Shown here: in pieces, positions 1 to 64,000 of the stretch
How positions within the stretch are numbered: position 1 is the stretch's first letter
Layout of the letters: each line of letters begins with the position of its first letter
NCBI RefSeq assembly: GCF_000286355.1
Contig: NZ_AJXN01000110.1
Coordinates: 1 to 64,000 of the forward strand
Direction: 5' to 3'
From: Kocuria atrinae C3-8
GTDB taxonomy: Bacteria; Actinomycetota; Actinomycetes; Actinomycetales; Micrococcaceae
DNA length: 64,000 nt
Translations under genes and position numbers: made by a program
The notes under the pieces: model-generated
What the model was told of the DNA's origin: nothing
Databases searched by the model: none
The model's input: the letters and a program-made list of their open reading frames with translations, nothing else

Positions 1-231
1 GTCGGTTGGCACGCGGCGCGGGCCGAATCGCCCCGCCGCACGCACGCGTGGCGTCCTCGCCGATGGCGGGGCGAATCGGCACTGAGGTGCGCCCGCCGGA
101 TCGGAAGCCGGAAAAGCCGACGTTCCTCGCGGCGATTGGCCCGCACCGTCGTCCGGGCAGGCGCCCTCGCGGGCGGATCCGTTGGCACCGTCATCTTCGC
201 CCGCCCCATCTCAGTCGGAGTCGCACCTTTC
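1..231. other. Unassigned left edge
   Basis: This stretch lies upstream of the MoeZ-like gene. One frame stays open from base 6 through it, but its translation is rich in Arg and Pro and low in hydrophobic residues, as expected for an out-of-frame reading of high-GC DNA. I recognise no domain in any frame. It may hold the end of a neighbouring gene that continues left of the window, plus the promoter of the next gene. No good ribosome binding site stands directly before the start at 232; a GGAG lies about 12 bases upstream. Confidence 0.3.
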
Positions 232-1426
232 ATGACCGCAACGCCCCCGTTCCCGCCCCTCGTCGAGCCCGCGCCGGCGCTCAGCCACGAAGAACTCGAG
301 CGCTACTCACGCCACCTCACGCTCCCGCAACTCGGAGTCGAGGGCCAGCGGCGCCTCAAGAACGCGCGCGTGCTGGTCATCGGAGCCGGCGGGTTGGGCG
401 CTCCGGCCCTACAGTATCTGGCGGCCGCGGGCGTCGGAACCATCGGAGTGATCGATGACGACGTGGTCTCCGTGTCCAATCTGCAGCGCCAAGTGGTGCA
501 CGGGATGGCAGACATCGGCCGCCCCAAAGTGGATTCCGCCGCCGACGCCGTGGCCCGCCTCAACCCCCTGGTCACCGTCACCACGCACGGCGAGCGCCTG
601 ACCACCGACAACGCCCTGGACATCTTCTCCGGGTACGACTTGATCATGGACGGCGCGGACAATTTCGGTACGCGCTATCTCGTGTCCGACGCCGCCGAGC
701 TCGTGGGGATTCCGGTCGTGTGGGGGTCGATCCTGCGCTTCGACGGCCAGGTTTCCGTGTTCTGGTCCGGGCACGGTCCGGTGTATCGGGACCTCTTCTC
801 GGAGGCACCGGCGCCGGGCCAAGTTCCTTCCTGCGCGGAGGGCGGCGTGCTCGGCATGCTCCCGGCCACCATCGGCTCGGTCATGGTCACCGAGCGCTCA
901 AACTCATCACGGCATCGGCCGCCCGCTGGTGGGTCGCGTGCTCATCCACGACGCCCTCGCCCAGACCTGGCGCGAGCTGTCCGTCCTGCCGGACCCCGAC
1001 CGCCCACCGATCACAGATCTCTCACAGGTCGCCGTGGCCTGCGGCCTCCCCACCGCCGACGACGCCGCTCCCGCCTCCCACGAAACCCTCACCGCTTCCG
1101 AGTTGGCCGGGTTACTGACCTCTCGCTCATTGGGTGAAACGTCCTTCACGCTGATCGACGTGCGCGATGACTGGGAACGGGATCTGGTCTCCATCCCGGG
1201 ATCCGTACCGGTTCCGTTGCAGGAGATCCTCGTCCGCGGCGTGGCTGCGCTGCCGGATTCGGTGGAGGGCAACGTGGTGCTGCACTGCAAGGCCGGAGTC
1301 CGCTCCGCTCAGGCGCTCGGTGCGCTGCGCGGGGACTACGCACTGCGGGAGGACACGGTTAAACATCTGGACGGCGGTGTTCTCGCGTGGGTCGATCAAG
1401 TGGACCCGTCGCTGCCGCGCTACTGA
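232..1426 (+). CDS. moeZ: MoeZ/MoeBR-type adenylyltransferase-sulfurtransferase (two frameshifts)
   Basis: The protein adenylates the C-terminus of a ubiquitin-like sulfur carrier (MoaD/ThiS/CysO type) and passes sulfur to it. The N-terminal ThiF/MoeB domain has the nucleotide loop GAGGLG at about residues 51-56 followed by the family's D-x-V-x-x-S-N-L-Q-R-Q segment. The C-terminal rhodanese domain has the active loop HCKAGVRS with its Cys near residue 353. Only one Cys remains before AEGGVLG, so the CxxC zinc motif of E. coli MoeB is absent, as in many MoeBR proteins. The frame breaks near 886-922. Restoring a G in GAGCG (to GAGGCG) and a G in ACGGC (to ACGGGC) gives an uninterrupted 397-residue protein, the usual MoeZ size. 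The start is the ATG immediately preceding TATPP; family assignment is firm, the exact start less so. Confidence 0.87.
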
Positions 1427-1475
1427 AGTGCTTTGAAGTCTCATGTGATTCACATGCCAATTTCCGGTACGGAAT

Positions 1476-1502
1476 CTGCACTCTCATCCCCTGAGAGTGC
1501 AG
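1476..1502. repeat. Perfect 11-bp inverted repeat after moeZ
   Basis: CTGCACTCTCA and its exact complement TGAGAGTGCAG are separated by five bases (TCCCC). It lies 50 bases after the moeZ stop and 111 bases before the next start. No T-tract follows, so it is either a weak terminator of moeZ or an operator for the downstream dehydrogenase. A second short repeat, CATGTG-ATT-CACATG, lies just before it at 1442-1456. Confidence 0.5.
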
Positions 1503-1613
1503 GGCCGCGTTTCCCCCACACGGGGTGCCTCGAGCCCCTGCTTTCAGATACGCGTGTCACCATTAAAGTGACGGCTGCGCCACCCGGGCCGGCCGTATTA
1601 CTGAGGAGAGATC

Positions 1614-2414
1614 GTGCCCAACACTGAAGTTGCTGCCCCTCGCGTCTACGTGGTCACCGGAGCTGGATCCGGCATCGGTCAGGCCGCCGCCGCTCAACTC
1701 ATCGACCAAGGTCACCGGGTCATCGGCGTTGACCTCAAGAACACGGAGGTGGTCGCGGACCTCTCCACCGAAGAGGGCCTCGCCGGGATGGTCGAAGAGG
1801 TCTCCCAGCTGACCTCCGTGGTGGACGGAGTGGTCGCCAACGCGGGAACATCTTTGCAGGCTCCCTTGGACGTGGCCATCAACTACTTCGGTGCGGTGGG
1901 CACGGTCGAAGGGCTGCTTCCCCTTCTGAACAACTCCGACGCCCCTCGCGTGTGCATCACTGCGAGCGCCGCATCACTGCACCCCGCCAACGATGAACTC
2001 CTCGAGGCGATGCTCAATGGCGACCGGGCAACCGCCGCCGCCATTGGTGAGCAGTTGGTGGCCGCCGGTGGAATGGCCGGTTACCTCAACTACTCGTCCT
2101 CCAAGCAGGCCGTGGCTCGCTGGGTGCGCCGCAACGCCACCACCGAACGGTTTGCCGGCGCAGGAATCTCACTCAACGCCGTGGCTCCCGGTGTGGTCAT
2201 CACTCCCATGACCGAGCAGCTTTTCGCGACCGAAGAGGGCCGCCAGCAGATGGAACAGGGCATGCCCTCTCCGCTGAACGGCCCCGCCCGTGCCGAGGAC
2301 ATTGCGTCGGCCATTTGCTTCCTGACGTCCACCGCAGCGGGCAAGGTCACCGGCCAGGTGTTGTTCGTGGATTCCGGTTACGACGCCCTGACCCGAGGCG
2401 ACACCTCCTGGTGA
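1614..2414 (+). CDS. Short-chain dehydrogenase/reductase (HsdA-like)
   Basis: A 266-residue classical SDR, predicted to be a cytosolic NAD(P)-dependent oxidoreductase acting on a hydroxy or keto group. The dinucleotide motif TGAGSGIG lies near residues 16-23, the structural NAG in VANAG, and the catalytic Tyr and Lys in YSSSK near residue 162. A helical insertion between the catalytic Ser segment and the Tyr (residues about 125-155) resembles the 3-alpha-hydroxysteroid dehydrogenase/carbonyl reductase subgroup. That is a similarity of pattern only; the substrate is unknown. The GTG start is set by GAGGAG six bases upstream. The stop lies 26 bases from the convergent lutC stop. Confidence 0.85.
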   Translation: MPNTEVAAPRVYVVTGAGSGIGQAAAAQLIDQGHRVIGVDLKNTEVVADLSTEEGLAGMVEEVSQLTSVVDGVVANAGTSLQAPLDVAINYFGAVGTVEGLLPLLNNSDAPRVCITASAASLHPANDELLEAMLNGDRATAAAIGEQLVAAGGMAGYLNYSSSKQAVARWVRRNATTERFAGAGISLNAVAPGVVITPMTEQLFATEEGRQQMEQGMPSPLNGPARAEDIASAICFLTSTAAGKVTGQVLFVDSGYDALTRGDTSW

Positions 2415-2440
2415 CCCGGTCGGTGCTCCAGCCGACCCAA

Positions 2441-3084
2441 TCAGCCCAGCAGGATCACATCCAGGGTGCGTGGTCCGTGGACGCCCTCCACTCGTTCCAG
2501 CTCGATGTCCGAGGTCGCTGACGGCCCGGAAATCATGGTGGTCGGAGCGGTGGGCTCCACGCGGGCCATGGCCTCCGGGATCAGTTCCACGATCGAGTCC
2601 AACGGGACAATGCAGATGTGGTGATCCGGGACCAGCGTGATCGCGCGGCGCCCCTCGTCCTCGCGACCGGACAGGAAAATGGTCCCCGTCTGCGCACACG
2701 ACACAGTCGAAGACGTCACCACCGCATCCACCTGGTTGAGCTCGCGCACGCCCAGGCAGAAGCCTTCCGATCATCGTTGGGATCAACGATCGCTCGGCGG
2801 GCAGCGGTGTCTTCGGGCAGGAATGCGGTATCGAAGCCGGCGGGGATCACGTAACGTGCCGACGCGCCGAGCTGCGTCGCGATCCGCTCGGCCACGGTTT
2901 CCGCCGACTCACGGAACACATTGGCCTTGTAGTCGATCAGTCGATCTTCGAGCATCTCCACGATCTCGTCGCGGGACAGCTCCGACGTCTTCCGATAGTC
3001 CCGCGGAGTCTCCGGAACGGCGGGCTCATCGGCCAGGGCTCCGCGGATGCGGGCCAGGATTTCGGTTTTGGCGTCCGCGCTCAT
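2441..3084 (-). CDS. lutC: LutC-like lactate utilisation protein (frameshifted)
   Basis: Third gene of the lutABC operon, whose products oxidise L-lactate to pyruvate at the cytosolic face of the membrane. LutC is a DUF162 (LUD) domain protein of about 215 residues without Fe-S cysteine motifs. The segment [19 protein letters not shown] matches the conserved LUD C-terminal strand. The ATG overlaps the lutB stop by ATGA. The frame is lost near 2744; restoring one C (GCCCTGG for GCCTGG, minus strand) joins the halves into a 214-residue protein. Assignment rests on operon position and domain pattern. Confidence 0.85.
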
Positions 3085-4905
3085 CGCTGCGCTCCGTCCT
3101 GGTCGTTGGTGCCGATGGTGGACTGATCCGGTTCGGTCGCGGGCTGGTTCGGGCATCTTCGACTGCGGAGGAAGCGACGACGCCGTCCTCCCGCAGTCGC
3201 TGCTCGGTCTCACCCTCGTGCTTCTTCCACCAGTTGCGGAAGGACTGCTTGGGCGGTTCGGGGATGTCTCGCTGCTGCGTCCAACCGCCGACCATGCCGG
3301 GCAGCCAGCCGATGGCGTGATCGCGTCCGGCCACCACACGGCCCAGCGGCAGACCCTTTTCAGCCAGAGACATGCGCTTACCCGAGGACATCACGAAGGA
3401 AGCGCCCTTCATCATGGCGTCCATCTGAGTCGGGACCTTCTTAGCCGGCGCGGACTTGGAGATTTTCCGCCCGGCGGAGCGCACGGACGCCGCAACATCA
3501 CTCGCGGCGTCACGCACGGCAGCCCCGCGAATACGCGTGCCCGGATCGGTCCGCTCGGAATCCGCATCACCCGTGAGCGCCTTCTCGGCACGCCAGTTGT
3601 CCGCGGCGTTCACGGCGGGATCGTGCGAAACGGGAGCCGGAGCGGCGTCGTCCTGGGTGCGTTCGCCGTGCTGGGTGCGAATGTCCTCGTCGCGCAGGTG
3701 CACCAGGATGTCCGGAATATTGATCTTGACCGGGCACACCTGGTAACAAGCGCCGCACAGCGAGGACGCATACGGCAGGGAGGCGTTCTCCTCGGAGGTG
3801 ATGCTCGTGAGCTGCGGCGACAGGATTGCGCCAATGGGCCCGGGGTATGTGGAGCCGTACGCGTGACCGCCGGCGTGCTCGTAGACCGGGCACACGTTGA
3901 GGCATGCTGAGCAGCGGATGCAGTGCAGCGCCGAACGGCCGTCCGGATCGGACAACACCGCGGAGCGGCCGTTGTCGAGCAGCACCACGTGGAAGTTCTG
4001 CGGCCCGTCGCCCGGGGTGACACCCGTCCACAGCGAAGTGTAGGGGTTCATCCGCTCGCCCGTGGAGGACCGCGGGAGCAGCTGGAAGAAGACCTCGAGG
4101 TCCTCGTACGAAGGCAGCAGCTTCTCGATTCCCATGACCGTGATCAGGGTGTCCGGGAGCGTGAGGCACATGCGACCGTTGCCCTCGGACTCGACCACGG
4201 ACAGCGTGCCGGTATCGGCGATACCAAAGTTCGCGCCACTGATCGCCACGCGGGTGGTCAGGAATTTCTCTCGCAGGTGCTGACGCGCGGCCTCGGCCAG
4301 CACGCGCGGTTCGCTCGTGAGCTCGTCCGTGGTTTCGGGCATTTCGCGGCGGAAGATCTCGCGGATCTCCTCGCGGTTCTTGTGGATCGCGGGAACCAGG
4401 ATGTGCGAGGGCTTGTCGTGGCCCAGCTGCACGATCAACTCCGCGAGGTCGGTTTCGGTCGCAGTGATGCCATGTTCCTCGAGGTGCGCATCCAGGCCGA
4501 TTTCCTGCGTGGCCATCGACTTGACCTTGATGACGTCCGAGGTGCCGGTCGCCTGCACCAGCTCGGTCACGATCCGGTTGGCCTCGTCCGCGTCACGCGC
4601 CCAATGGACCACTCCGCCGCGCGCGATCACGTTCTGCTCGAACGCCTCGAGCAGTTCGGGCAGGTTCGCCATCACGCGTTCCTTGATGGCCGAACCGGCA
4701 TCGCGCAGCTGCTGCCAGTCCGGGACCTCGCCCACCACATTGGCGCGCTTGCCGCGGATGGTGTGCGTCGCGTGCCGGATGTTGGCCCGCATCTGATCGT
4801 TCTTGAGTTCTTCCTTGGCGGCCTTAGGGAACGCCACCTTCGCGTGCAGATTGCCCTGCCGTGCACGGGCCGCACCGCGGGCATGCCCAGATTGGTGATG
4901 CTCAT
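3081..4905 (-). CDS. lutB: LutB-like iron-sulfur lactate utilisation protein (two frameshifts)
   Basis: Large subunit of the LutABC lactate oxidation system. An N-terminal LUD domain (residues about 60-330) is followed by two cysteine clusters, CIRCSACLNVCP and CGACYQVCP, that bind two [4Fe-4S] centres. The C-terminal extension of about 200 residues is polar and Ala-rich, longer than in Bacillus LutB. The start is fixed by GGAGG five bases upstream, and the ATG overlaps the lutA stop (ATGA). Two breaks are seen: near the N-terminus (CACGGCAG, probably CACGGGCAG, at about 4860) and near 3141 (AGCCCG, probably AGCCCCG). After repair the protein is 608 residues and ends in an ATGA overlap with lutC, which supports both repairs. 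Confidence 0.88.
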
Positions 4906-5735
4906 CGGTTTCCTCCAGCGTTCGACGCCGCTCGCGCACCTCGCGCGGGAATGGACAGTTCAACGGGCCCCTCCACCACGAGGGGGTTCTCCTTGGTGGA
5001 GGCCAGAATCTCCACGAAGTGCACGGTACGCACGGTCGCTTTGCGCTTGGACGCGGCACCGCCCAAGTGCATCAGGCACGAAGCGTCCCCGCCGGTGCAC
5101 AACGAGGCACCCGTGGCCTCGACATTGCGCAGCTTGGCCTCGGCCATGGCACCGGAGACATCCGGGTTCTTGAAGGAGAAGGTGCCACCGAATCCGCAAC
5201 ATTCCTCGGCATCCGGTAGCTCGCGGTAGTCGATGCCACCCACGGACTTCACCAGGTCCTTCTGCCGGTCCCCCAGGTCCAGCAGGCGCATGCCGTGGCA
5301 CGAGGGGTGGTAGGTCACCGTCTCCGGGAACCACGAACCGAGCTGCTCAGCGGCGTCAGTCACACCCAGCACGTCGATCAACAGTTCGGACAGCTCATAG
5401 GTGTTGGCGGCAACGTCTGCGGCCTGCTCGGCCAGCAGGTCGTCACCGCACTTGCGGGCAACCATCGGCTGTTGGTGCCCCAGCGAGGCGACGCACGAAC
5501 CGGAAGGCGCCACGGCTACGTCGTACTCGACCTCGGTGAAGGCTTTGACGTGATTGCGGATGACCGGCATCGCGTCGTCGAAGTAGCCGCTGTTGACGTG
5601 CATCTGGGAGCAGCAACCTTGCCCCTGCGGGAACACCACTTGGTGGCCGAGCCGCTCCAGAACGCGCACGGTGGCCAGCGCCACCTTGGGATACATAGCG
5701 TCCACGATGCACGTGGCGAACAGTGCGATTCTCAC
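4902..5735 (-). CDS. lutA: LutA-like (Fe-S)-binding lactate utilisation protein
   Basis: First gene of lutABC, 277 residues, cytosolic. It carries two CCG-type heterodisulfide-reductase domains. The second has the cysteine pair in AEECCGFGGTFS near residue 205, and the first shows the family's CIVDAMYP and GCCSQMH elements. The GTG start is chosen because GGAG lies eight bases upstream; the open frame continues further up but that part has no ribosome binding site and contains an operator. Transcription is probably controlled by the GntR regulator encoded at 7691 through the TGGTCTGACCA site at 5766, 31 bases before this start. Confidence 0.9.
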   Translation of the reverse strand: MRIALFATCIVDAMYPKVALATVRVLERLGHQVVFPQGQGCCSQMHVNSGYFDDAMPVIRNHVKAFTEVEYDVAVAPSGSCVASLGHQQPMVARKCGDDLLAEQAADVAANTYELSELLIDVLGVTDAAEQLGSWFPETVTYHPSCHGMRLLDLGDRQKDLVKSVGGIDYRELPDAEECCGFGGTFSFKNPDVSGAMAEAKLRNVEATGASLCTGGDASCLMHLGGAASKRKATVRTVHFVEILASTKENPLVVEGPVELSIPARGARAASNAGGNR

Positions 5736-5765
5736 AACGTTGATCTCCGATACCTCTGGCTCCTG

Positions 5766-5776
5766 TGGTCTGACCA
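5766..5776. promoter_or_regulatory. GntR/LldR-type operator 1
   Basis: TGGTCTGACCA, a perfect 5-bp dyad around one central base, lies 31 bases upstream of lutA. The same dyad occurs twice more in this intergenic region. It has the TGGT-N3-ACCA form used by FadR-subfamily GntR regulators of lactate and pyruvate genes. Confidence 0.75.
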
Positions 5777-5880
5777 TGCTAGGTGAGTGAACACGATCAC
5801 ACAAGCAAGCTTTCCCTGTGGATCACAAGAAGAGGCTTGGAAAGTGACTGTTCAGTGTGACGAGCATCATGTATGCTTCG

Positions 5881-5891
5881 TGGTCTGACCA
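5881..5891. promoter_or_regulatory. GntR/LldR-type operator 2
   Basis: Second exact copy of TGGTCTGACCA, 50 bases before the lactate permease start. Its start lies 115 bases from operator 1 and 14 bases from operator 3, so operators 2 and 3 would present neighbouring sites with their centres 14 bp apart. Confidence 0.75.
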
Positions 5892-5894
5892 TTG

Positions 5895-5905
5895 TGGTCC
5901 GACCA
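5895..5905. promoter_or_regulatory. GntR/LldR-type operator 3
   Basis: TGGTCCGACCA, differing from the other two copies only at the central base, which a dyad leaves free. It lies 36 bases before the permease start, probably overlapping the permease promoter or transcript start. Confidence 0.73.
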
Positions 5906-5940
5906 TACGAACGGACCCACCGGAGCGCACAGGAGACAGC

Positions 5941-7609
5941 GTGACCACATTTACCGCCATGACCGACGCCGTGGGTGGCAGTGTCGGACTTTCAGCCTGG
6001 TGGGCTGCATCCCCCTGCTCACGTTCTTCGTGATGCTGCTGGCCTTCAAGACCAGCGCCCACGTTGCCGGCCTCACCGCACTGGGCGCCGCGCTGCTCGT
6101 GGCGATCTTCGGCTTCAACATGCCTGCGCAGCTGGCCGCGCTGAGCGCTACGCAGGGTGCCGTCTACGGCCTGTTCCCCATCGTGTGGATCGTGGTCATG
6201 GCGCTGTGGTTCTACCAGGTCACGGTGCTGTCCGGGCGCTTCGAGGACCTGCGCACCATCTTCGACACCATCGGCGGCGGAGACCTGCGCATCCAGGCCA
6301 TGCTGATCGCGTTCTGCTTCGGCGGTCTATTGGAAGCCCTTGCCGGCTTCGGCGCACCGGTGGCGATTACCGCAACCATGATCCTGGCGCTGGGTCTCAA
6401 GCCGCTGAAGACCGCAACCGTGGTGCTGATCGCCAACACCGCGCCCGTGGCCTTCGGCGCGATCGCCATCCCGATCACCACCGCCGGCGTGCTCACCGGC
6501 CTGGATCCGGCACACATCGGTGCCGTGGTCGGTCACCAGGCACCGTTCTTCGCGTTCGTGGTCCCGTTCTTCCTGCTCATGATTGTCGACGGCGTTCGGG
6601 GCCTCAAGCAGGCCTGGCCCGCCGCGCTGGCCGTGGGCGGCACGTTCGCAATTGCCCAGTGGTGGTGCGCCACGCACTTCTCGTACGAACTCACGGACGT
6701 CGTGGCCTCGCTGGCCGGCTTGGCCGCCGCCGTGATCCTGATGCGTTTCTGGAAGCCCAAGGGCACTGAGGAGGTCCGTGCAGATCTGGGCATTGATCGC
6801 CCCCAGAGTGTAGAGGGCCTGACCCCTGTGCGCGCATGGATGGCCGTGCTGCCCTACATCCTGGTGGTCGTGGTCTTCGGTATCGCCAAGCTGTGGACCT
6901 GGGGCATCAACATTCCCCAGGCGTTGGCCGCCACCGACATCAAGATTCCCTGGCCGGGCCTGCACGGGCACCTGCTGAACGCCGCGGGTGAACCGATTTC
7001 CGGTTCCGTCTACAACTTCCAGTGGCTCTCCAGCCCCGGCACGCTGCTGTTGATCTCCGGCCTGTTGGTCGCCATCATCTACTCGGTGTTCAACCACCAC
7101 GGCCGTTTCAAGCTCACCGTGGGCAACGCGATTGCGGAAATCGGTCGCAGCGCGTGGAAGATGCGCTTCTCCGCTTTGACCATTGCCTCGGTGCTGGCCC
7201 TGGCCTACGTGATGAACTTCTCCGGCCAGACCATCTCCATCGGCACGTTCGTGGCCGGCCTGGGTGCGGCGTTCGCGTTCTTCTCCCCCGTGCTCGGTTG
7301 GGTGGGTACCGCCGTGACCGGTTCGGACACCTCCGCCAACGCGCTGTTCGCCAACCTGCAGAAGACCGCGGCCCTGGAATCCGGGCTGGATCCCTACCTG
7401 ATGACCGCCGCCAACACCTCCGGTGGCGTGGTGGGCAAGATGATCTCGCCGCAGTCACTCGCCATTGCCGCGACCGCCGTGAGCATGCAGGGTCAGGAGT
7501 CCAAGATCTTCCGTTCGGTGATCCCGTGGTCCATCGGCATGCTGATCGTGCTGTGCGCCTGGTGTTCTTGCAGTCCAACGTGCTCGCTTGGATGCTTCCC
7601 GCCGCATAG
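5941..7609 (+). CDS. lctP: L-lactate permease, LctP family (two frameshifts)
   Basis: Polytopic inner-membrane transporter (about 556 residues, 12-14 predicted membrane segments) that takes up L-lactate with protons, feeding LutABC encoded divergently. Hallmark LctP stretches are GGLLEALAGFGAPVA, VIANTAPVAFGA, and near the C-terminus GTAVTGSDTSANALF and NTSGGVVGKMISPQS. AGGAG lies 6-7 bases before the GTG start. Two single-base losses are inferred, one near 6005 (after the Trp-Trp-Ala of the first helix) and one near 7560 (GCCTGG). After repair the product ends in LQSNVLAWMLPAA. Regulation is probably by operators 2 and 3 upstream. Confidence 0.9.
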
Positions 7610-7623
7610 ACTTGGCGATGCAT

Positions 7624-7670
7624 AAACCGCCCGCTACTCGTGCATCACGGGTGGCGGGCGGTTTTCTTTC
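7624..7670 (+). terminator. Rho-independent terminator of lctP
   Basis: AAACCGCCCGC pairs with GCGGGCGGTTT, and the stem continues inward with two G-U wobbles to a 3-base loop, giving about 19 pairs, followed by TTTTCTTTC. It lies 14 bases after the lctP stop and directly before the regulator's ribosome binding site, so lctP and the regulator are probably only partly co-transcribed. Confidence 0.85.
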
Positions 7671-7690
7671 AACGACCGCAGGAGGACCGC

Positions 7691-8413
7691 ATGGTTGCCA
7701 CCCCCGCCTACACGGTGGTGTTGAACTGGCTCGAGGAGCAGCTGCGCCACGGGAAGATCCGCGTGGGTGACAAACTGCCGGCCGAACGGGCGCTCGCCGA
7801 GCACTTCAGCATTTCCCGCGCCTCGGTGCGGGAGGCCATTCGGATCCTCGATGCCATGGGGCTGGTTCGCTCAGCCACGGGTTCCGGCCCGCAAGCGGGA
7901 GCCACCGTGGTCTCCGAGCCCTCGGCCGCCCTGGGGTGGGCGCTGCGCATGCACATCGCGACCAGGGCGCTGCCGGTCAAGGACGTGGTGACCACGCGCT
8001 TGATGCTGGAGACGCAGGCGGCGTGGGATGCGGCGTCGGGAGAGAATGCCGACCTCTCGAATCGTGACGACATCCTGAACCAAGCGCGAGAGCTACTCGA
8101 CCGGATGGACGATCCCGAGATTTCCAACGAGGAATTCCATACGTTGGACGCTCAGTTCCACCTGCTCCTGACGTCTTTGGCCGGCAACGTGGTGCTGGAG
8201 ACCATCATGGTGTCGTTGCGCGAGGCCACCATCGGCTACGTCCAGGAAACGGTGGCCACCCTCGAAGACTGGCCGAGCATCCGTACCAGGTTGCAGACTC
8301 AGCACCGCGAGATCCTTGCCGCAGTAACCGCTCGCGACGGCAAGCAGGCGACCCGCATGCTGCGCGATCACATCAACTGGTTCTACAGTCTGGTACCCCG
8401 CACGGAGAAGTAA
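7691..8413 (+). CDS. lutR: FadR-subfamily GntR regulator of the lactate locus
   Basis: A 240-residue DNA-binding regulator. The N-terminal winged helix (residues about 5-75) contains the GntR signature LPAERALAEHFSISRASVREAI. The C-terminal FCD ligand domain (about 95-230) has the metal/ligand histidines typical of the family (FHTLDAQFH and later H residues in QHREI and DHINW). The ATG is set by GGAGG five bases upstream. Its position beside lctP/lutABC and the three TGGTCnGACCA dyads indicate that it is the lactate-responsive repressor; lutR or lldR would both be apt names. It is followed by its own strong terminator. Confidence 0.87.
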   Translation: MVATPAYTVVLNWLEEQLRHGKIRVGDKLPAERALAEHFSISRASVREAIRILDAMGLVRSATGSGPQAGATVVSEPSAALGWALRMHIATRALPVKDVVTTRLMLETQAAWDAASGENADLSNRDDILNQARELLDRMDDPEISNEEFHTLDAQFHLLLTSLAGNVVLETIMVSLREATIGYVQETVATLEDWPSIRTRLQTQHREILAAVTARDGKQATRMLRDHINWFYSLVPRTEK

Positions 8414-8447
8414 CCGCGGGGTTCTAGGCCACCGTGGACAACGGAAA

Positions 8448-8485
8448 AAAGTGCGGCCCCTCCTGGTCGAGAGGGGCCGCACTTT
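8448..8485 (+). terminator. Terminator of lutR
   Basis: A perfect 15-bp stem, AAAGTGCGGCCCCTC and its complement, around an 8-base loop. A-run before and T-run after, so it could work in both directions. Confidence 0.85.
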
Positions 8486-8776
8486 CACTTCTCATGGTGC
8501 TGACGCGACGGGAGTCTCGGAGCGTCACGCAAGGTGATCCAAGTCTTCCGGAGCTCTAACCGGGGAGGGCCATACAAGACCCCCGCCGCGAGTTCAGCGT
8601 GACCCAAGCTTTCGTGCCGCGGCGCCGTACACTCACCGCATCCACTCAAGGTCCTGAGCCGGTGAACACTTCCTTCGTCGTGTTCATGTATTACTTTGCC
8701 GCACTGCACCGCCGGGGGAACATGGCCAAATGGCCAGAGTTGTGGCCCCTAACCTGTTAAAAGCCTGTGAGTGAGT
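8486..8776. other. Non-coding gap with no recognised gene
   Basis: These 291 bases between the lutR terminator and the response regulator stop have no convincing coding frame. A TGGCCAAATGGCCA dyad lies at 8723-8736. I see no tRNA or riboswitch fold. It could hold a small RNA or only the 3' trailer of the leftward regulator mRNA. Confidence 0.35.
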
Positions 8777-9540
8777 TCACTGGGTCAGATCTTCGGTCAA
8801 TTCGGGCTGCACCAGACCGCTCTGAATGCCTGCGATCAGCACCTGGACACGGTCCCGAGCGCCCAGCTTGTCGCACAGTTGAGAGACGTACGCCTTGACG
8901 CTGCCGTGGGAGACCTTCATCTGTTCGGCGATCTCGTTGTTGTTGAGCCTTTGGCGATCCAGCGCAGTGTTTCCAACTCACGGGTGGTCAGATCCGGGAC
9001 GAAGGATTGCTGACTGGTCGGCACGGGTGACTCCTCAGCCGGTGCGCTGGACACCTCGCTACGACTTCTGCGCACCGAAGGAACCGGCACATCACCCAGC
9101 ACATTATTTGCCAGCGAATTCGCCACGGACTGTGACAGTGTCATTTCATCTTCACGCACCTGGAGCACCGCAGAAACAATTTCTTCGTGGCGTGCGTCTT
9201 TGACGAGATATCCGGAGGCACCCGCTCGCAGGGCGGGCACGACATACTCCAAAGTAGAAAAGGTCGTGAGTGCCAGAACTTTGGAGCGCGGAGCTTGCTG
9301 AACGATCTGAGCGGTGGCCTCGATCCCGTCCATTCCGGGCATTCTGATGTCCATGAGCACCACATCAGGGTCCAGCTCCAGGCACCTCTGAACGGCCTCG
9401 GCTCCTTCGGACGCTTCACCCAAAACTTCGAAACCGGGTTCGGCATCAAATAAATTCCGTAGCGCGTCGCGCATGAGTGGATGGTCATCTACCAGAATTA
9501 GGGTGCACAAACTCATAGTCTGATCATAAACTGATCGCAT
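8777..9540 (-). CDS. NarL/LuxR-family response regulator (frameshifted)
   Basis: A 254-residue two-component response regulator. The receiver domain has the acidic DDHP pair, the phospho-acceptor Asp in VVLMDIRMPG and the Lys in GYLVKD. A polar linker of about 50 residues leads to a LuxR-type HTH beginning LTTRELETLRWIAKG. The frame breaks in that helix near 8949; restoring one base (AAAGGnCTC) recovers LNNNEIAEQMKVSHGSVK and a normal C-terminus. The ATG at 9540 has GAGGAG six bases upstream and is the best start; ATG 9516 is an alternative that begins nearer the receiver fold. The cognate kinase is encoded divergently at 9742. Confidence 0.87.
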
Positions 9541-9748
9541 GAACTCTCCTCATGCCATTTCCCGCATCCATACTGACCAAACCGACTCTTTATCGAGTTT
9601 CAAGCGAGCCCTCGCTGCAACACTGATCACGTGCTCCATCGTGTTCACGGTGGGCGGTCCTGCCTTGAGCGCTCAGCAGGGTCCTGCAGAGAAGGGACCC
9701 AGCGCCGTAGTGTGCCGCTACTTCCCCCAGCTCTGCGGCGGGTGGTAA
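9539..9748 (+). CDS. Small secreted two-cysteine peptide upstream of histidine kinase
   Basis: A 69-residue open frame that looks like a secreted peptide precursor. Residues about 21-45 form a signal peptide (Lys-Arg, then a hydrophobic core, then PALSA). The predicted mature part is about 24 residues and ends CRYFPQLCGGW, with Cys59 and Cys66 placed to form an 8-residue disulfide loop. Its stop codon lies inside the first codons of the kinase gene, which suggests translational coupling. No ribosome binding site precedes the ATG; a TAAACT -10-like box ends 6 bases upstream, so a leaderless mRNA is possible. No other start codon is available. I do not recognise the family. A role as the signal for the adjoining two-component system is inference from position. 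Confidence 0.55.
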   Translation: MNSPHAISRIHTDQTDSLSSFKRALAATLITCSIVFTVGGPALSAQQGPAEKGPSAVVCRYFPQLCGGW

Positions 9749-10941
9749 TCGCCGCTCCGGCCGGATCCACCTCAGTGCGGGAGGGTTTCAACCGCACCAG
9801 TCCACTCCCGGTCTGGCTTCGTGTCACGCTGGTGCTCTTTGCTGCCATCGCGCTCTTCGACGATCTTCGGGCGCTGGAGCCCGAGGATCACGCCGCTACG
9901 ACCACGGTCCTCGTAGCCGTTCAAATGATTCTGAGCTACGGTTCGTTGGCCCTGGTGGCTTGGCGGCCAGGTATTGCGAGCGCGCTCCTCCTGGTCCCAC
10001 TCGTCCTCGCGCTGTTCACCCACAGTTACGCATTCACACTCATTTGCGCGGTGATCATCACCATTGCGACTGTGAGCATGCTGCCGCGCACGTTGACTCT
10101 CCTCTACAGCGTGGTCCTCGCGACGTGGACCATTACGGCCGTGGTGGTGGAGAGCACCACGGACGCCTTGTGGCTCATGGGAACACCCCTTGTCATCGGC
10201 GTGGTGATCGGGGTGGCACTGCGATTCTTCGTGATTCAGCACCGGGAGAACAAGGCTCGGCTGAGGAGTATCGAGGCCGCGCATCAGCAGTTGCGTGAAC
10301 AAGAACGATTGGAGCTCGCGCGAGACCTGCACGACGTGGTGGCCCACGAACTCACCTTGGTTACCATGCAGGCTGCGGGAGCCCACCGCCAGAACGATCC
10401 TGCGGTGCTGCACGAGACCATTTCCACCATGGAGAACGCTGCCCGCTCCGGCCTCCAAGAACTCCGTACGTTGCTTCACATCTTGCGTGAATCCCCGGGC
10501 GCCGCGAGTCGCAATGACAGCTCGTCAGGGTTGACCACCGGCTCCCTCGAGAACCTTCTCGACTCTCTCAGCGCAAGCCTTACGACATCCGGTTTCTCCG
10601 TCACCGTGAAGACCGTGGATGGCTTCGACAAGCTACCCACCTCCGTTCGAGGCACTGCGGCGCGCATCCTCCAGGAGGCCTCCACCAACATCATCAAGTA
10701 CGCCCCGGCCGGTTCGGAGTGCTTGTTGTCCCTCACCACGGATTCCAATTCGGTCATGATCCGCACCGAGAACGAGCTACAGCACTCTTACCGACCCAGC
10801 TACGGGGAATACCCGATGACGTCCGGTTACGGCCTGCACGGCATCCAGGAGCGTGTGGCGCTGCTCAACGGCGAGGTCACTTACGGCGCCCAAGACGGCC
10901 GCTGGGTCCTGGATGTGCGGATACCGTTCACCGATGCCTGA
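9742..10941 (+). CDS. DesK/NarX-type sensor histidine kinase
   Basis: A membrane sensor kinase of about 399 residues. The N-terminal half has five or six membrane segments with short loops and no large extracellular domain (residues about 20-165). A short coiled segment follows, then a HisKA_3 phospho-acceptor helix with the His in RDLHDVVAHELT, and a HATPase domain with ILQEASTNIIKYA (N-box) and GYGLHGIQER (G-box). The GTG at 9742 overlaps the upstream peptide's stop by 7 bases; GTG 9778 is an alternative start closer to the first membrane helix. The 3' end overlaps the ATL gene by 8 bases. Its partner regulator is the divergent gene at 8777-9540. Confidence 0.85.
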   Translation: MVIAAPAGSTSVREGFNRTSPLPVWLRVTLVLFAAIALFDDLRALEPEDHAATTTVLVAVQMILSYGSLALVAWRPGIASALLLVPLVLALFTHSYAFTLICAVIITIATVSMLPRTLTLLYSVVLATWTITAVVVESTTDALWLMGTPLVIGVVIGVALRFFVIQHRENKARLRSIEAAHQQLREQERLELARDLHDVVAHELTLVTMQAAGAHRQNDPAVLHETISTMENAARSGLQELRTLLHILRESPGAASRNDSSSGLTTGSLENLLDSLSASLTTSGFSVTVKTVDGFDKLPTSVRGTAARILQEASTNIIKYAPAGSECLLSLTTDSNSVMIRTENELQHSYRPSYGEYPMTSGYGLHGIQERVALLNGEVTYGAQDGRWVLDVRIPFTDA

Positions 10942-11296
10942 GCCGTCGGCACCTCTCACGGGAGAAGCCGCCGCACGGGCGGTCCGCGGCGTGGTGCTCG
11001 CCGTTCCCCCCGGAGCGGTGCTGTCCTACGGTGATGTAGCGGAACTTGCGGGACTGAGTTCCCCCAGGCTCGCCGCCCGCATCATGTCCCGTGGCCTGGC
11101 CGGGGACGACGTCGCCTGGTGGCGAATCGTGCGCGCGGACGGCTCTCTGCCGGATCACCTGCAGATCGCCGCCCGTGAGCACTATCTGGCCGAGGGGACA
11201 CCCCTCAAGGAGACCGACGCTCACCTGGTGCAGGTCGCCATGCGAACGGCGCGCTGGGACGACCCCCCGGAAGTTTTCCCGAGCCCTGCGGATTGA
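10934..11296 (+). CDS. Alkyltransferase-like (ATL) protein
   Basis: A 120-residue cytosolic protein with the C-terminal DNA-binding fold of O6-alkylguanine transferases: VPPGAVLSYGDVAELAG is the helix region that reads DNA. The alkyl-acceptor motif PCHRV is replaced by AWWRIV, so the catalytic Cys is absent. Known ATLs of this kind bind O6-alkylguanine and hand it to nucleotide excision repair. The ATG overlaps the kinase stop by 8 bases, so it is probably translated from the same mRNA; whether this link is functional is unknown. Confidence 0.85.
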   Translation: MPEPSAPLTGEAAARAVRGVVLAVPPGAVLSYGDVAELAGLSSPRLAARIMSRGLAGDDVAWWRIVRADGSLPDHLQIAAREHYLAEGTPLKETDAHLVQVAMRTARWDDPPEVFPSPAD

Positions 11297-11361
11297 GCTC
11301 CCATAACTCCGCACATCCGTGGGCGGGTGACTCAGTCCTTCGCGGGATTGCCGGGTGAAAC

Positions 11362-12333
11362 TCAGTACTCCGTGGGGCCGGCGACCTCGTAGAACGGTCC
11401 CTTGGGATCGAAGGCGCGTCCGGTGAGACGTTCGTAGGCTTCCACGTAGCGTGCACGGGTCTTCTCGACCACGTCTTCCGGAAGTTCCGGGACCGGTCCG
11501 TTGCCGTCCCAACCGGACTCTTCGGAGCGCAACCAGTCGCGCACGTACTGCTTGTCGAACGAGGGCTGCGCCTGTCCCGGTTTGTAGGTCTCCGCGTCCC
11601 AGAAGCGGGACGAGTCCGGGGTCAGAACCTCGTCGCCCAGGGTGATGGCACCGCGGTAGGAATCCAGTCCGAACTCCATCTTGGTGTCGGCCACGATGAT
11701 CCCGCGTTCACGGGCGATCTCCTCGGCCTCGAGGTAGATGTTCAGCGAAAGCTCACGCAGCCGGTCGGCCACGGCGTTGCCGACCACCGCGGCCATCTCC
11801 TGGAAGGTGATGGGTTCGTCGTGTTCGCCCAGTTCCGCTTTGCCCGTGGGCGTGAAGATGGGGCTTTCCAGCCGATCACCGTCTTCCAAGCCTTCCGGCA
11901 GTTCCACCCCGCAGACGGAGCCAGACGCCTTGTAGTCCTTGAGGCCCGAGCCGGTCAGATAACCGCGCACGATGTTCTCGACCGGGAACATGGACAGGTT
12001 TTTGCAGATCACCGCGCGGCCACGCACGGACTCGTGCACGTCGGTCGTGAGGATGTGGTTGGGGATCCCCGTGAGTTGTTCGAACCACCACAGGGACAAC
12101 TGGTTCAGGATGATGCCTTTATCCGGGATCTCGGTGGGCAGCACCTGGTCGAACGCGGAAATCCGATCGCTCGCGAGCACCAGCACAGAACCGGCGCGGT
12201 ATTCGGCGTTGTCGTTGATGGCCACGCCGGTGGCCCGCAATCGGGATTCGTCCGGAATGTAGAGTTCGCGGACCTTTCCCGAATACGCGTGCTTCCACCC
12301 GGGGATCTCGGGCGGTGCGGGGTGCTCACTCAT
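11362..12333 (-). CDS. purC: Phosphoribosylaminoimidazole-succinocarboxamide synthase
   Basis: SAICAR synthetase, 323 residues, joins CAIR and aspartate with ATP in de novo purine synthesis. The N-terminus has the family motif YSGKVRELY (phosphate-binding K-V-R), then VLVLASDRISAFDQVLPTEIPDKG, and later DTKMEFGLD and DSSRFWDAETY, all characteristic. The frame is intact. Its ATG overlaps the purD stop (ATGA), so purD-purC form an operon read leftward. A short C-terminal extension (AFDPKGPFYEVAGPTEY) is usual for actinobacterial PurC. Confidence 0.95.
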   Translation of the reverse strand: MSEHPAPPEIPGWKHAYSGKVRELYIPDESRLRATGVAINDNAEYRAGSVLVLASDRISAFDQVLPTEIPDKGIILNQLSLWWFEQLTGIPNHILTTDVHESVRGRAVICKNLSMFPVENIVRGYLTGSGLKDYKASGSVCGVELPEGLEDGDRLESPIFTPTGKAELGEHDEPITFQEMAAVVGNAVADRLRELSLNIYLEAEEIARERGIIVADTKMEFGLDSYRGAITLGDEVLTPDSSRFWDAETYKPGQAQPSFDKQYVRDWLRSEESGWDGNGPVPELPEDVVEKTRARYVEAYERLTGRAFDPKGPFYEVAGPTEY

Positions 12334-13624
12334 GCTTGCTCCTCAGCTGTGGTCGGGAGGGTGATGCGCCCCTCGGCGGCAGCGAGCGCGATGTCACTGC
12401 GGTAGTGCGCGCCGGGGAGGGAGATCAGTTCCATTCCCCGATATCCGCGCTCGCGTGCTTCATGGAGATCTGTTCCGTGGGACACCACGGCCAGCACGCG
12501 GCCACCGGCGGAAACGATGTCCCCCGCGTCATTCTTTGCGGTGCCGGCGTGGATCACGTGGGTCTCGTCCACGGATTCCACTTGGTCCAGGCCACTGATG
12601 ACATCGCCCTTGCGCGGGGCACCGGGGTAGTTCTGGGCCGCGAGCACCACCGTCACGGAGGCGCCGGACTTCCACTGCAGGGTGCGGTCCTCGGACAGGC
12701 GACCCCTGGCGGCGTCGAGCATGAGCTCACCGAGCGGTGACTCGAGCATCGCCAGAACGGACTGGGTCTCCGGGTCGCCGAAGCGAGCGTTGAATTCGAT
12801 GACCTGCACGCCCCGTTGGGTGACCGCAAGACCGCAGTAGAGCACGCCCACGAAGGGTGTGCCGCGGCGTCGTAATTCGTCGACCACGGGCCGAGCCACA
12901 CGCTCGATGACCTGCTCCGTGAAGCCCTCGGGCAACCACTCGAGAGGCGTATATGCGCCCATGCCACCGGTATTGGGGCCCTGGTCGTTGTCGCGCACGC
13001 GCTTGAAGTCCTGCGCGGGGATCAACGGCACCACGCGCTCACCGTCGGTGATCACGAACAGCGAGACCTCGGGGCCCTCCAGGAACTCTTCGATCACCAC
13101 GGAGCCGCCGGCCTCGATGCACTCGCGGGCGTGGGCTTCCGCACGGTCACGCTCGTTGGTGACCACCACGCCCTTGCCCGCGGCCAGGCCGTCGTCCTTG
13201 ACCACGTGCGGCGCGCCGAACTCGGCGAGCGCCTCACGCACCTCCGCCATGTCCGAGGTGGCCACGGCGCGAGCGGTGGGCACGTTGGCTGCGGCCATGA
13301 TCTCCTTGGCGAACGCTTGGAGCCCTCGATGTGCGCAGCGTCCTTGGAGGGGCCGAACACCGGGAACCCGGCTTCACGCAGGGCATCGCCCACGCCCGCC
13401 ACCAGCGGCGCTTCCGGGCCCACGACCACGAGGTCCGCGTGCAGCTGGCGAGCCAGCTCGGTAACCGCTTCAGGGTCCTGAGCGTTCACGGCGTGCACCG
13501 GGACGTCCTGGGCGATCCCGGCGTTACCGGGCGCAGCGTGGACTTCGCTGACCTTGGGATCTGCCAGCAGAGACTTGATGATCGCGTGTTCTCGGCCGCC
13601 TGGGCCCACTACCAAAACCTTCAC
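12330..13624 (-). CDS. purD: Phosphoribosylamine-glycine ligase (frameshifted)
   Basis: GAR synthetase, 431 residues after repair, ATP-grasp enzyme of purine synthesis. It begins [15 protein letters not shown], has the ATP-grasp lysine region [15 protein letters not shown], and the metal/substrate segments [10 protein letters not shown] and [14 protein letters not shown]. One base is missing near 13316 (AAGCG instead of AAGGCG, minus strand); repair gives GSKAFAKEIM. The GTG start has no clear ribosome binding site; TACGCT lies 6 bases upstream and could be the -10 of a leaderless transcript. The divergent neighbour is the asparaginase. Confidence 0.92.
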
Positions 13625-13695
13625 GTGCTCAGCGTATCGGCACCGGGTCCACCTACTCCAACGTTTCGCATGATCGCGCTGACATACTGGGCTGT

Positions 13696-14697
13696 ATGCA
13701 CACATTCAGTTCTGAACAGGCCGTCGATCTCGCCGAAGTGGAGCGCAGCGGATTCGTGGAATCCCGGCATCGCGGCTCCGCCGTGGTGTTGGCACCCGAT
13801 GGCTCCGTGGCCTTGTCCCTGGGCGCCCCGGACGAACTGATCTTCCCCCGCTCCACCCTCAAGCCGTTCCAGGCCATCGCGTCCATGAAGGCCGGCGCGC
13901 CGCTGCGCGGGGATCAGGTGGCCATCGCCGCCGCCTCTCACACCGGCACGTTCGATCACCTGGACGCCGTGAGCTCCATCCTCAAGGCCGCAGGCCTGAC
14001 CCCAGACTCCCTGCAGTGCCCGCAGGACTGGCCGCAGGACGAGGACACCCGTGCGTGGCTGATTCGCACCGAGCGCGGCAAGAACCGCATGTGCATGAAC
14101 TGCTCGGGCAAGCACGCGGCCTTCTTGTGGGCTTGCGTGGTCAACGAATGGCCCCTGGACACCTACTTGGATCCACAGCACCCGTTGCAGAAGCTCGTGG
14201 TCGAGACCATCGAGGACTTCTCCGGTGAAAAGGTGCAGCACGTGGGCATCGACGGCTGCGGTGCGCCGCTCACCGCACTCACCCTCACCGGACTGGCGCG
14301 CATGTATTCCACGTTGGGGCGCGCCGCTCGCAATATCCAGGCGGACGCCCGCGCGGCCACGGTCGCGACCTCCATGCTCGACTACCCCGAATACGTTCAG
14401 GGCCCCGGCCGCTCCAACACCGTAATCATGGAGGAGTTGGATGTGATCACCAAGCTCGGCGCAGAAGGCGTCCTGGGTCTGGGCACGCGCGGCGGTTGGT
14501 CCGTGGCCATCAAGATGCTCGACGGTTCCTCCCGCGCCAACGCGCTGGTGGGCCTCACGCTCCTGGCCCAGGTGGGCGCGATTTCTTCCGACGACGCCGC
14601 CCGCGTCCTCGACAAGGTCCTGCGCCCCATTACCGGGGCCGGCAAACCCGTGGGCGCCATCAAGCTCGCGCGTCCCGTTCTGGACCTGCTCGACTGA
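13696..14697 (+). CDS. Type II-like asparaginase (Rhizobium etli class)
   Basis: A 333-residue intact protein of the Asparaginase_II family (serine-hydrolase-like fold unrelated to E. coli AnsA/B). Conserved family segments are RGSAVV near residue 26, [11 protein letters not shown] near 49, AASHTG near 73 and [11 protein letters not shown] near 135. It is predicted to hydrolyse L-asparagine to aspartate and ammonia in the cytosol. No Shine-Dalgarno sequence precedes the ATG; CATACT ends eight bases upstream, compatible with leaderless transcription. The next gene starts 61 bases downstream. Confidence 0.88.
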
Positions 14698-14758
14698 TCA
14701 GTGGTCCCCCATTGATCCGCTCCGACCAAATCGCAACGAATTCTGGAGGAACCGCACC

Positions 14759-15124
14759 GTGAGCGTGCGTCGCAAGATCAATCCCGCGGACGGAACTCTG
14801 GCACTGGCCCAGTGGCGCCAGGATCCCGAATCCACCCCGCGCAAGACCACGGCCTTGGCCGTGCGGTACTGCCTGGAGGAACTGGCCACCCGTGCGGAGG
14901 GAAATTCCGTGGAGGTGCGTGTACCGCCCTTCGGCGTGACCCAGTGCGTGGCCGGGCCTCGTCACACGCGCGGGACTCCCCCGAATGTGGTGGAGACAGA
15001 TGCAGCCACCTGGCTCCGTCTTGCGACCGGACAACTCGAATGGGCGAGTGCCGTGGCGAACGGGGCCGTGGCGGCGTCGGGAACCAGGACCGACCTCTCC
15101 GACTGGTTACCGCTGTTCGACTGA
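14759..15124 (+). CDS. SCP2-like sterol carrier family protein
   Basis: A 121-residue protein with the pattern of the bacterial sterol-carrier (SCP2-like) family found next to purine genes in actinobacteria: a helical N-terminus (LAVRYCLEELATRA), the strand segment VEVRVPPFG, and WLRLATGQLEWASAVANGAVAASGTR at the C-terminus. GGAGG lies nine bases before the GTG start. The ligand is unknown; lipid or cofactor binding is suggested only by fold. The name is given with moderate confidence. Confidence 0.72.
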   Translation: MSVRRKINPADGTLALAQWRQDPESTPRKTTALAVRYCLEELATRAEGNSVEVRVPPFGVTQCVAGPRHTRGTPPNVVETDAATWLRLATGQLEWASAVANGAVAASGTRTDLSDWLPLFD

Positions 15125-15205
15125 ACCGGTTGTCAGCAAACCCCCCCCGGCCCGCACCGACTCCCGTGTACGTGGGGCGCGGTATCCCGCGATAGCCTGG
15201 AACCC

Positions 15206-15547
15206 ATGAGTTCCGTGCCCAACAACACCCCCGAGCCCGCTTCCCACGAGCCTTCGCGTGAGGAACGGATGACCATCCGCCGTGCGCCCAATCTGCTCGC
15301 ATTCCTCATCACCGGTGCGATTCTGGGTGCCGTGGCAGGCGTTCTGTTCGGTCTACTGGGTCCCGAGTCGCAGTCCTACACCCGCGGTTCCATCATGGGA
15401 TTCTTCCTGGTCATCGGACTGGTGATCGGCGCCGGTCTGGGCTCGGTGATCTCCTTGATCATCGACAAGATTTCGCTCAAGCGCAGCCGCGATGTCACCG
15501 CACAGGTTGATGACGTACACGACAGTGGTGACCGCCCCGGATCATGA
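15206..15547 (+). CDS. Small membrane protein upstream of purF
   Basis: A 113-residue protein with a polar N-terminus of about 27 residues and two membrane helices (about 30-52 and 62-88) separated by a short loop (GPESQSYTRG). The C-terminal tail is charged and cytosolic. Small two-helix proteins of this pattern commonly precede purF in actinobacteria; no function is known. It lies 12 bases upstream of the purF start and is probably co-transcribed. Confidence 0.75.
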   Translation: MSSVPNNTPEPASHEPSREERMTIRRAPNLLAFLITGAILGAVAGVLFGLLGPESQSYTRGSIMGFFLVIGLVIGAGLGSVISLIIDKISLKRSRDVTAQVDDVHDSGDRPGS

Positions 15548-15559
15548 GACACTGCTCTT

Positions 15560-17103
15560 GTGGTTCGATCCGATGGAAAACTCACTCATGACATCTTCCC
15601 CGGCGAAAAAGGCCCCCAGGACGCGTGCGGCGTTTTCGGTGTGTGGGCCCCCGGCGAGGACGTAGCCAAACTCGCATACTACGGTCTGTACGCGCTGCAG
15701 CACCGCGGACAGGAGTCCGCGGGCATTGCCACGTCCAGTGGCGAGCGCATTTCGGTTTACAAAGACATGGGCTTGGTGTCCCAGGTCTTCGACGAGACCG
15801 TCCTGAACACCCTCCAAGGGCACGTGGCCGTGGGTCACTGCCGCTACTCCACCACCGGTGGTTCCCACTGGGCCAACGCACAGCCCACCCTGGGCGCCAC
15901 CCCGCACGGGACCGTAGCGCTGGCGCACAACGGCAACCTGACCAACTCTGCTGAGCTCTACGACCAGCTCATCGACAAATCCGGTTTCCCGTCCCGCGGT
16001 GAGATGGCCCAGGGCAACACCACGGACACCGCGCTGATCACGGCATTGCTGGCCGAGCATCCTCACGAGTCACTCGAGGACGCCGCCATGCATCTGCTGC
16101 CCAAGCTCACCGGCTCCTTCTGCCTGTCCTTCATGGACGAAACCACACTGTACGCCGCTCGCGACCCCCAGGGCATCCGCCCACTCGTGCTGGGTCGCTT
16201 GGAGCGCGGCTGGGTGGTCGCATCCGAAACCGCCGCCCTGGACATCGTCGGTGCCTCGCTGGTTCGCGAAATCGAGCCCGGCGAGTTCATTGCCGTGGAC
16301 GAGAACGGCCTGCGCACCCGTCAGTTCGCCGAGCCCAAGCGCGCCGGTTGCGTGTTCGAGTACGTGTACCTGGCCCGCCCGGACACCACCATCAACGGCC
16401 GCTCGGTGTATGAATCCCGCGTGGAGATGGGCCGCCAGTTGGCTCGCGAGCACGCGGTCGAGGCCGATCTGGTCATGCCCACCCCCGAATCTGGCACCCC
16501 GGCGGCCATTGGTTACGCGGAAGCTTCCGGTATTCCGTTCGGGCACGGACTGGTCAAGAACTCCTACGTGGGACGCACCTTTATCCAGCCCTCGGACACC
16601 ATTCGTCAGCTGGGCATCCGGCTCAAGCTCAATCCGCTGCGTTCAATCGTCGCCGGCAAGAAGCTCATTGTGGTGGACGATTCGATCGTGCGCGGCAACA
16701 CCCAGCGCGCCTGGTGCGCATGCTCCGTGAGGCCGGTGCTGCCGAGATCCATATCCGAATCTCGTCCCCGCCCATCAAGTGGCCGTGCTTCTACGGCATC
16801 GATTTCGCCTCTCGTGCGGAATTGATTGCCAATGGTCTGGCCGTAGAAGACATCCGCGCCTCACTGGGTGCCGATTCCCTGGGGTACATCTCCCAGGAGG
16901 GCATGGTGGAAGCAACCAAGCAGCCGCGGGAGATCTTGTGCACCGCGTGCTTCTCGGGTACCTACCCCACCCCCTTGCCCGAAGCCGACAAGCTCGGCAA
17001 GGCTGTGCTTGAGGCACCGGGCAGCACGGTGCCGTCCTCCAAGGACACCACGACCATCGAGACCGAACCCCAAACCCCTGCCACCCAGGAGAACAGCGCA
17101 TGA
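15560..17103 (+). CDS. purF: Amidophosphoribosyltransferase (frameshifted)
   Basis: First enzyme of de novo purine synthesis, converts PRPP and glutamine to phosphoribosylamine. The N-terminal Ntn glutaminase domain has the nucleophile Cys in QDACGVFGVW, exposed after removal of a short propeptide, followed by ALQHRGQESAGIA. The PRPP-binding loop is VVDDSIVRGNT, and CFSGTYPTPLP lies near the C-terminus. One base is missing near 16711 (GCGCCTGG, restored GCGCCCTGG), which rejoins the halves as NTQRALVRMLREAGA. The protein is 514 residues after repair. The stop overlaps purM by ATGA. Confidence 0.95.
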
Positions 17104-18263
17104 GCAACATCCAAGACGGCGCCAGCGCCCAGTCCGTGACCTACGCGAGCGCCGGAGTGGACGTTGAAGCCGGCGATCGCGCCGTGGAACTCATGAAGTC
17201 CGCGGTCAAGGCAACGCACTCGACCAACGTGGTCGGTGGCGTGGGCGGGTTCGCCGGACTCTACGACGTCTCGGAGCTCACCAAGTACCGCAAGCCCTAC
17301 CTGGCGACCTCCACGGACGGTGTAGGCACCAAGGTTGCCATCGCTCAGAGCCTGGACATCCACGACACCATCGGCTGGGACCTGGTCGGCATGGTCGTGG
17401 ACGACATCGTGGTGGTGGGCGCCAAGCCGCTGTTCATGACCGACTACATCGCGACCGGCAAGGTGGTACCGGAACGCATCGCGGACATCGTGCGTGGCAT
17501 TGCCGCAGCGTGCGACGCCGCCGAAACCTCCTTGGTCGGTGGCGAGACCGCCGAGCACCCGGGCCTGCTCGCTCCGGACGAGTACGACGTCGCCGGAGCT
17601 GCCACCGGCGTGATCGAGGCCGACGAGCTGCTCGGCCCGGACCGCGTGAAGTCCGGCGACGTGATCATCGGCATGGCCTCCTCCGGCATTCACTCCAACG
17701 GTTACTCCCTGGTGCGCCGCGTGATCAACGTGGCCGGTTGGCAGTTGGAACGTCAGGTGTCCGAACTCGGCCGCACCCTGGGTGAAGAACTGCTCGAACC
17801 CACGCGGGTTTACGCCGCGGACGTCTTGGATCTGGCACGGACCTTCCCCGTCAACGGTGAAGACGGGCAGACTGGCCACGGCGTGCGCGGTTTCTCACAC
17901 GTGACCGGCGGCGGTTTGGCCGCGAACCTGGCCCGCGTACTACCCGCCGGATTGCAGGCCACCGTGGATCGCTCCACGTGGGAGTTGCCCGCGATCTTCC
18001 AGTTGGTCGGCCAGCTGGGCAACGTTCCCCAGGCCGATCTGGAACGCACGCTCAACCTGGGCGTGGGCATGGTGGCAATCGTCGATCCCTCAGTCGCGGA
18101 CGCTGCGGTGGAGCACCTCAACAAGCGCGGTGTGAACTCCTGGATCATGGGCCAGGTGGGCCCCGTGGAGCCGTCCGCCAAGGACGCCGGACTCGACTGG
18201 GTCCAGGGCGCCAAGGGCGTGGACGGCGGCGGCGTGCTCATGACGGGCAAGTACGCCAACTGA
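17100..18263 (+). CDS. purM: Phosphoribosylformylglycinamidine cyclo-ligase
   Basis: AIR synthetase, 387 residues, intact. It closes the imidazole ring of FGAM with ATP. Visible family motifs are VGGVGGFAGLYD, STDGVGTKVAIA, DLVGMVVDDIVVVGAKPL, LVGGETAEHPG and MASSGIHSNGYSLVR. An N-terminal extension of about 20 residues is typical of actinobacterial PurM. The ATG overlaps the purF stop, so purF-purM is an operon, closed by the hairpin at 18293. Confidence 0.96.
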   Translation: MSNIQDGASAQSVTYASAGVDVEAGDRAVELMKSAVKATHSTNVVGGVGGFAGLYDVSELTKYRKPYLATSTDGVGTKVAIAQSLDIHDTIGWDLVGMVVDDIVVVGAKPLFMTDYIATGKVVPERIADIVRGIAAACDAAETSLVGGETAEHPGLLAPDEYDVAGAATGVIEADELLGPDRVKSGDVIIGMASSGIHSNGYSLVRRVINVAGWQLERQVSELGRTLGEELLEPTRVYAADVLDLARTFPVNGEDGQTGHGVRGFSHVTGGGLAANLARVLPAGLQATVDRSTWELPAIFQLVGQLGNVPQADLERTLNLGVGMVAIVDPSVADAAVEHLNKRGVNSWIMGQVGPVEPSAKDAGLDWVQGAKGVDGGGVLMTGKYAN

Positions 18264-18292
18264 GTCATTCCCGGAGCGGGATTAAAAGCGCA

Positions 18293-18335
18293 CAAGGAAC
18301 CGCCCCAACCACTCGTGGTGTGGGGCGGTTCCTTG
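18293..18335 (+). terminator. Hairpin between purM and DUF3073 gene
   Basis: CAAGGAACCGCCCCA pairs exactly with TGGGGCGGTTCCTTG; the loop itself holds ACCAC-TC-GTGGT. It sits 30 bases after purM and about 107 bases from the convergent DUF3073 stop. No long T-run follows. Confidence 0.75.
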
Positions 18336-18441
18336 TGAACTACAACGTCCTTGGACCCGAAACGTGGTGTTCCACGTTCGCGTGACGCATGCGCTGTACT
18401 GACGGTCGTGCGGGCCTCAGTGGGTTTCCGCGTGAACCAGG

Positions 18442-18642
18442 TCAGTCGTAGTCGGAGTACTTCTCCGCGTAGGCCGAGTAATCATCTTCTTCCTCGTGAC
18501 GATCCTCGTGGTCTACGGCTCGGGAGGACGGTTTGTTGGACCGCAGCTCGCGCTGCAGCGCCGAGTAGTCGGTTTGCGGGCTGAAGTACTTCATCTCCCG
18601 CGCCTGCCGTGTCGCCTTCGCCTTTTGACGGCCGCGCCCCAT
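18442..18642 (-). CDS. DUF3073 family protein
   Basis: A 66-residue basic-then-acidic protein. It begins MGRGRQKAKATRQAREMKYF, which is the DUF3073 signature, and ends in an acidic Asp/Glu/Tyr-rich tail. The family is found throughout actinobacteria convergent to purM; its function is unknown. AGAGGGGG lies about eight bases before the ATG. A candidate promoter on the minus strand, CTGACA then 16 bases then TACTGT, lies some 60-90 bases upstream. Confidence 0.88.
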   Translation of the reverse strand: MGRGRQKAKATRQAREMKYFSPQTDYSALQRELRSNKPSSRAVDHEDRHEEEDDYSAYAEKYSDYD

Positions 18643-18868
18643 GGCGTGACCCCCTCTGCGTCTCGTGTCCGATGGGCGGCACTGTTCAACGCACTGCGCA
18701 CACAGTACGGCCCCGGAGTATCTTGTCAGTTTTTCGTAGGTCCAGGTTACATGCTTTACGCGGGCTTCGCGCACCCGTGACCGCTTGAGGTTCAACCGAT
18801 CGCTCCCTGGACCCCCAAGAAGGGTATATGACCCGATCGGCATGTGACGAGAAACTCATCCGCCGGGG

Positions 18869-19937
18869 TTATTCGAACGGTACCCGCTCGTAGCTGAGGA
18901 CGTCCTCACGTGCGGGCTTCTTCCCCGAGGCCGCACCCGGGGTTTCCGGATTCACGGTGAACCTCATGTAGTTGTCCGCGGCATCATCACCGTCCACGGT
19001 GATTCTGTGCAGGTTGGGCACTGGATCTTGCCCGTAAACATCCAGCCAGCTTGATCCCTCGGCCAGCGGGTAATCGTCATTGAATACGTGCGAATCTCCG
19101 TTGATGAGGTACACGGGCTTGCTGAAGTCCCGGGACAGCCGCGAGATCTCATCGACCGTCTCCTGGAAGCACTGTGGGTCTCGGCCGTGGGGTCCTCGTA
19201 GGAAGGGTCGAACATGTCGGCCTGGGTCATGATCACGACTGCCCGGCGGTGCTTCTGTTCTGCCGCGGCGAAGGCCTCGCGGATGACCTCCAGATTGTTC
19301 TCGGTGCGGGCTCGCTCTTCAGCCAGTTGCTCGGCAGTGGGCTCGCTCAAACCGAGGCCCGTCCACGGCAGCAGTCCGTTGTTGGAGCCCTGAACGTTGA
19401 TGACGCCAAAGCTCAGACCTTTCTGCTCGAAGGTTGAGTTCTCGGGGAATCCCGCGTTCGCCTGCGAATCCAGGTGCATGTTCTTTCCGCCCAGCGTGTG
19501 ATGGGGCTCGGCGAAGAAGATGTGCCGCAGCACCGACATCCGTTCCAACGGGTTGTACGAGCCGTTGTTCACACGGTGGCAGTCCGTCCAGTCGTTGTCA
19601 CCGGGTGTAAAGACGAATGGCATCGCGAAACTCTCGAAATGCGAATGGATGGTCTTGAAGTAGTCGGTATCGCAGCGCTGCGATCCCGCTTTGATATCGC
19701 CCACGTGGCTACGAAACGCAGCGATTTGTCCTGATTCATCTGGTCGATCTGTGCGGGGAACTCGGCCAATGCGTCCGCGCCGTACGGGGTGTCTCCAATG
19801 ACCCCGAAGGAATACTGGTTGCCGTTGGCCTTACCGTGCGCCGGTGCGGCATGAGCCGGCGCGACCGCGCCTACCGCGAGCGCCGCGGTGATCATTGCGG
19901 TTGAAACTCGAACCGCGAATCGACTGTGTTGTGCCAT
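18869..19937 (-). CDS. Secreted calcineurin-like phosphoesterase, copy 1 (two frameshifts)
   Basis: A 356-residue exported protein after repair. The signal peptide (residues 1-30) ends AVAPAHA. The mature part follows the metallophosphoesterase order: FGVIGDTPYG, VGDIKAG, TPGDNDWTDCH, VVIMTQADMF, and YLINGDSH. The fourth motif has Gln where the downstream paralogue has His. AGGGGGA precedes the ATG. Breaks at about 19702 (GCCACG for GCCCACG) and 19170 (GTGCTTCC for GTGCCTTCC) are read as lost bases. A paralogue lies 160 bases upstream at 20100-21160. Substrate unknown; a role in extracellular phosphate release is plausible but unproven. Confidence 0.8.
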
Positions 19938-20099
19938 GTTCGTCCCCCTGAGATGAGTGAGCTGCCCCCGGGGCTCACTTCCCGAGCCCCGGGGGCAGCG
20001 TAAGTCCGGCACGCAACGCCCCAGTGAACGCCAGTCGAACAGTAGTGGCGGGCAATATTCGGGGAGAGTCGGCCGGTTCGATCCGACCAGCTGGTCGGT

Positions 20100-21160
20100 T
20101 TATGGCGCGAAGCTGACCCTTTCATGACTGATCGAGCGCCCCGGGGATGTCGTGCCACTCCCAGCAGCTCCCGCGAGCTGCGGACCCACCGTGATCTTCA
20201 AGTAGTTGTTGGCCTTGTTGTCACCGTCCACCGTGATGCGGTGCAGATTGGGCTCGGGTTCTTGCCCGTAGACACCCAGCCAACGTGACCCTGCTGCCAA
20301 GGGGTCGTCCGAGTTGTACTCGTGTGAATCCCCGTTGATCAGGTACACCGGTTTCCCGAAGTCCCTCGACAACCGCGCAATCTCCGCCACGGTGCTCCGA
20401 TACCCCTTATGGGTGTTGGCCGTGGGGTTGGGATGACCCGGACCGAACATATCCGCGTGGGTCAGGATGACCACGGCGGGGTGGTTTTCACGTTTGGCCC
20501 GGTCGAATGACTCGCGCAGAACTTTGATGTTGTTGGCCGTACGAGCCTCCAACTCCGCGGTCTGTCGCGCATTGGCTGTCTTGTAACCCCAGTCGTACCA
20601 GGGAGCCAGACCATTACCCGATCCCGTCACATTGATCACCGCGAAGCTCACGCCGCGGTGGTGGAAAGACGAATTCTCCGGGTAGCCCGCATCCACCTGG
20701 GTGGGGATGTAGCGCTTGTCCTGCCCGAGAGTCCGGTTCCGCTGGTCGAAGAACAGGTTACGCAGAACGGTCAGCCTCTCCATGGGGTTGTACCCGCCAT
20801 TGGTGTCACGGTGGCAGTCCGCCCAATCATTGTCGCCCGGGGTGAACACCACGGGGGCGGCGAACTCGTCGAAGCGATCGCGAATCGACTTGAAGTAGGC
20901 CCAGTTGCACCGCTGTGATCCGTTCTTGATATCACCACGTGCGCCACGAACTCCAGCGACGAGTCCCGGTTCATCTCTTGAACCTGCTGCGGGAACTTCT
21001 CCGTGAAGGTCGGATTGTTGGGGGTATCCCCCAGTACCGCGAACGAGAAAGAGTCGTCACCGGCATCTGCGGCCGCGGCAGGCATGGCGTTGACGAACAT
21101 GAACGACGCCGCGGCGAAAGCCAGGGTCGAACGGATCATGGATCGATATTGAATTGTCAT
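20100..21160 (-). CDS. Secreted calcineurin-like phosphoesterase, copy 2 (frameshifted)
   Basis: Paralogue of the gene at 18869, 353 residues after repair, exported: hydrophobic residues 8-25 end AMPAAAA. Motifs in order are FAVLGDTPNN, (H)VGDIKNG, TPGDNDWADCH, VVILTHADMF and YLINGDSHEYN, a complete metallophosphoesterase metal set. One base is missing near 20938 (CACGTGGTGAT for CACGTGGGTGAT). The two copies share long identical words, so the pair arose by tandem duplication. Each copy seems to have its own ribosome binding site and signal peptide. Substrate unknown. Confidence 0.8.
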
Positions 21161-21384
21161 GTTGGTTCCCCATCGAACGTGAAATTGCCCACTCCCCCGG
21201 GTCAGTTCCAGCCCTTCATGAGCATATTGACCGCACCTACTCGCCGGTTAGCGCCTTTTCGGCGGACATCTTTATGTCTCTGCCGCACTTCAACAAGTCG
21301 CTGGCGGGCTCGTAGAACCCTGTAAGGTCTTGGGGTCCGGGCGGTTACATCCGTCGCCTTTCAGTTCAGAACGCAGGTTCCGTT

Positions 21385-23218
21385 ATGAGCTCATCGTCCC
21401 GTCCGGCCTCCGGGTCCGACGACTCCACCGCCAGTTACCCCCACGACACTCACCCGGGCCTGGTTCCCGGTGTTTCTGTAGAGGAGCAGCGGGTCCGCTA
21501 CCGCACCGACAAGATCACCTTTGGTGTGGCCGGTGCCCTGATCGTGGGCTTCGTGGTGTGGGGTGCGGTGTCCACCGAAACCCTGACCCAGGTCGCTTCC
21601 GCGGCACTTACCGGAGTGGTCACGTACGGCGGCTGGGTCTTCACGCTGCTGGCTGCCGTGGTGTTGCTGTTCCTGCTCTACGTGGGCTTCTCCCGTTACG
21701 GCCGGATCCCGCTCGGTAAGGACGGCGAAGCTCCCGCTTACTCCATGGGTTCCTGGATCGCGATGCTCTTTGCCGCGGGTATGGGTGTGGGCCTGATCTT
21801 CTTTGGCGTGTACGAGCCGATCACCTATTACATGACGCCGCCGCCGGGTCGCGCGGAAGCGGAAACGTATCAGGCGATGCACTCGGCCATGGCGCAGACC
21901 ATCTTCCACTGGGGCCTGCAGGCCTGGGCGATTTACGCCTGGTGGGCGCGGCCGTTGGTTACGCCGCTTACCGCCGCGGCCGTCCGCTGCTGATGTCCGC
22001 CATCTTCGGACAGCGTGCCCACCTGACCGTGGGCGGGCGTTTGATCGACACCTTTGCGATCATCGGCATCCTGTTCGCCACCTCCGCTTCCCTGGGGCTG
22101 GGCACCCTGCAGATCGGTAGTGGTCTGCAGATCGTCACCGGCTTGGGCGAGGTGGGCAACGGCCTGCTGATCGGCATCATTGCCGTACTGACCTGTGTGT
22201 TCTTGATTTCTGCCGTCTCGGGCGTGGCCAAGGGCATTCGTCGCCTGTCCAACTTCAACATGGTCCTGGCGGCCGTCGTCGCGTTCTTCCTGTTCGTGGC
22301 CGGACCCACCGTGTTCTTGCTGAACTTCATCCCTTCCGTGGTCGGAACGTACTTCGGCGAGATGTTCCAGATGATCTCAATGTCCGCGTCCTGGGGGCCC
22401 GAAGCCGAAGAGTTCATGCGCTACTGGACCCTGTTCTACTGGGCCTGGTGGGTTTCCTGGGCGCCTTCGTAGGTGTCTTCGTGGCACGCATTTCGCGCGG
22501 CCGCACCCTGCGCCAGTACGTGACCGTGGTGCTTCTGGCACCCACCCTGATCTGCGTGCTCGCGTTCTCCATTTTCGGCGGCACCGCCATTTGGCTGCAG
22601 CGTTCCGGCACGGACATCGCCAGCGCCGCCTCTCCCGAAGAAATGCTCTTCCTGATGCTGGGTGCGCTGCCCCTGAGCCAGATCACGCCCATCGCCATCA
22701 TCATCCTGTTGTCCGTCTTCTTCATCACGTCCGCGGACTCCGCGACCCTGGTGATGGCGTCCATGTCGCAGCAGGGTAAGCCCCACCCGGACAAGAAGAT
22801 CACCATCTTTTGGGGCCTCGCGCTGGCCGGTGTTTCCTCGGTGATGCTTCTGGTGGGTGGTTCGGATGCACTGCAGGGTCTCCAGGATCTGGTGACCGTT
22901 GCGGCGTTACCGTTCGCACTCATCCTGCTCGCGTTGATCCCCGCATTCCTACGGGATCTGAGCACCGATCCCATGAGCCTGCGCCACCGTTACGCGCGCA
23001 AGGCACTGGACAACGCGGTCCGCCAGGGTATGGACCAGCACGGTGACGACTTCGCCATTGAAATCCGTCACGAGAACGGCCCGGCCGCCGCGGGTCACGA
23101 CGTGGATTCCACCTCGGAGCGCATCAGTGCCTGGTATCAGCGCACTGACGAGGACGATCGCCCGGTGGATTACGACTACCGCGAGGACAAGTACGTGGAG
23201 GACGAACCCTCCAAGTAA
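21385..23218 (+). CDS. BCCT-family glycine betaine transporter, copy 1 (two frameshifts)
   Basis: A 611-residue, 12-helix sodium-coupled carrier of the betaine/carnitine/choline family. It has the betaine-type Gly motif GMGVG in helix 3, the Trp segment HWGLQAWAIYA and the BCCT signature WTLFYWAWWVSWAP. The cytosolic N-terminus carries YPHDTHPGLVPGVSV and the acidic C-terminal tail WYQRTDEDDRPVDYDY, both shared with the two other BCCT genes here. Two bases are missing: near 21939 (GCCTGG for GCCCTGG) and 22469 (GCGCCTTC for GCGCCCTTC). Likely role: osmoprotectant uptake. A terminator follows at 23235. Confidence 0.9.
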
Positions 23219-23234
23219 CGTCCTCACGCTGCAC

Positions 23235-23277
23235 AGCGCCGGTGGCCACCCTTTCGAGGACGGTCACCGGCGCTTTC
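23235..23277. terminator. Terminator after BCCT copy 1
   Basis: AGCGCCGGTG pairs with CACCGGCGCT, extended by two further pairs past one mismatch, then TTTCT. It lies between convergent genes and may serve both. Confidence 0.75.
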
Positions 23278-23313
23278 TGCATTCCTCCCCGCCAACGACG
23301 CCGCTCGCGCCAC

Positions 23314-24348
23314 CTATCGCGCGAACGCGTTGAGGTACCGGTAGACGTATTCGAACGGGACGCCCGACATCTGGTTCACAGTGCCCACAATGTAGGTCTC
23401 GTACGAAGGGCAGTAGAAGGCGAAACTTCCCGTGGATCCCGAGTGACCCACGATGGCCGGGGCTGGGAAAAGTGGCGACAACAACCGCGGGACGGCCAGT
23501 CGCATCACTCCGGGACCGTACTGCAGCGGCCCGTACTGTGTCCGCCGCCAATCAGGGTTCGTCAGGTGTTCGCGCGAAAACAGTGCGCCTTCCATGAACG
23601 CGCGCAAGAAGACCATGAGATCCGATGCCGATGCCACCACTCCCCCGGAACCGTGCTGGGACGAGAGGTAGCGCGTGAAGGTGACGGGGCGGCGTCGTCG
23701 GAAGACCGGGGCCGGGTCGCTCGTGTCTGTGTGGACCAGGCCCGTGCGATGCAGACCAAGGGGCTCCAGGATGAACCCCTTGAGCAACTGGTCGTAGGGC
23801 GTGTCCGTGGCCCGTTCGAGAAGCAAGGCCAGCAGGTCGGCGTTGGTATCCGAATAGTGGGCCCTGTGACCCGACCCGGGCGGGAACTTCCCGGGCACAC
23901 GGCGGTGAAGATCGAGCACGTCGGAAAGCGGGACCTCACGATCCCGCTGCAGGATCTGCTTCTCAATGGACGGCGCCCCGTTGACGCTGGCCGTTTCCAA
24001 GTTGGGAAGGCCGGACGTGTGCGTCACGAGATGACGCAGGGTGATCCAAGCGCCGTAGTCGCGGCCCTTGATCGTATGGATCCCGCGCATCGTGTCCGCG
24101 CCGACCCACGGTTCAGCTAGCTGGTCGAGCGCAAGAATGCCCCGATCCACGAGCGCGTAGGCGATCGCGTGAACGAAGAGCTTGCTGATGGAAGCGGTGA
24201 TGAAGCGATCATCGAGGCCCATGCGATGGGTGGTCGCGGTGTGGCGTCGGGAGCCGTCCGCGCTCTCCAGGAGGACTACCGCATGATGCACGGAGTTCCG
24301 CGAGCGCAGCACATCGTCCACGCGGGCCAGACTCGAGGTCGCACTCAT
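23314..24348 (-). CDS. Serine hydrolase, beta-lactamase class C-like family
   Basis: A 344-residue intact protein of the Beta-lactamase (PF00144-type) serine hydrolase fold. The nucleophile motif is S53-I-S-K56, the second element is YSDTN near residue 170 and the third HSGSTG near 300. TLRHLVTHTSGLPN is the usual family landmark. No signal peptide is seen, so it is probably cytosolic and an esterase or peptidase rather than a secreted beta-lactamase. It follows the TetR gene by 12 bases and is probably in one operon with it. Confidence 0.83.
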   Translation of the reverse strand: MSATSSLARVDDVLRSRNSVHHAVVLLESADGSRRHTATTHRMGLDDRFITASISKLFVHAIAYALVDRGILALDQLAEPWVGADTMRGIHTIKGRDYGAWITLRHLVTHTSGLPNLETASVNGAPSIEKQILQRDREVPLSDVLDLHRRVPGKFPPGSGHRAHYSDTNADLLALLLERATDTPYDQLLKGFILEPLGLHRTGLVHTDTSDPAPVFRRRRPVTFTRYLSSQHGSGGVVASASDLMVFLRAFMEGALFSREHLTNPDWRRTQYGPLQYGPGVMRLAVPRLLSPLFPAPAIVGHSGSTGSFAFYCPSYETYIVGTVNQMSGVPFEYVYRYLNAFAR

Positions 24349-24360
24349 GGGGTGTCCTTT

Positions 24361-24936
24361 CTAAGAGCGATAGGAGGCAGCGAGAGCCTCTGCGGATCGA
24401 CGACCCACCGATATCGGATCTGCGGGATCACCTCGGAGGAACGAGGCCAGAACGCCCGAGTACATGAGTTCCACGGCATCAGCCAATTCCGCGGCTCGAT
24501 CTCCGGCCAAGGGACGCGACAGGTGAAGCAGGCGTTTTCTCAGTAGTGCCGAGTCCGCATCCAGAACTGTACGAACCGGTTTCGGAGGGTTCGAAATCTC
24601 CGAGGCGGTCGCGAGAAACGCGCACCACCGCGCGGAGACCCGCTCGCCATCGCGATACGCGAGGAGGGCGTCGAAGATCGCCAGCAACCGGGACGTGTCG
24701 TCGGAGGCCTCGGCAATATGGGCATCCCAGACGGCCTGCCAGTTGGCCAGCCGACCTTCGAGCGCCTCCGCCAGCAGCCCATCCTTGCTACCGAACTGTG
24801 CGTAGAGCGTTGCCGCGGAGGTCTCCGCCTCGCGCAAAAGATCGTCCACCGGGGTCGCTTGGACGCCGCGAGTGAACAGCAATCGATCCGCTGCGCGCAG
24901 CAGTCGGGTCCGCGCCGGAGCTCTCGTCACCATCAT
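24361..24936 (-). CDS. TetR-family transcriptional regulator
   Basis: A 191-residue regulator with an N-terminal TetR HTH (residues about 8-55; FTRGVQATPVDDLLREAETSAATLYAQFGSKDGLL split across helices 2-4) and a helical ligand domain. It is divergent from the MFS carrier at 25013 and upstream of the serine hydrolase; the usual arrangement is repression of both through an operator in the 76-base gap, where AACGTACGTT lies. Ligand unknown. Confidence 0.87.
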   Translation of the reverse strand: MMVTRAPARTRLLRAADRLLFTRGVQATPVDDLLREAETSAATLYAQFGSKDGLLAEALEGRLANWQAVWDAHIAEASDDTSRLLAIFDALLAYRDGERVSARWCAFLATASEISNPPKPVRTVLDADSALLRKRLLHLSRPLAGDRAAELADAVELMYSGVLASFLRGDPADPISVGRRSAEALAASYRS

Positions 24937-24964
24937 CAGGTCAACTCTAAACCTCGAAAACTAA

Positions 24965-24974
24965 AACGTACGTT
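24965..24974. promoter_or_regulatory. Candidate TetR operator
   Basis: AACGTACGTT, a perfect 10-bp palindrome, 29 bases from the TetR start and about 39 from the MFS start. A related half-site (GTCGTTTT) follows. Assignment is by position only. Confidence 0.45.
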
Positions 24975-25012
24975 ACTGTATCCATGACGGTCGTTTTCAA
25001 ATGGAGTCCACC

Positions 25013-26197
25013 GTGCGCCTCATCCTCAGCAGCATGGGACTCATAGCGGCCACGTACGGCTTGGCGCGGTTCGGGTACGGACTGTTTCTTCCACAGTTCC
25101 AGGCTGCTTTCGATCTCGACGGAGCCACGGCCGGCATGATTCAGGCGGGCAGTTTCCTGTCTTACTGCCTGGCCGCAACGATTGCGGTTCCGGGCGCCAG
25201 ATGGCCACGTGCTCTCGTGGTCAGTGCAGGAGCCTCGGCTTCTTTGGGTTCGGCGCTGATCGCGATGGCCCCGAATGCCACAGCATTGGGAATCGGAGTT
25301 GTCGTGGCCGGCGCGGGGGCCGGTTTCGCTACCCCGGGTACGGTGGGCCTGATCTCGCGATTGGTTGGCGAGGCCGGCAGAGAACGCGCACAGACGACGG
25401 TGAATTCAGGAACGGGCGTGGGTCTTGTCGCCGCCGGCCTATTGTTGGCCGGCACGACCGAGAATTGGCGCACCGGCTGGATCATCATTGCTGTCACGGC
25501 CACCCTTGCCACGATCGCCACACTTACCTCGGCTCGCTCCGGAGATCCCAGGCCTGCCCCACGCTCTGGTGAACCGGCGGCCATCGCACGCCCTCGCCCG
25601 CGAGACTTTCTTGCCCTGCGACGCGTGGTGGCCATTGCCCTCTGCTCGGGTGCCGGCAGTGCCGCTGTATGGACCTTTGGTCGGACCGCTCTCGACGGCG
25701 CTTCACCGGGCTCTTTCCCCGCACAGTCCTATTCGGTCACAGCCTGGATCCTGCTGGGCGCCATGAGTGTTGCCGGTGCACTGGCCGCCAGGCTCGTTCA
25801 GCGGTGGTCCCTGACCGTGGCATGGTCCGTCACCAATCTGACCATGCTGCTCGGCACGGTGGGCATCGGTTTACTGCCAGGGCAACCGGTGATCGCCTTT
25901 GCCGCCATCTCCTTGTTCGGTGTCGGTTACACCGCCATGACCGGCGTCCTCATCATCTGGGCTATGCGCTTGACTCCTCACACCCCGGCAGCGAGCACGG
26001 TTGTCCTGTTCGTGGCGCTCGCCCTTGGACAGGCCATGGGGGCTTGGCTGCTCGGTGCGCTGCAGGACTTCAGTTCCACATCCGTGATGTTCCTGGCAGC
26101 CACGGCCATCGGTGCAGTCGCGATCGCGGCGCAACCTCGGTCCGTTCGCTCCCATCGATCCGAACCGGTTCACGCAGCGATGGGTAAGTCCCACTGA
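25013..26197 (+). CDS. MFS transporter, YbfB/YjiJ-like
   Basis: A 12-helix major facilitator of about 394 residues. GLARFGYGLFLPQFQAAF near the N-terminus is the landmark of the YbfB/YjiJ group, whose substrates are mostly unknown. GTG 25013 is preferred over ATG 25001 because GGAG, nine bases before the GTG, would otherwise lie inside the coding region. The gene is divergent from the TetR regulator, so expression is probably induced when TetR binds its ligand. It ends before a shared terminator with clpB. Confidence 0.83.
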   Translation: MRLILSSMGLIAATYGLARFGYGLFLPQFQAAFDLDGATAGMIQAGSFLSYCLAATIAVPGARWPRALVVSAGASASLGSALIAMAPNATALGIGVVVAGAGAGFATPGTVGLISRLVGEAGRERAQTTVNSGTGVGLVAAGLLLAGTTENWRTGWIIIAVTATLATIATLTSARSGDPRPAPRSGEPAAIARPRPRDFLALRRVVAIALCSGAGSAAVWTFGRTALDGASPGSFPAQSYSVTAWILLGAMSVAGALAARLVQRWSLTVAWSVTNLTMLLGTVGIGLLPGQPVIAFAAISLFGVGYTAMTGVLIIWAMRLTPHTPAASTVVLFVALALGQAMGAWLLGALQDFSSTSVMFLAATAIGAVAIAAQPRSVRSHRSEPVHAAMGKSH

Positions 26198-26236
26198 ACG
26201 TCGCGCTCCAGCACACTCGTTTTTCCCACATGCGAA

Positions 26237-26278
26237 ACGCGCCGGTGGTGCCCATGATCGGGCACCACCGGCGCGTTA
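26237..26278. terminator. Bidirectional terminator between MFS gene and clpB
   Basis: Perfect 18-bp stem (AACGCGCCGGTGGTGCCC with its complement) and a 6-base loop, between convergent genes. Confidence 0.85.
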
Positions 26279-26323
26279 TCGCACCAGTCAGGCTGGGTTC
26301 GCACCCCACCTGATCAGCGTGGT

Positions 26324-28993
26324 TCAGTCCTCGACGATCTCCGCGTCCACGACATCGTCGTCATTGTCGCTGGAAGGCGACCCTGCGGCGTCGTCGTGGG
26401 AGGACGTGACCGTCAGACCCTCGGTGGCAACGTCCGGGTTGACGTCCACGACCACCGTGTCGCCGTCCACGATGTTGCCGGAGAGCAAGCCGCGAGCCAG
26501 GCGATCGCCGATCTCGCGCTGCACCAGGCGGCGCAAGGGGCGGGCGCCGTAGGCCGGGTCGTAACCGGCCAGGCCCAACCACTCGCTTGCCGCGGGCGTG
26601 ACGTCCAGGGTCAAGCGACGCGGCTCGAGGCGCTTGGCCAGCTGAGCCACCTGAATGTCCACGATCTTGGCCAGGTCCTCGACCGACAGCGGATCGAACA
26701 TGATGATGTCGTCCAGGCGGTTCAGGAACTCCGGCTTGAACGAGGCGTTGACCACGTTCATGACCGCTTCTTCCTTCTGCTCGATGTCCAGGTTCGGATC
26801 GACCAGGAACTGGCTACCCATGTTGGACGTCAGAATCAGAATCACGTTGCGGAAGTCCACGGTGCGGCCCTGACCGTCAGTCAGGCGACCGTCGTCGAGG
26901 ACCTGCAGGAGGATGTCGAAGACCTCGGGGTGAGCCTTCTCCACCTCGTCCAGCAGGACCACCGAATACGGACGACGGCGCACGGCCTCGGTCAGCTGGC
27001 CGCCCTCGTCGTAACCGACGTAGCCCGGAGGGGCACCGACCAGACGGGAGAGGGAGTGCTTCTCCGAGTACTCGGACATGTCGATGCGGATCAGGGCGCG
27101 CTCGTCGTCGAACTGGAAGTCCGCCAGGGACTTGGCCAGCTCGGTCTTACCGACACCCGTGGGGCCCAGGAACAGGAACGAACCAATGGGACGGTCCGGA
27201 TCGGAGATCCCGGCACGCGAGCGACGGACGGCATCCGCCACGGCGTGTACCGCGGGCTTCTGACCGATCAGGCGCTTACCGAGGATCTCCTCCATGTCGA
27301 GGAGCTTCTCGGATTCGCCCTGCAGCATCTTGCCTGCGGGGATACCGGTCCAGGCGGAAATCACCTCGGCAATGTCATCCGCGGTGACCTCTTCCGAGAC
27401 CATTGTGTCCTCAGCGATGTCACCGGCTTGTTCCTCTTGCGCCTGCGCGGCATCCAAGTCCTTCTGCAGACTCGGGATCTCGCCGTACAGCAGTCGCGAG
27501 GCCTCACCCAGGTCACCATTGCGCTGAGCGCGGTCGGCCTGCGAGCGCAGGTCGTCGATCTTGGCCTTGAGGTCACCCACGCGGTTCAGACCGGCTTTCT
27601 CGGCCTCCCAACGAGCATTGAGCGCATCCAGTTCGGCCCGCTTGTCCGCCATGTCCTGGCGAAGCGCGGCAAGACGTTCGACGGACGCCGGGTCCGTCTC
27701 GTCCTCAAGCGCCAGTTCCTCCATGGTCAAGCGATCCACCTGACGGCGCAGCTGGTCGATCTCCTCCGGAGCGGAGTCGATCTCCATGCGCAACCGCGAA
27801 GCGGCCTCGTCCACCAGGTCGATGGCCTTGTCCGGCAGCTGACGGCTGGGGATGTAGCGGTTGGACAGCGTGGCGGCGGCAACCAGTGCCGAGTCAGCGA
27901 TCTGCACCTTGTGGTGCGCCTCGTAGCGTTCCTTGAGACCACGCAGGATGGCCACGGTGTCCTCCACCGACGGCTCACCCACGTAGACCTGCTGGAAACG
28001 ACGCTCCAAGGCGGCGTCCTTCTCGATGTTCTGGCGGTACTCGTCCAGAGTGGTGGCACCGATCAGGCGCAGCTCACCGCGGGCCAGCATGGGCTTGAGC
28101 ATGTTTCCCGCGTCCATGGAACCCTCGGAGGCTCCGGCGCCGACCACGGTGTGGATCTCGTCGATGAAGGTCACGATCTGACCCTCTGACTGCTTGATCT
28201 CATCCAGGACGGCCTTGAGCCGCTCCTCGAATTCACCGCGATACTTGGCACCGGCGACCATCGAACCCAGATCCAGCGAGATCAGGGTCTTGTCGCGCAA
28301 GGACTCCGGCACGTCACCGGCAACCATGCGCTGAGCCAGGCCCTCAACCACGGCCGTCTTACCGACACCGGGTTCACCAATCAGCACGGGGTTGTTCTTG
28401 GTACGGCGGGACAGCACCTGCACCACGCGACGGATTTCGGAGTCACGGCCGATGACCGGGTCCAACTTTCCGTCACGGGCTACCGCGGTGAGGTCCGTGC
28501 CGTACTTCTCCAGGGACTGGAAAGTTCCTTCCGGGTCCGGGCTGGTGACCTTGCGATCCCCGCGGACGGCAGGGATCACCCGGCGAAGCTCGGCCGGTCC
28601 AGCACCCGCCTGCTCCAGGGCGTCAGCGGCCTTGTCGCTGCCGGACGCGATACCGAAGAGCAGGTGCTCGGTGGAGACGTACTCGTCCCCGAGCTCGCGC
28701 GCGTAATTCTCGGCAGCCTGCAGTGCTTGCAGTCCTGCGCGATTGAGTTGCGCCTGCGCGGTGTTCGAGCCGGAGGCACTGGGCAATTGGCTGATGATGT
28801 CGCTGGCCTTGACCGACACGGCGTCAGCGTTGGCGCCGGTGGCCTTGAGGACGGCCACGGCCACACCCTCGCGCTGATCCATCAGCGCCTTGAGCAAGTG
28901 TGCCGGTTCAATTTGCGGATTACCCGCGGTCGAGGCGTTCGTGGCCGCTGCGGCCAACGCCTCTTGAGACTTAGTAGTGAATTTAGTGTCCAC
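26324..28993 (-). CDS. clpB: ClpB disaggregase
   Basis: An intact 889-residue Hsp100 ATPase that with DnaK/DnaJ/GrpE resolubilises aggregated proteins. Order: N-domain (about 1-145), first AAA+ module with Walker [10 protein letters not shown], coiled-coil M-domain (about 400-530, rich in charged heptads), second AAA+ module with GPTGVGKTE and [14 protein letters not shown]. The C-terminus is acidic. A HAIR-like operator lies 39 bases upstream, so it probably belongs to the HspR regulon with the dnaK operon at 50-54 kb. Confidence 0.97.
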
Positions 28994-29031
28994 AGCAGCT
29001 CCTCTGGTTGTGATCGTAGTTAGTTCAGTTA

Positions 29032-29054
29032 AGTTGAGTCTACTACGCTCAACT
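29032..29054. promoter_or_regulatory. HAIR-like HspR operator of clpB
   Basis: TTGAGT-N7-GCTCAA (29034-29052) matches the HAIR consensus CTTGAGT-N7-ACTCAAG with one change in the core; the dyad extends as AGTTGAG/CTCAACT. Two better matches lie before dnaK. Confidence 0.75.
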
Positions 29055-29205
29055 CTGGATGTGAAGGGGTTTTTGTCCTAAAAAGCAAATCGATGGGTGT
29101 GATCCGCATGACCCCACCCCCAGGTTCGCCGCTCGTAGCAGAAAAATTAATATGCACCCTTATTAACAGCGCAATGATCTGTAGCCTTACGAAATCGACC
29201 ATGCG

Positions 29206-29475
29206 TTGTATGAAAGGTGCCACGATCAGGCCTCCTACCGTATGGATCAGGCCGGTAACGCCGTCAGCAATGCACCGGCCACCGCCAAGAAAGCCGCACA
29301 GGACATCGCGCAGGACTTGAAGGAACCGGCCAAGCAGGCCGCACAGTCCGTCAAGGAGACCGCTCAGTCCGGCGCGGAAGAGGTCAAGTCCCAGGGTCAG
29401 CAGGAGGCCGGCCAGCTCAAGGGCTCGGCTCAGGACTCCGCCAAGAACGTCAAGAACAACACGAACCAGGGCTAA
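29206..29475 (+). CDS. Small hydrophilic LEA/CsbD-like stress protein
   Basis: A 77-89 residue protein of low complexity, almost all Ala, Gln, Lys, Glu, Ser and Asp in helical 11-residue-like repeats (for example AQDIAQDLKEPAKQAAQSVK). It has no hydrophobic core and would be disordered or helical on drying, as LEA-type proteins are. The start is unclear: TTG 29206 and ATG 29242 (MDQAGNAVSN) both lack a ribosome binding site, and a lost base upstream is possible. It is divergent from clpB across the HAIR site. A perfect terminator follows 30 bases after the stop. Confidence 0.65.
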   Translation: MYERCHDQASYRMDQAGNAVSNAPATAKKAAQDIAQDLKEPAKQAAQSVKETAQSGAEEVKSQGQQEAGQLKGSAQDSAKNVKNNTNQG

Positions 29476-29504
29476 TACCTGACCGTTGCTCTTGAGGAAG
29501 AAGG

Positions 29505-29535
29505 CCCCTGACCGACAACGGTCAGGGGTTTTCTT
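29505..29535 (+). terminator. Terminator of LEA-like gene
   Basis: CCCCTGACCG-ACAA-CGGTCAGGGG followed by TTTTCTT. Confidence 0.9.
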
Positions 29536-29640
29536 CTCGTCCACTGAGCACCAGTTAGTGCATTAAGATCATTAGTAGACATATTCCATGGGTGTCGGGC
29601 TGTTCCAGCACGTCGCCTGCCGTTTCCGAAGGGACCCACC

Positions 29641-29874
29641 GTGGACAGCGATTCCCCGTCAGAACAGCCCGCTCCGCGCAAATCGAGCAAGTTCCGCCGC
29701 TTCGACAACTTCGTCATGCGATTCGTGGGCCCCGCCAACCGAAGCTCCATGAACCTGCGCGGCAACACGGAGATGAGCGACGAGGCCAAGGACTGGTACG
29801 ACAATCTCCAGAACGACTTCGAGATGGTCAAGGACGCCAACGGCCACACCTATCTGCGCCGCCGCGGCAAATGA
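29641..29874 (+). CDS. Small conserved protein of unknown function
   Basis: A 77-residue basic, soluble protein. The stretch FRRFDNFVMRFVGPAN followed by an acidic region and a C-terminal DANGHTYLRRRGK resembles a short protein found across Micrococcaceae; I know no function for it. GTG start with AAGGGA eight bases upstream. It lies alone between a terminator and a convergent SDR. Confidence 0.7.
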   Translation: MDSDSPSEQPAPRKSSKFRRFDNFVMRFVGPANRSSMNLRGNTEMSDEAKDWYDNLQNDFEMVKDANGHTYLRRRGK

Positions 29875-29976
29875 GCCCTGAGAGCCAGTAGAACCACAAC
29901 TGCCCCGCCCATCCCTGAGATGCGCGGGGCAGTCTTGTGAGCGACGTCGGCGAACAGGCCGACGCCGCCGCCATCG

Positions 29977-30758
29977 TTAGTACTTGGCCGACTGGCCGCC
30001 GTCGATGGGGAGGACGGTGCCGTTGACGAACGGCGCCTCCCCGGACAGGAAGAACGCGACGACCGAGGCGACTTCCTCGGGCTTACCAAAGCGCTTGAAC
30101 GGGTTCACGGACACGAACTGCATACCCGCTTCCTCCCAGTTCTCGGGATCCATCTGCTTGAGAGACGCCTCGACCATGGCGGTCATGATGGCGCCCGGGG
30201 CAATGGCGTTGATCGTGATGCCGTACTGGCCGTACTCGACCGCCGAGTTGCGTGTCAGGCCCACCACGCCGTGCTTGGAGGCGGAGTAACCGGACTGGTT
30301 GCCCACGCCGCGGATGCCGCCCACGGAGGCGCAGTTCAGAATCGAACCGTAGCCCTGCTCACGCATCACTTTGAGGACCGCGGCCATTCCGTAGAACACG
30401 CCGTTGAGGTTGACGGCCAGCACCTTGGAGAATTCATCGGCACCGAAGTCTTCGGTGAGGTTCTGACGTCCTTCGATGCCGGCGTTGTTGAAGAAGCCGT
30501 CGATCTTGCCGAACTCGTTGACGGTCGCGTCCACGTACTTCTGGACCTGCACCTCATCGGAGACGTCCGCGGCCATGGTCAGGATCTTGGCCTTGGGTGC
30601 GGCTTCGAGCACCAGAGCTTGGCGGCCTCCAGGGCATCTTCGTTGAGGTCCACGAGGACCAGGTTGGCGCCCTCGGAGCCGATGCGAACGGCGGATTCCA
30701 GACCCAGGCCGGATGCTGCGCCGGTGATGATCACTACTTTGTCGGTGAATCGTGCCAT
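29977..30758 (-). CDS. Short-chain dehydrogenase (frameshifted)
   Basis: A 260-residue SDR after repair. TGAASGLG is the cofactor loop, NNAG the structural motif, and the catalytic set is Ser in NCASVGG, Tyr and Lys in YSASKHG. The C-terminal VNGTVLPIDGGQSAKY is typical of FabG-like members. An acidic residue ending strand 2 (LVLVDLNED) favours NAD over NADP. One base is missing near 30612 (AAGCT for AAGGCT). AAAGGA precedes the ATG. Substrate unknown. It resembles the SDR at 36109 in overall pattern. Confidence 0.85.
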
Positions 30759-30857
30759 GTGATGTCCTTTCCTAGCCGGAGAGGCTGGTGGCGATGGGGC
30801 GCGGAACCGCACCCTCCGTTCCACCGTAGCGATCGGACACGAACGCTTCCTTAAATG

Positions 30858-31448
30858 TCAGGCCCACACCCCGGAGCTCCCCCGCCGGTGACTACCCATC
30901 AGGTGGGTGTTCACCATGCCGATCGCTTCCATCAGGGCGAACATGGTGGTGGGTCCCACGAACGAGAACCCACGTTTCTTGAGTTCCTTGGACAGGGCTT
31001 TGGACTCCTCGGACACGGTCGGGACCTGCTCGAACGTCTCTGGTCGCGGGGTGTCGGCGGGTTTGAACGACCAGACCAGGTCCACCAGTCCCCCGTCCTC
31101 GCGCAGGGCACCGTGGCTTGGCGTTATTGATGGCTGCGACGATCTTCTGTCGGTTCCGGATGATGCGGGCGTCTACCAAGAGCCTGGCCACGTCAGTTTC
31201 ACCGAAGGTCGCCACCGCGTCCGGGTCGAAGTCCTTGAACACTTCCCGGAAGGCCGGTCGCTTCGCCAGGACCGTGCGCCACGACAGCCCGGCTTGGAAC
31301 CCCTCGAGCGTCACCCGTTCGAACATCCCGGTCTCGTCCGTCACGGGCATCCCCCACTCGGTGTCGTAGTAGTCGCGCAGTAACGGGTCCTTGGCGGCCC
31401 ACACGGGCGCGCCAGGCCGTCCTCGCCGATGACCAGATCAGGATTCAT
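30858..31448 (-). CDS. tag: 3-methyladenine DNA glycosylase I-like, Tag (three frameshifts)
   Basis: A 197-residue protein of the Tag family, which excises 3-methyladenine from DNA. Family landmarks are DTEWGMPV, MFERVTLEGFQAGLSWRTVL and SFVGPTTMFALMEAIGMVNTH in the second half. Three bases appear lost: near 31407, and two near 31110-31125 (AAGCCACGGTGCCC, probably AAGGCCACGGTGGCCC). The ATG overlaps the upstream GNAT stop by 11 bases. Three of the four zinc ligands of E. coli Tag (Cys4, His17, Cys179) have no counterpart here; only the VNTH histidine is kept. Confidence 0.82.
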
Positions 31449-32001
31449 TGCCATTCGACTGCCCCTTCCGCGCCGTCGGTGCCGTGATCTCGAAAAGCTC
31501 GCAGGCGGCGTCGTAATAGGCGTCGCTCAGGCGCAGGTGCGTCATGCCCAGCCGTAGGCACACCGCTTGCGATGGCTTGTTGGCCGGATTAGTCACGGCC
31601 ACCACGCGCTCGAGACCGGCCGCAAAGGCGTGTTCCAGGACCACCCGAGCCGCTTCGGTGGCGTAACCGTGGCCCCAATGATCGGGGTGGAAATGCCAAC
31701 CGATTTCGATGTCCCGTTCCGCCTTGGTGCCGCTGTCCGGAATGGGCTTGAGCAGCAGGGACCCCGTCACCGTTCCGTCTTCGAGGCACACCGCCCACAG
31801 CCCTTGCACCGGTTCGTCCAGGTAGCGCTCGTTCCATGCCGCGATCTTGGTCCGCGCCGCCTCCGGGGTCCGCACGCGCTGCTCACCGTCGCCCAGGTAA
31901 CGCTGCACGTCCGCTCGTGAATAGAGGTCCTGGACGAACGCCGCGTCAGCCAGCGAATAGGGCCGCAATAACAACCGCTGCGTCTCCAGGGGATGCGTCA
32001 C
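31438..32001 (-). CDS. GNAT-family N-acetyltransferase (RimJ/RimL-like)
   Basis: A 187-residue acetyl-CoA-dependent transferase. It begins with the group landmark ETQRLLLRPYSLADA. The CoA-binding motif is GHGYATEAARVVLEHAF, and NPANKPSQAVCLRLGM is the usual C-terminal segment. The acceptor may be a ribosomal-protein N-terminus or a small amine; sequence does not decide. It is coupled to its neighbours: GTGA overlap with the upstream membrane protein and 11-base overlap with tag. Confidence 0.83.
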   Translation of the reverse strand: MTHPLETQRLLLRPYSLADAAFVQDLYSRADVQRYLGDGEQRVRTPEAARTKIAAWNERYLDEPVQGLWAVCLEDGTVTGSLLLKPIPDSGTKAERDIEIGWHFHPDHWGHGYATEAARVVLEHAFAAGLERVVAVTNPANKPSQAVCLRLGMTHLRLSDAYYDAACELFEITAPTARKGQSNGNES

Positions 32002-32605
32002 AACCGGTTCGATTCCGACGACGCCGCTGCGCCACCTTCGTGCCTCGGCTCGCCATGGGCATCCTGGGCCTCCATGCGATCGAGTAGCTCGTCCTCACTG
32101 AGCGGTTCGCCGCGCAAGGCTCGGCGGGTATTGCGGAGGTCGGTGAGCGCCAGCAGCACCAGGCGACCGCCATGGCCATGGAGATCACGCCGAAGGTGTT
32201 GGCGAACCCATACGAGATCCCCGACATGTTCGGACCGGTCAGGGCTGTGAATACTGATTCCATTCCGTCCGATGTGGAGTCCGGGAGGAAGAATCCGAAC
32301 AGCGCCGTGACAATCCATGAACCCATGGCGGTCAGACTTGCACGCAGACTCACCGACTCCGATGGATAGAACTTCGCATCTCTGGCGAACAGCACCGCGG
32401 CCGCGGTGTGCAGCGCCATCAGGGGAACGCCCAGACCGAATGCGTAGACCCACACGAGCGATCCCAGGGCACCCACCGTGATGCGCCCGAACACCACCCA
32501 CATCACCAACACGATGGCCGCAACGATCATGGTCATCGGTAAGGCGCGCCGCCCTGCGGAACCAGATCGGTGCAATTCGCCGGGATGCGTGTCGTAGGGG
32601 GTCAT
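31998..32605 (-). CDS. Four-helix membrane protein of unknown function (frameshifted)
   Basis: A 202-residue membrane protein after repair, with four predicted helices (about residues 24-44, 48-70, 88-108 and 135-160) and a polar, acidic C-terminal tail of about 45 residues. One base is missing near 32159 (GCCTGG for GCCCTGG); repair extends helix 4 as VALVLLALTDL. The stop overlaps the GNAT start by GTGA, so three genes are probably read together. I do not recognise a family. Confidence 0.7.
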
Positions 32606-32720
32606 GTCTTCATCGTAAGTGCCCCAGCAGCCACGAACGCGACCTCCCTACCCAGACAGCAAGGTGATTTGCGGTCCCACTGCTCTTGAGTGATTCAATT
32701 CATGATGCAAGGATTGATGC

Positions 32721-33017
32721 ATGTCATCCACGCAGAAGACCCGGCGCCTTTCCCTTCCCCTCTCAGATCGGGACGAAGCAGATCTTGAGGCTCTCAGACG
32801 AGCGCCCGAGGTACTTGAGACCCTCCCCGGAAATGTCTCTGAAAAGTCCTCCGATGCGGCCCTTCTTCATGCGGTTGTTGAAATGGGCTTCCAGCGAATT
32901 CGCGAGTTCCATATGGACCTTCAGTACGCCCACATCGCAGTGGAAATCCAAGACTCCCGGGATAGTCGACGCAAGCGGGCTACCCAACGGCCTCGCGGCA
33001 CAGCGGGCCCCCAATGA
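32721..33017 (+). CDS. Putative antitoxin upstream of MazF-like toxin
   Basis: A 98-residue protein. The N-terminal segment RLSLPLSDRDEADLEALRRA followed by a helix (DAALLHAVVEMGFQRIRE) fits a ribbon-helix-helix DNA-binding domain as in many type II antitoxins; the C-terminal 45 residues are polar and basic and may wrap the toxin. AAGGA lies eight bases before the ATG. The stop overlaps the toxin start by ATGA. Assignment rests on fold pattern and this tight pairing. GATGCA direct repeats before the start may be the operator. Confidence 0.65.
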   Translation: MSSTQKTRRLSLPLSDRDEADLEALRRAPEVLETLPGNVSEKSSDAALLHAVVEMGFQRIREFHMDLQYAHIAVEIQDSRDSRRKRATQRPRGTAGPQ

Positions 33018-33352
33018 CCCGGATGCTCCGGGGGCAAGTTTGGGAAGCAACACTGGATCAGAGCGTGGGCTCGAAAATGTGGGTCGTGGTCTCTCACAAT
33101 CCTCGAAATAGAAACTTCGACACCGCGCTTGCGGTTCGCGTGACCACGACCAATCGGCACGCGAACCTTCCGACGGTTATCGCACTCCCCGCGGGCGAGA
33201 GCATTCACGGATGGGTCGTCTGCGATTCCTTGACGGAACTCTGGGATGAAGATCTGAATCAAGCTGAGCCGACAGGGGCACTGAGCCCCCGAACCATGAA
33301 TCTCATCGCACCCGGACTGATGGCAGCCCTCGGGCTGCCCCCAAGCAGCTGA
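33014..33352 (+). CDS. MazF/PemK-like toxin
   Basis: A 112-residue protein with the PemK/MazF mRNA-interferase pattern: RGQVWEA at the start (R-G-x-V-W), the strand MWVVVSHN, the central TTTNRHANLPTVIALP, and WVVCDSLTELWDEDL where MazF proteins have their conserved C-D-Q/S segment. The predicted activity is sequence-specific cleavage of mRNA, held in check by the upstream protein. Similarity is at the motif level and the target site is unknown. Confidence 0.72.
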   Translation: MTRMLRGQVWEATLDQSVGSKMWVVVSHNPRNRNFDTALAVRVTTTNRHANLPTVIALPAGESIHGWVVCDSLTELWDEDLNQAEPTGALSPRTMNLIAPGLMAALGLPPSS

Positions 33353-33448
33353 GCATCCCAGCGCTCACCTCACGAAGATCAGCAGTCACCCTATCTTCGC
33401 GCCGGTCATGCCCATTTTGGTGTCAGTTCTGGCCAGTACAGTGACACC

Positions 33449-34115
33449 ATGACCGCTACTTCATTCCCTCGCGCAGTACTGTTCGACCACGACGGAACCT
33501 GGTGGACACCGAACCTTGTGGGCCCAGGGTAAGGAGCAGTTGGCGGCAACTCACGGTGGGGAATGGACCCAGGCGGACACCGACGCAACCCTGGGCAAGC
33601 CCATCGCCAAAACGGTCGAACGACTCAGCGAACTGGGCGTGCCCGGTGACCTGGATCAGGTGTTCCAGGAGTTCTACGAGGTACTCGGAAAGATCCTCGA
33701 AGAGAACCCTCCCGGTTTCATCGCGGGAGTCGAACCGCTACTGAGGGATCTCGCGGACGCCGGGATCCCCGCGGCGATCGTCACCAACGCGACCACGGAC
33801 GTCGCCAAGTACACGGCCTCCATCGCGCCGGACAACCTCTTTCAGGTGATTATCGGCGATCAAGAGGTCGCTGCGGGTGTGAAGCCCAAGCCGGACCCGG
33901 ATGCCTACCTGCAGGCAGCCAAGCGCCTGGGTGTGGACCCGCAGGACTGCGTGGTCATCGAGGATTCCCCGTCGGGCGCTCAAGCCGGTGTTGCCGCGGG
34001 CATCATCACCGTGGCGGTCCCGGGCGAGCAGGAGATCCCGGCCCAGCCCGGCGTGGTGCACGTACCCAATCACTCCGAGCTCACCCTGGACTTCCTACGC
34101 ATGCTCAAGCCGTGA
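33449..34115 (+). CDS. HAD-superfamily phosphatase (two frameshifts)
   Basis: A 222-residue haloacid-dehalogenase-type hydrolase after repair, phosphoglycolate/beta-phosphoglucomutase subgroup. Motif I is FDHDGTLVDTEP, motif II the Thr in VTNATTD, motif III the Lys in VKPKPDPD, motif IV VIEDSPSG. Two bases are missing close together near 33501-33516 (ACCTGG for ACCCTGG and GAACCTTG for GAACCCTTG). The ATG has no ribosome binding site; TACAGT ends six bases upstream, suggesting a leaderless mRNA. GGTGTCA and TGACACC form a spaced dyad around this promoter. Confidence 0.83.
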
Positions 34116-34118
34116 CGT

Positions 34119-35852
34119 TCATGCGCTGAGCAGCTGAACAGCACTTTCAGACAACAGAAAGCAGGGGGGCCAGTTTCGATTCGAACTGCGCCCTGCTTGA
34201 TCAGTACCCGGGTTTAGCGCGCCCTGGTCCTGGCGATTCGCCCGACGACGACGCTGGGCCGCGGCGGTTGCGCGGTCAGGAGTCTGGCCGGCCGAGTGCG
34301 AACGCTGGCCGGAGCCGCTGCGCTCACCGCGAGGCTTGTCACTGCGAGCGCCCGATGCCGAACCGGCACCCTGCGACTTACCGCCGAAGCGACGATTGCC
34401 GGAACCGGCGGCGTCGGAACGGGACACGTTGCTGCGAGCACCGCCCGAACGTGTGCCGCCGGAACGCTTGCCTTCGGTACGAGCAGCACCGTCGCGTGCG
34501 GAGCCGTCACGCTCGGTGCGGGACCTGCCAGCGCCGGAACGGCCACCGTTGCGACCGCCGGAACGAGCGCCGTCGTTACGGCCACCGGAACGACCACCCG
34601 AGCGCGGCTTGGAACCGCGACCGCCCTGGCCGCCACCGTTACCGGACTGGGGCGCGGGCTGGTAGGCAACGCGCTCGGCGCGCTCGCCCACCAGGTCCGC
34701 GACGATCTCGGAACCGGGAGACACAGCGTCAATGCGAGCGCGCACGCCGGCCTTCTGCATGAGCTTGTCCACGTCGCCGCGCTCTTCGGTCGTGGAAATG
34801 GTGATCACGGAACCGGAAGCGCCGGCGCGAGCCGTACGACCGGAACGGTGCAGGTAGGACTTGTGCTCGGCGGGCGGGTCGATGTGAACGACCAGCTCCA
34901 CGTCGTCAACGTGCACGCCGCGGGCGGCCACGTCGGTAGCCACGAGCACGCGCACCTCACCGTTGGAGAACGCGGCCAGGTTACGGTCGCGAGCGTTCTG
35001 CGACAGGTTGCCCTGCAGATCCACTGCGGGGATACCCGACTGGTTGAGCTTCTTGGCCATCTTCTTGGCGCGGTACTTGGTGCGCGTGAACATCACGCGG
35101 CGACCGGTACCGGAGGCCAGGGTCTCGATGAGCGCCTGCTTGTCGTCGTTGTTCACGACCAGCACGTGGTGATCCATGGTGGTCACCGCGGCCTTGGCAA
35201 CGTCCGCCGAGTGCAACACGGGGTTGCTCAGGAACTTCTTGACCAGGGTGTCCACGCCGTTGTCCAAGGTGGCGGAGAACAGCAGACGCTGGCTCCCCTT
35301 GGGGGTACGGGACAGGATGCGGGTGACCACGGGCAGGAAGCCCATGTCGGCCATGTGATCGGCCTCGTCAAGGACCGTCACGCGGATCTCGTCCAGGGTC
35401 AGGACGCCCTGCTTGAGCAGGTCATCCAGGCGGCCCGGGCAGGCCACCACGATGTCCACACCCTTGGCGAGCTCCTGCTCCTGACGCTTCTGGGACACGC
35501 CACCGAAGATCACGGTGGTGCTCAGTCCGGCAGCCTTGGCCAGCGGAGCCACGGTGCGGTCGATCTGGGTCGCCAGCTCACGAGTGGGAGCCAGCACCAG
35601 ACCGGTGGGGCGGTTGGCGCGGCGAGGTGCCCGAGCGGCGTCGTCCACCATGCCCGCCAGGCGAGCCACGAGCGGAAGCGCGAAGGCCACGGTCTTGCCG
35701 GAGCCGGTGCGGCCGCGACCCAGGACGTCCCGGCCGGCCAGCGAATCGGGAAGGGTTTTTTCTTGAATGGGGAAGGCTTCGGTGATGCCGGTACGGGCAA
35801 GGTCAGCCGAAAGGACCTCGGGCACGCCGAGGTTTACAAAATTAGTAGACAA
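34119..35852 (-). CDS. DEAD-box RNA helicase (RhlE/CsdA-like), 3' end uncertain
   Basis: An ATP-dependent RNA helicase. Core motifs in order: Q-motif PIQEKTLPD, Walker A GRTGSGKT, PTRELATQ, DEAD as VLDEADHMADMGF, SAT as LFSATL, VATDVAARGVHV and HRSGRTARAG. A long C-terminal Gly/Arg/Ser-rich tail (about 170 residues) is disordered and RNA-binding. The TTG start at STNFVNLGVPE matches the family N-terminus. The frame runs to 34119, but a terminator hairpin at 34157-34199 lies inside it and TAA at 34214 closes another frame just before that hairpin, so the real gene probably ends at 34214 after two lost bases in the tail. A leader of over 100 bases precedes the start. Confidence 0.87.
   Translation of the reverse strand: MSTNFVNLGVPEVLSADLARTGITEAFPIQEKTLPDSLAGRDVLGRGRTGSGKTVAFALPLVARLAGMVDDAARAPRRANRPTGLVLAPTRELATQIDRTVAPLAKAAGLSTTVIFGGVSQKRQEQELAKGVDIVVACPGRLDDLLKQGVLTLDEIRVTVLDEADHMADMGFLPVVTRILSRTPKGSQRLLFSATLDNGVDTLVKKFLSNPVLHSADVAKAAVTTMDHHVLVVNNDDKQALIETLASGTGRRVMFTRTKYRAKKMAKKLNQSGIPAVDLQGNLSQNARDRNLAAFSNGEVRVLVATDVAARGVHVDDVELVVHIDPPAEHKSYLHRSGRTARAGASGSVITISTTEERGDVDKLMQKAGVRARIDAVSPGSEIVADLVGERAERVAYQPAPQSGNGGGQGGRGSKPRSGGRSGGRNDGARSGGRNGGRSGAGRSRTERDGSARDGAARTEGKRSGGTRSGGARSNVSRSDAAGSGNRRFGGKSQGAGSASGARSDKPRGERSGSGQRSHSAGQTPDRATAAAQRRRRANRQDQGALNPGTDQAGRSSNRNWPPCFLLSESAVQLLSA
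34157..34199 (-). terminator. Terminator of the DEAD-box helicase gene
   Basis: On the minus strand AAGCAGGG...CCCCTGCTT encloses a second stem (CAGTT/AACTG) and is followed by TCTGTTGTCTG. It falls within the uncorrected 3' reading frame of the helicase, which argues for an earlier true stop. Confidence 0.65.
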
Positions 35853-36053
35853 GGAAAGTCTTTCAGGTTGGTCCACGCGAAACGATTCCGCGCGCACGCG
35901 CCATAAGCCAAATCTGGGGCGCGAACTGCGCGCCTTGGACCGGCGCGCCAACCTCGTGAAATGCACGAGGGAACTTAGCCAGTGTACACACGTCACCTAC
36001 TGACCGGTTAGGACGCATGCCACAGCTCCACTCAACTCTGACTGGGAACAAGC

Positions 36054-36089
36054 GTGCGGCCCGGGCCGTTTCCAGGCTCCGGGCCGCAC
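36054..36089. terminator. Hairpin downstream of SDR
   Basis: GTGCGGCCCGG and its complement CCGGGCCGCAC around a 14-base loop, just after the leftward SDR. No long T-run. Confidence 0.55.
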
Positions 36090-36108
36090 GTGTCCACGAG
36101 GTGGCGGA

Positions 36109-36860
36109 TCAGATGGCGGTGTAGCCGCCGTCCACCAGGTAGTAGCCGCCGGTCATGAAGGAAGCACCGTCCGACAGCAGGAACGTGGTCAGCTGCGCGA
36201 CCTCTTCGGAGGTGCCCAGGCGACCCATCGGGTGCGCGTTGACCAGGGCTTCCTTGGCGCCGGCGGGGAGGTTCGCGAGCAACGGGGTCTCGATGTAGGC
36301 CGGGCCCACCGCGTTGATGCGGACACCGCGCTGGCCGTAGTCCACGGCGGTCTGCTTGGTCAGACCCACCACGCCGTGCTTGGCGGCGGTGTACGCGCTG
36401 TTGCCAACACCTGTGGCCACGGTCGAGTGGATGGAGCCGATGTTCACGATGGCTCCGCCACCGTGCTGCTCGATCACCGGAAGCTCAGCGGCCATACCGT
36501 AGGCCACGCCATTGAGGTCGATGGCCACGGTGCGGTCCCAGGCATCCATATCGGTTTCGCCCAGGGCCTCGACCTGACCGCCCACACCGGCGTTGTTCAC
36601 GGCGTAGTGCAGGCCGCCGTAGGTCTGCACCGCAAAATCAACGGCCGCCTGCGCGTCCTCGCGCTTGGAGACGTCCTGGCGAATGCCGGCCGCGTCACCA
36701 CCGGCGGCATGATGGCCTGGACCACGTTGTCGATGCCGGTCGAATCGATATCGGTCACCACGACCTTGGCGCCGCGCTTGGCCAGATCCTTGGCAATCGC
36801 CTCGCCGATTCCCGACGCCGCTCCGGTCACCAGTGCCACGCGTCCGCTGAATTCAGACAT
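36109..36860 (-). CDS. Short-chain dehydrogenase (frameshifted)
   Basis: A 250-residue FabG-like SDR after repair. Cofactor loop TGAASGIG, an Asp at the end of strand 2 (VVVTDIDS) favouring NAD(H), NNAG, catalytic Ser in NIGSIHS, and YTAAKHG. The C-terminus YYLVDGGYTAI is typical. One base is missing near 36711 (CATCATGCC, probably CATCAATGCC). AAGGAG lies six bases before the ATG that starts MSEFSG. Substrate unknown; the pattern is like butanediol or glucose dehydrogenases but that is not decisive. Confidence 0.85.
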
Positions 36861-36960
36861 TTCCACTCCTTCTCTTGGGGATCATCTCGTCCCTTCAAGT
36901 CTTAGTGTTTTGGGCCACAAATGCCAGGGAATCCCCCGTGTTGCTGACCGGTCTCGCAGA

Positions 36961-37000
36961 CAGCGGAAGCGGCCCGGGGTCTCCCGGGCCGCTTCCGCTG
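36961..37000. terminator. Terminator downstream of the DJ-1/PfpI gene
   Basis: Perfect 18-bp stem with GTCT loop (CAGCGGAAGCGGCCCGGG and its complement), 46 bases after the leftward stop. Confidence 0.75.
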
Positions 37001-37045
37001 ACGTTCGGGCTCGCACAGTGCGGTCACCTGCTGATCATCGAGATG

Positions 37046-37822
37046 TCAGTCCTCTTCTTCGGCTGCCTTCTCCGCGTCCTTCTCGGCACGCAGTTCCTCG
37101 GAGGCCTTTTCTTCCTCTGCCTTTTCCTCGAGCACGACCTCGGTGAGGAGCTTGGTCATTTCCTTGGCCACGCCAGCGGCGGACTGCGGGTTCTGCCCCG
37201 TGACCAGGTGGTCATCCACCTGCACGTTCTCCGCCCAGTTGTCGTCGACCTTGACCGTGGCGCCCTGCTCTTCGAGCTTGTCCTGGAGCAGATACGGAAC
37301 CACCTTGGTCTTACCCACTTCTTCTTCCTCCGCGTTGGTGAATGCTGCCACCTTGCGCCCGGAGAGCAGGCCGATACCGTTGCTGAGCTCCACGTCCACC
37401 AGGCCGGAGGGGCCGTGGCAGACTGCGCCCACCACGCCGCCGCTGTCGTACACGGAGGCGATCAGCTTCTGCAGATCCTTGTTACCGGTGAAGTCCCACA
37501 TGGTTCCGTGGCCACCCACCAGGAACACTGCGTGGTACTGGCTGGGGTCAACCACGGAAACCTTGGGGGTGTTGTACATGGAGGCCTTGACGGTCTCGTC
37601 AGTGGTGAATTCCACCTGAATGGGGTCTTCCTCATCCAGTCCGTCCTGCGGCGGCTGGCCACCCTCGATGGACGCGAAGTCCACGAAGTACCCGGCATCG
37701 CGGAACACCTTCCAGGGGTGTGCCGCCTCGCCCACGAAGTAGCCCGTGGCCTCTCCGGTGTCGCCCAGGGTGTCATGGCTGGTCAGTACCAACAGAACCT
37801 TTTTCATGGTGCCAATGTCCAT
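37046..37822 (-). CDS. DJ-1/PfpI (Hsp31-like) type 1 glutamine amidotransferase-domain protein
   Basis: A 258-residue intact protein. The nucleophile elbow is GAVCHGPSGL (Cys near residue 130) with VFLVGGHGTMWDF before it, matching the Hsp31/HchA-like group, whose members act as glyoxalases or deglycases and stress chaperones. A His in the elbow and an upstream Glu (EATGYF) complete the usual triad. The last 35 residues are an Ala/Glu/Lys-rich charged tail not usual in the family. AAGGAG precedes the ATG at 37822. Exact reaction unknown. Confidence 0.85.
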   Translation of the reverse strand: MDIGTMKKVLLVLTSHDTLGDTGEATGYFVGEAAHPWKVFRDAGYFVDFASIEGGQPPQDGLDEEDPIQVEFTTDETVKASMYNTPKVSVVDPSQYHAVFLVGGHGTMWDFTGNKDLQKLIASVYDSGGVVGAVCHGPSGLVDVELSNGIGLLSGRKVAAFTNAEEEEVGKTKVVPYLLQDKLEEQGATVKVDDNWAENVQVDDHLVTGQNPQSAAGVAKEMTKLLTEVVLEEKAEEEKASEELRAEKDAEKAAEEED

Positions 37823-37936
37823 GCGTGCTCCTTTCGGCCGGCGCGCGTACTGCGCGCGTGTGAACGAGTTCACCCTAGCGCGGTGATCAGTGTGCTTCCA
37901 GCGGCGTTCGCTGATGGCACCTTGTCGCGGCAACTG

Positions 37937-37967
37937 TTGACACATCACGCCCCATCGCTGTTAGCAT
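37937..37967 (+). promoter_or_regulatory. Candidate sigma-70 promoter of the DoxX-like gene
   Basis: TTGACA, a 19-base spacer and TAGCAT, about 62 bases before the start at 38030. The -35 is perfect; the spacer is slightly long. Confidence 0.5.
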
Positions 37968-38029
37968 GAAATCGACAATTCACGCGGGTCGTGTAGATCG
38001 CCCGTGCTTTCCACCGAAAGGGCATTGAC

Positions 38030-38425
38030 GTGCGCATTTCCAACGCCATCCTCCGCGCCGTACCCGGCGCATTCCTCCTGCAGTCCGGCTACGGCAAGCT
38101 GAGCCTGGACAAAGAGTCCGCAGAGGGCCTCAAGCAGTTCGCCGCCACCGGCGTGCCCCAGTTCGCTGACTGGGATGCCGAGACCTTCGGCAAGTTCATC
38201 GCCGGTTCCGAGCTGGCCATCGGTGGCTTGCTGGTCACCCCCATCGTCTCCAAGCGCCTGGCCGGCGCAGCCCTGCTGGCATTCTCCGCAGGCCTGCTCT
38301 CCATGTACTTCCGCAACCCGGAGATGACCCAGGACGACGGCATCCGCCCGTCCGAGGCGGGCATGACGCTGTCCAAGGACGCCTTCATGGCAGCCATCGG
38401 CGCAGCTCTGGTGGTCCAGAAGTAA
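38030..38425 (+). CDS. DoxX-like small membrane protein
   Basis: A 131-residue protein with three or four membrane segments. The N-terminus MRISNAILRAVPGAFLLQSG and the GKFIAGSELAIGGLLV segment resemble the DoxX family of small integral membrane proteins. It has no cysteine pair or metal site I can see; function unknown. GTG start with AAAGGG upstream. A strong terminator follows, so it is monocistronic. Confidence 0.7.
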   Translation: MRISNAILRAVPGAFLLQSGYGKLSLDKESAEGLKQFAATGVPQFADWDAETFGKFIAGSELAIGGLLVTPIVSKRLAGAALLAFSAGLLSMYFRNPEMTQDDGIRPSEAGMTLSKDAFMAAIGAALVVQK

Positions 38426-38448
38426 GTTCCTTTCCCCCTCGGGAAGTT

Positions 38449-38483
38449 CGACGACGCCGCAGCGAGACGCTGCGGCGTCGTCG
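38449..38483 (+). terminator. Terminator of DoxX-like gene
   Basis: A 15-bp perfect stem, CGACGACGCCGCAGC and its complement, with GAGAC loop. The arm resembles that of the palindrome at 42936. Confidence 0.75.
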
Positions 38484-38621
38484 CCGTTTAACACCACCTG
38501 CCTTAACGGTTCGGTCTTAAGCGGACTCGCCGCCGGATGAGCGGTAAGTCACAGGTGACTCGCTGGTACGTTAACGAACTAATCGTTGCCCTTCCCTCCT
38601 CAAGGAAAGCCCTCGTTCCCC

Positions 38622-40168
38622 ATGGACACCTTGCAATCAGTTCTGGATGCCATCCGCGATGTGATTTGGGGGCCCTGGCTCCTGATTCCCCTGCTCCTCG
38701 GGGTGGGCATCTTCATGACCATCCGACTGCGCGGCATCCAATTCGTGCTCTTCGGTAAGGCCATGAGCCTGGGCTTCGGCCGACGCTCCAAGCAGAACGG
38801 CGAGAAGGGCGAGATCTCCTCGTTCGCGGCCATGTCCACTGCACTGGCCGCAACCGTGGGCACCGGCAACATCGTGGGTGTCGCGGCCGCAATCTTCATC
38901 GGTGGTCCGGGCGCACTGTTCTGGATGTGGATCACTGCTCTGTTCGGCATGGCGTCCAAGTACGCGGAGTGCTTCCTGGGCGTCCGGTTCCGCACGCGTG
39001 ACTCTGCCGGTCAGCTCACCGGTGGACCGCAGGTCTACCTGGTGCGCGGCATTCCCAACAAATTTGGACGATTCCTGTCCCTGATGTTCGCGGTGTGCTG
39101 CGTGGTGGCGACCTTCGGCATCGGCAACATGACTCAGGGCAATGCGATCGCCAGCAACCTGGACCACACCTTCTCGGTCCCGCCCATCCTCACGGCCGTG
39201 GTGCTGGCCATCGCTACCGGCCTGGCCCTGTTGGGCGGCATCCGTTCGATCGCCAAGGTCACCACGCTCATGGTGCCGCTGATGATCGTTCTCTACATCG
39301 GTGCCGGCCTGTACATCATCGGTGTGAACTTCTCGGGAATTCCGGAGGCCTTCGGGTTGATTTTCACCGGTGCGTTCACCCCCATGGGTGCCACCGGCGG
39401 TTTCGTGGGATCTACGATCATGATGGCCATTCAGATGGGTGCTGCTCGCTCGCTGTTCTCCAACGAGTCCGGCATGGGCACCGCCTCGATCGCCGCATCC
39501 GTGGCCCAGACCAACCACCCCGTACGCCAGGGCCTGGTCTCCATGACCCAGACCTTCGTGGACACCCTGGTGGTCATCTCCATCACCGGTTTCGTCATCC
39601 TCACCACCGGCGTGTGGGATCAGGGTGACCCCGGCACGATGACCTCCATCGCCTTCTCCACCGGCCTGCCCGGTGAATGGGGCGGCATTGTGGTGACCAT
39701 CTGCCTGGTGCTCCTGGGCTACTCGACCGTGCTCGGCTGGGCCTACTACGGCGAGCGCAACATGGAACGCCTGGCCGGTTATAAGGCCGCGGTCATCTAC
39801 CGCGTGCTCTTCTCCATCGCTGCAGGTTTGGGCGCGCTGGCACCGTTGACGCTCGTGTGGTCCTTCTCGGACATCATGAACGGGCTCATGGCCATCCCCA
39901 ACCTGATCGGATTGGTGATCCTGTCCGGCCTGGTGGTGCGTGAGACCCGGCTCTACCTCAAGCACGATCCGCACTTCACCGCGACCACCGAGGAGATCGA
40001 CCGGTTCATGGGTGAGCACCCGGCGCCTTGGACGCTCAGATCGACCACACGGTCGACCTGAGCTCGGAGCAACCCGCGCTGTCCGAAACCGGGTCCATGC
40101 CGATCGTCAAGACGGACGACACGTCGAGTTCGCGCCACCGTCCGGACGCTACCTCGTCCACGAAGTAG
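38622..40168 (+). CDS. AGCS-family sodium:alanine/glycine symporter, copy 1 (frameshifted)
   Basis: A 515-residue sodium-coupled amino-acid carrier after repair, with about 11 membrane helices. Family landmarks: TALAATVGTGNIVGVAAA, GPGALFWMWITALFGMA, GGPQVYL, FSNESGMGTASIA and GWAYYGERNMERL. One G is missing near 40025 (GGCGCCTTGG for GGCGGCCTTGG); repair replaces an abrupt end at 40061 by a polar C-terminal tail ending at 40168. It shares over half its sequence with the carrier at 41330-42775 on the other strand. The exact substrate (alanine, glycine or serine) cannot be read from sequence. Confidence 0.9.
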
Positions 40169-40198
40169 CGACGCACTGAACCATCCAGGTAAAGAAAC

Positions 40199-40237
40199 AG
40201 TGGCGGGTGCCCGGATTGCCCGGACACCCGCCACTTT
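40199..40237. terminator. Terminator between AGCS copy 1 and epimerase gene
   Basis: AGTGGCGGGTG pairs with CACCCGCCACT, with an inner CCCGG-ATTG-CCCGG loop, followed by TTTCG; between convergent genes. Confidence 0.75.
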
Positions 40238-40264
40238 CGTCTCCGCGTCTGCAGCGGTTCTGTT

Positions 40265-41112
40265 CTAGGCCCCGCGACTCACCGACAACCGCTGGGTCAT
40301 GGTGTGGGATTCGCCCGCGTTCAGGCGGACGGCGTTGTCCAGCACGTTGGCCGTTTCCACGCACACCATGGTCTGCCATTCGTCATCCGCGAAGTCGGTC
40401 ATGTCCTTGGACTTCTCGGTCCACGGGTTCCACACCACAGTATTGGCCGAGCCCTCCTTGGCCACGGTGATGGTGCGAGCCAGGGCCGGGTCCTTCACCT
40501 GAACGGTGTCCTCGGAATAGTAGACGCGGTCCGTCTCATCCGTGATCGCAATGGGCCCGGACTGCTCCTGTTCCTGCTGGGCGACCTTGTCGAAATACCG
40601 TGCGCCATCCAGGCCCTCGATGCTGATCCGCTGGGAATCACCCACGGACAAGTAGGTGTGCAGGGCTTCTTCGAATTCGAACGCGGTGGAGCCGGTGTTC
40701 GTGACGGTCAGGGACATGGTCAGGTCGGCACCGAAATCCACGGTGTACTCGGCACGGAACTCGTGCAGAAATTCGCCGCGCAGCCGGGGGTCGATGTCCT
40801 CGTGGGTGAGGACAAAGCACGCGGTAGAAGCGGCGTCGTCGTTGCTTATCCCATCTGCGACCTTCCACTCCGTGACGCGCGCGAAGCCGTGGGCGGGCTT
40901 CATGTCTACCGAGCGACCGGGGCCGAACCACGGGAAACAGATCGGTACGCCGCCGCGGATCGCATCCCCACGCTGTCCTTGGCCTGGGACGAAACCCACA
41001 GCACCGGGTCGAGTCCGGTGGGCGCCCAGGACATGACGTGCGCACCATAGGTGCGAACCGTCCCGGATCCGGACGGGCTGGAGAAGGTCAAGGGCGCAGG
41101 AAGTCGAGTCAT
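40265..41112 (-). CDS. D-hexose-6-phosphate mutarotase, YeaD-like (frameshifted)
   Basis: A 282-residue beta-sandwich aldose-1-epimerase-family protein after repair, expected to interconvert the anomers of glucose 6-phosphate. Family segments: GGVPICFPWFGP, the catalytic-site His in KPAHGFAR, EEALHTYLSVGD with a second His, DRVYY, and VVWNPWTEKSKDM. One G is missing near 40965 (GTGGGGATG), joining KDSVG to DAIRGG. It lies between two convergent AGCS carriers with terminators on both sides. Confidence 0.85.
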
Positions 41113-41221
41113 GCATCCAGCTTAGGCACTGGCTAGCGCTGGATGCTCCCAGCAGATCGCGCAACTTTGCTCATCGACCGTCAAGCCCTTGAAGCCGGAA
41201 TCGGCGCTTGCGGATACATAG

Positions 41222-41255
41222 CAACGACCCCCGGTTCGGAGACCGGGGGCCGTTG
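41222..41255 (-). terminator. Terminator of AGCS copy 2
   Basis: CAACG...CGTTG outside and CCCCCGGT/ACCGGGGG inside form one near-continuous stem, 75 bases after the leftward AGCS stop. Confidence 0.65.
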
Positions 41256-41329
41256 AGATGGCTGACGAAAGTCAGGCTACGTGATCAGTTCACAGAGCGA
41301 TTTTCACTGCGCGAACCGAGCCTGCTCGA

Positions 41330-42775
41330 TCAGCGATTGGTGTGTTCGTACGTGTCGATACCGCCCTCGTGGTCCTTCATGAAGCTGTCCACGTCGCTCC
41401 GGGTGGCCCGGAGCTTGGGGTCGTTGCGCAGGTAGTGCCTGGTCTCGCGGGCGATCAGACCGGACAGGATCAGCAGACCCAACAGGTTGGGCAGCGCCAT
41501 CAGGCCGTTCATGACGTCCGAGAAGGACCACACGAGAGCCAACGGAACCGTGGCGCCGATGAACACGACGATCGAGAAGAACACGCGGTAGGGCATCACG
41601 GCGCGACGGCCGAAGAGACGCTCCATGCAACGCTCGCCGTAGTAGGCCCAACCCAGAATGGTCGAGTACGCGAAGAGCACCAGGCCCACGGTCACGATCA
41701 AGTGACCCCACACGCCGGGCAGACCGTGGGTGAAGGCCTCACCGGTCATGGTCGCGGCGCTGTCGCTGCCCTGATCCCACACACCGGTGGTCACGATGAC
41801 CAGGCCGGTGCAGGTCACCACGATGATCGTGTCGATGAAGGTCTGGGTCATGGACACCAGGCCCTGACGCACCGGGTGGGTGGTCTGCGCTGCTGCAGCT
41901 GCGATGGCCGCGGAGCCCATGCCGGACTCATTGGAGAAGATGCCTCGAGCAACACCCATCTGGACGGCCAGGATGATGGCCGAACCTGCGAAGCCGCCCA
42001 CGGCGGAGGTTCCGGTGAAGGCGTCACCGAAGATCAGACCGAAGGCTGCGGGAACCGCGTCCACGTTCACGATCAGGATGTAGAGCGCGCCCAGCACGTA
42101 GAAGATGATCATGATGGGAACCAAGCCGGCGGTGACTTTACCGATGGACTTGATGCCGCCCACCAGGACCAACAGGGTCAGTGCGGCCAGCACCAGGCCG
42201 GTGATCCAGACGGGCACGCCGAACGAGGACTCCACGTTCGCGGAGATCGAGTTGCCCTGGGTCATGTTGCCGATACCGAATGATGCGAGCACTGCCGCGA
42301 TCGCGAAGAACAGCGACAGGAACGTACCGAAACCGTTGGGGATACCGCGCTTGAGGTAGTACTGCGGGCCACCCGAGATCTCACCGGCGGCGTCACGCGT
42401 ACGGAATCGAACGCCCAGGAACGCCTCGGAGTACTTGGAGGCCATGCCCACCACGCCGGTGACCCACATCCAGAACAGTGCACCGGGACCACCGATGGCG
42501 ATTGCCGTGGCAACACCCACAATGTTGCCCGTGCCCACGGTGGCCGCGAGCGCGGTGGTCAAAGCCTGGAACTGGGAGACGTCACCGCCCAGAGCATCCT
42601 TGTCCTTGCGCTCGAACAGTGCGAGCCGCAGCGCGGGGATCAATTTGAACAGTTGAATACCACCCAGACGGATGGTCAGATAAACACCGGTTCCCAACAG
42701 CAGGGGGATGAGGAACCAGGGTCCCCAGATGAAGGCGCCGGCAGCATCCAGGGCATTAGTGAGTGAATCAATCAT
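41330..42775 (-). CDS. AGCS-family sodium:alanine/glycine symporter, copy 2
   Basis: An intact 481-residue carrier, paralogous to the one at 38622. It keeps LAATVGTGNIVGVATA, GPGALFWMWVTGVVGMA, GGPQYYLKRG, FSNESGMGSAAIA and GWAYYGERCMERL. The ATG at 42775 (MIDSLTNALDAAGAF) aligns with the N-terminus of copy 1 and has GAGG upstream; the longer open frame upstream does not look coding. Being intact, it is a useful reference for the break in copy 1. Confidence 0.92.
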   Translation of the reverse strand: MIDSLTNALDAAGAFIWGPWFLIPLLLGTGVYLTIRLGGIQLFKLIPALRLALFERKDKDALGGDVSQFQALTTALAATVGTGNIVGVATAIAIGGPGALFWMWVTGVVGMASKYSEAFLGVRFRTRDAAGEISGGPQYYLKRGIPNGFGTFLSLFFAIAAVLASFGIGNMTQGNSISANVESSFGVPVWITGLVLAALTLLVLVGGIKSIGKVTAGLVPIMIIFYVLGALYILIVNVDAVPAAFGLIFGDAFTGTSAVGGFAGSAIILAVQMGVARGIFSNESGMGSAAIAAAAAQTTHPVRQGLVSMTQTFIDTIIVVTCTGLVIVTTGVWDQGSDSAATMTGEAFTHGLPGVWGHLIVTVGLVLFAYSTILGWAYYGERCMERLFGRRAVMPYRVFFSIVVFIGATVPLALVWSFSDVMNGLMALPNLLGLLILSGLIARETRHYLRNDPKLRATRSDVDSFMKDHEGGIDTYEHTNR

Positions 42776-42935
42776 GGAGAAGCCTCTGATCGTGAGGTGG
42801 GATCTGTGATACGTCACCAATTGTGAGCTGTATCTCGTTGGGTGGAATTGAACCACATTCAGGGCCAATCACCAGGGATCGGGCGTTTCCCGGGTGGTTG
42901 TGTCGACCTCGTAGCTTGCTTAGCGGGCGTTTCGG

Positions 42936-42971
42936 GACGACGACGCCGCTCGCGTGAGCGGCGTCGTCGTC
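42936..42971 (-). terminator. Long perfect palindrome after Bcr/CflA gene
   Basis: A 16-bp perfect stem (GACGACGACGCCGCTC and its complement) with a GCGT loop, 21 bases after the leftward exporter stop. Probable terminator; no T-run. Confidence 0.65.
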
Positions 42972-42992
42972 TGTCGTGAATCTGGAGGTGCG

Positions 42993-44220
42993 TTACTTTC
43001 GGGCGGCGAGAACTGCGCCCAGCGCGACGAGTGCGCACGCGGCCATCGTGATCACCATGGGAACTGCGGAGTGGTCCCCGGCCAGGCCGGACAGGGGCGA
43101 GACGATGCCGCCCAAGATGAATTGGGACATGCCGACCACCGCGGAACCGGTGCCGGAGAGGCCGTGAGCGTGTGCGCGTTGCTGAGCCAGGCCACCGCGT
43201 TGCCGAAGATGAAGCCGATGCAGGACTGCATGAGGAACAGCAGGATCAGCGTGGGGATGCCCACGACGCCCAGCAGCACCAGGATCATGTTGAGGCACGC
43301 GGTCACGCTCATGCCCGTCACGCCCATGAGCAGGAGCGCGCGCGGTTCGTGGTTTTTGACGAGTTTGGTGTTGAGCGTGGCCGTGACGATCGCGCCGGCG
43401 GCGTTGACCGCGAAAATCACCGAGTATGCGAGCGCGCTGTAACCCATCACGTTCTGGATCACGAAGGAGGAGGCTGAGACGTAGGCGAACAACGAGCCGA
43501 AACCGAAGGCGAAGGCCATGGCGTACAGCGTGAACCGGCGGTCCTTCACGACCGTGATCGCGTTGCGCACGATGCGGCCCAGTCCACCTTGCGAGCGCCG
43601 TGCCCTGGGAAGCGTTTCCGGAATCACGAACACCGAGCACGCGAGCATCAACAGCCCGAAGCCCGTGAGCAACCAGAACACGGCCTGCCACTGGGCCACC
43701 GTGGCAATCACGCCGCCCAACAAGGGTGCGATCACCGGCGCAAGTGAGGTGATGAGCGCCAGGACGGAGTAGAGCTGCGCTGCCGTGCGGCCCGAGGTCA
43801 TGTCCGACACCATGGCGCGCGCGATCACCACCCCGGCCGCACCGGCAATTCCTTGGATTCCGCGCAGGACCAGGACCATTTCAATGGACGTCGCGAAGGC
43901 GATGCCCACTGACGCCACCACGAACAACGCGTTGCCGGCAACCATGAGCTTGTGCCGACCGAGCACATCGGACAATGGGCCCAGTACGAACTGACCCAGG
44001 CGATGCCGATCATGTAGGTGGTCAGGGTGAGCTGAACTAGCGAGGCGGTCGATTCGAAGTACTGACCGATGTCCGGCATGGACGCGAGATACACGTCCGT
44101 GGCCATGGGGCTGACCGCGGAGAGGATGCCCAGCGCACCGATCAGCACCACACGATCCACCCGCGGTTTCAGCGCCAAACGGCTCCGGAACGGGTGAGAC
44201 TCGGCGGAACTCTGACTCAT
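42993..44220 (-). CDS. Bcr/CflA-family MFS drug exporter (two frameshifts)
   Basis: A 409-residue, 12-helix exporter after repair. Bcr/CflA landmarks are the first-helix ATDVYLASMPDIGQYF, the loop GPLSDVLGRHKLMVAG, RGIQGIAGAAGVVIARAMV and SGRTAAQLYS. Two bases are missing: near 44000 (GCCTGG for GCCCTGG, giving MIGIALGQFVLGPLSD) and near 43175 in a late helix. Typical substrates are chloramphenicol, bicyclomycin or sulfonamides, but the actual substrate here is unknown. Confidence 0.87.
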
Positions 44221-44368
44221 GGGTGTCCTGCTCCTTTAGGTGGTGTCCCGCTTTGCGTGTGCCCAGCGTTGTTCTGGGCTGTCGAGGATGCCGCGGGCCA
44301 CTCAATGCTAGGGCCTCACCGATTGCTCGTGGGCCAACATGTCACTCGGGGACTTAGGATGTTCAACG

Positions 44369-45162
44369 ATGAACTCCAGCAACGATTCCTCCCAGACCCC
44401 TGATTCGCAGACCTCGGGCGAGCGCCCGGTCTTCCACAAGCAGCCGTACTCGTTCGTGCGCCGTGGGGACCGCCTCTCCCCCAAGCGTCAAAAAGCCTGG
44501 GATGAGTACGCCTCGCAGTGGGTGCTGGACATTCCGCGCGTCATGCCGGACACCTCTGTGGATCCCTCTTTCCGGTTGGACCACGAGGCGCTGTTCGGCC
44601 GCAAGGCACCGCTGGTCGTTGAGATCGGCTCGGGCCTGGGTGAAGCGATCGTCAATCACGCGCTGGCGCACCCCGAGTTGGACACTTGGCCGTGGAGGTC
44701 TACAAGCCGGGCATCGCAGACCTACTGATGAAGGCATCCCAGGCGGGTGTGACCAACGTTCGGGTTGCCCAGGCGAATGCCCCCGAGGTGCTCGAGCACA
44801 TGCTGGAGCCCGGTTCCGTCCATGAATTGTGGGTGTTCTTCCCGGATCCGTGGCACAAGACTCGCCACCACAAACGGCGTTTGGTGTCCCCGCGCTTCGC
44901 CGGACTCGCCGCCCGTGTGCTGGAGCAGGGTGGGCTGTGGCGTCTGGCCACCGACTGGCAGGAGTACGCGGTGGTCATGCGCGAGGTGCTCGACGGCGCC
45001 TCCGATGATTTCGAGAACGTCAACCCCGGCCCCGCCGCCACCGACGAGAACCCCGAGCAGGGTTGGGCTCCCCGCTGGGACGGCCGCATCCTCACGAGCT
45101 TCGAGCGCAAGGCCACCGAGGCCGGGCGGATTCCGAGAGACCTGACGTACCGCCGTCGGTGA
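44369..45162 (+). CDS. trmB: tRNA (guanine-N7-)-methyltransferase (frameshifted)
   Basis: A 264-residue SAM-dependent enzyme after repair that methylates G46 of tRNA. The SAM-binding motif is VVEIGSGLGEA; the family motif FFPDPWHKTRHHKRRLV and GGLWRLATDWQEYA lie in the second half. The N-terminal 40 residues are polar and disordered, as is common in actinobacteria. One base is missing near 44688 (ACTTGGCCG); repair gives AVEVYKPGIADLL. The start at MNSSND is chosen because the extension upstream lacks a ribosome binding site. Confidence 0.9.
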
Positions 45163-45568
45163 TCTTCGGCGTAGCGGGTGACGATTTCTACGTGGCCTGG
45201 GCTGCTACTCCGCGTGTGAGACGTCGAGGGGAACATTCCAGGGGTTGCAAGAACCACTTCCAACACCTCAGGTGTCGTTAGAGCCTTTTCGCGGATGCAG
45301 AAGGGTTCTCACGACACCTGAGGTGCATCCGAGGGTCCTAATGGCACATGAACTGTCGAGTATGTGTGGTTGACGTCCACTGACACTCGTCAATTTCCAT
45401 GTAATTACACATAAATTGCGTTTCCCCTAGTCACTCACGCGTAACAATGGCGTTTATATGCTGTTTTTCGCCATTTATTGCCTTGACCTATTGATCCCGG
45501 TGGGCCTTACTGCCCACACTCACTGGAGAAGACATGAGTGGGGCGCTCATGCAGGTCAGGGGACACAC
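45163..45568. other. Intergenic region, partly AT-rich, with hairpin element 1
   Basis: These 406 bases contain the inverted-repeat element at 45264-45325 and then an AT-richer stretch with a TTGACG box near 45370 and a TGTAATTACA palindrome at 45400-45409. This is probably the promoter region of the gene at 45569. No coding frame is convincing. Confidence 0.5.
45264..45325. repeat. Long hairpin element 1
   Basis: CACCTCAGGTGTCGT (45264-45278) is repeated as its exact complement at 45311-45325. Between them AGCCTTTTCGC and GCAGAAGGGTTCT form an inner imperfect stem. The inner words recur almost unchanged in the element at 47446-47567, while the outer arms differ but stay complementary. Confidence 0.75.
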
Positions 45569-46342
45569 ATGGGGGATGAGAGTGATGATCCGACCAGCCA
45601 ATCAGGTTGGTCGGCGCTGGTTGATCGACTCAAAGGTCCCGGCGGAAAGCTCATCGGGATACTCGCCGTATTGTCCTCAATCATCACCATTCTGGGGTTT
45701 TTCAACATTGACAGCGACACCTTTAATTTCAATTCGATCCCCATATTGAGCTTTTTGTCTATGGCCGCGTTCCTTGGCGCGGGTCTCACAATGGTCATGT
45801 GGCTGCCAAGCTTGAAACGATCCACATTTAAAACCAAGCTATTGATTATCGCGACCATCGTGTTGACAGCGTGCGGAGTCGTAGCACTCCTGATATCGCT
45901 TATCCAGCCGAATATTCCAGGCGGTGGGGGCACAAGCGACCGGACGCTCATGGAGAGCATCGAACCTACGCCGCAGAAGTTCCAGGTTCAACGTGATGGC
46001 AGCACTGCAACCGTGAGCGGCGTGGAGATGCAGGCTAAGTCCTGCCCGCAGGAGACCTCTTCTTTCACCATCAAGTCTCTGGAACAGGGCGACCGGGTGA
46101 GTTTCTCCCTCAAGGGGTTCCCCGGTGACAACGATTCCGGATCATATGCCGTCACTGCTCACGGTGCAGGGATATCAGAGAATTACCGGATATCCCGCGG
46201 TGCAATCCAGCGAATTCAAGCGAGCGCCCAGGAAAACGGAGACTTAAACATCACAATTTCCGCGCAACACCGGCCAGACCTTGGATCCTCCTGCGATGCA
46301 ACCAATGAAGTTTTGGCGATAGAAGACGCTGTCCTCAACTAA
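45569..46342 (+). CDS. Three-helix membrane protein with external domain, unknown family
   Basis: A 257-residue protein. An acidic N-terminus of about 25 residues is followed by three membrane segments (about 28-48, 58-78 and 88-110). The remaining 140 residues are predicted outside the membrane, with two Cys near residues 157 and 241 that could pair, and the pattern of a small beta domain. Codon use is less GC-biased than in neighbours (Ile ATA, Leu TTG, Asn AAT). AGGGGA precedes the ATG. It is followed after 32 bases by the PASTA lipoprotein and probably works with it at the cell surface. I do not recognise the family. Confidence 0.7.
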   Translation: MGDESDDPTSQSGWSALVDRLKGPGGKLIGILAVLSSIITILGFFNIDSDTFNFNSIPILSFLSMAAFLGAGLTMVMWLPSLKRSTFKTKLLIIATIVLTACGVVALLISLIQPNIPGGGGTSDRTLMESIEPTPQKFQVQRDGSTATVSGVEMQAKSCPQETSSFTIKSLEQGDRVSFSLKGFPGDNDSGSYAVTAHGAGISENYRISRGAIQRIQASAQENGDLNITISAQHRPDLGSSCDATNEVLAIEDAVLN

Positions 46343-46374
46343 CTCATCCATCCCCTCACCCCTAGGAGTTACAG

Positions 46375-47429
46375 ATGCGTTCACGATCGACGGCCGGAGC
46401 TGGCTTGGCGCTAGCCTGTTTGCTCGCTATTACCGCTTGCGGGGGCGGTGGTTCATCCGACGACTCCGGCGGCGAATCAGCTGCAGTCGAAGCAACTACC
46501 GAAGCTGCAACTGCGAATGAGATCCCGGATCTCGTGGGCGAAGATCAGTCCAGCGCAGAGGAGCAGCTGACAGAGCTGGGCGTTCGATTCGATTCCAAGA
46601 TCGAGTCCTCCTCCCAAGAGGCCGGAACAGTGATCGCGCAGAATCCTGAAGAAGGCACCCCGGTCGAAGGCGATGGCCCGCAAGTGACACTCACTGTGGC
46701 CGGGGATCCACCTGCCGTTCCCAACGTCATGGGTTCACCAGTAGACGACGCCCGTCGAGACCTCGAAAAACTCGGCTTCACGGTCGAAGAAACTGACGTC
46801 TTCGCACCCGATGCACCCAACGGTGAGGTCGTGGGACAGGATCCGGACGCGGGTGACAGTAATGCCGCCACCGTGACCTTGGAGGTGGCTCGCCCGCCTC
46901 AGAGCATGCCGTTCAAGGACACGAAGCCCATTACCTCCGGCGGCGGCTCCGGCCCCCAGGTCGACAGTGCCAGATCGGGAACGAGGAGTACGCAGAAGCT
47001 TGGGTACTCGAGTCGTACGGCAGGTCGTCTTCTGAGTTCGGCGTCAATCTCGCCGGGGATTACAGCGAGGTGGAAGGCAAACTCGGCATCAATACCTCAG
47101 ACAGTGACACCGCGTGCAAGGCAACCGTCTCGTTCACCAATGAACAGGGTCGCCCACTCGGCGATGGGACCTACAACGTCACGTTCTCCAACCCCGTTGA
47201 TGTGAAGTTCTCCGTGGCAGACGTGGTTCGACTCAATATCGATGCCCGGCTGACCAGCGAACAAGGCGATTGCGGCCTGGTGTTCGGTGACTTCCAGGCG
47301 ACTGGGTTGAAGGAAAGTTCTTCGGACTCAACGGATTCCTCGTCATCGGCCGACCCTTCGGAGAGCGCTTCCGAAGAACCGAGCGAATCCGCCTCCCCGG
47401 AGAGCACGTCCTCCCCCAGCAGTCAGTAA
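46375..47429 (+). CDS. PASTA-domain lipoprotein with C-terminal NPCBM-like domain (frameshifted)
   Basis: A 351-residue exported lipoprotein after repair. The lipobox is AITAC with Cys22. Two PASTA repeats follow (about 48-110, starting IPDLVGEDQ, and 112-172, starting VPNVMGSPV), domains that in other proteins bind peptidoglycan or beta-lactams. After one lost base near 46971 (GTGCCAG for GTGCCCAG) a domain with SYGRSSSEFGVNLAGDYSEV and GKLGIN continues, resembling NPCBM-like galactose-binding folds. The last 35 residues are a Ser/Glu/Pro tail. Unlike usual PASTA proteins it has no kinase domain. Confidence 0.77.
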
Positions 47430-47445
47430 TTCAGTCACAGAGGAA

Positions 47446-47567
47446 CATCTGAGGTGCCGATAGCGCCTCCCCCAACACCTGAGGGGCCGTTGGAACCTTT
47501 TCGCCACCGCAGAAGGGTTCTAACGGCCCCTCAGGTGTAGTTCATGGTTCCAGCGCCACCTCGGATG
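47446..47567. repeat. Long hairpin element 2
   Basis: Three nested stems: CATCTGAGGTGCCG (47446) with CGCCACCTCGGATG (47554) outside; ACACCTGAGGGGCCGTT (47475-47491) with its exact complement (47522-47538) in the middle; and AACCTTTTCGC with GCAGAAGGGTTCT inside. The innermost words match element 1 at 45264. It separates the PASTA lipoprotein from the next BCCT gene. Confidence 0.78.
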
Positions 47568-47670
47568 CACCCCGGACACATACCGCACCCCGGCACACAA
47601 ATGTGGGGAAAAGTGGTTCGCCACCCTAACCTGGAAAGGTTGCTGACCGACTACCCCCGCAGGAGTCCCC

Positions 47671-49647
47671 GTGTCTTCCAGTAGTAAGCGACCACCCAAT
47701 CCAGCTGATGCGCAGGCCGATCCTTCGCCACCTCGTGTGGATGTTCGCAGGCCAGCGAGCCGCATGGACGCCACGCGTTCGTTCCTGAGCGAGATCAGCT
47801 ACCCCCACAACATTCACCCGGCGCTGGTGCCCGGTGTGTCCGTGGATGACCAGAAGGTCCGCTACGGGGTGGACAAGCTGGTGGTGGGTGTTGCCGGTGC
47901 GCTCATCGTTGGCTTCATCATCTGGGGCGTTGTGGCCACCGAGTCACTCACTGCGGCGTCCACCGCAGCGTTGAACTGGACCATGGTGAACATGGGCTGG
48001 GTCTTCAACGTGCTGGCCATCGGCCTGTTGCTCTACCTGCTATACGTGGCGCTCTCGAAGTACGGGCGCATCCCGCTGGGCCTGGACAATGACAAGCCCA
48101 CCTACTCCACCGCCTCGTGGGCGGCCATGCTGTTCGCCGCGGGTATCGGTATCGGCATCATCTTCTTCGGCCCGTTCGAGCCGATGACCTACTTCCTGTC
48201 TCCGCGTCCCGGGTCCGCTGATCCCGCCACCGTGGACGCTATGACCAAGGCCGCCGCGCAAGCTGCCCTGCACTGGGGACTCAATGCCTGGGCCATTTAC
48301 GGTCTGGTGGGTGTGGCCGTGGCCTATGCGTCCTACCGCCGCGGCCGAGTGCCCCTCATGAGCTCCGTGTTCGCCCCGTTCTTCCGCAACGGCAATACGG
48401 ATAACACTGCGGGCAAGATCATCGACATGCTCGCCATCATTGCCACGCTGTTCGGCACCGCAGCCTCGTTGGGTATCGGCGCGTTGCAGATCGGTCGCGG
48501 CGTGGAAATCTTCGCGGGACTGGGCCCCACGGGCAATAACGCGGCCCTCATCATCATTGCCGTGCTGACCGCCGGCTTCATCGCTTCCGCGGTCTCCGGT
48601 GTGGCCAAGGGCATCCGCTGGCTGTCCAACATCAACATGGTTCTGGCCGTGAGCCTCGCACTGTTCTTCTTCATCGTGGGCCCCACGGCCTTCCTTCTGA
48701 ACTTCGTGCCGTCCGTGGTGGTGACCTACTTTGGCGAACTCCCCGACATGTTGTCCGCGTCCATGGCGGATGGGGAAGACATGCAGGCGTTCCTGTCCTC
48801 CTGGACCACGTTCTACTGGGCCTGGTGGGTTTCGTGGGCACCCTTCGTGGGCGTGTTCGTGGCCAAAATTTCCCGCGGCCGCACCATCCGCCAGTTCATT
48901 CTGGGCGTGCTCTTGATCCCCTCGTCCATCGTGGTGCTCGCGTTCACCGTGCTCGGCGGAACCGCGATCCACCAGCAGATGGAGTCCAACGCGATCGCCC
49001 CGGACGGCACTGCAGCAACCCTGCCGGCCCCTGAGGAAATCTTCTTTGTGGTTCTGGACGGCCTGCCCGGTGCCGGAATCATGGCGGGCATCGTGGTGAT
49101 CATGCTCGCGATCTTCTTCATCACCACGGCGGACTCCGCCTCGGTGGTGGCTTCGCAGATGTCCCAGCGGGGTAACCCCGAGCCCAAGAAGACCGTCACG
49201 GTGTTCTGGGGCCTGTGCATGGCGGGCATCGCCGTGGTCATGCTGTTGGTGGGCGGTCAGAACGCGCTCACCGGTCTGCAGAACATGATCACCGTGACCG
49301 CACTGCCGTTCACCGTGATCATGTTCGGCATGGTCGTGGCCTTCCACAAGGATCTGCGCCGCGACCCCATGATCATCCGCGAGAAGTATTCCCGCTGGGC
49401 CATCGACAAGTCGGTCCGCCACGGCATCGACGAGTACGGCGACGACTTCACTCTGGCAGTCGAGCGCGCTTCCGGTGACAAGAGCAAGTGGGCCGCGGGT
49501 GCGGACTTCGATTCCACCGCCCCCGAGGTCACCGACTGGTACCAGCGCACCGACGAGGACGGAAATCCCATCCCGTACGACTACGAGACCGGCGAGTACA
49601 CCGAGCCGAACGACGTCGTTGATTCCAAGGACCGCTCCGACAAGTAG
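47671..49647 (+). CDS. BCCT-family glycine betaine transporter, copy 2
   Basis: An intact 658-residue sodium-coupled osmolyte carrier. The GIGIG glycine motif in helix 3, HWGLNAWAIYG and WTTFYWAWWVSWAP are the BCCT hallmarks; the Gly motif is the betaine type. The N-terminal cytosolic part has YPHNIHPALVPGVSV, and the acidic tail has WYQRTDEDGNPIPYDYE, both shared with the other two copies. AGGAG lies six bases before the GTG start. A terminator follows at once. It is separated from hairpin element 2 by about 100 bases. Confidence 0.94.
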   Translation: MSSSSKRPPNPADAQADPSPPRVDVRRPASRMDATRSFLSEISYPHNIHPALVPGVSVDDQKVRYGVDKLVVGVAGALIVGFIIWGVVATESLTAASTAALNWTMVNMGWVFNVLAIGLLLYLLYVALSKYGRIPLGLDNDKPTYSTASWAAMLFAAGIGIGIIFFGPFEPMTYFLSPRPGSADPATVDAMTKAAAQAALHWGLNAWAIYGLVGVAVAYASYRRGRVPLMSSVFAPFFRNGNTDNTAGKIIDMLAIIATLFGTAASLGIGALQIGRGVEIFAGLGPTGNNAALIIIAVLTAGFIASAVSGVAKGIRWLSNINMVLAVSLALFFFIVGPTAFLLNFVPSVVVTYFGELPDMLSASMADGEDMQAFLSSWTTFYWAWWVSWAPFVGVFVAKISRGRTIRQFILGVLLIPSSIVVLAFTVLGGTAIHQQMESNAIAPDGTAATLPAPEEIFFVVLDGLPGAGIMAGIVVIMLAIFFITTADSASVVASQMSQRGNPEPKKTVTVFWGLCMAGIAVVMLLVGGQNALTGLQNMITVTALPFTVIMFGMVVAFHKDLRRDPMIIREKYSRWAIDKSVRHGIDEYGDDFTLAVERASGDKSKWAAGADFDSTAPEVTDWYQRTDEDGNPIPYDYETGEYTEPNDVVDSKDRSDK

Positions 49648-49658
49648 CCACAACAGCG

Positions 49659-49696
49659 AAACGCGCCGGCCTCCCCTCTGGGAGACCGGCGCGTTT
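49659..49696. terminator. Terminator between BCCT copy 2 and hspR
   Basis: AAACGCGCCGG with CCGGCGCGTTT and inner CTCCC/GGGAG around a short loop; one mismatch. Between convergent genes. Confidence 0.8.
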
Positions 49697-49726
49697 CTCA
49701 TGCGACGTTACAACGACGCCGCTCGC

Positions 49727-50161
49727 TTACTTCTTCTTGCTGCGCACCTTGGCCGGGCGGTACAACATGAGCGACTGGGAAACCTTACGAGGCGCGCGAT
49801 GGCCTCCGTGGGTCAGCCTGACCACATCCCCGGAAGTGTCCGCGGCGAAGACCCGTGATTTCTCGCGTTCCCGTTCCAGCTCCTCGGATAGTTCCGTAAT
49901 CCGTGATTGCAGGGCACTGACCTGGTTCTCGAGCTGGATGATCCGTTTGATGCCCTCCAGGGAGACCCCTTGCTGGGACAACCCCTGGATCTGACGCAGC
50001 TTCTCCACATCCATCTGGGAGTAGCGCCGCGCCCGACCCGACGCGCGAGAGGGCGTGACAAGCCCCAACCGGTCGTACTGTCTCAGGGTTTGCGGGTGCA
50101 TGTCCGCGAGCTCGGCGGCTACCGAGATCACGAACACGGGTTGCGTGAAATCAAGGGCCAT
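49727..50161 (-). CDS. hspR: HspR heat-shock repressor (MerR family)
   Basis: A 144-residue MerR-type DNA-binding protein. The HTH region has HPQTLRQYDRLGLVTPSRASGR (split around the turn) and RRYSQMDVEKL, followed by a coiled coil (about 85-105) and a basic C-terminal tail. HspR binds HAIR sequences and uses DnaK as corepressor; two HAIR sites precede dnaK and one precedes clpB in this window. It follows dnaJ after one base, as the last gene of dnaK-grpE-dnaJ-hspR. Confidence 0.95.
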   Translation of the reverse strand: MALDFTQPVFVISVAAELADMHPQTLRQYDRLGLVTPSRASGRARRYSQMDVEKLRQIQGLSQQGVSLEGIKRIIQLENQVSALQSRITELSEELEREREKSRVFAADTSGDVVRLTHGGHRAPRKVSQSLMLYRPAKVRSKKK

Positions 50162-50162
50162 G

Positions 50163-51211
50163 TCACTCAGCCGCCTTCTCGCTCAAACCTGCACGGGGAT
50201 CGAAATCCTCGGTGGCCTTAGCGAACGCTTCCACAGCCTCCTTCGCCTGATCATCCAGGGTCTTGGGAAGCTCGATGTCGACCGTGACGATCATGTTCCC
50301 GGTCTTGGAGCCGGAGGTGAACCCCTTGCCCTTGACCCGGAAGCGACGCCCGGAAGACGTACCCGCGGGAATCTTCACGTTCACGTGGTTGCCGTCCAAG
50401 GTGGGCACCTCGATGGTGGCGCCCAGGGCGGCTTCACTCACGGTCACCGGCACGGTAACGGCCACGTTCTGACCGTCACGGGTGAAGAACGGGTGGTCCT
50501 TGACCTTGATGGTCACGAACAGATCGCCGTTGCCGCCGGGGCCCGAATGCCCCTTGCCCGCGACCTTGAGGCGTTGTTCGTCCTTGACGCCCTTGGGCAC
50601 GCGAACCGTGGTGGTCTGGCCGTTGCCACGGCGCAGCTTCACGGTGGTGCCGTTGTAGGCCGAACGCAACGGAATGGTCGTGGTGGTGTGGATGTCCTCG
50701 CCCTTGGCGGGCGGGCCTGATAGCCACCGTAACCACCCGGGGCGCCGTACGCGGGGCCACCCGACGTGGTGAAGCGGGTGCCACCGTCCTGACCGCCGAA
50801 CTGCGCGAACAGATCCTCGAATCCGCCCCCGCCGGAGAACCCTCCGCCGGACGTGGAGTAGCTCGTGCGACGGCCACCGCGGCCGCCACCGCCGAACATT
50901 CCGCCAAAGATGTCTTCGAAGCTCGCGTCACCGGCCGCGCCTCCGCCACCCGGGGAACCGGCAAATCGAGCACCGGAGCCCATGGCTCGGATCGCGTCGT
51001 ACTCTTCGCGTTCGTCCTTGTCGGAGAGCACCGAATTGGCCTCGGTGATGTCCTTGAATTTTTTCTCCGCAGCAGCATCCCCTGGGTTCTGGTCCGGGTG
51101 ATACTTGCGGGCCAGCTTGCGATAGGCCTTCTTGATATCGGCCTGGGATGCGTCCTTGGAGACGCCCAGGACACTGTAGAAATCCTTATCGATCCAGTCC
51201 TGACTGGCCAT
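50163..51211 (-). CDS. dnaJ: DnaJ-family co-chaperone without zinc finger (frameshifted)
   Basis: A 349-residue Hsp40 after repair. The J domain (about 8-72) has the HPD motif in [10 protein letters not shown] long Gly/Phe-rich region with [14 protein letters not shown] follows, then two substrate-binding beta domains and a C-terminal helix. CxxCxGxG zinc repeats are absent, so it is a class II (CbpA-like) DnaJ. One C is missing near 50717 (GGCCCGCC for GGCCCCGCC), which joins [18 protein letters not shown] precedes the ATG. It stimulates DnaK ATPase. Confidence 0.92.
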
Positions 51212-51296
51212 GACGCCTCCTTTCAATTAAGAATATGTGTTTTGTGCGAGTCAGGGCGGGTCTCGTCATGAAGACCCGCCCTGACCTTGTGTCGCT

Positions 51297-51932
51297 TTAC
51301 GGCTGTGCCGCTACGGCTACCTGAGCCGCGCGGACCACCCGGTTACCGATCTTGAAACCAGATCGCAACACCATGGACACATGGTCCGGTTCCACCTCAT
51401 CGGTGGGCTGCTGCAACACGGCTTCGTGAATGTTGGGGTCGAATACCTCGCCCACTTCGCCGAGCCGTTCCAGACCCTGACGGGTCAACGTCTCGTCCAG
51501 CTTGTTGGCGATCGCGGCGAACGGTCCATCCGTGAGGTCACCGGCCTTGCGAGCGGCTTCGATGTCGTCCAGAACCGGCAGCAACGCGGTGATCATGTCC
51601 GCGGAGACGAAGTCTCGCAGCTGATCGCGTTCCCGCGTGGTGCGGTTCTTGAAGTTCACGAACTCCGCCTGCAAGCGGCGCAGGTCCTCAAGACGCTCGT
51701 CCGCGAGCTCCTGCGCGGCGCTGTCGCCGCCCGGGGCGGCGTCTTCGGGGTTCGACGACGCCGCGTCGGCAGCTTCTACGCCCTCGGACTGCGGGGTGTC
51801 GAGGATGTCATCCACGGTCAACCCCGGTTCGCCCTGAGACTGCTGCTCACCGGACTGGGCGTGAGCGGAGTGCTCCGGGTCCCCCTCCGGCACGGACTGG
51901 CCGTGGCCCTTGGTGTTCTCGGAATCGCTCAT
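51297..51932 (-). CDS. grpE: GrpE nucleotide exchange factor
   Basis: A cytosolic protein of about 211 residues that releases ADP from DnaK. A long acidic, disordered N-terminus (about 75 residues) is followed by the coiled coil RLEDLRRLQAEFVNFKNRTTRE and the beta domain with GEVFDPNIHEAVLQQ. The ATG lies two bases after the dnaK stop; GTG 51938 is an alternative. GGAAAGAAG at the dnaK 3' end serves as ribosome binding site. An 85-base gap separates it from dnaJ. Confidence 0.94.
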   Translation of the reverse strand: MSDSENTKGHGQSVPEGDPEHSAHAQSGEQQSQGEPGLTVDDILDTPQSEGVEAADAASSNPEDAAPGGDSAAQELADERLEDLRRLQAEFVNFKNRTTRERDQLRDFVSADMITALLPVLDDIEAARKAGDLTDGPFAAIANKLDETLTRQGLERLGEVGEVFDPNIHEAVLQQPTDEVEPDHVSMVLRSGFKIGNRVVRAAQVAVAAQP

Positions 51933-51934
51933 GC

Positions 51935-53959
<2,025 letters not shown>

Positions 53960-54157
53960 TGTGACGGACCTAACACCAGCAAGGTCACATTCAGGCAGTC
54001 TGACTAATCACTGCGAACTCGATACAATCGTGTGTTTGTGCGCGGGGATTCCTTTTCGGCGCTAGCTAGGTAGCGCAGGACCCCGCTCTTCAGAGGAGAT
54101 GCACCCCTACTCGACTCCACGATTCATCCACTCGACGCCATGTCCAGGAGGACCGTC

Positions 54158-56158
54158 TTGAGCACGCCGCCACATTCTCCAGAGAACCAACCCGGTTCCA
54201 GTTCGACCACGACCACCGAATCCCCCAACGGTGAAATCATCTACCGGGACAACCGCAGCCGTCCCCGCCGAATCTTCGACGAGCTGACCTACCCCCACGG
54301 CATCCACCCGGCGCTGGTCCCGGGCGTGGGCGTGGAGGACCGCAAGCTGTCCTTCGGTACCGACAAGGTGGTCTTCCTGGTCACCGCGGCCCTGATCCTG
54401 GCCTTCATCCTGTGGGGCATCCTCTCCACGGAAACCCTGAGCAACGTCTCAACGACCGCCTTGGCCTGGGTCACTGCCAACACCGGCTGGTTCTTCATCC
54501 TGCTCTCCACCGCAGCAGTGCTCTTCATGCTGGTCATCGGCTTCACTCGCACCGGCCGCATCAAGCTCGGTCGTGACAACGAGCCGCCCGAGTATTCCTT
54601 CTTCTCCTGGCTCGCCATGCTCTTCGCTGCGGGCATGGGCATCGGCCTGATGTTCTACGGCGCGTTCGAGCCCATGACCTACTTCGAAGGCGGCATCCCC
54701 GGTTTCGAGGGCGTGGCCGATGCCGGCAGCGACTCCATCGTCGTGTACTCCCTGGTCCAAACCGCGTTCCACTGGGCACTGAACCCCTGGGCCATTTACG
54801 CAGTGGTGGGTGTCTCCGTGGCCTACGGTGCGTACCGCCGTGGCCGTGCGCCGTTGATCTCCCGCATCTTCACCACGCTTCTCGGCCAGCGTCAGGTAGA
54901 AGGCACGCTGGGCAAGCTCATCGACGTGTTCGCCATCTTCGCAACCCTCTTCGGCACCGCTGCGTCCTTGGGCTTCGGCGCGATTCAGATTTCCCAAGGT
55001 CTGAACATCGTGGGCGGTATCGGCTCGGCCGGTAACTCGACGGCCATCGTGGTCATTTGCATTCTGTCGATCGCGTTCATTGTTTCGGCGGTGTCCGGTG
55101 TGTCCCGCGGCATCCGCTACCTCTCCAACACCAACCTGGTGCTGGCCTTCATCCTGGCCCTGTTCGTGTTCGTCGTGGGCCCCACGGTATTCATGCTCAG
55201 CCTGATCCCGTCCGTGTTCTCCACCTATATCTCCGAGTACCTCTTCATGACCGGCCAGTCGGCCGCATGGGGACCCGCCGCTGCTGAGTTCTCCAGCACC
55301 TGGACCGTGTACTACTGGGCTTGGTGGATGTCCTGGGCGCCGTTCGTGGGTATGTTCATCGCCAAGATCTCCCGGGGCCGCACCATCCGTCAGTTCGTGA
55401 CCGTGGTGCTCGTGGTGCCCGCCTCCGTGTGTGTCCTGTGGTTCATCGTCTTCGGTGGTTCGGCCATGTACTACGCGCAGAACGGTGCGGATCTGACCGT
55501 GGAGAGCGGCGCGGAGTCCATGCTGTTCGGATTGCTGGACCAGTTGCCGTTGTCGGCCATCACCTCCGTGCTGGCCATGATCGTGATCGGCATCTTCTTC
55601 GTGACCAGTGCGGACTCCGCGTCCGTGGTCATGGGCACCATGACGCAGAAGGGCAAGCCGGTCCCGTCCAAGTGGATCGTCATCTTCTGGGGCCTGTGCC
55701 TGGCCGGCATCGCGATCGTGATGCTGCTCGTGGGCGGCGACAACGCCCTGGCCGGGATGCAGAATCTGGTGATTGTCTCCGCGCTGCCGTTCGCCATCAT
55801 CATGGCCGGCATGATGATCTCGCTGTTCAAGGATCTCCGGAAGGACCCGGCCACCTTGCGTTCGCGCTTCGCAGCGTCCGCAGTGGACAAGGCAGTCTCC
55901 ACGGGTCTGGCCGAGCACGGAGATGACTTCGCGCTGCAGGTCGAACATGCCGAGGGCCACCGCGCCGCCGGCCAGGACTTCGACTCCCACGACCCCTCGG
56001 TCACCGAGTGGTACCGGCAGACCGATGAGGACGGCAAGGAGATCCCGTTCGAGTACGAGACCGCGTGGTCCTCGTCCCCCGTGGACGACCTTGCGGAGAC
56101 CACTCCGGACAGCGAGGCTCCTTGGAAGAAGGGGAACGACTCCCCCACACAGCAGTAA
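54158..56158 (+). CDS. BCCT-family glycine betaine transporter, copy 3
   Basis: An intact carrier of about 666 residues. GMGIG in helix 3, HWALNPWAIYA and WTVYYWAWWMSWAP identify the BCCT family and the betaine-type motif. N-terminal YPHGIHPALVPGVGV and C-terminal WYRQTDEDGKEIPFEYE are shared with copies 1 and 2. TTG 54158 is preferred to ATG 54140, because AGGAGG at 54146-54151 sits at the right distance before the TTG and inside the longer frame. The gene is divergent from dnaK across the HAIR region, so heat or osmotic stress might affect both. Confidence 0.93.
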   Translation: MSTPPHSPENQPGSSSTTTTESPNGEIIYRDNRSRPRRIFDELTYPHGIHPALVPGVGVEDRKLSFGTDKVVFLVTAALILAFILWGILSTETLSNVSTTALAWVTANTGWFFILLSTAAVLFMLVIGFTRTGRIKLGRDNEPPEYSFFSWLAMLFAAGMGIGLMFYGAFEPMTYFEGGIPGFEGVADAGSDSIVVYSLVQTAFHWALNPWAIYAVVGVSVAYGAYRRGRAPLISRIFTTLLGQRQVEGTLGKLIDVFAIFATLFGTAASLGFGAIQISQGLNIVGGIGSAGNSTAIVVICILSIAFIVSAVSGVSRGIRYLSNTNLVLAFILALFVFVVGPTVFMLSLIPSVFSTYISEYLFMTGQSAAWGPAAAEFSSTWTVYYWAWWMSWAPFVGMFIAKISRGRTIRQFVTVVLVVPASVCVLWFIVFGGSAMYYAQNGADLTVESGAESMLFGLLDQLPLSAITSVLAMIVIGIFFVTSADSASVVMGTMTQKGKPVPSKWIVIFWGLCLAGIAIVMLLVGGDNALAGMQNLVIVSALPFAIIMAGMMISLFKDLRKDPATLRSRFAASAVDKAVSTGLAEHGDDFALQVEHAEGHRAAGQDFDSHDPSVTEWYRQTDEDGKEIPFEYETAWSSSPVDDLAETTPDSEAPWKKGNDSPTQQ

Positions 56159-56188
56159 TCTGCGGTCATTAGCTGACTGTTCCTGAAT

Positions 56189-56227
56189 TGGGGGCCTGGT
56201 GCGGATCGGCACCAGGCCCCCATTTTT
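56189..56227 (+). terminator. Terminator of BCCT copy 3
   Basis: Perfect 14-bp stem (TGGGGGCCTGGTGC and its complement) with a 6-base loop and TTTTT. Confidence 0.95.
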
Positions 56228-56284
56228 GTGGGCGGATCGAACCGGAGCCGTCACATTCATGCAAAGTTTCGTAAAGTGGGGGTC

Positions 56285-56773
56285 ATGTTCAAAATCGTCA
56301 CGGTGTGCACCGGCAACATCTGCCGCTCCCCCATGGCCCACGCCCTGCTCGACGCAGAGCTGGCCAAGGCGGGTCTGCAGGACCGGGTGAGCGTGATCTC
56401 CGCTGGAATCAGCGATGAGGAGCACGGCAATCCCGTGGATTCCCGCGCCGTCACTGTGTTGTCCCGCAACGATCTCGAGTTGCCGGACCATCAGGCCCAC
56501 CGCATCACCGACGACGAACTCCAGGACGCCGATCTGCTGCTGGCCATGACGGCCGCACATCAGGCCGAGCTGCGCCGTCGGCTGGGCGATGACCACGCCG
56601 AGAAGGTGCGGCTCATGCGCTCGTTCGGTGCGCAGGACAGCGACGGGGACGACCTGGACATCGCCGACCCCTGGTACGGCGGCGCGGAAGACTTCGACCT
56701 GGCCTGGGAACAAATCCAGGCGGCGGTCCCGCACGTGGTCTCCGAGGTCTCGCAGAGGCTCAAGACATCGTGA
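56285..56773 (+). CDS. Low-molecular-weight protein tyrosine phosphatase
   Basis: A 162-residue cytosolic phosphatase. The P-loop CTGNICRS (C-x5-R-S) is at residues 8-15, and the general-acid Asp lies in the C-terminal DPWYGG. Such enzymes dephosphorylate phosphotyrosine proteins or small phosphate esters. The stop overlaps the following kinase-like gene by GTGA, so the two are probably translated together. Confidence 0.9.
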   Translation: MFKIVTVCTGNICRSPMAHALLDAELAKAGLQDRVSVISAGISDEEHGNPVDSRAVTVLSRNDLELPDHQAHRITDDELQDADLLLAMTAAHQAELRRRLGDDHAEKVRLMRSFGAQDSDGDDLDIADPWYGGAEDFDLAWEQIQAAVPHVVSEVSQRLKTS

Positions 56774-57401
56774 TCGACCCCGAGGAAAATTTCGACGACG
56801 CCCTGTTCGCGGCTATCCCGAGGGCGTGAACTTGGCCCGGTTACTTCCCGTGCCCACGCAGCGACCGTTCATCGTCGGCATCGACGGCCGGTCCGGTGCC
56901 GGAAAAACCACCCTGACCGCACAGCTCGCCGCCGTGTTGGAGCGTCGCCACGATGTCACGGTGTTCCACCTGGAGGACATCTACCCGGGGTGGAACGGCC
57001 TGGAAGAGGGCATCGACCAGTACGTGAACGAGGTCCTGAAACCCCTGCGCAATGGGCAAGATGCTCATTGGACCGCGTGGGACTGGCTGACCAATGAGCC
57101 CGGCACTCCCCGGCTCACTCGCGCCGCAGAAATAGTGCTGGTGGAGGGCGTGGGAGCCTGCAATGAACTCGCCCGCCCCCTGCTCGACACCTCGGTGTGG
57201 GTCGAGCTCCCGGCAAACTTGCGGAAACTGCGCGCCCTGGAGCGCGACGGCCGCTCCTACGAGAAATTTTGGGATATCTGGGCCGAACAGGAACAGGCCT
57301 ATCTCGCTGCGGATCCGGTCTGGGAGAACGCGGAAGTTCTGCACCCCGGACCGGCCCCGGAATCAGCAACATCTCCCGAAGACGGACAGGGACAGTCATG
57401 A
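56770..57401 (+). CDS. Uridine kinase-like P-loop protein (frameshifted)
   Basis: A 210-residue P-loop NTPase after repair. Walker A is GIDGRSGAGKTT, followed by FHLEDIYPGWNGLEEG, where uridine kinase/AAA-type small-molecule kinases bind substrate, and VLVEGVGACNE. One base is missing near 56818 (ATCCCGAGG, probably ATCCCCGAGG), which joins a short N-terminal part to EGVNLARLLP. The start overlaps the phosphatase stop and the end overlaps the pabC-like start, both by 4 bases. Substrate unknown. Confidence 0.78.
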
Positions 57402-58290
57402 GTGATGTGCAGCGCGCGGTAGTCATGATGGCCCCCGTGGATCAAGAGCCTCACCTGGTCGATCCCTCTCGACCGCTGGTCCTCATCGACGACGAGGGGC
57501 TGACCCGCGGCGACGGTGTCTTCGAGACAATGCACGCTCTGGACGGCGAGGTCTACAAGTTCGGTGCGCACTACCGCCGGCTCTGCGCGTCCGCCCGCTT
57601 GGCTCAACTCCCGGTGCCTTCGGAACAGTCCTGTCGGCAGGCCATTGAACTGGGGCTCGCGAACGCTGGCCCCGGAGGCGACGCCGGATTGGGTGCCGAG
57701 CACGCCATCAAACTCAGCATCAGCCGCGGCGCCCCGGTGGAGCACCGTGGGCATGGCTCACGGTCACCCCGGTCGGCGAAGCGACGTTCGCGGTGCGGCG
57801 CAACGGTGTCTCCGCCGTGCTGCTGCAGCGTGGCCACGATCCCGCGGAGGACTCCGGCTGCGCGTGGTTGCTCCCCGGCGCCAAGACGCTCTCGTACGCG
57901 GTCAATATGGCCGCCCTGCGTCACGCGCGGGATCTGGGCGCGGACGAGGCCATCTTCACCACCTCGACCGATCGTCGAGTACTCGAGGCGGCGACGTCGT
58001 CCGTGATTTGCGCGCGCACCGGCCACGGCGAGCGCACGCTGATAACGCCCGAACCTTCGCACGGCATTCTGCCGGGCACCTCGCAGGCGCGGATTTTCGC
58101 GGCGGCCCGCCAGGATGGCTGGCGCATCGACTACGGTCCCATCTACCCGGCAGACCTGCTCCGCGCCGACGCCGTGTGGCTCACCTCGTCCGTGCGGCTC
58201 GCTGTGCCCGTTGTGCGACTGGACCAGCAACCGCTGCCGCACAGCCGTGAGCTCACGGAGCTGCTCACCGGTTACCTGGTGGGTCGCTGA
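57398..58290 (+). CDS. pabC: Class IV aminotransferase / aminodeoxychorismate lyase-like (frameshifted)
   Basis: A 297-residue PLP enzyme after repair. DDEGLTRGDGVFETMHAL near residue 30 is the class IV N-terminal landmark, and the PLP lysine is in GAKTLSYAVNMAALR. It probably releases 4-aminobenzoate from aminodeoxychorismate for folate synthesis; branched-chain or D-amino-acid transaminase activity is an alternative in this family. One base is missing near 57748 (CGTGGGCATGG for CGTGGGGCATGG). The ATG overlaps the kinase-like stop (ATGA). Confidence 0.83.
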
Positions 58291-58379
58291 CGCGGAACTC
58301 CGCGGCACCGATCGCACGACTTGAGTGCGGTCGGCATCCAGGGCGGTAGGCATCCACACTGCCGAGTCGAGACCCTTGA

Positions 58380-59177
58380 CTACTGCCAGATGAACCGGTG
58401 CGTCCCCATCAGCATGGATACCGCAATGGCACCCACCGCGATCAGCACCGCAGCGCCGCCCGTGTAGAGGTCCACGCGGCTGTAGCTGGGCACACGCGCC
58501 CACGTACGCTTTCCGGCGCCGAACCCGCGCGCTTCCATGGTCATCGCCAAGCGAGTGGCCCTGCGGAGCGACTGAACCAGCAGGGTGAACGCCTGACCGC
58601 CGAACTCCTTGGTCATCCCCACCGGCCCGCGGTCGTTGCCGGCACCGCGGGCACGCCGAGCCGAGGCCAGGACGGACCATTCCTTGACCATGACCTCCAC
58701 CAGGCGCAGCGCCGCCAATGAGGCCAGCACGAAACGCTCGGGCAACCGCAAGGTTTGCGCCAGACCGTCCGCCAGATCCGTGGGGTCGGTGGTGAGCAGC
58801 ACCGTGATGCCGGGCAGCGCGATGGCCAGGCCACGCAGCGCGATAGCGGCACCGGCCGCCAACGACCCGGTGGTCACGGTGATCCACCCCAGATTCAGCA
58901 GCACCGTGCCGCCCTCCGGGGACAGCATGGCGGTGCCCCAGCCGCTGATGAGCGCCGCCACCGTGATGGGCCACAGAGTGAGAAGCAGGCGCAGCGGTTT
59001 CTGCCCCGCCGCGCTGAGCAGGATCAGTTGGCCGAGCAGCGCGATGCCACTGGTCACCGGGTCCGCGCTCACCACGAGCACGGCGGTGATGAGCAGGGCA
59101 CCCAGCAGTTTGACCACGGCATTGGAGCGGCCTACGGGGCTGAACCGGGCGGTGTCCCCGATAGTCGTGACGCTCAT
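58380..59177 (-). CDS. ykoC: ECF/YkoC-type transmembrane component
   Basis: A 265-residue integral membrane protein (T component, about six helices) of an energy-coupling-factor transporter. The two cytosolic coupling motifs carry ARRARG near residue 176 and MEARGFG near 213. With the fused ATPase and YkoE-like S component upstream it forms the YkoEDC transporter for hydroxymethylpyrimidine/thiamine precursors. ATGA overlap with the ATPase gene. Confidence 0.9.
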   Translation of the reverse strand: MSVTTIGDTARFSPVGRSNAVVKLLGALLITAVLVVSADPVTSGIALLGQLILLSAAGQKPLRLLLTLWPITVAALISGWGTAMLSPEGGTVLLNLGWITVTTGSLAAGAAIALRGLAIALPGITVLLTTDPTDLADGLAQTLRLPERFVLASLAALRLVEVMVKEWSVLASARRARGAGNDRGPVGMTKEFGGQAFTLLVQSLRRATRLAMTMEARGFGAGKRTWARVPSYSRVDLYTGGAAVLIAVGAIAVSMLMGTHRFIWQ

Positions 59178-60745
59178 GCTCCCAACCTCATTTCCACGGC
59201 GTTGAGGGCCTTGATGAGTTCACGGTCGTGGGTCACGGCCACCACGGCGGTGCCGCGTTCCATCTCCTCGACCAGCATGGTGACCAGTTCGCGCCACGTT
59301 TCTGCATCCTGGCCGAACGTGGGCTCGTCCAGGATCAGCACCTCCGGGGCGGAGGCCAGCACGGTGGCCACCGACAGTCGCCGCTTCTGCCCGCCGGACA
59401 GCGTGAACGGGTTGGCATCCGCGATGTCCTCGAGATCCAAGCGTCGGAGGAGGCTGTCGATGCGCTCTTCGTTCACGCCGGGTCCTGCCCCGTGACGTGC
59501 CGCCTGAAGCGGGCCGTATTCCAGTTCCGCACGCACGGTGGAACACAGGAACTGGTGCTCGGGGTGCTGGAACACACTGCCGATGCGGGTGATGAGTTCG
59601 GATCCCTCCCACAGGGAGGGGTCCGCGGGTGCATCCCCGGCGAGGGCCTCCGTGGCCAGCACGGTTCCGGCGCACGGCAACAGTAGTCCCGCGAGGGTCA
59701 GGGCCAGCGTGGATTTTCCCGCGCCGTTCTGTCCGGTGATGGCCAGCGCCTGCCCCGCTCGCACGGTCAGGTTGATGTTCGCCGCGGCCGGAATAGCATT
59801 CCCGTTACCGAATACATCCGTTTCAACGGGCCTTCCCTTGGCCCAGGCCTTTCGCCCACGACGACGCCGCCGCGCCACCACTCGCGAGTTCGGTTGTGTT
59901 CGGCTCGCGGCCAGCCCGCGCGTTTCCAACAGTGGCGCGGCCTGCGCATCGCGTGCCGGGGCAGGGCGAGTGTGGGGTGTCCAGTCCGGAACCCATGTGC
60001 CCTGCTTTTGCAGCAGCTCACGAGCGTCCACGAGCACGTCCTTGGTCGGACCGTCGAAGGCGATGCTTCCGTGATCATCAAGCACGATCACGCGGTCCAC
60101 CACGGACTCCCAGAGACCCACGCGATGCTCGACCACGATCAGGGTGGTACCTGCCATTGCCACCACGCGGTCCACGGCGTCGCGCAGCTCGACCGCTCCC
60201 TGCTCGTCCACGCTGGCGGTGGGTTCGTCCAGCAGCAACAGTTGCGGGTGCATGGCCATGGTTCCGGCCAGCGCCAGGCGTTGCTTCTGGCCACCGGACA
60301 GTGCGGTCGTGGAGTGATCCAGCGGCAGGTCCAGACCGACTTCGGCGAGGGCGGCACCCACCCGAGGCCAGATCTGCTCGCGAGGTACGGCGAGATTCTC
60401 CAGGCCGAAAGCGACGTCGTCGCCCACGCGCGCCAGGATCACCTGTGTCTCCGGGTCTTGGTGCATGAAGCCCACCGACCCGCGGGCGTCGCGCGGGTCC
60501 AGGCCGTTGACGGTGAGATCCCCGGAACGGGACTCACCGTCCGGGTCTTGTTCGACCCCGGCCATGGCCTGGAGCAGTGTCGATTTTCCGGCACCCGATG
60601 GGCCCAGCAGCATCACGCGCTCACCCGGCCGGATCCGGGCGCTGACCGCGCTCAAGGACGGCTGTTCGCGGCCCGGGTAGTGCCACCCGAAGTCCGTGAG
60701 CACCACTTCCGCCCCGCGCTGCTCCACGGCCACGTGCGAACTCAT
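59174..60745 (-). CDS. ykoD: ECF/YkoD-type fused double ATPase
   Basis: A 523-residue protein with two ABC ATPase domains in one chain. Walker A motifs are GPSGAGKST (about 46) and GQNGAGKST (about 325); signatures are LSGGQKQRL and LSGGQKRRL; Walker B are LLLLDEPTA and VLILDEPTF. Between them lies a linker with a very basic stretch (VVARRRRRGRKAWAKG, about residues 284-299). The start at MSSHVAVE overlaps the ykoE stop (ATGA). It powers precursor uptake by YkoE/YkoC. Confidence 0.92.
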   Translation of the reverse strand: MSSHVAVEQRGAEVVLTDFGWHYPGREQPSLSAVSARIRPGERVMLLGPSGAGKSTLLQAMAGVEQDPDGESRSGDLTVNGLDPRDARGSVGFMHQDPETQVILARVGDDVAFGLENLAVPREQIWPRVGAALAEVGLDLPLDHSTTALSGGQKQRLALAGTMAMHPQLLLLDEPTASVDEQGAVELRDAVDRVVAMAGTTLIVVEHRVGLWESVVDRVIVLDDHGSIAFDGPTKDVLVDARELLQKQGTWVPDWTPHTRPAPARDAQAAPLLETRGLAASRTQPNSRVVARRRRRGRKAWAKGRPVETDVFGNGNAIPAAANINLTVRAGQALAITGQNGAGKSTLALTLAGLLLPCAGTVLATEALAGDAPADPSLWEGSELITRIGSVFQHPEHQFLCSTVRAELEYGPLQAARHGAGPGVNEERIDSLLRRLDLEDIADANPFTLSGGQKRRLSVATVLASAPEVLILDEPTFGQDAETWRELVTMLVEEMERGTAVVAVTHDRELIKALNAVEMRLGA

Positions 60746-61359
60746 CGCCGCGCTGCGCCCGAGGCCAGGCCGTTGAGCACTCCCGTCTTCTGCAACGCAC
60801 GGGTGACCAACCACATCAGAACACCGGCGATGATCGCACCGGACAGCGTGGTGAGAGATGCGTAGACCACTTGCTGGTCGAGGGCCCATTCGAAGTTGTA
60901 CATGATGTTCTCGCTGACGCCCATGAACAGTCCGGCCAGGGCCCCACCCGCGGCGGCAACGGCCAAACCGAACTTCCGGTAGCGGGTCAGCAGGAACACG
61001 ATTTCCACGGCCGCACCTTGCACCAGACCGGAAATGATCACGGTCCACCCGAAGTGCGTGCCCAGGAAACCCTCCAGGACGGCTGCGAGCAACTCGCAGA
61101 AAATAGCCGCGCCGGGCTTACGAATGATCAGCGCGCCCAGGCTTCCGGCGATCAGCCAGCCGCCGCCGATCATGCCGGTCGCCGGCGGATAGGCCACAGC
61201 AGCAGTGGTCGCCACCGGGTAGAGCAGATTAGCCCACGCCCAGAAGACGACCGCGCATACGGCGGCCAGCACCGCGGCCACCACGATGTCCACCACGCGC
61301 CACGACTTCTGAGGCGTGTTCTTGCGCGTACGAGATGTGTTGGTCTGAACCTGTGTCAT
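60742..61359 (-). CDS. ykoE: YkoE-type substrate-binding membrane component
   Basis: A 205-residue S component of about six helices. FWAWANLLYPVA and YPPATGMIGGGWLIAGSLGALIIRKPGAA are YkoE family stretches. YkoE binds thiamine or its hydroxymethylpyrimidine moiety. The ATG has AGGAGG seven bases upstream, and that ribosome binding site can be covered by a hairpin (61367-61387). A TPP riboswitch lies 73 bases upstream, so the operon ykoE-ykoD-ykoC is thiamine-repressed. Confidence 0.92.
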   Translation of the reverse strand: MTQVQTNTSRTRKNTPQKSWRVVDIVVAAVLAAVCAVVFWAWANLLYPVATTAAVAYPPATGMIGGGWLIAGSLGALIIRKPGAAIFCELLAAVLEGFLGTHFGWTVIISGLVQGAAVEIVFLLTRYRKFGLAVAAAGGALAGLFMGVSENIMYNFEWALDQQVVYASLTTLSGAIIAGVLMWLVTRALQKTGVLNGLASGAARR

Positions 61360-61366
61360 GTTTCAT

Positions 61367-61387
61367 CCTCCTGATGAGTACAGGAGG
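61367..61387 (-). promoter_or_regulatory. Ribosome-binding-site-sequestering hairpin of ykoE
   Basis: On the mRNA, CCTCCTG-TACTCAT-CAGGAGG, a perfect 7-bp stem whose 3' arm is the Shine-Dalgarno sequence of ykoE. It lies between the TPP aptamer and the start codon and is the likely expression platform. Confidence 0.7.
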
Positions 61388-61431
61388 GGAAAGAACCATG
61401 CACGGATCATGCACGGGTCCTTTGAGATGCT

Positions 61432-61518
61432 CGACTCCCTATCGCCGGTATTAGCCGGATCAGGTTCGAGGGTCTGCGCTGGCGCGCACTCTCAGCGCCA
61501 TTCGGGCGCTCCCCTGTC
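61432..61518 (-). ncRNA. TPP riboswitch (THI element)
   Basis: On the minus strand the THI core elements appear in order: GGGGAGC, GCTGAGAGTG, then ACCCTCGAACCTGATCCGG and TAATACCGGCGATAGGGAG. These are the CUGAGA and ACCUGAU pyrimidine- and pyrophosphate-helix boxes. It lies upstream of ykoE and should turn expression off when thiamine pyrophosphate is bound. Confidence 0.96.
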
Positions 61519-61558
61519 GTTAGTAGCTCATCTTAGACCACAAGTTCAGACCAAAGGA

Positions 61559-61597
61559 AAGCGGCGGGTCACGTTCATTGAACGTGACCCGCCGCTT
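61559..61597. terminator. Terminator of DUF4235 gene
   Basis: AAGCGGCGGGTCACGTTCA pairs with its complement across a very short loop; TTTCCTTT follows on the minus strand. Confidence 0.88.
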
Positions 61598-61614
61598 GCA
61601 CGGATCGGGCAGAC

Positions 61615-61881
61615 TCAGATTTCGGACTGCGACGTATTGTCCTGATCGTCCTCGTTGAGTTTGGCCATCGCGCGCTGCACGCCCACCTTGACCAGGGTGG
61701 TCACCAAACCGGTGAGGAGAGCCCACACGATGATGTCGCGCCAGGCCTCGTCCGGATCGGGGTTCTTGGCGGGAGGCTCATTGCCGGTGACCTTCTTCCA
61801 CCCCGCGGTCAGGACCTTTGTGGCCACTGCGGTTCCGCCCAGCGATGCGGCGGTGCTGGCCAAATCAATTGCTTTGCTCAT
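61615..61881 (-). CDS. DUF4235 family small membrane protein
   Basis: An 88-residue protein with the DUF4235 pattern: GTAVATKVLTAGWKKVTG, a conserved KNPDPDEAWRDIIVWALLTGLV segment, and a membrane helix near residues 50-70. A possible second helix lies near 8-25. Function unknown; common in actinobacteria. GAGGAG lies eight bases before the ATG. Own terminator downstream. Confidence 0.87.
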   Translation of the reverse strand: MSKAIDLASTAASLGGTAVATKVLTAGWKKVTGNEPPAKNPDPDEAWRDIIVWALLTGLVTTLVKVGVQRAMAKLNEDDQDNTSQSEI

Positions 61882-61975
61882 CGAACGCTCCTCTTCATGG
61901 TTCACAGTTCTCCACCAAGCATACGAACCACTGGGTGGTTCTACGACAACTTCAGCCCCTGCCGGGCCGAGAATT

Positions 61976-62341
61976 TTAATCCTCGCGCCGGGTACTCGCG
62001 TAATCGACCACGTTCTTGAGGTCGTCCTGAGTGAGGTTCTCCTCGTGCAGGTGCTTGGACCGGTACGCCGAACGCCCCACCATGTGGGCCGACACAGGAA
62101 CGGTCAGCAGCATGAAAATCCACGCCAGGATCAACAACGGGATCATCTTGGGGTCACGGCCCTCGATCGCCACCGCGGTCAGCAGCAACAACAGACCGAA
62201 TACCTGGGGCTTGGTACCCGCGTGCATCCGGGAAAGCAGGTCCGGGAATCGCACCAGGCCCACGGCAGCGGCCAGCGACATGAGGCAACCGACCACCATG
62301 CACACGGCGGCGACAATATCCAGAATGAGTTCGAGCGTCAT
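61976..62341 (-). CDS. mnhG: Mrp antiporter subunit G
   Basis: A 121-residue three-helix subunit of the multi-subunit Na+(K+)/H+ antiporter. GLVRFPDLLSRMHAGTKPQ is the MnhG/MrpG hallmark. It is the last gene of the operon, overlapping mnhF by ATGA. The C-terminal tail is hydrophilic. The complex exports sodium in exchange for protons across the cell membrane. Confidence 0.94.
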   Translation of the reverse strand: MTLELILDIVAAVCMVVGCLMSLAAAVGLVRFPDLLSRMHAGTKPQVFGLLLLLTAVAIEGRDPKMIPLLILAWIFMLLTVPVSAHMVGRSAYRSKHLHEENLTQDDLKNVVDYASTRRED

Positions 62342-62601
62342 GGCTTCCCCGTTCCCACGTTGCGGGCCACGGTCACGGATCCCAGGAATCCGATGAGCGA
62401 GACGATGACCAACAGGAAGATGTTGTTCATGTGGTGGTTGTAGACCATCTCGATGGCCAGGGACGCACCCACAATGGCCAGCAACACGTCACTGGCGATC
62501 ACACGGTCCAGGAGTGAAGGTCCCTTGGCCAGGCGGTAAATGGCGCCGGCCGCAGCCAGTACCAGAAAGACTCCGCAGATCCACACGGCTATCTCGAACA
62601 T
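62338..62601 (-). CDS. mnhF: Mrp antiporter subunit F
   Basis: An 87-residue three-helix subunit. RLAKGPSLLDRVIASDVLLA is the MnhF/MrpF signature, with the conserved Asp in helix 2. Start 3 bases after the mnhE stop; stop overlaps mnhG. Confidence 0.94.
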   Translation of the reverse strand: MFEIAVWICGVFLVLAAAGAIYRLAKGPSLLDRVIASDVLLAIVGASLAIEMVYNHHMNNIFLLVIVSLIGFLGSVTVARNVGTGKP

Positions 62602-62604
62602 GGC

Positions 62605-63252
62605 CTACTCCTTTCCCCGGTCGGATGACTCGCCTGCGCGGTGCATCTGCGTGGACGGTGAATGAATCATGCCGGTCGCGGTGGTGTCATCACCCTTGGA
62701 CTCGTGCTTCAGCGCCTTCAACTGGTCCTTGTTGCCCATGATCCGAATCCACGCGGCCTCGATTCGGAGGGCGGACTTCCGGAAGATCTCCGCTTGCTCC
62801 TCGTTGGAGACGTCCAGGACGTGGAAGTACAAGATGCCCGAACCGCGATCCACCTCGATCACCAGCGATCCCGGGATCAGGGCCATGGTGTGTCCCACGG
62901 CGGTCATCAACAGGTCGTTGTTCTGTCGCAGCTTCACGCCCACCACAGCGTTGTGCACGTTAGGACCTTGCAGGAGTGCAAGTTTGAACACGTGGAAACT
63001 CGCTTTGGCCACCTGCCAGATGAACGTCACCACGAATACGGCGAAGTGGAGGACGTTGAAGCGGCCGGAGAGTTTGACGGGTGGCAGCGTCAGAGCACGG
63101 GTCACCATGAAAGCGAGGATCAGCCCGAAGGCCAGGTTCCCCAGGCTCCAGTCGCCCCACAGCGCGCCCCACACCACGACCAGCCACAGCAGTAGCGGGA
63201 TGTCGGCGCGGAACGTGCTCTGGGAACGCTTCAGTGTGGGAGAAGTACTCAC
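62605..63252 (-). CDS. mnhE: Mrp antiporter subunit E
   Basis: A 215-residue subunit with an N-terminal pair of helices and a soluble C-terminal domain. Landmarks are LWLVVVWGALWG, FVVTFIWQVAKASFHVFKLAL and TMALIPGSLVIEVD. The C-terminus is about 50 residues longer than in Bacillus MrpE and polar. The GTG start overlaps the mnhD stop by GTGA. Confidence 0.92.
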   Translation of the reverse strand: MSTSPTLKRSQSTFRADIPLLLWLVVVWGALWGDWSLGNLAFGLILAFMVTRALTLPPVKLSGRFNVLHFAVFVVTFIWQVAKASFHVFKLALLQGPNVHNAVVGVKLRQNNDLLMTAVGHTMALIPGSLVIEVDRGSGILYFHVLDVSNEEQAEIFRKSALRIEAAWIRIMGNKDQLKALKHESKGDDTTATGMIHSPSTQMHRAGESSDRGKE

Positions 63253-64000
63253 TGTGCCTCCTCACTCACGCCGCCCTGGCCCACCGGGGCGAAGACGGCA
63301 TCGATGTAACGATCCGGGTTGATCAAGTTCTGTGAGGCGTTATCCGCCAGGTCGAACAGCGGACCGGCGAACACGGTCAGGGCAACACCCACGACCACCA
63401 GCGCCGTGGTGGCTCCCACCATGAAGCTCGGCATGAGCACCACGGCGTCCCGGCCGGCAAACGTGCTCGACTCGTCTCGCGAGGCCGGACCGGACGTCCG
63501 GGGCCGCTTGCCGTCCCTCGTGCGCGAACGGAGCACAGGATCGGGGTACTCTGCGTCGTCCACGCTGCGCAGGAACACGCGGATCCACACACGGATCAAG
63601 GCGAGCAGGGTCAGCAGCGAGACGAACACGCTGACGCCCACCAAGAGGTAGTCCAGGCTGGTTCCTCGGGTCACGCCCGCTTCCAGGAGACCCACCTTGC
63701 CCAAGAAGCCGGAGAACGGCGGAATGCCACCAAGGTTCAGGGCCGGGATCATGTACAGAATGCCGAGCAACGGTGAGATCTTGAGCATGCCCGCGAGGCG
63801 ATCCACGTTGGTGGAGCCGCCACGCCGTTCGATCAGGCCAGCAACCAGGAACAGGCTGGTCTGGATCACGATGTGGTGGGCAATGTAATAGACCACTGCC
63901 GCCAACGCGGCCTCGGTCCCCACTGCGATGCCGAAGATCATGTACCCGATGTGACTGATCAGCGTGAACGAGAGCATACGTTTGATGTCGATCTGGGCCA
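63249..64000 (-). CDS. mnhD: Mrp antiporter subunit D (5' end beyond the window)
   Basis: C-terminal 250 residues of the proton-conducting MnhD/MrpD subunit, homologous to NADH dehydrogenase subunits ND2/4/5. DIKRMLSFTLISHIGYMIFG, YYIAHHIVIQTSLFLVAG and LGGIPPFSGFLGKVGLL are family hallmarks. A cytosolic loop of about 40 charged residues precedes the last helix. The coding region runs off the right edge of the window on the minus strand. Confidence 0.93.
   Translation of the reverse strand, partial: AQIDIKRMLSFTLISHIGYMIFGIAVGTEAALAAVVYYIAHHIVIQTSLFLVAGLIERRGGSTNVDRLAGMLKISPLLGILYMIPALNLGGIPPFSGFLGKVGLLEAGVTRGTSLDYLLVGVSVFVSLLTLLALIRVWIRVFLRSVDDAEYPDPVLRSRTRDGKRPRTSGPASRDESSTFAGRDAVVLMPSFMVGATTALVVVGVALTVFAGPLFDLADNASQNLINPDRYIDAVFAPVGQGGVSEEAQ

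Follow-up and report, generated by a model that had tools for sequence, protein, structure and literature searches.

A small open reading frame that lies directly before a sensor histidine kinase gene of Kocuria atrinae C3-8 quite probably encodes the precursor of a secreted ring-peptide signal that is read by the adjacent kinase, because the frame is a conserved gene with a leader, a conserved pair of cysteines and a conserved turn residue, and because it accompanies the orthologous kinase in 19 of 19 genomes. Secretion, formation of the ring and binding are inferred. The observations themselves comprise a conserved gene, a signal-peptide-like leader, the cysteine pair with its turn residue, a single kinase clade as partner and a divergent regulator. 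The initial annotation had interpreted this pair as a candidate cyclic peptide signal with its sensor kinase; that interpretation is supported, with peptide-kinase binding as an inference only. The window referred to below is the whole stretch of 64,000 nucleotides that was analysed, and the features of the locus are as follows.

8777-9516, reverse strand: NarL-type response regulator, divergent, with its frame broken near 8947 in the assembly (Pfam Response_reg)
9517-9538, no strand: divergent promoter region of 22 bases, if the regulator starts at 9516 (sequence)
9539-9748, forward strand: precursor of 69 aa, putative secreted Cys-ring peptide (open reading frame; conserved in Kocuria; dN/dS)
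9539-9673, forward strand: predicted Sec signal peptide, residues 1-45 (from sequence: basic residues FKR, hydrophobic stretch, A-x-A-like end)
9674-9745, forward strand: predicted mature peptide QQGPAEKGPSAVVCRYFPQLCGGW, 24 aa if cut after residue 45 (sequence)
9713-9736, forward strand: predicted disulfide ring C-RYFPQL-C (C-x6-C family pattern; the disulfide itself is inferred)
9742-9748, forward strand: 7-base overlap of the peptide end with the GTG start of the kinase (sequence)
9742-10941, forward strand: sensor histidine kinase, 399 aa, HisKA_3, with five to six membrane helices and no external domain seen (Pfam; PDB fragments of DesK (YocF); helix scan; AlphaFold)

The precursor, MNSPHAISRIHTDQTDSLSSFKRALAATLITCSIVFTVGGPALSAQQGPAEKGPSAVVCRYFPQLCGGW, is the translation of the forward-strand frame 9539-9748, which is closed by TAA at 9746-9748. 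An n-region with FKR is followed by a hydrophobic stretch ending in ALSA and then by QQGPAEKGPSAVVCRYFPQLCGGW, and cleavage of the predicted leader is expected after ALSA. The tail reads CRYFPQLCGGW in the window, with six residues between Cys59 and Cys66. The 69-residue precursor with signal-peptide-like leader and this tail, as originally described, was confirmed at 9539-9748, and so were the two cysteines six residues apart and the overlap of seven bases between peptide stop and kinase start, where a GTG stands in the kinase frame at 9742. The peptide has no Pfam or NCBIfam match at E ≤ 1, neither peptide nor kinase matches a family among the PADLOC models of anti-phage defence at E ≤ 0.01 (0 families), the peptide has no relative in phages, and no plasmid relative of the kinase was found at E ≤ 1e-20. 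A lipoprotein reading of the leader, raised by LIAC in three close relatives and LITC in the window, was rejected, the motif not being conserved among the remaining Kocuria peptides.

Of 27 Kocuria genomes, 19 carry the orthologous kinase (E 1e-139 or better), which was not found in the remaining eight; the peptide was found in exactly these 19 and likewise not in the eight. Peptide matches of E 3.8e-8 or better were counted here; the next ones, of 1.7e-4 and weaker, are scattered and signal-peptide-like. The peptide profile (alignment A1) has 13 Kocuria rows, taken from 13 of the 19 positive genomes, and the six positive genomes outside it (G002, G007, G013, G014, G016 and G021) are independent of the profile. 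Loss of the peptide frame beside the same kinase had been named beforehand as a result that would refute the signal reading; the test was run, and with 19 of 19 it did not do so. Among the eight genomes without an ortholog, five (G001, G003, G006, G017 and G024) have a distant kinase after a different Cys-ring peptide, and G020 has a related kinase (L329) without a peptide; at 1e-35 no kinase was found in G019, which is 76% complete, or in G026. A match to the window peptide in G003 (L011) was discarded as chance, with five stops inside.

Gene order is kept in 12/12 fetched Kocuria kinase loci (L025-L033 and L035-L037), in which the divergent regulator, the kinase, an alkyltransferase-like gene, purC and asparaginase recur; lactate permease and a GntR-type regulator stand on the other side in 11/12, L026 starting inside the regulator. 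BLAST at 1e-3 detected the peptide in nine of these 12 loci, and it was recognised in the translations of L035, L036 and L037. A kinase search of the genome contigs gave only three close Kocuria loci, from Kocuria carniphila and two Kocuria sp., all of them Micrococcaceae.

Synonymous changes far exceed replacement changes in the peptide frame, and the 69-residue frame is, judged from its sequence, a real gene. For residues 46-69, dN/dS is 0.04-0.15 in all six pairs formed by the window and its three nearest relatives; for the leader, residues 1-45, it is 0.21-0.28 in five pairs and 0.13 in the nearly identical pair L026/L027. By these ratios, residues 46-69 are under stronger purifying selection than the leader. 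Residues 53-69 alone give 0.29-0.35 in the three comparisons with the window, which is not below the leader values, whereas the other three pairs give 0-0.07; by this measure, the ring region of the window itself has changed more than that of its relatives. Over 13 Kocuria peptides, mean pairwise identity is 0.59 in residues 53-66 and 0.33 in residues 1-45 (permutation p 0.0009), which agrees with the earlier prediction of higher conservation in the tail than in the signal peptide. P54, C59, P63 and C66 are invariant in 13/13 rows of alignment A1.

The kinase matches HisKA_3 (PF07730) with E 5.9e-16 and 59.2 bits against a cut-off of 24 (Pfam), and its only solved sequence relatives at E ≤ 0.001 are fragments of DesK (YocF). 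Five strong hydrophobic spans were recognised in a Kyte-Doolittle scan, and the AlphaFold model, which is of low confidence (mean pLDDT 57), has N-terminal helices and no extracellular domain; hydrophobicity scan and model together describe the N-terminal part as membrane helices with short loops. The assignment to DesK/NarX-type kinases without an external sensor domain made at the outset is borne out by the HisKA_3 match and by the absence of such a domain from the low-confidence model.

The divergent regulator, like the wide family described below, is absent from the initial annotation. The receiver domain of the window regulator scores 104 bits, and its GerE helix-turn-helix, where the frame is broken, 13.5 bits, below cut-off (Pfam); the best NCBIfam model is NarL with 122.6 bits, below its cut-off of 250. 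The frame is intact in the aligned loci L025 and L027, and the regulator of the ortholog L025 gives 104.1 bits for Response_reg and 59.4 bits for GerE. Within the 22 bases between regulator and peptide, two opposed -10-like boxes overlap, TAAACT (9527-9532, forward) and TATGAT (9528-9523, reverse), each 6 bases before a start codon. The box TAAACT or TAAGCT lies 6-7 bases before the ATG of the peptide in the window and in 11 window-type loci. Because these -10-like boxes lie only 6-7 bases from the start codons, TAAACT/TAAGCT and TATGAT suggest that the mRNAs may be leaderless. A consensus promoter scan found no -35/-10 pair, and in L037, of a second Kocuria type, AGGAG precedes the GTG start of the peptide in place of the box.

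Kinases that are related but not orthologous are also directly preceded by a small signal-peptide-like frame with a C-terminal cysteine pair; other Kocuria tails include ...CGGWYFWC, ...CQYYGRCSR, ...CSFLFLRWC, ...CELLRLDCD and ...CKLLRSC, among others. Because peptide-profile searches beyond the genus were swamped by signal-peptide noise, this wide family was reached via the kinases and not via the peptides. With a broader kinase profile (A5), no fewer than 129 of 295 Micrococcaceae genomes yielded relatives at E ≤ 1e-52, as did a smaller number of genomes from three further families; the wide searches scored just a few candidates in each genome (for example, six or seven), and these tallies are lower bounds. 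A Cys-pair peptide stands before the kinase in 58 of 84 Micrococcaceae loci, which were picked by the authors from the relatives listed, loci L230-L254 (mostly already seen) not being rescanned. The 84 are the Micrococcaceae part of a set of 98 loci, 66 of them with a peptide, the other 14 coming from other families. No peptide was found in 26 of the 84, 12 of which belong to genus code g45 and one of which (L346) showed the script no kinase frame. Because these loci and a further g45 kinase, L101, lack a peptide, the kinase can exist without one. In the tree set, peptide presence in genera outside the search profile is 14/14 in g43, 7/7 in g4, 9/11 in g35 and 5/12 in g33; in g45 it is 1/14.

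Altogether, 99 distinct precursors with a C-terminal cysteine pair precede related kinases in 18 genus codes and four family codes, the odd frames L339 and L341 being kept among them. L342 was dropped as a chance match and is still contained in the 66/98, in a set of 100 peptides and in the set of 105 kinase frames given below. Cysteine spacing is C-x6-C in 75 of the 99, C-x5-C in 13 and different in 11, and with 24 of 99 departing from C-x6-C the predicted ring size is not fixed. Ring position 5 of the 75 C-x6-C peptides is occupied by Gly in 48 and by Pro in 21, that is, by one of the two in 69/75, as against a share of 20% for these residues in the last 30 positions. The commonest residues around the ring are [WV]-[LVIFM]-C-[RK]-x-[YFLW]-[GP]-x-[LF]-C, and ring residues between the conserved positions vary strongly among lineages, as would be expected if different ring sequences of lineages and paralogues served separate signalling types. 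Of the C-x6-C-GGW tail that had been proposed as a mark of the system, the C-x6-C ring, its fifth position being Pro or Gly, thus extends through the family, whereas GGW is confined to the window and its three nearest relatives. Similarly, the overlap of seven bases holds for the window but does not generalise: 47 of the 58 Micrococcaceae peptide loci have a kinase frame that does not open before the stop of the peptide is reached (0-91 bases), and the overlap is thus a local feature of the window. Frames at L285 and L337 are chance ORFs listed beside real ones, and matches at L073 and L078 were read as lying inside a recombinase-like gene. In L068 (G189), the ring is CHWWSFFC, with Ser for Pro; this peptide is outside the 99, not having been recovered by the script from a short contig.

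More distant DesK-like kinases served as controls. A peptide was present in 0/25 of a class-wide set and in 1/61 of a lower-scoring order-wide set (L138-L199), the single positive, L186, looking real; in the whole order-wide set L131-L199, of which these controls are a part, a peptide accompanies 5 of the 68 loci that show a kinase frame (L132, L133, L134, L135 and L186). On a tree of 220 kinases, which has long branches and many unsupported forks, peptide presence changes 13 times, compared with 65-83 times in 100 shuffles. Part of this clustering is built in, because the profile was built from peptide-bearing kinases. A divergent upstream regulator motif accompanies 75 of 105 peptide-positive kinase frames, compared with 6 of 126 negative ones; these frames include a few loci fetched twice, and many fetched stretches are too short to show a downstream regulator.

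Covariation between peptide and sensor was assessed at two depths. Among 18 Kocuria orthologs, peptide-tail distance follows membrane-domain distance when the catalytic domain is taken into account (partial r 0.43, 2/2001 permutations), and the reciprocal value, for the catalytic domain given the membrane domain, is 0.04 (575/2001 permutations). Over the 75 C-x6-C pairs, the catalytic domain is the stronger correlate of peptide distance (partial r 0.53, compared with 0.12 for the membrane domain), and coevolution is therefore not sensor-specific in that set. Perhaps the membrane domains are saturated there, which would account for the reversed pattern. As it stands, the covariation of peptide and membrane domain lends only weak support to sensing of a ligand.

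According to the mechanism that is proposed here, the precursor would leave the cell through Sec, signal peptidase would remove the leader, and the two cysteines would oxidise spontaneously outside the cell to an 8-residue disulfide ring with its turn at the proline. The kinase encoded directly downstream would then sense the ring through its membrane domain, which is poor in loops, and would phosphorylate the divergently encoded NarL-type regulator. The regulator may in turn alter transcription, probably including that from the shared regulator/peptide promoter, to give feedback in the form of an autocrine or population-density signal. Direct evidence is absent for translation, secretion, the disulfide, binding and density dependence, all of which are inferred.

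Several known systems share parts of this arrangement. In comQXPA of Bacillus, the gene for a small peptide immediately precedes that for a polytopic HisKA_3-type kinase that has no large external domain, and the regulator is of the NarL type; peptide and kinase membrane domain are variable, and ComX is not known to have a signal-peptide leader and carries a prenylated Trp. The Kocuria locus resembles ComX-ComP-ComA in the position of the peptide gene at the kinase start and in the classes of kinase and regulator. It differs in the signal-peptide-like leader and the cysteine pair of its peptide, in the absence of a ComQ-like or prenyl synthase gene among the ten neighbouring frames (4905-16822, Pfam) and in the orientation of its regulator gene, which is divergent instead of following downstream. 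Trp is the last residue of the window tail; most tails of the family do not end in it. By analogy, the Kocuria pair would function like ComX-ComP, yet it is placed outside the comQXPA family, whose defining features it fails. AgrBDCA and Fsr of Firmicutes likewise combine a macrocyclic peptide with a polytopic kinase that senses it and has no large external domain, as is predicted for the Kocuria ring and its kinase. Unlike these systems, the Kocuria locus has no AgrB-like processing gene among the ten neighbours and its peptide no AgrD-type family match; a disulfide is predicted in place of a (thio)lactone, and a HisKA_3 kinase with a NarL-type regulator in place of the AgrC class with LytTR. 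The combination of secreted peptide, kinase and regulator, with a paralogue beside a bacteriocin-type cluster, is shared with systems of the ComC-ComD and plantaricin type, in which the classes of kinase and regulator differ from the HisKA_3/NarL pair; the Sec-type, hydrophobic leader ending in ALSA differs from their double-glycine leader, and no ABC exporter occurs among the ten scanned neighbours. By its HisKA_3 domain and the DesK PDB fragments, the Kocuria kinase falls in the broad class of DesK/NarX/LiaS-type kinases. A partner peptide is not known as a defining trait of that class, and the Kocuria kinase differs in having one, more distant DesK-like kinases mostly lacking it (0/25 and 1/61).

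Other explanations of the small frame have to be considered. The peptide might stay at the outer face of the membrane and act on the kinase as an accessory sensor or an inhibitor, reporting redox or envelope stress when its disulfide opens or when it is sequestered, and not as an intercellular signal. DesK- and LiaS-like kinases often sense the membrane, which speaks for such a role, two cysteines could report redox and the overlapping translation of the two frames in the window could keep peptide and kinase in a fixed ratio; this is nevertheless considered unlikely, overlap not being the rule (47/58 Micrococcaceae loci have a kinase frame opening at or after the peptide stop) and the strong lineage variation of ring residues being unneeded for a redox or stress sensor. 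It is a shade less probable still that the peptide is primarily a secreted antimicrobial, such as a small disulfide bacteriocin, sensed by kinase and regulator for immunity or production. Its shortness, secretion leader, paired cysteines and hypervariability are what such a molecule would have, and a paralogue lies beside a thiopeptide-type RiPP cluster. However, the Pfam scan of the ten neighbouring frames (4905-16822) recognised no family for bacteriocin immunity or ABC export, and apart from lactate permease the sole transporter is a weak MFS_1 match that stays below cut-off; the place of the locus by housekeeping genes, one and the same in 12/12 Kocuria kinase loci, is unlike that of mobile bacteriocin genes, and peptide differences track the membrane domain of the kinase within Kocuria.

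A functionless product, with the frame serving only translational coupling or attenuation of the kinase gene, would suit the 7-base overlap in the window and possible 4-base GTGA overlaps in several relatives, but amino-acid conservation is concentrated in the tail, leaders are kept and the same ring core recurs in loci without overlap, so that this explanation is very improbable. That the frame arose by chance in high-GC DNA has only its small size in its favour and can be practically disregarded, having already been refuted by the co-occurrence in 19/19 and by a dN/dS well below 1, to which the family-wide pattern and the controls (0/25 and 1/61) are added. The precursor of a ring-peptide signal thus remains the preferred reading for the Kocuria gene. 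For the wider set of pairs, with somewhat less assurance, the evidence is taken to favour a large undescribed family, found in the Micrococcaceae and in no fewer than three further families of their order, of Sec-secreted, disulfide-ringed pheromones (core C-x3-[GP]-x2-C), each with its own kinase, comprising many signalling types and more than one in some genomes. These would need no dedicated maturation enzyme, would form an actinobacterial counterpart of Agr and ComX, and at least one paralogue would serve to regulate a thiopeptide-type RiPP.

Most known cases of peptide signalling by way of membrane kinases come from Firmicutes. In the full text of open-licence PubMed Central papers (subscription papers and preprints being outside this scope), no description of the peptide/kinase family was found, and six ring sequences searched as text had no match; the initial statement that no such actinobacterial system was known is consistent with this result. 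As far as the portion available of a 2016 review of quorum sensing in Actinobacteria goes, Kocuria and Arthrobacter appear only under bioinformatic evidence, with LuxR-type and receiver domains (PMC4748050). If confirmed, the pair would present ligand, receptor and regulator as one genetic unit in bacteria for which no described peptide signal was found in this literature; modification enzymes appear to be dispensable for the family, and work on specificity could draw on dozens of ligand/receptor variants that occur naturally.

A second pair occurs in the window's own genome, with a peptide ending ...LPDDFLCKLLRSC, a kinase and a divergent regulator (L103, L357), and has its counterpart in G011 (L102, L358). 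In both genomes, the paralogous pair directly adjoins a thiopeptide-type RiPP cluster. In the cluster of G011, Lant_dehydr_C/thiopep_ocin, Lant_dehydr_N and an M50 protease exceed their cut-offs, and SagB-like dehydrogenases fall short of theirs; in the window's own genome, Lant_dehydr_C scores 117.7 bits and a thiocillin-family precursor (NF033482) is above cut-off, the remainder having been assigned by reading. Among the ten scanned neighbours of the window locus, no such cluster was seen. Signal-controlled production of bacteriocins is a classic use of peptide/kinase pairs, and the thiopeptide-type cluster is an obvious candidate target of the paralogue, whose position suggests that a silent antibiotic-type cluster might be switched on with a short synthetic ring. 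In G011, the paralogue's regulator has both the receiver domain and the LuxR-type helix-turn-helix.

The ring-peptide family, defined by a precursor that resembles a signal peptide and ends in a Cys pair, is suggested to reach past the kinase clade examined, because a precursor with the end PWQCFLFPAMKSCR lies 5′ of a low-scoring kinase in a locus of family code f11 (L186, 1270-1590, plus strand). At locus L068, the ring reads CHWWSFFC, with Pro replaced by Ser. The genome that carries L068 (G189, contig C96, 3.9-kb in length) is assigned to genus code g4, yet the peptide and kinase are Kocuria-like, and contamination or transfer is possible.

In genus code g45, the kinase seems to be retained without the peptide: the script that scans for such small ORFs directly upstream of kinase frames did not find a ring peptide before 13 g45 kinases of the same clade as the peptide-bearing ones (loci L101, L290, L302, L303, L306-L311, L313, L315 and L327). 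At L101, L290 and L307, the gene upstream of the kinase reads as a proline-racemase-like enzyme.

A paralogous set of peptide, kinase and regulator is found at two loci, and at both it is adjoined by a thiopeptide-type RiPP cluster.

L357, 8296-18676 (contig C11 of G000, the genome of K. atrinae C3-8 itself): paralogous set and RiPP cluster
L358, 817-11297 (contig C1 of genome G011): paralogous set and RiPP cluster

The match to the thiocillin family rests on a single precursor ORF of L357 (15505-15876, minus strand); ORFs resembling it were recognised by eye in L358.

Compared with the aligned Kocuria loci L025 and L027, the LuxR-type HTH of the window regulator (8777-9516, minus strand) is shifted in frame near position 8947. 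This shift may be an assembly error, because the G000 assembly is 79% complete and is divided into 221 contigs. The final 21 residues of the lactate-permease ORF (5892-7625, plus strand) match the same two loci in a different frame from the remainder, which is likely to reflect another small indel in this assembly.

Directly before the kinase in L339 and L341 (genus code g33) are two related small ORFs with the C-terminal ends FICRAFPTANGC and FFCRAFPRASGC, the hydrophobic N-terminus of which does not resemble a cleavable signal peptide. In genus code g3, peptides of other shapes lie 5′ of kinases: the peptide is FCKILQHIPPFCKQAHQ in L094 and WLCKSGICD in L347, and the version in L095 is broken or has a single Cys; the kinase of L094 and L095 is of the RELHDTVAR type, with the regulator 3′ of it on the same strand.
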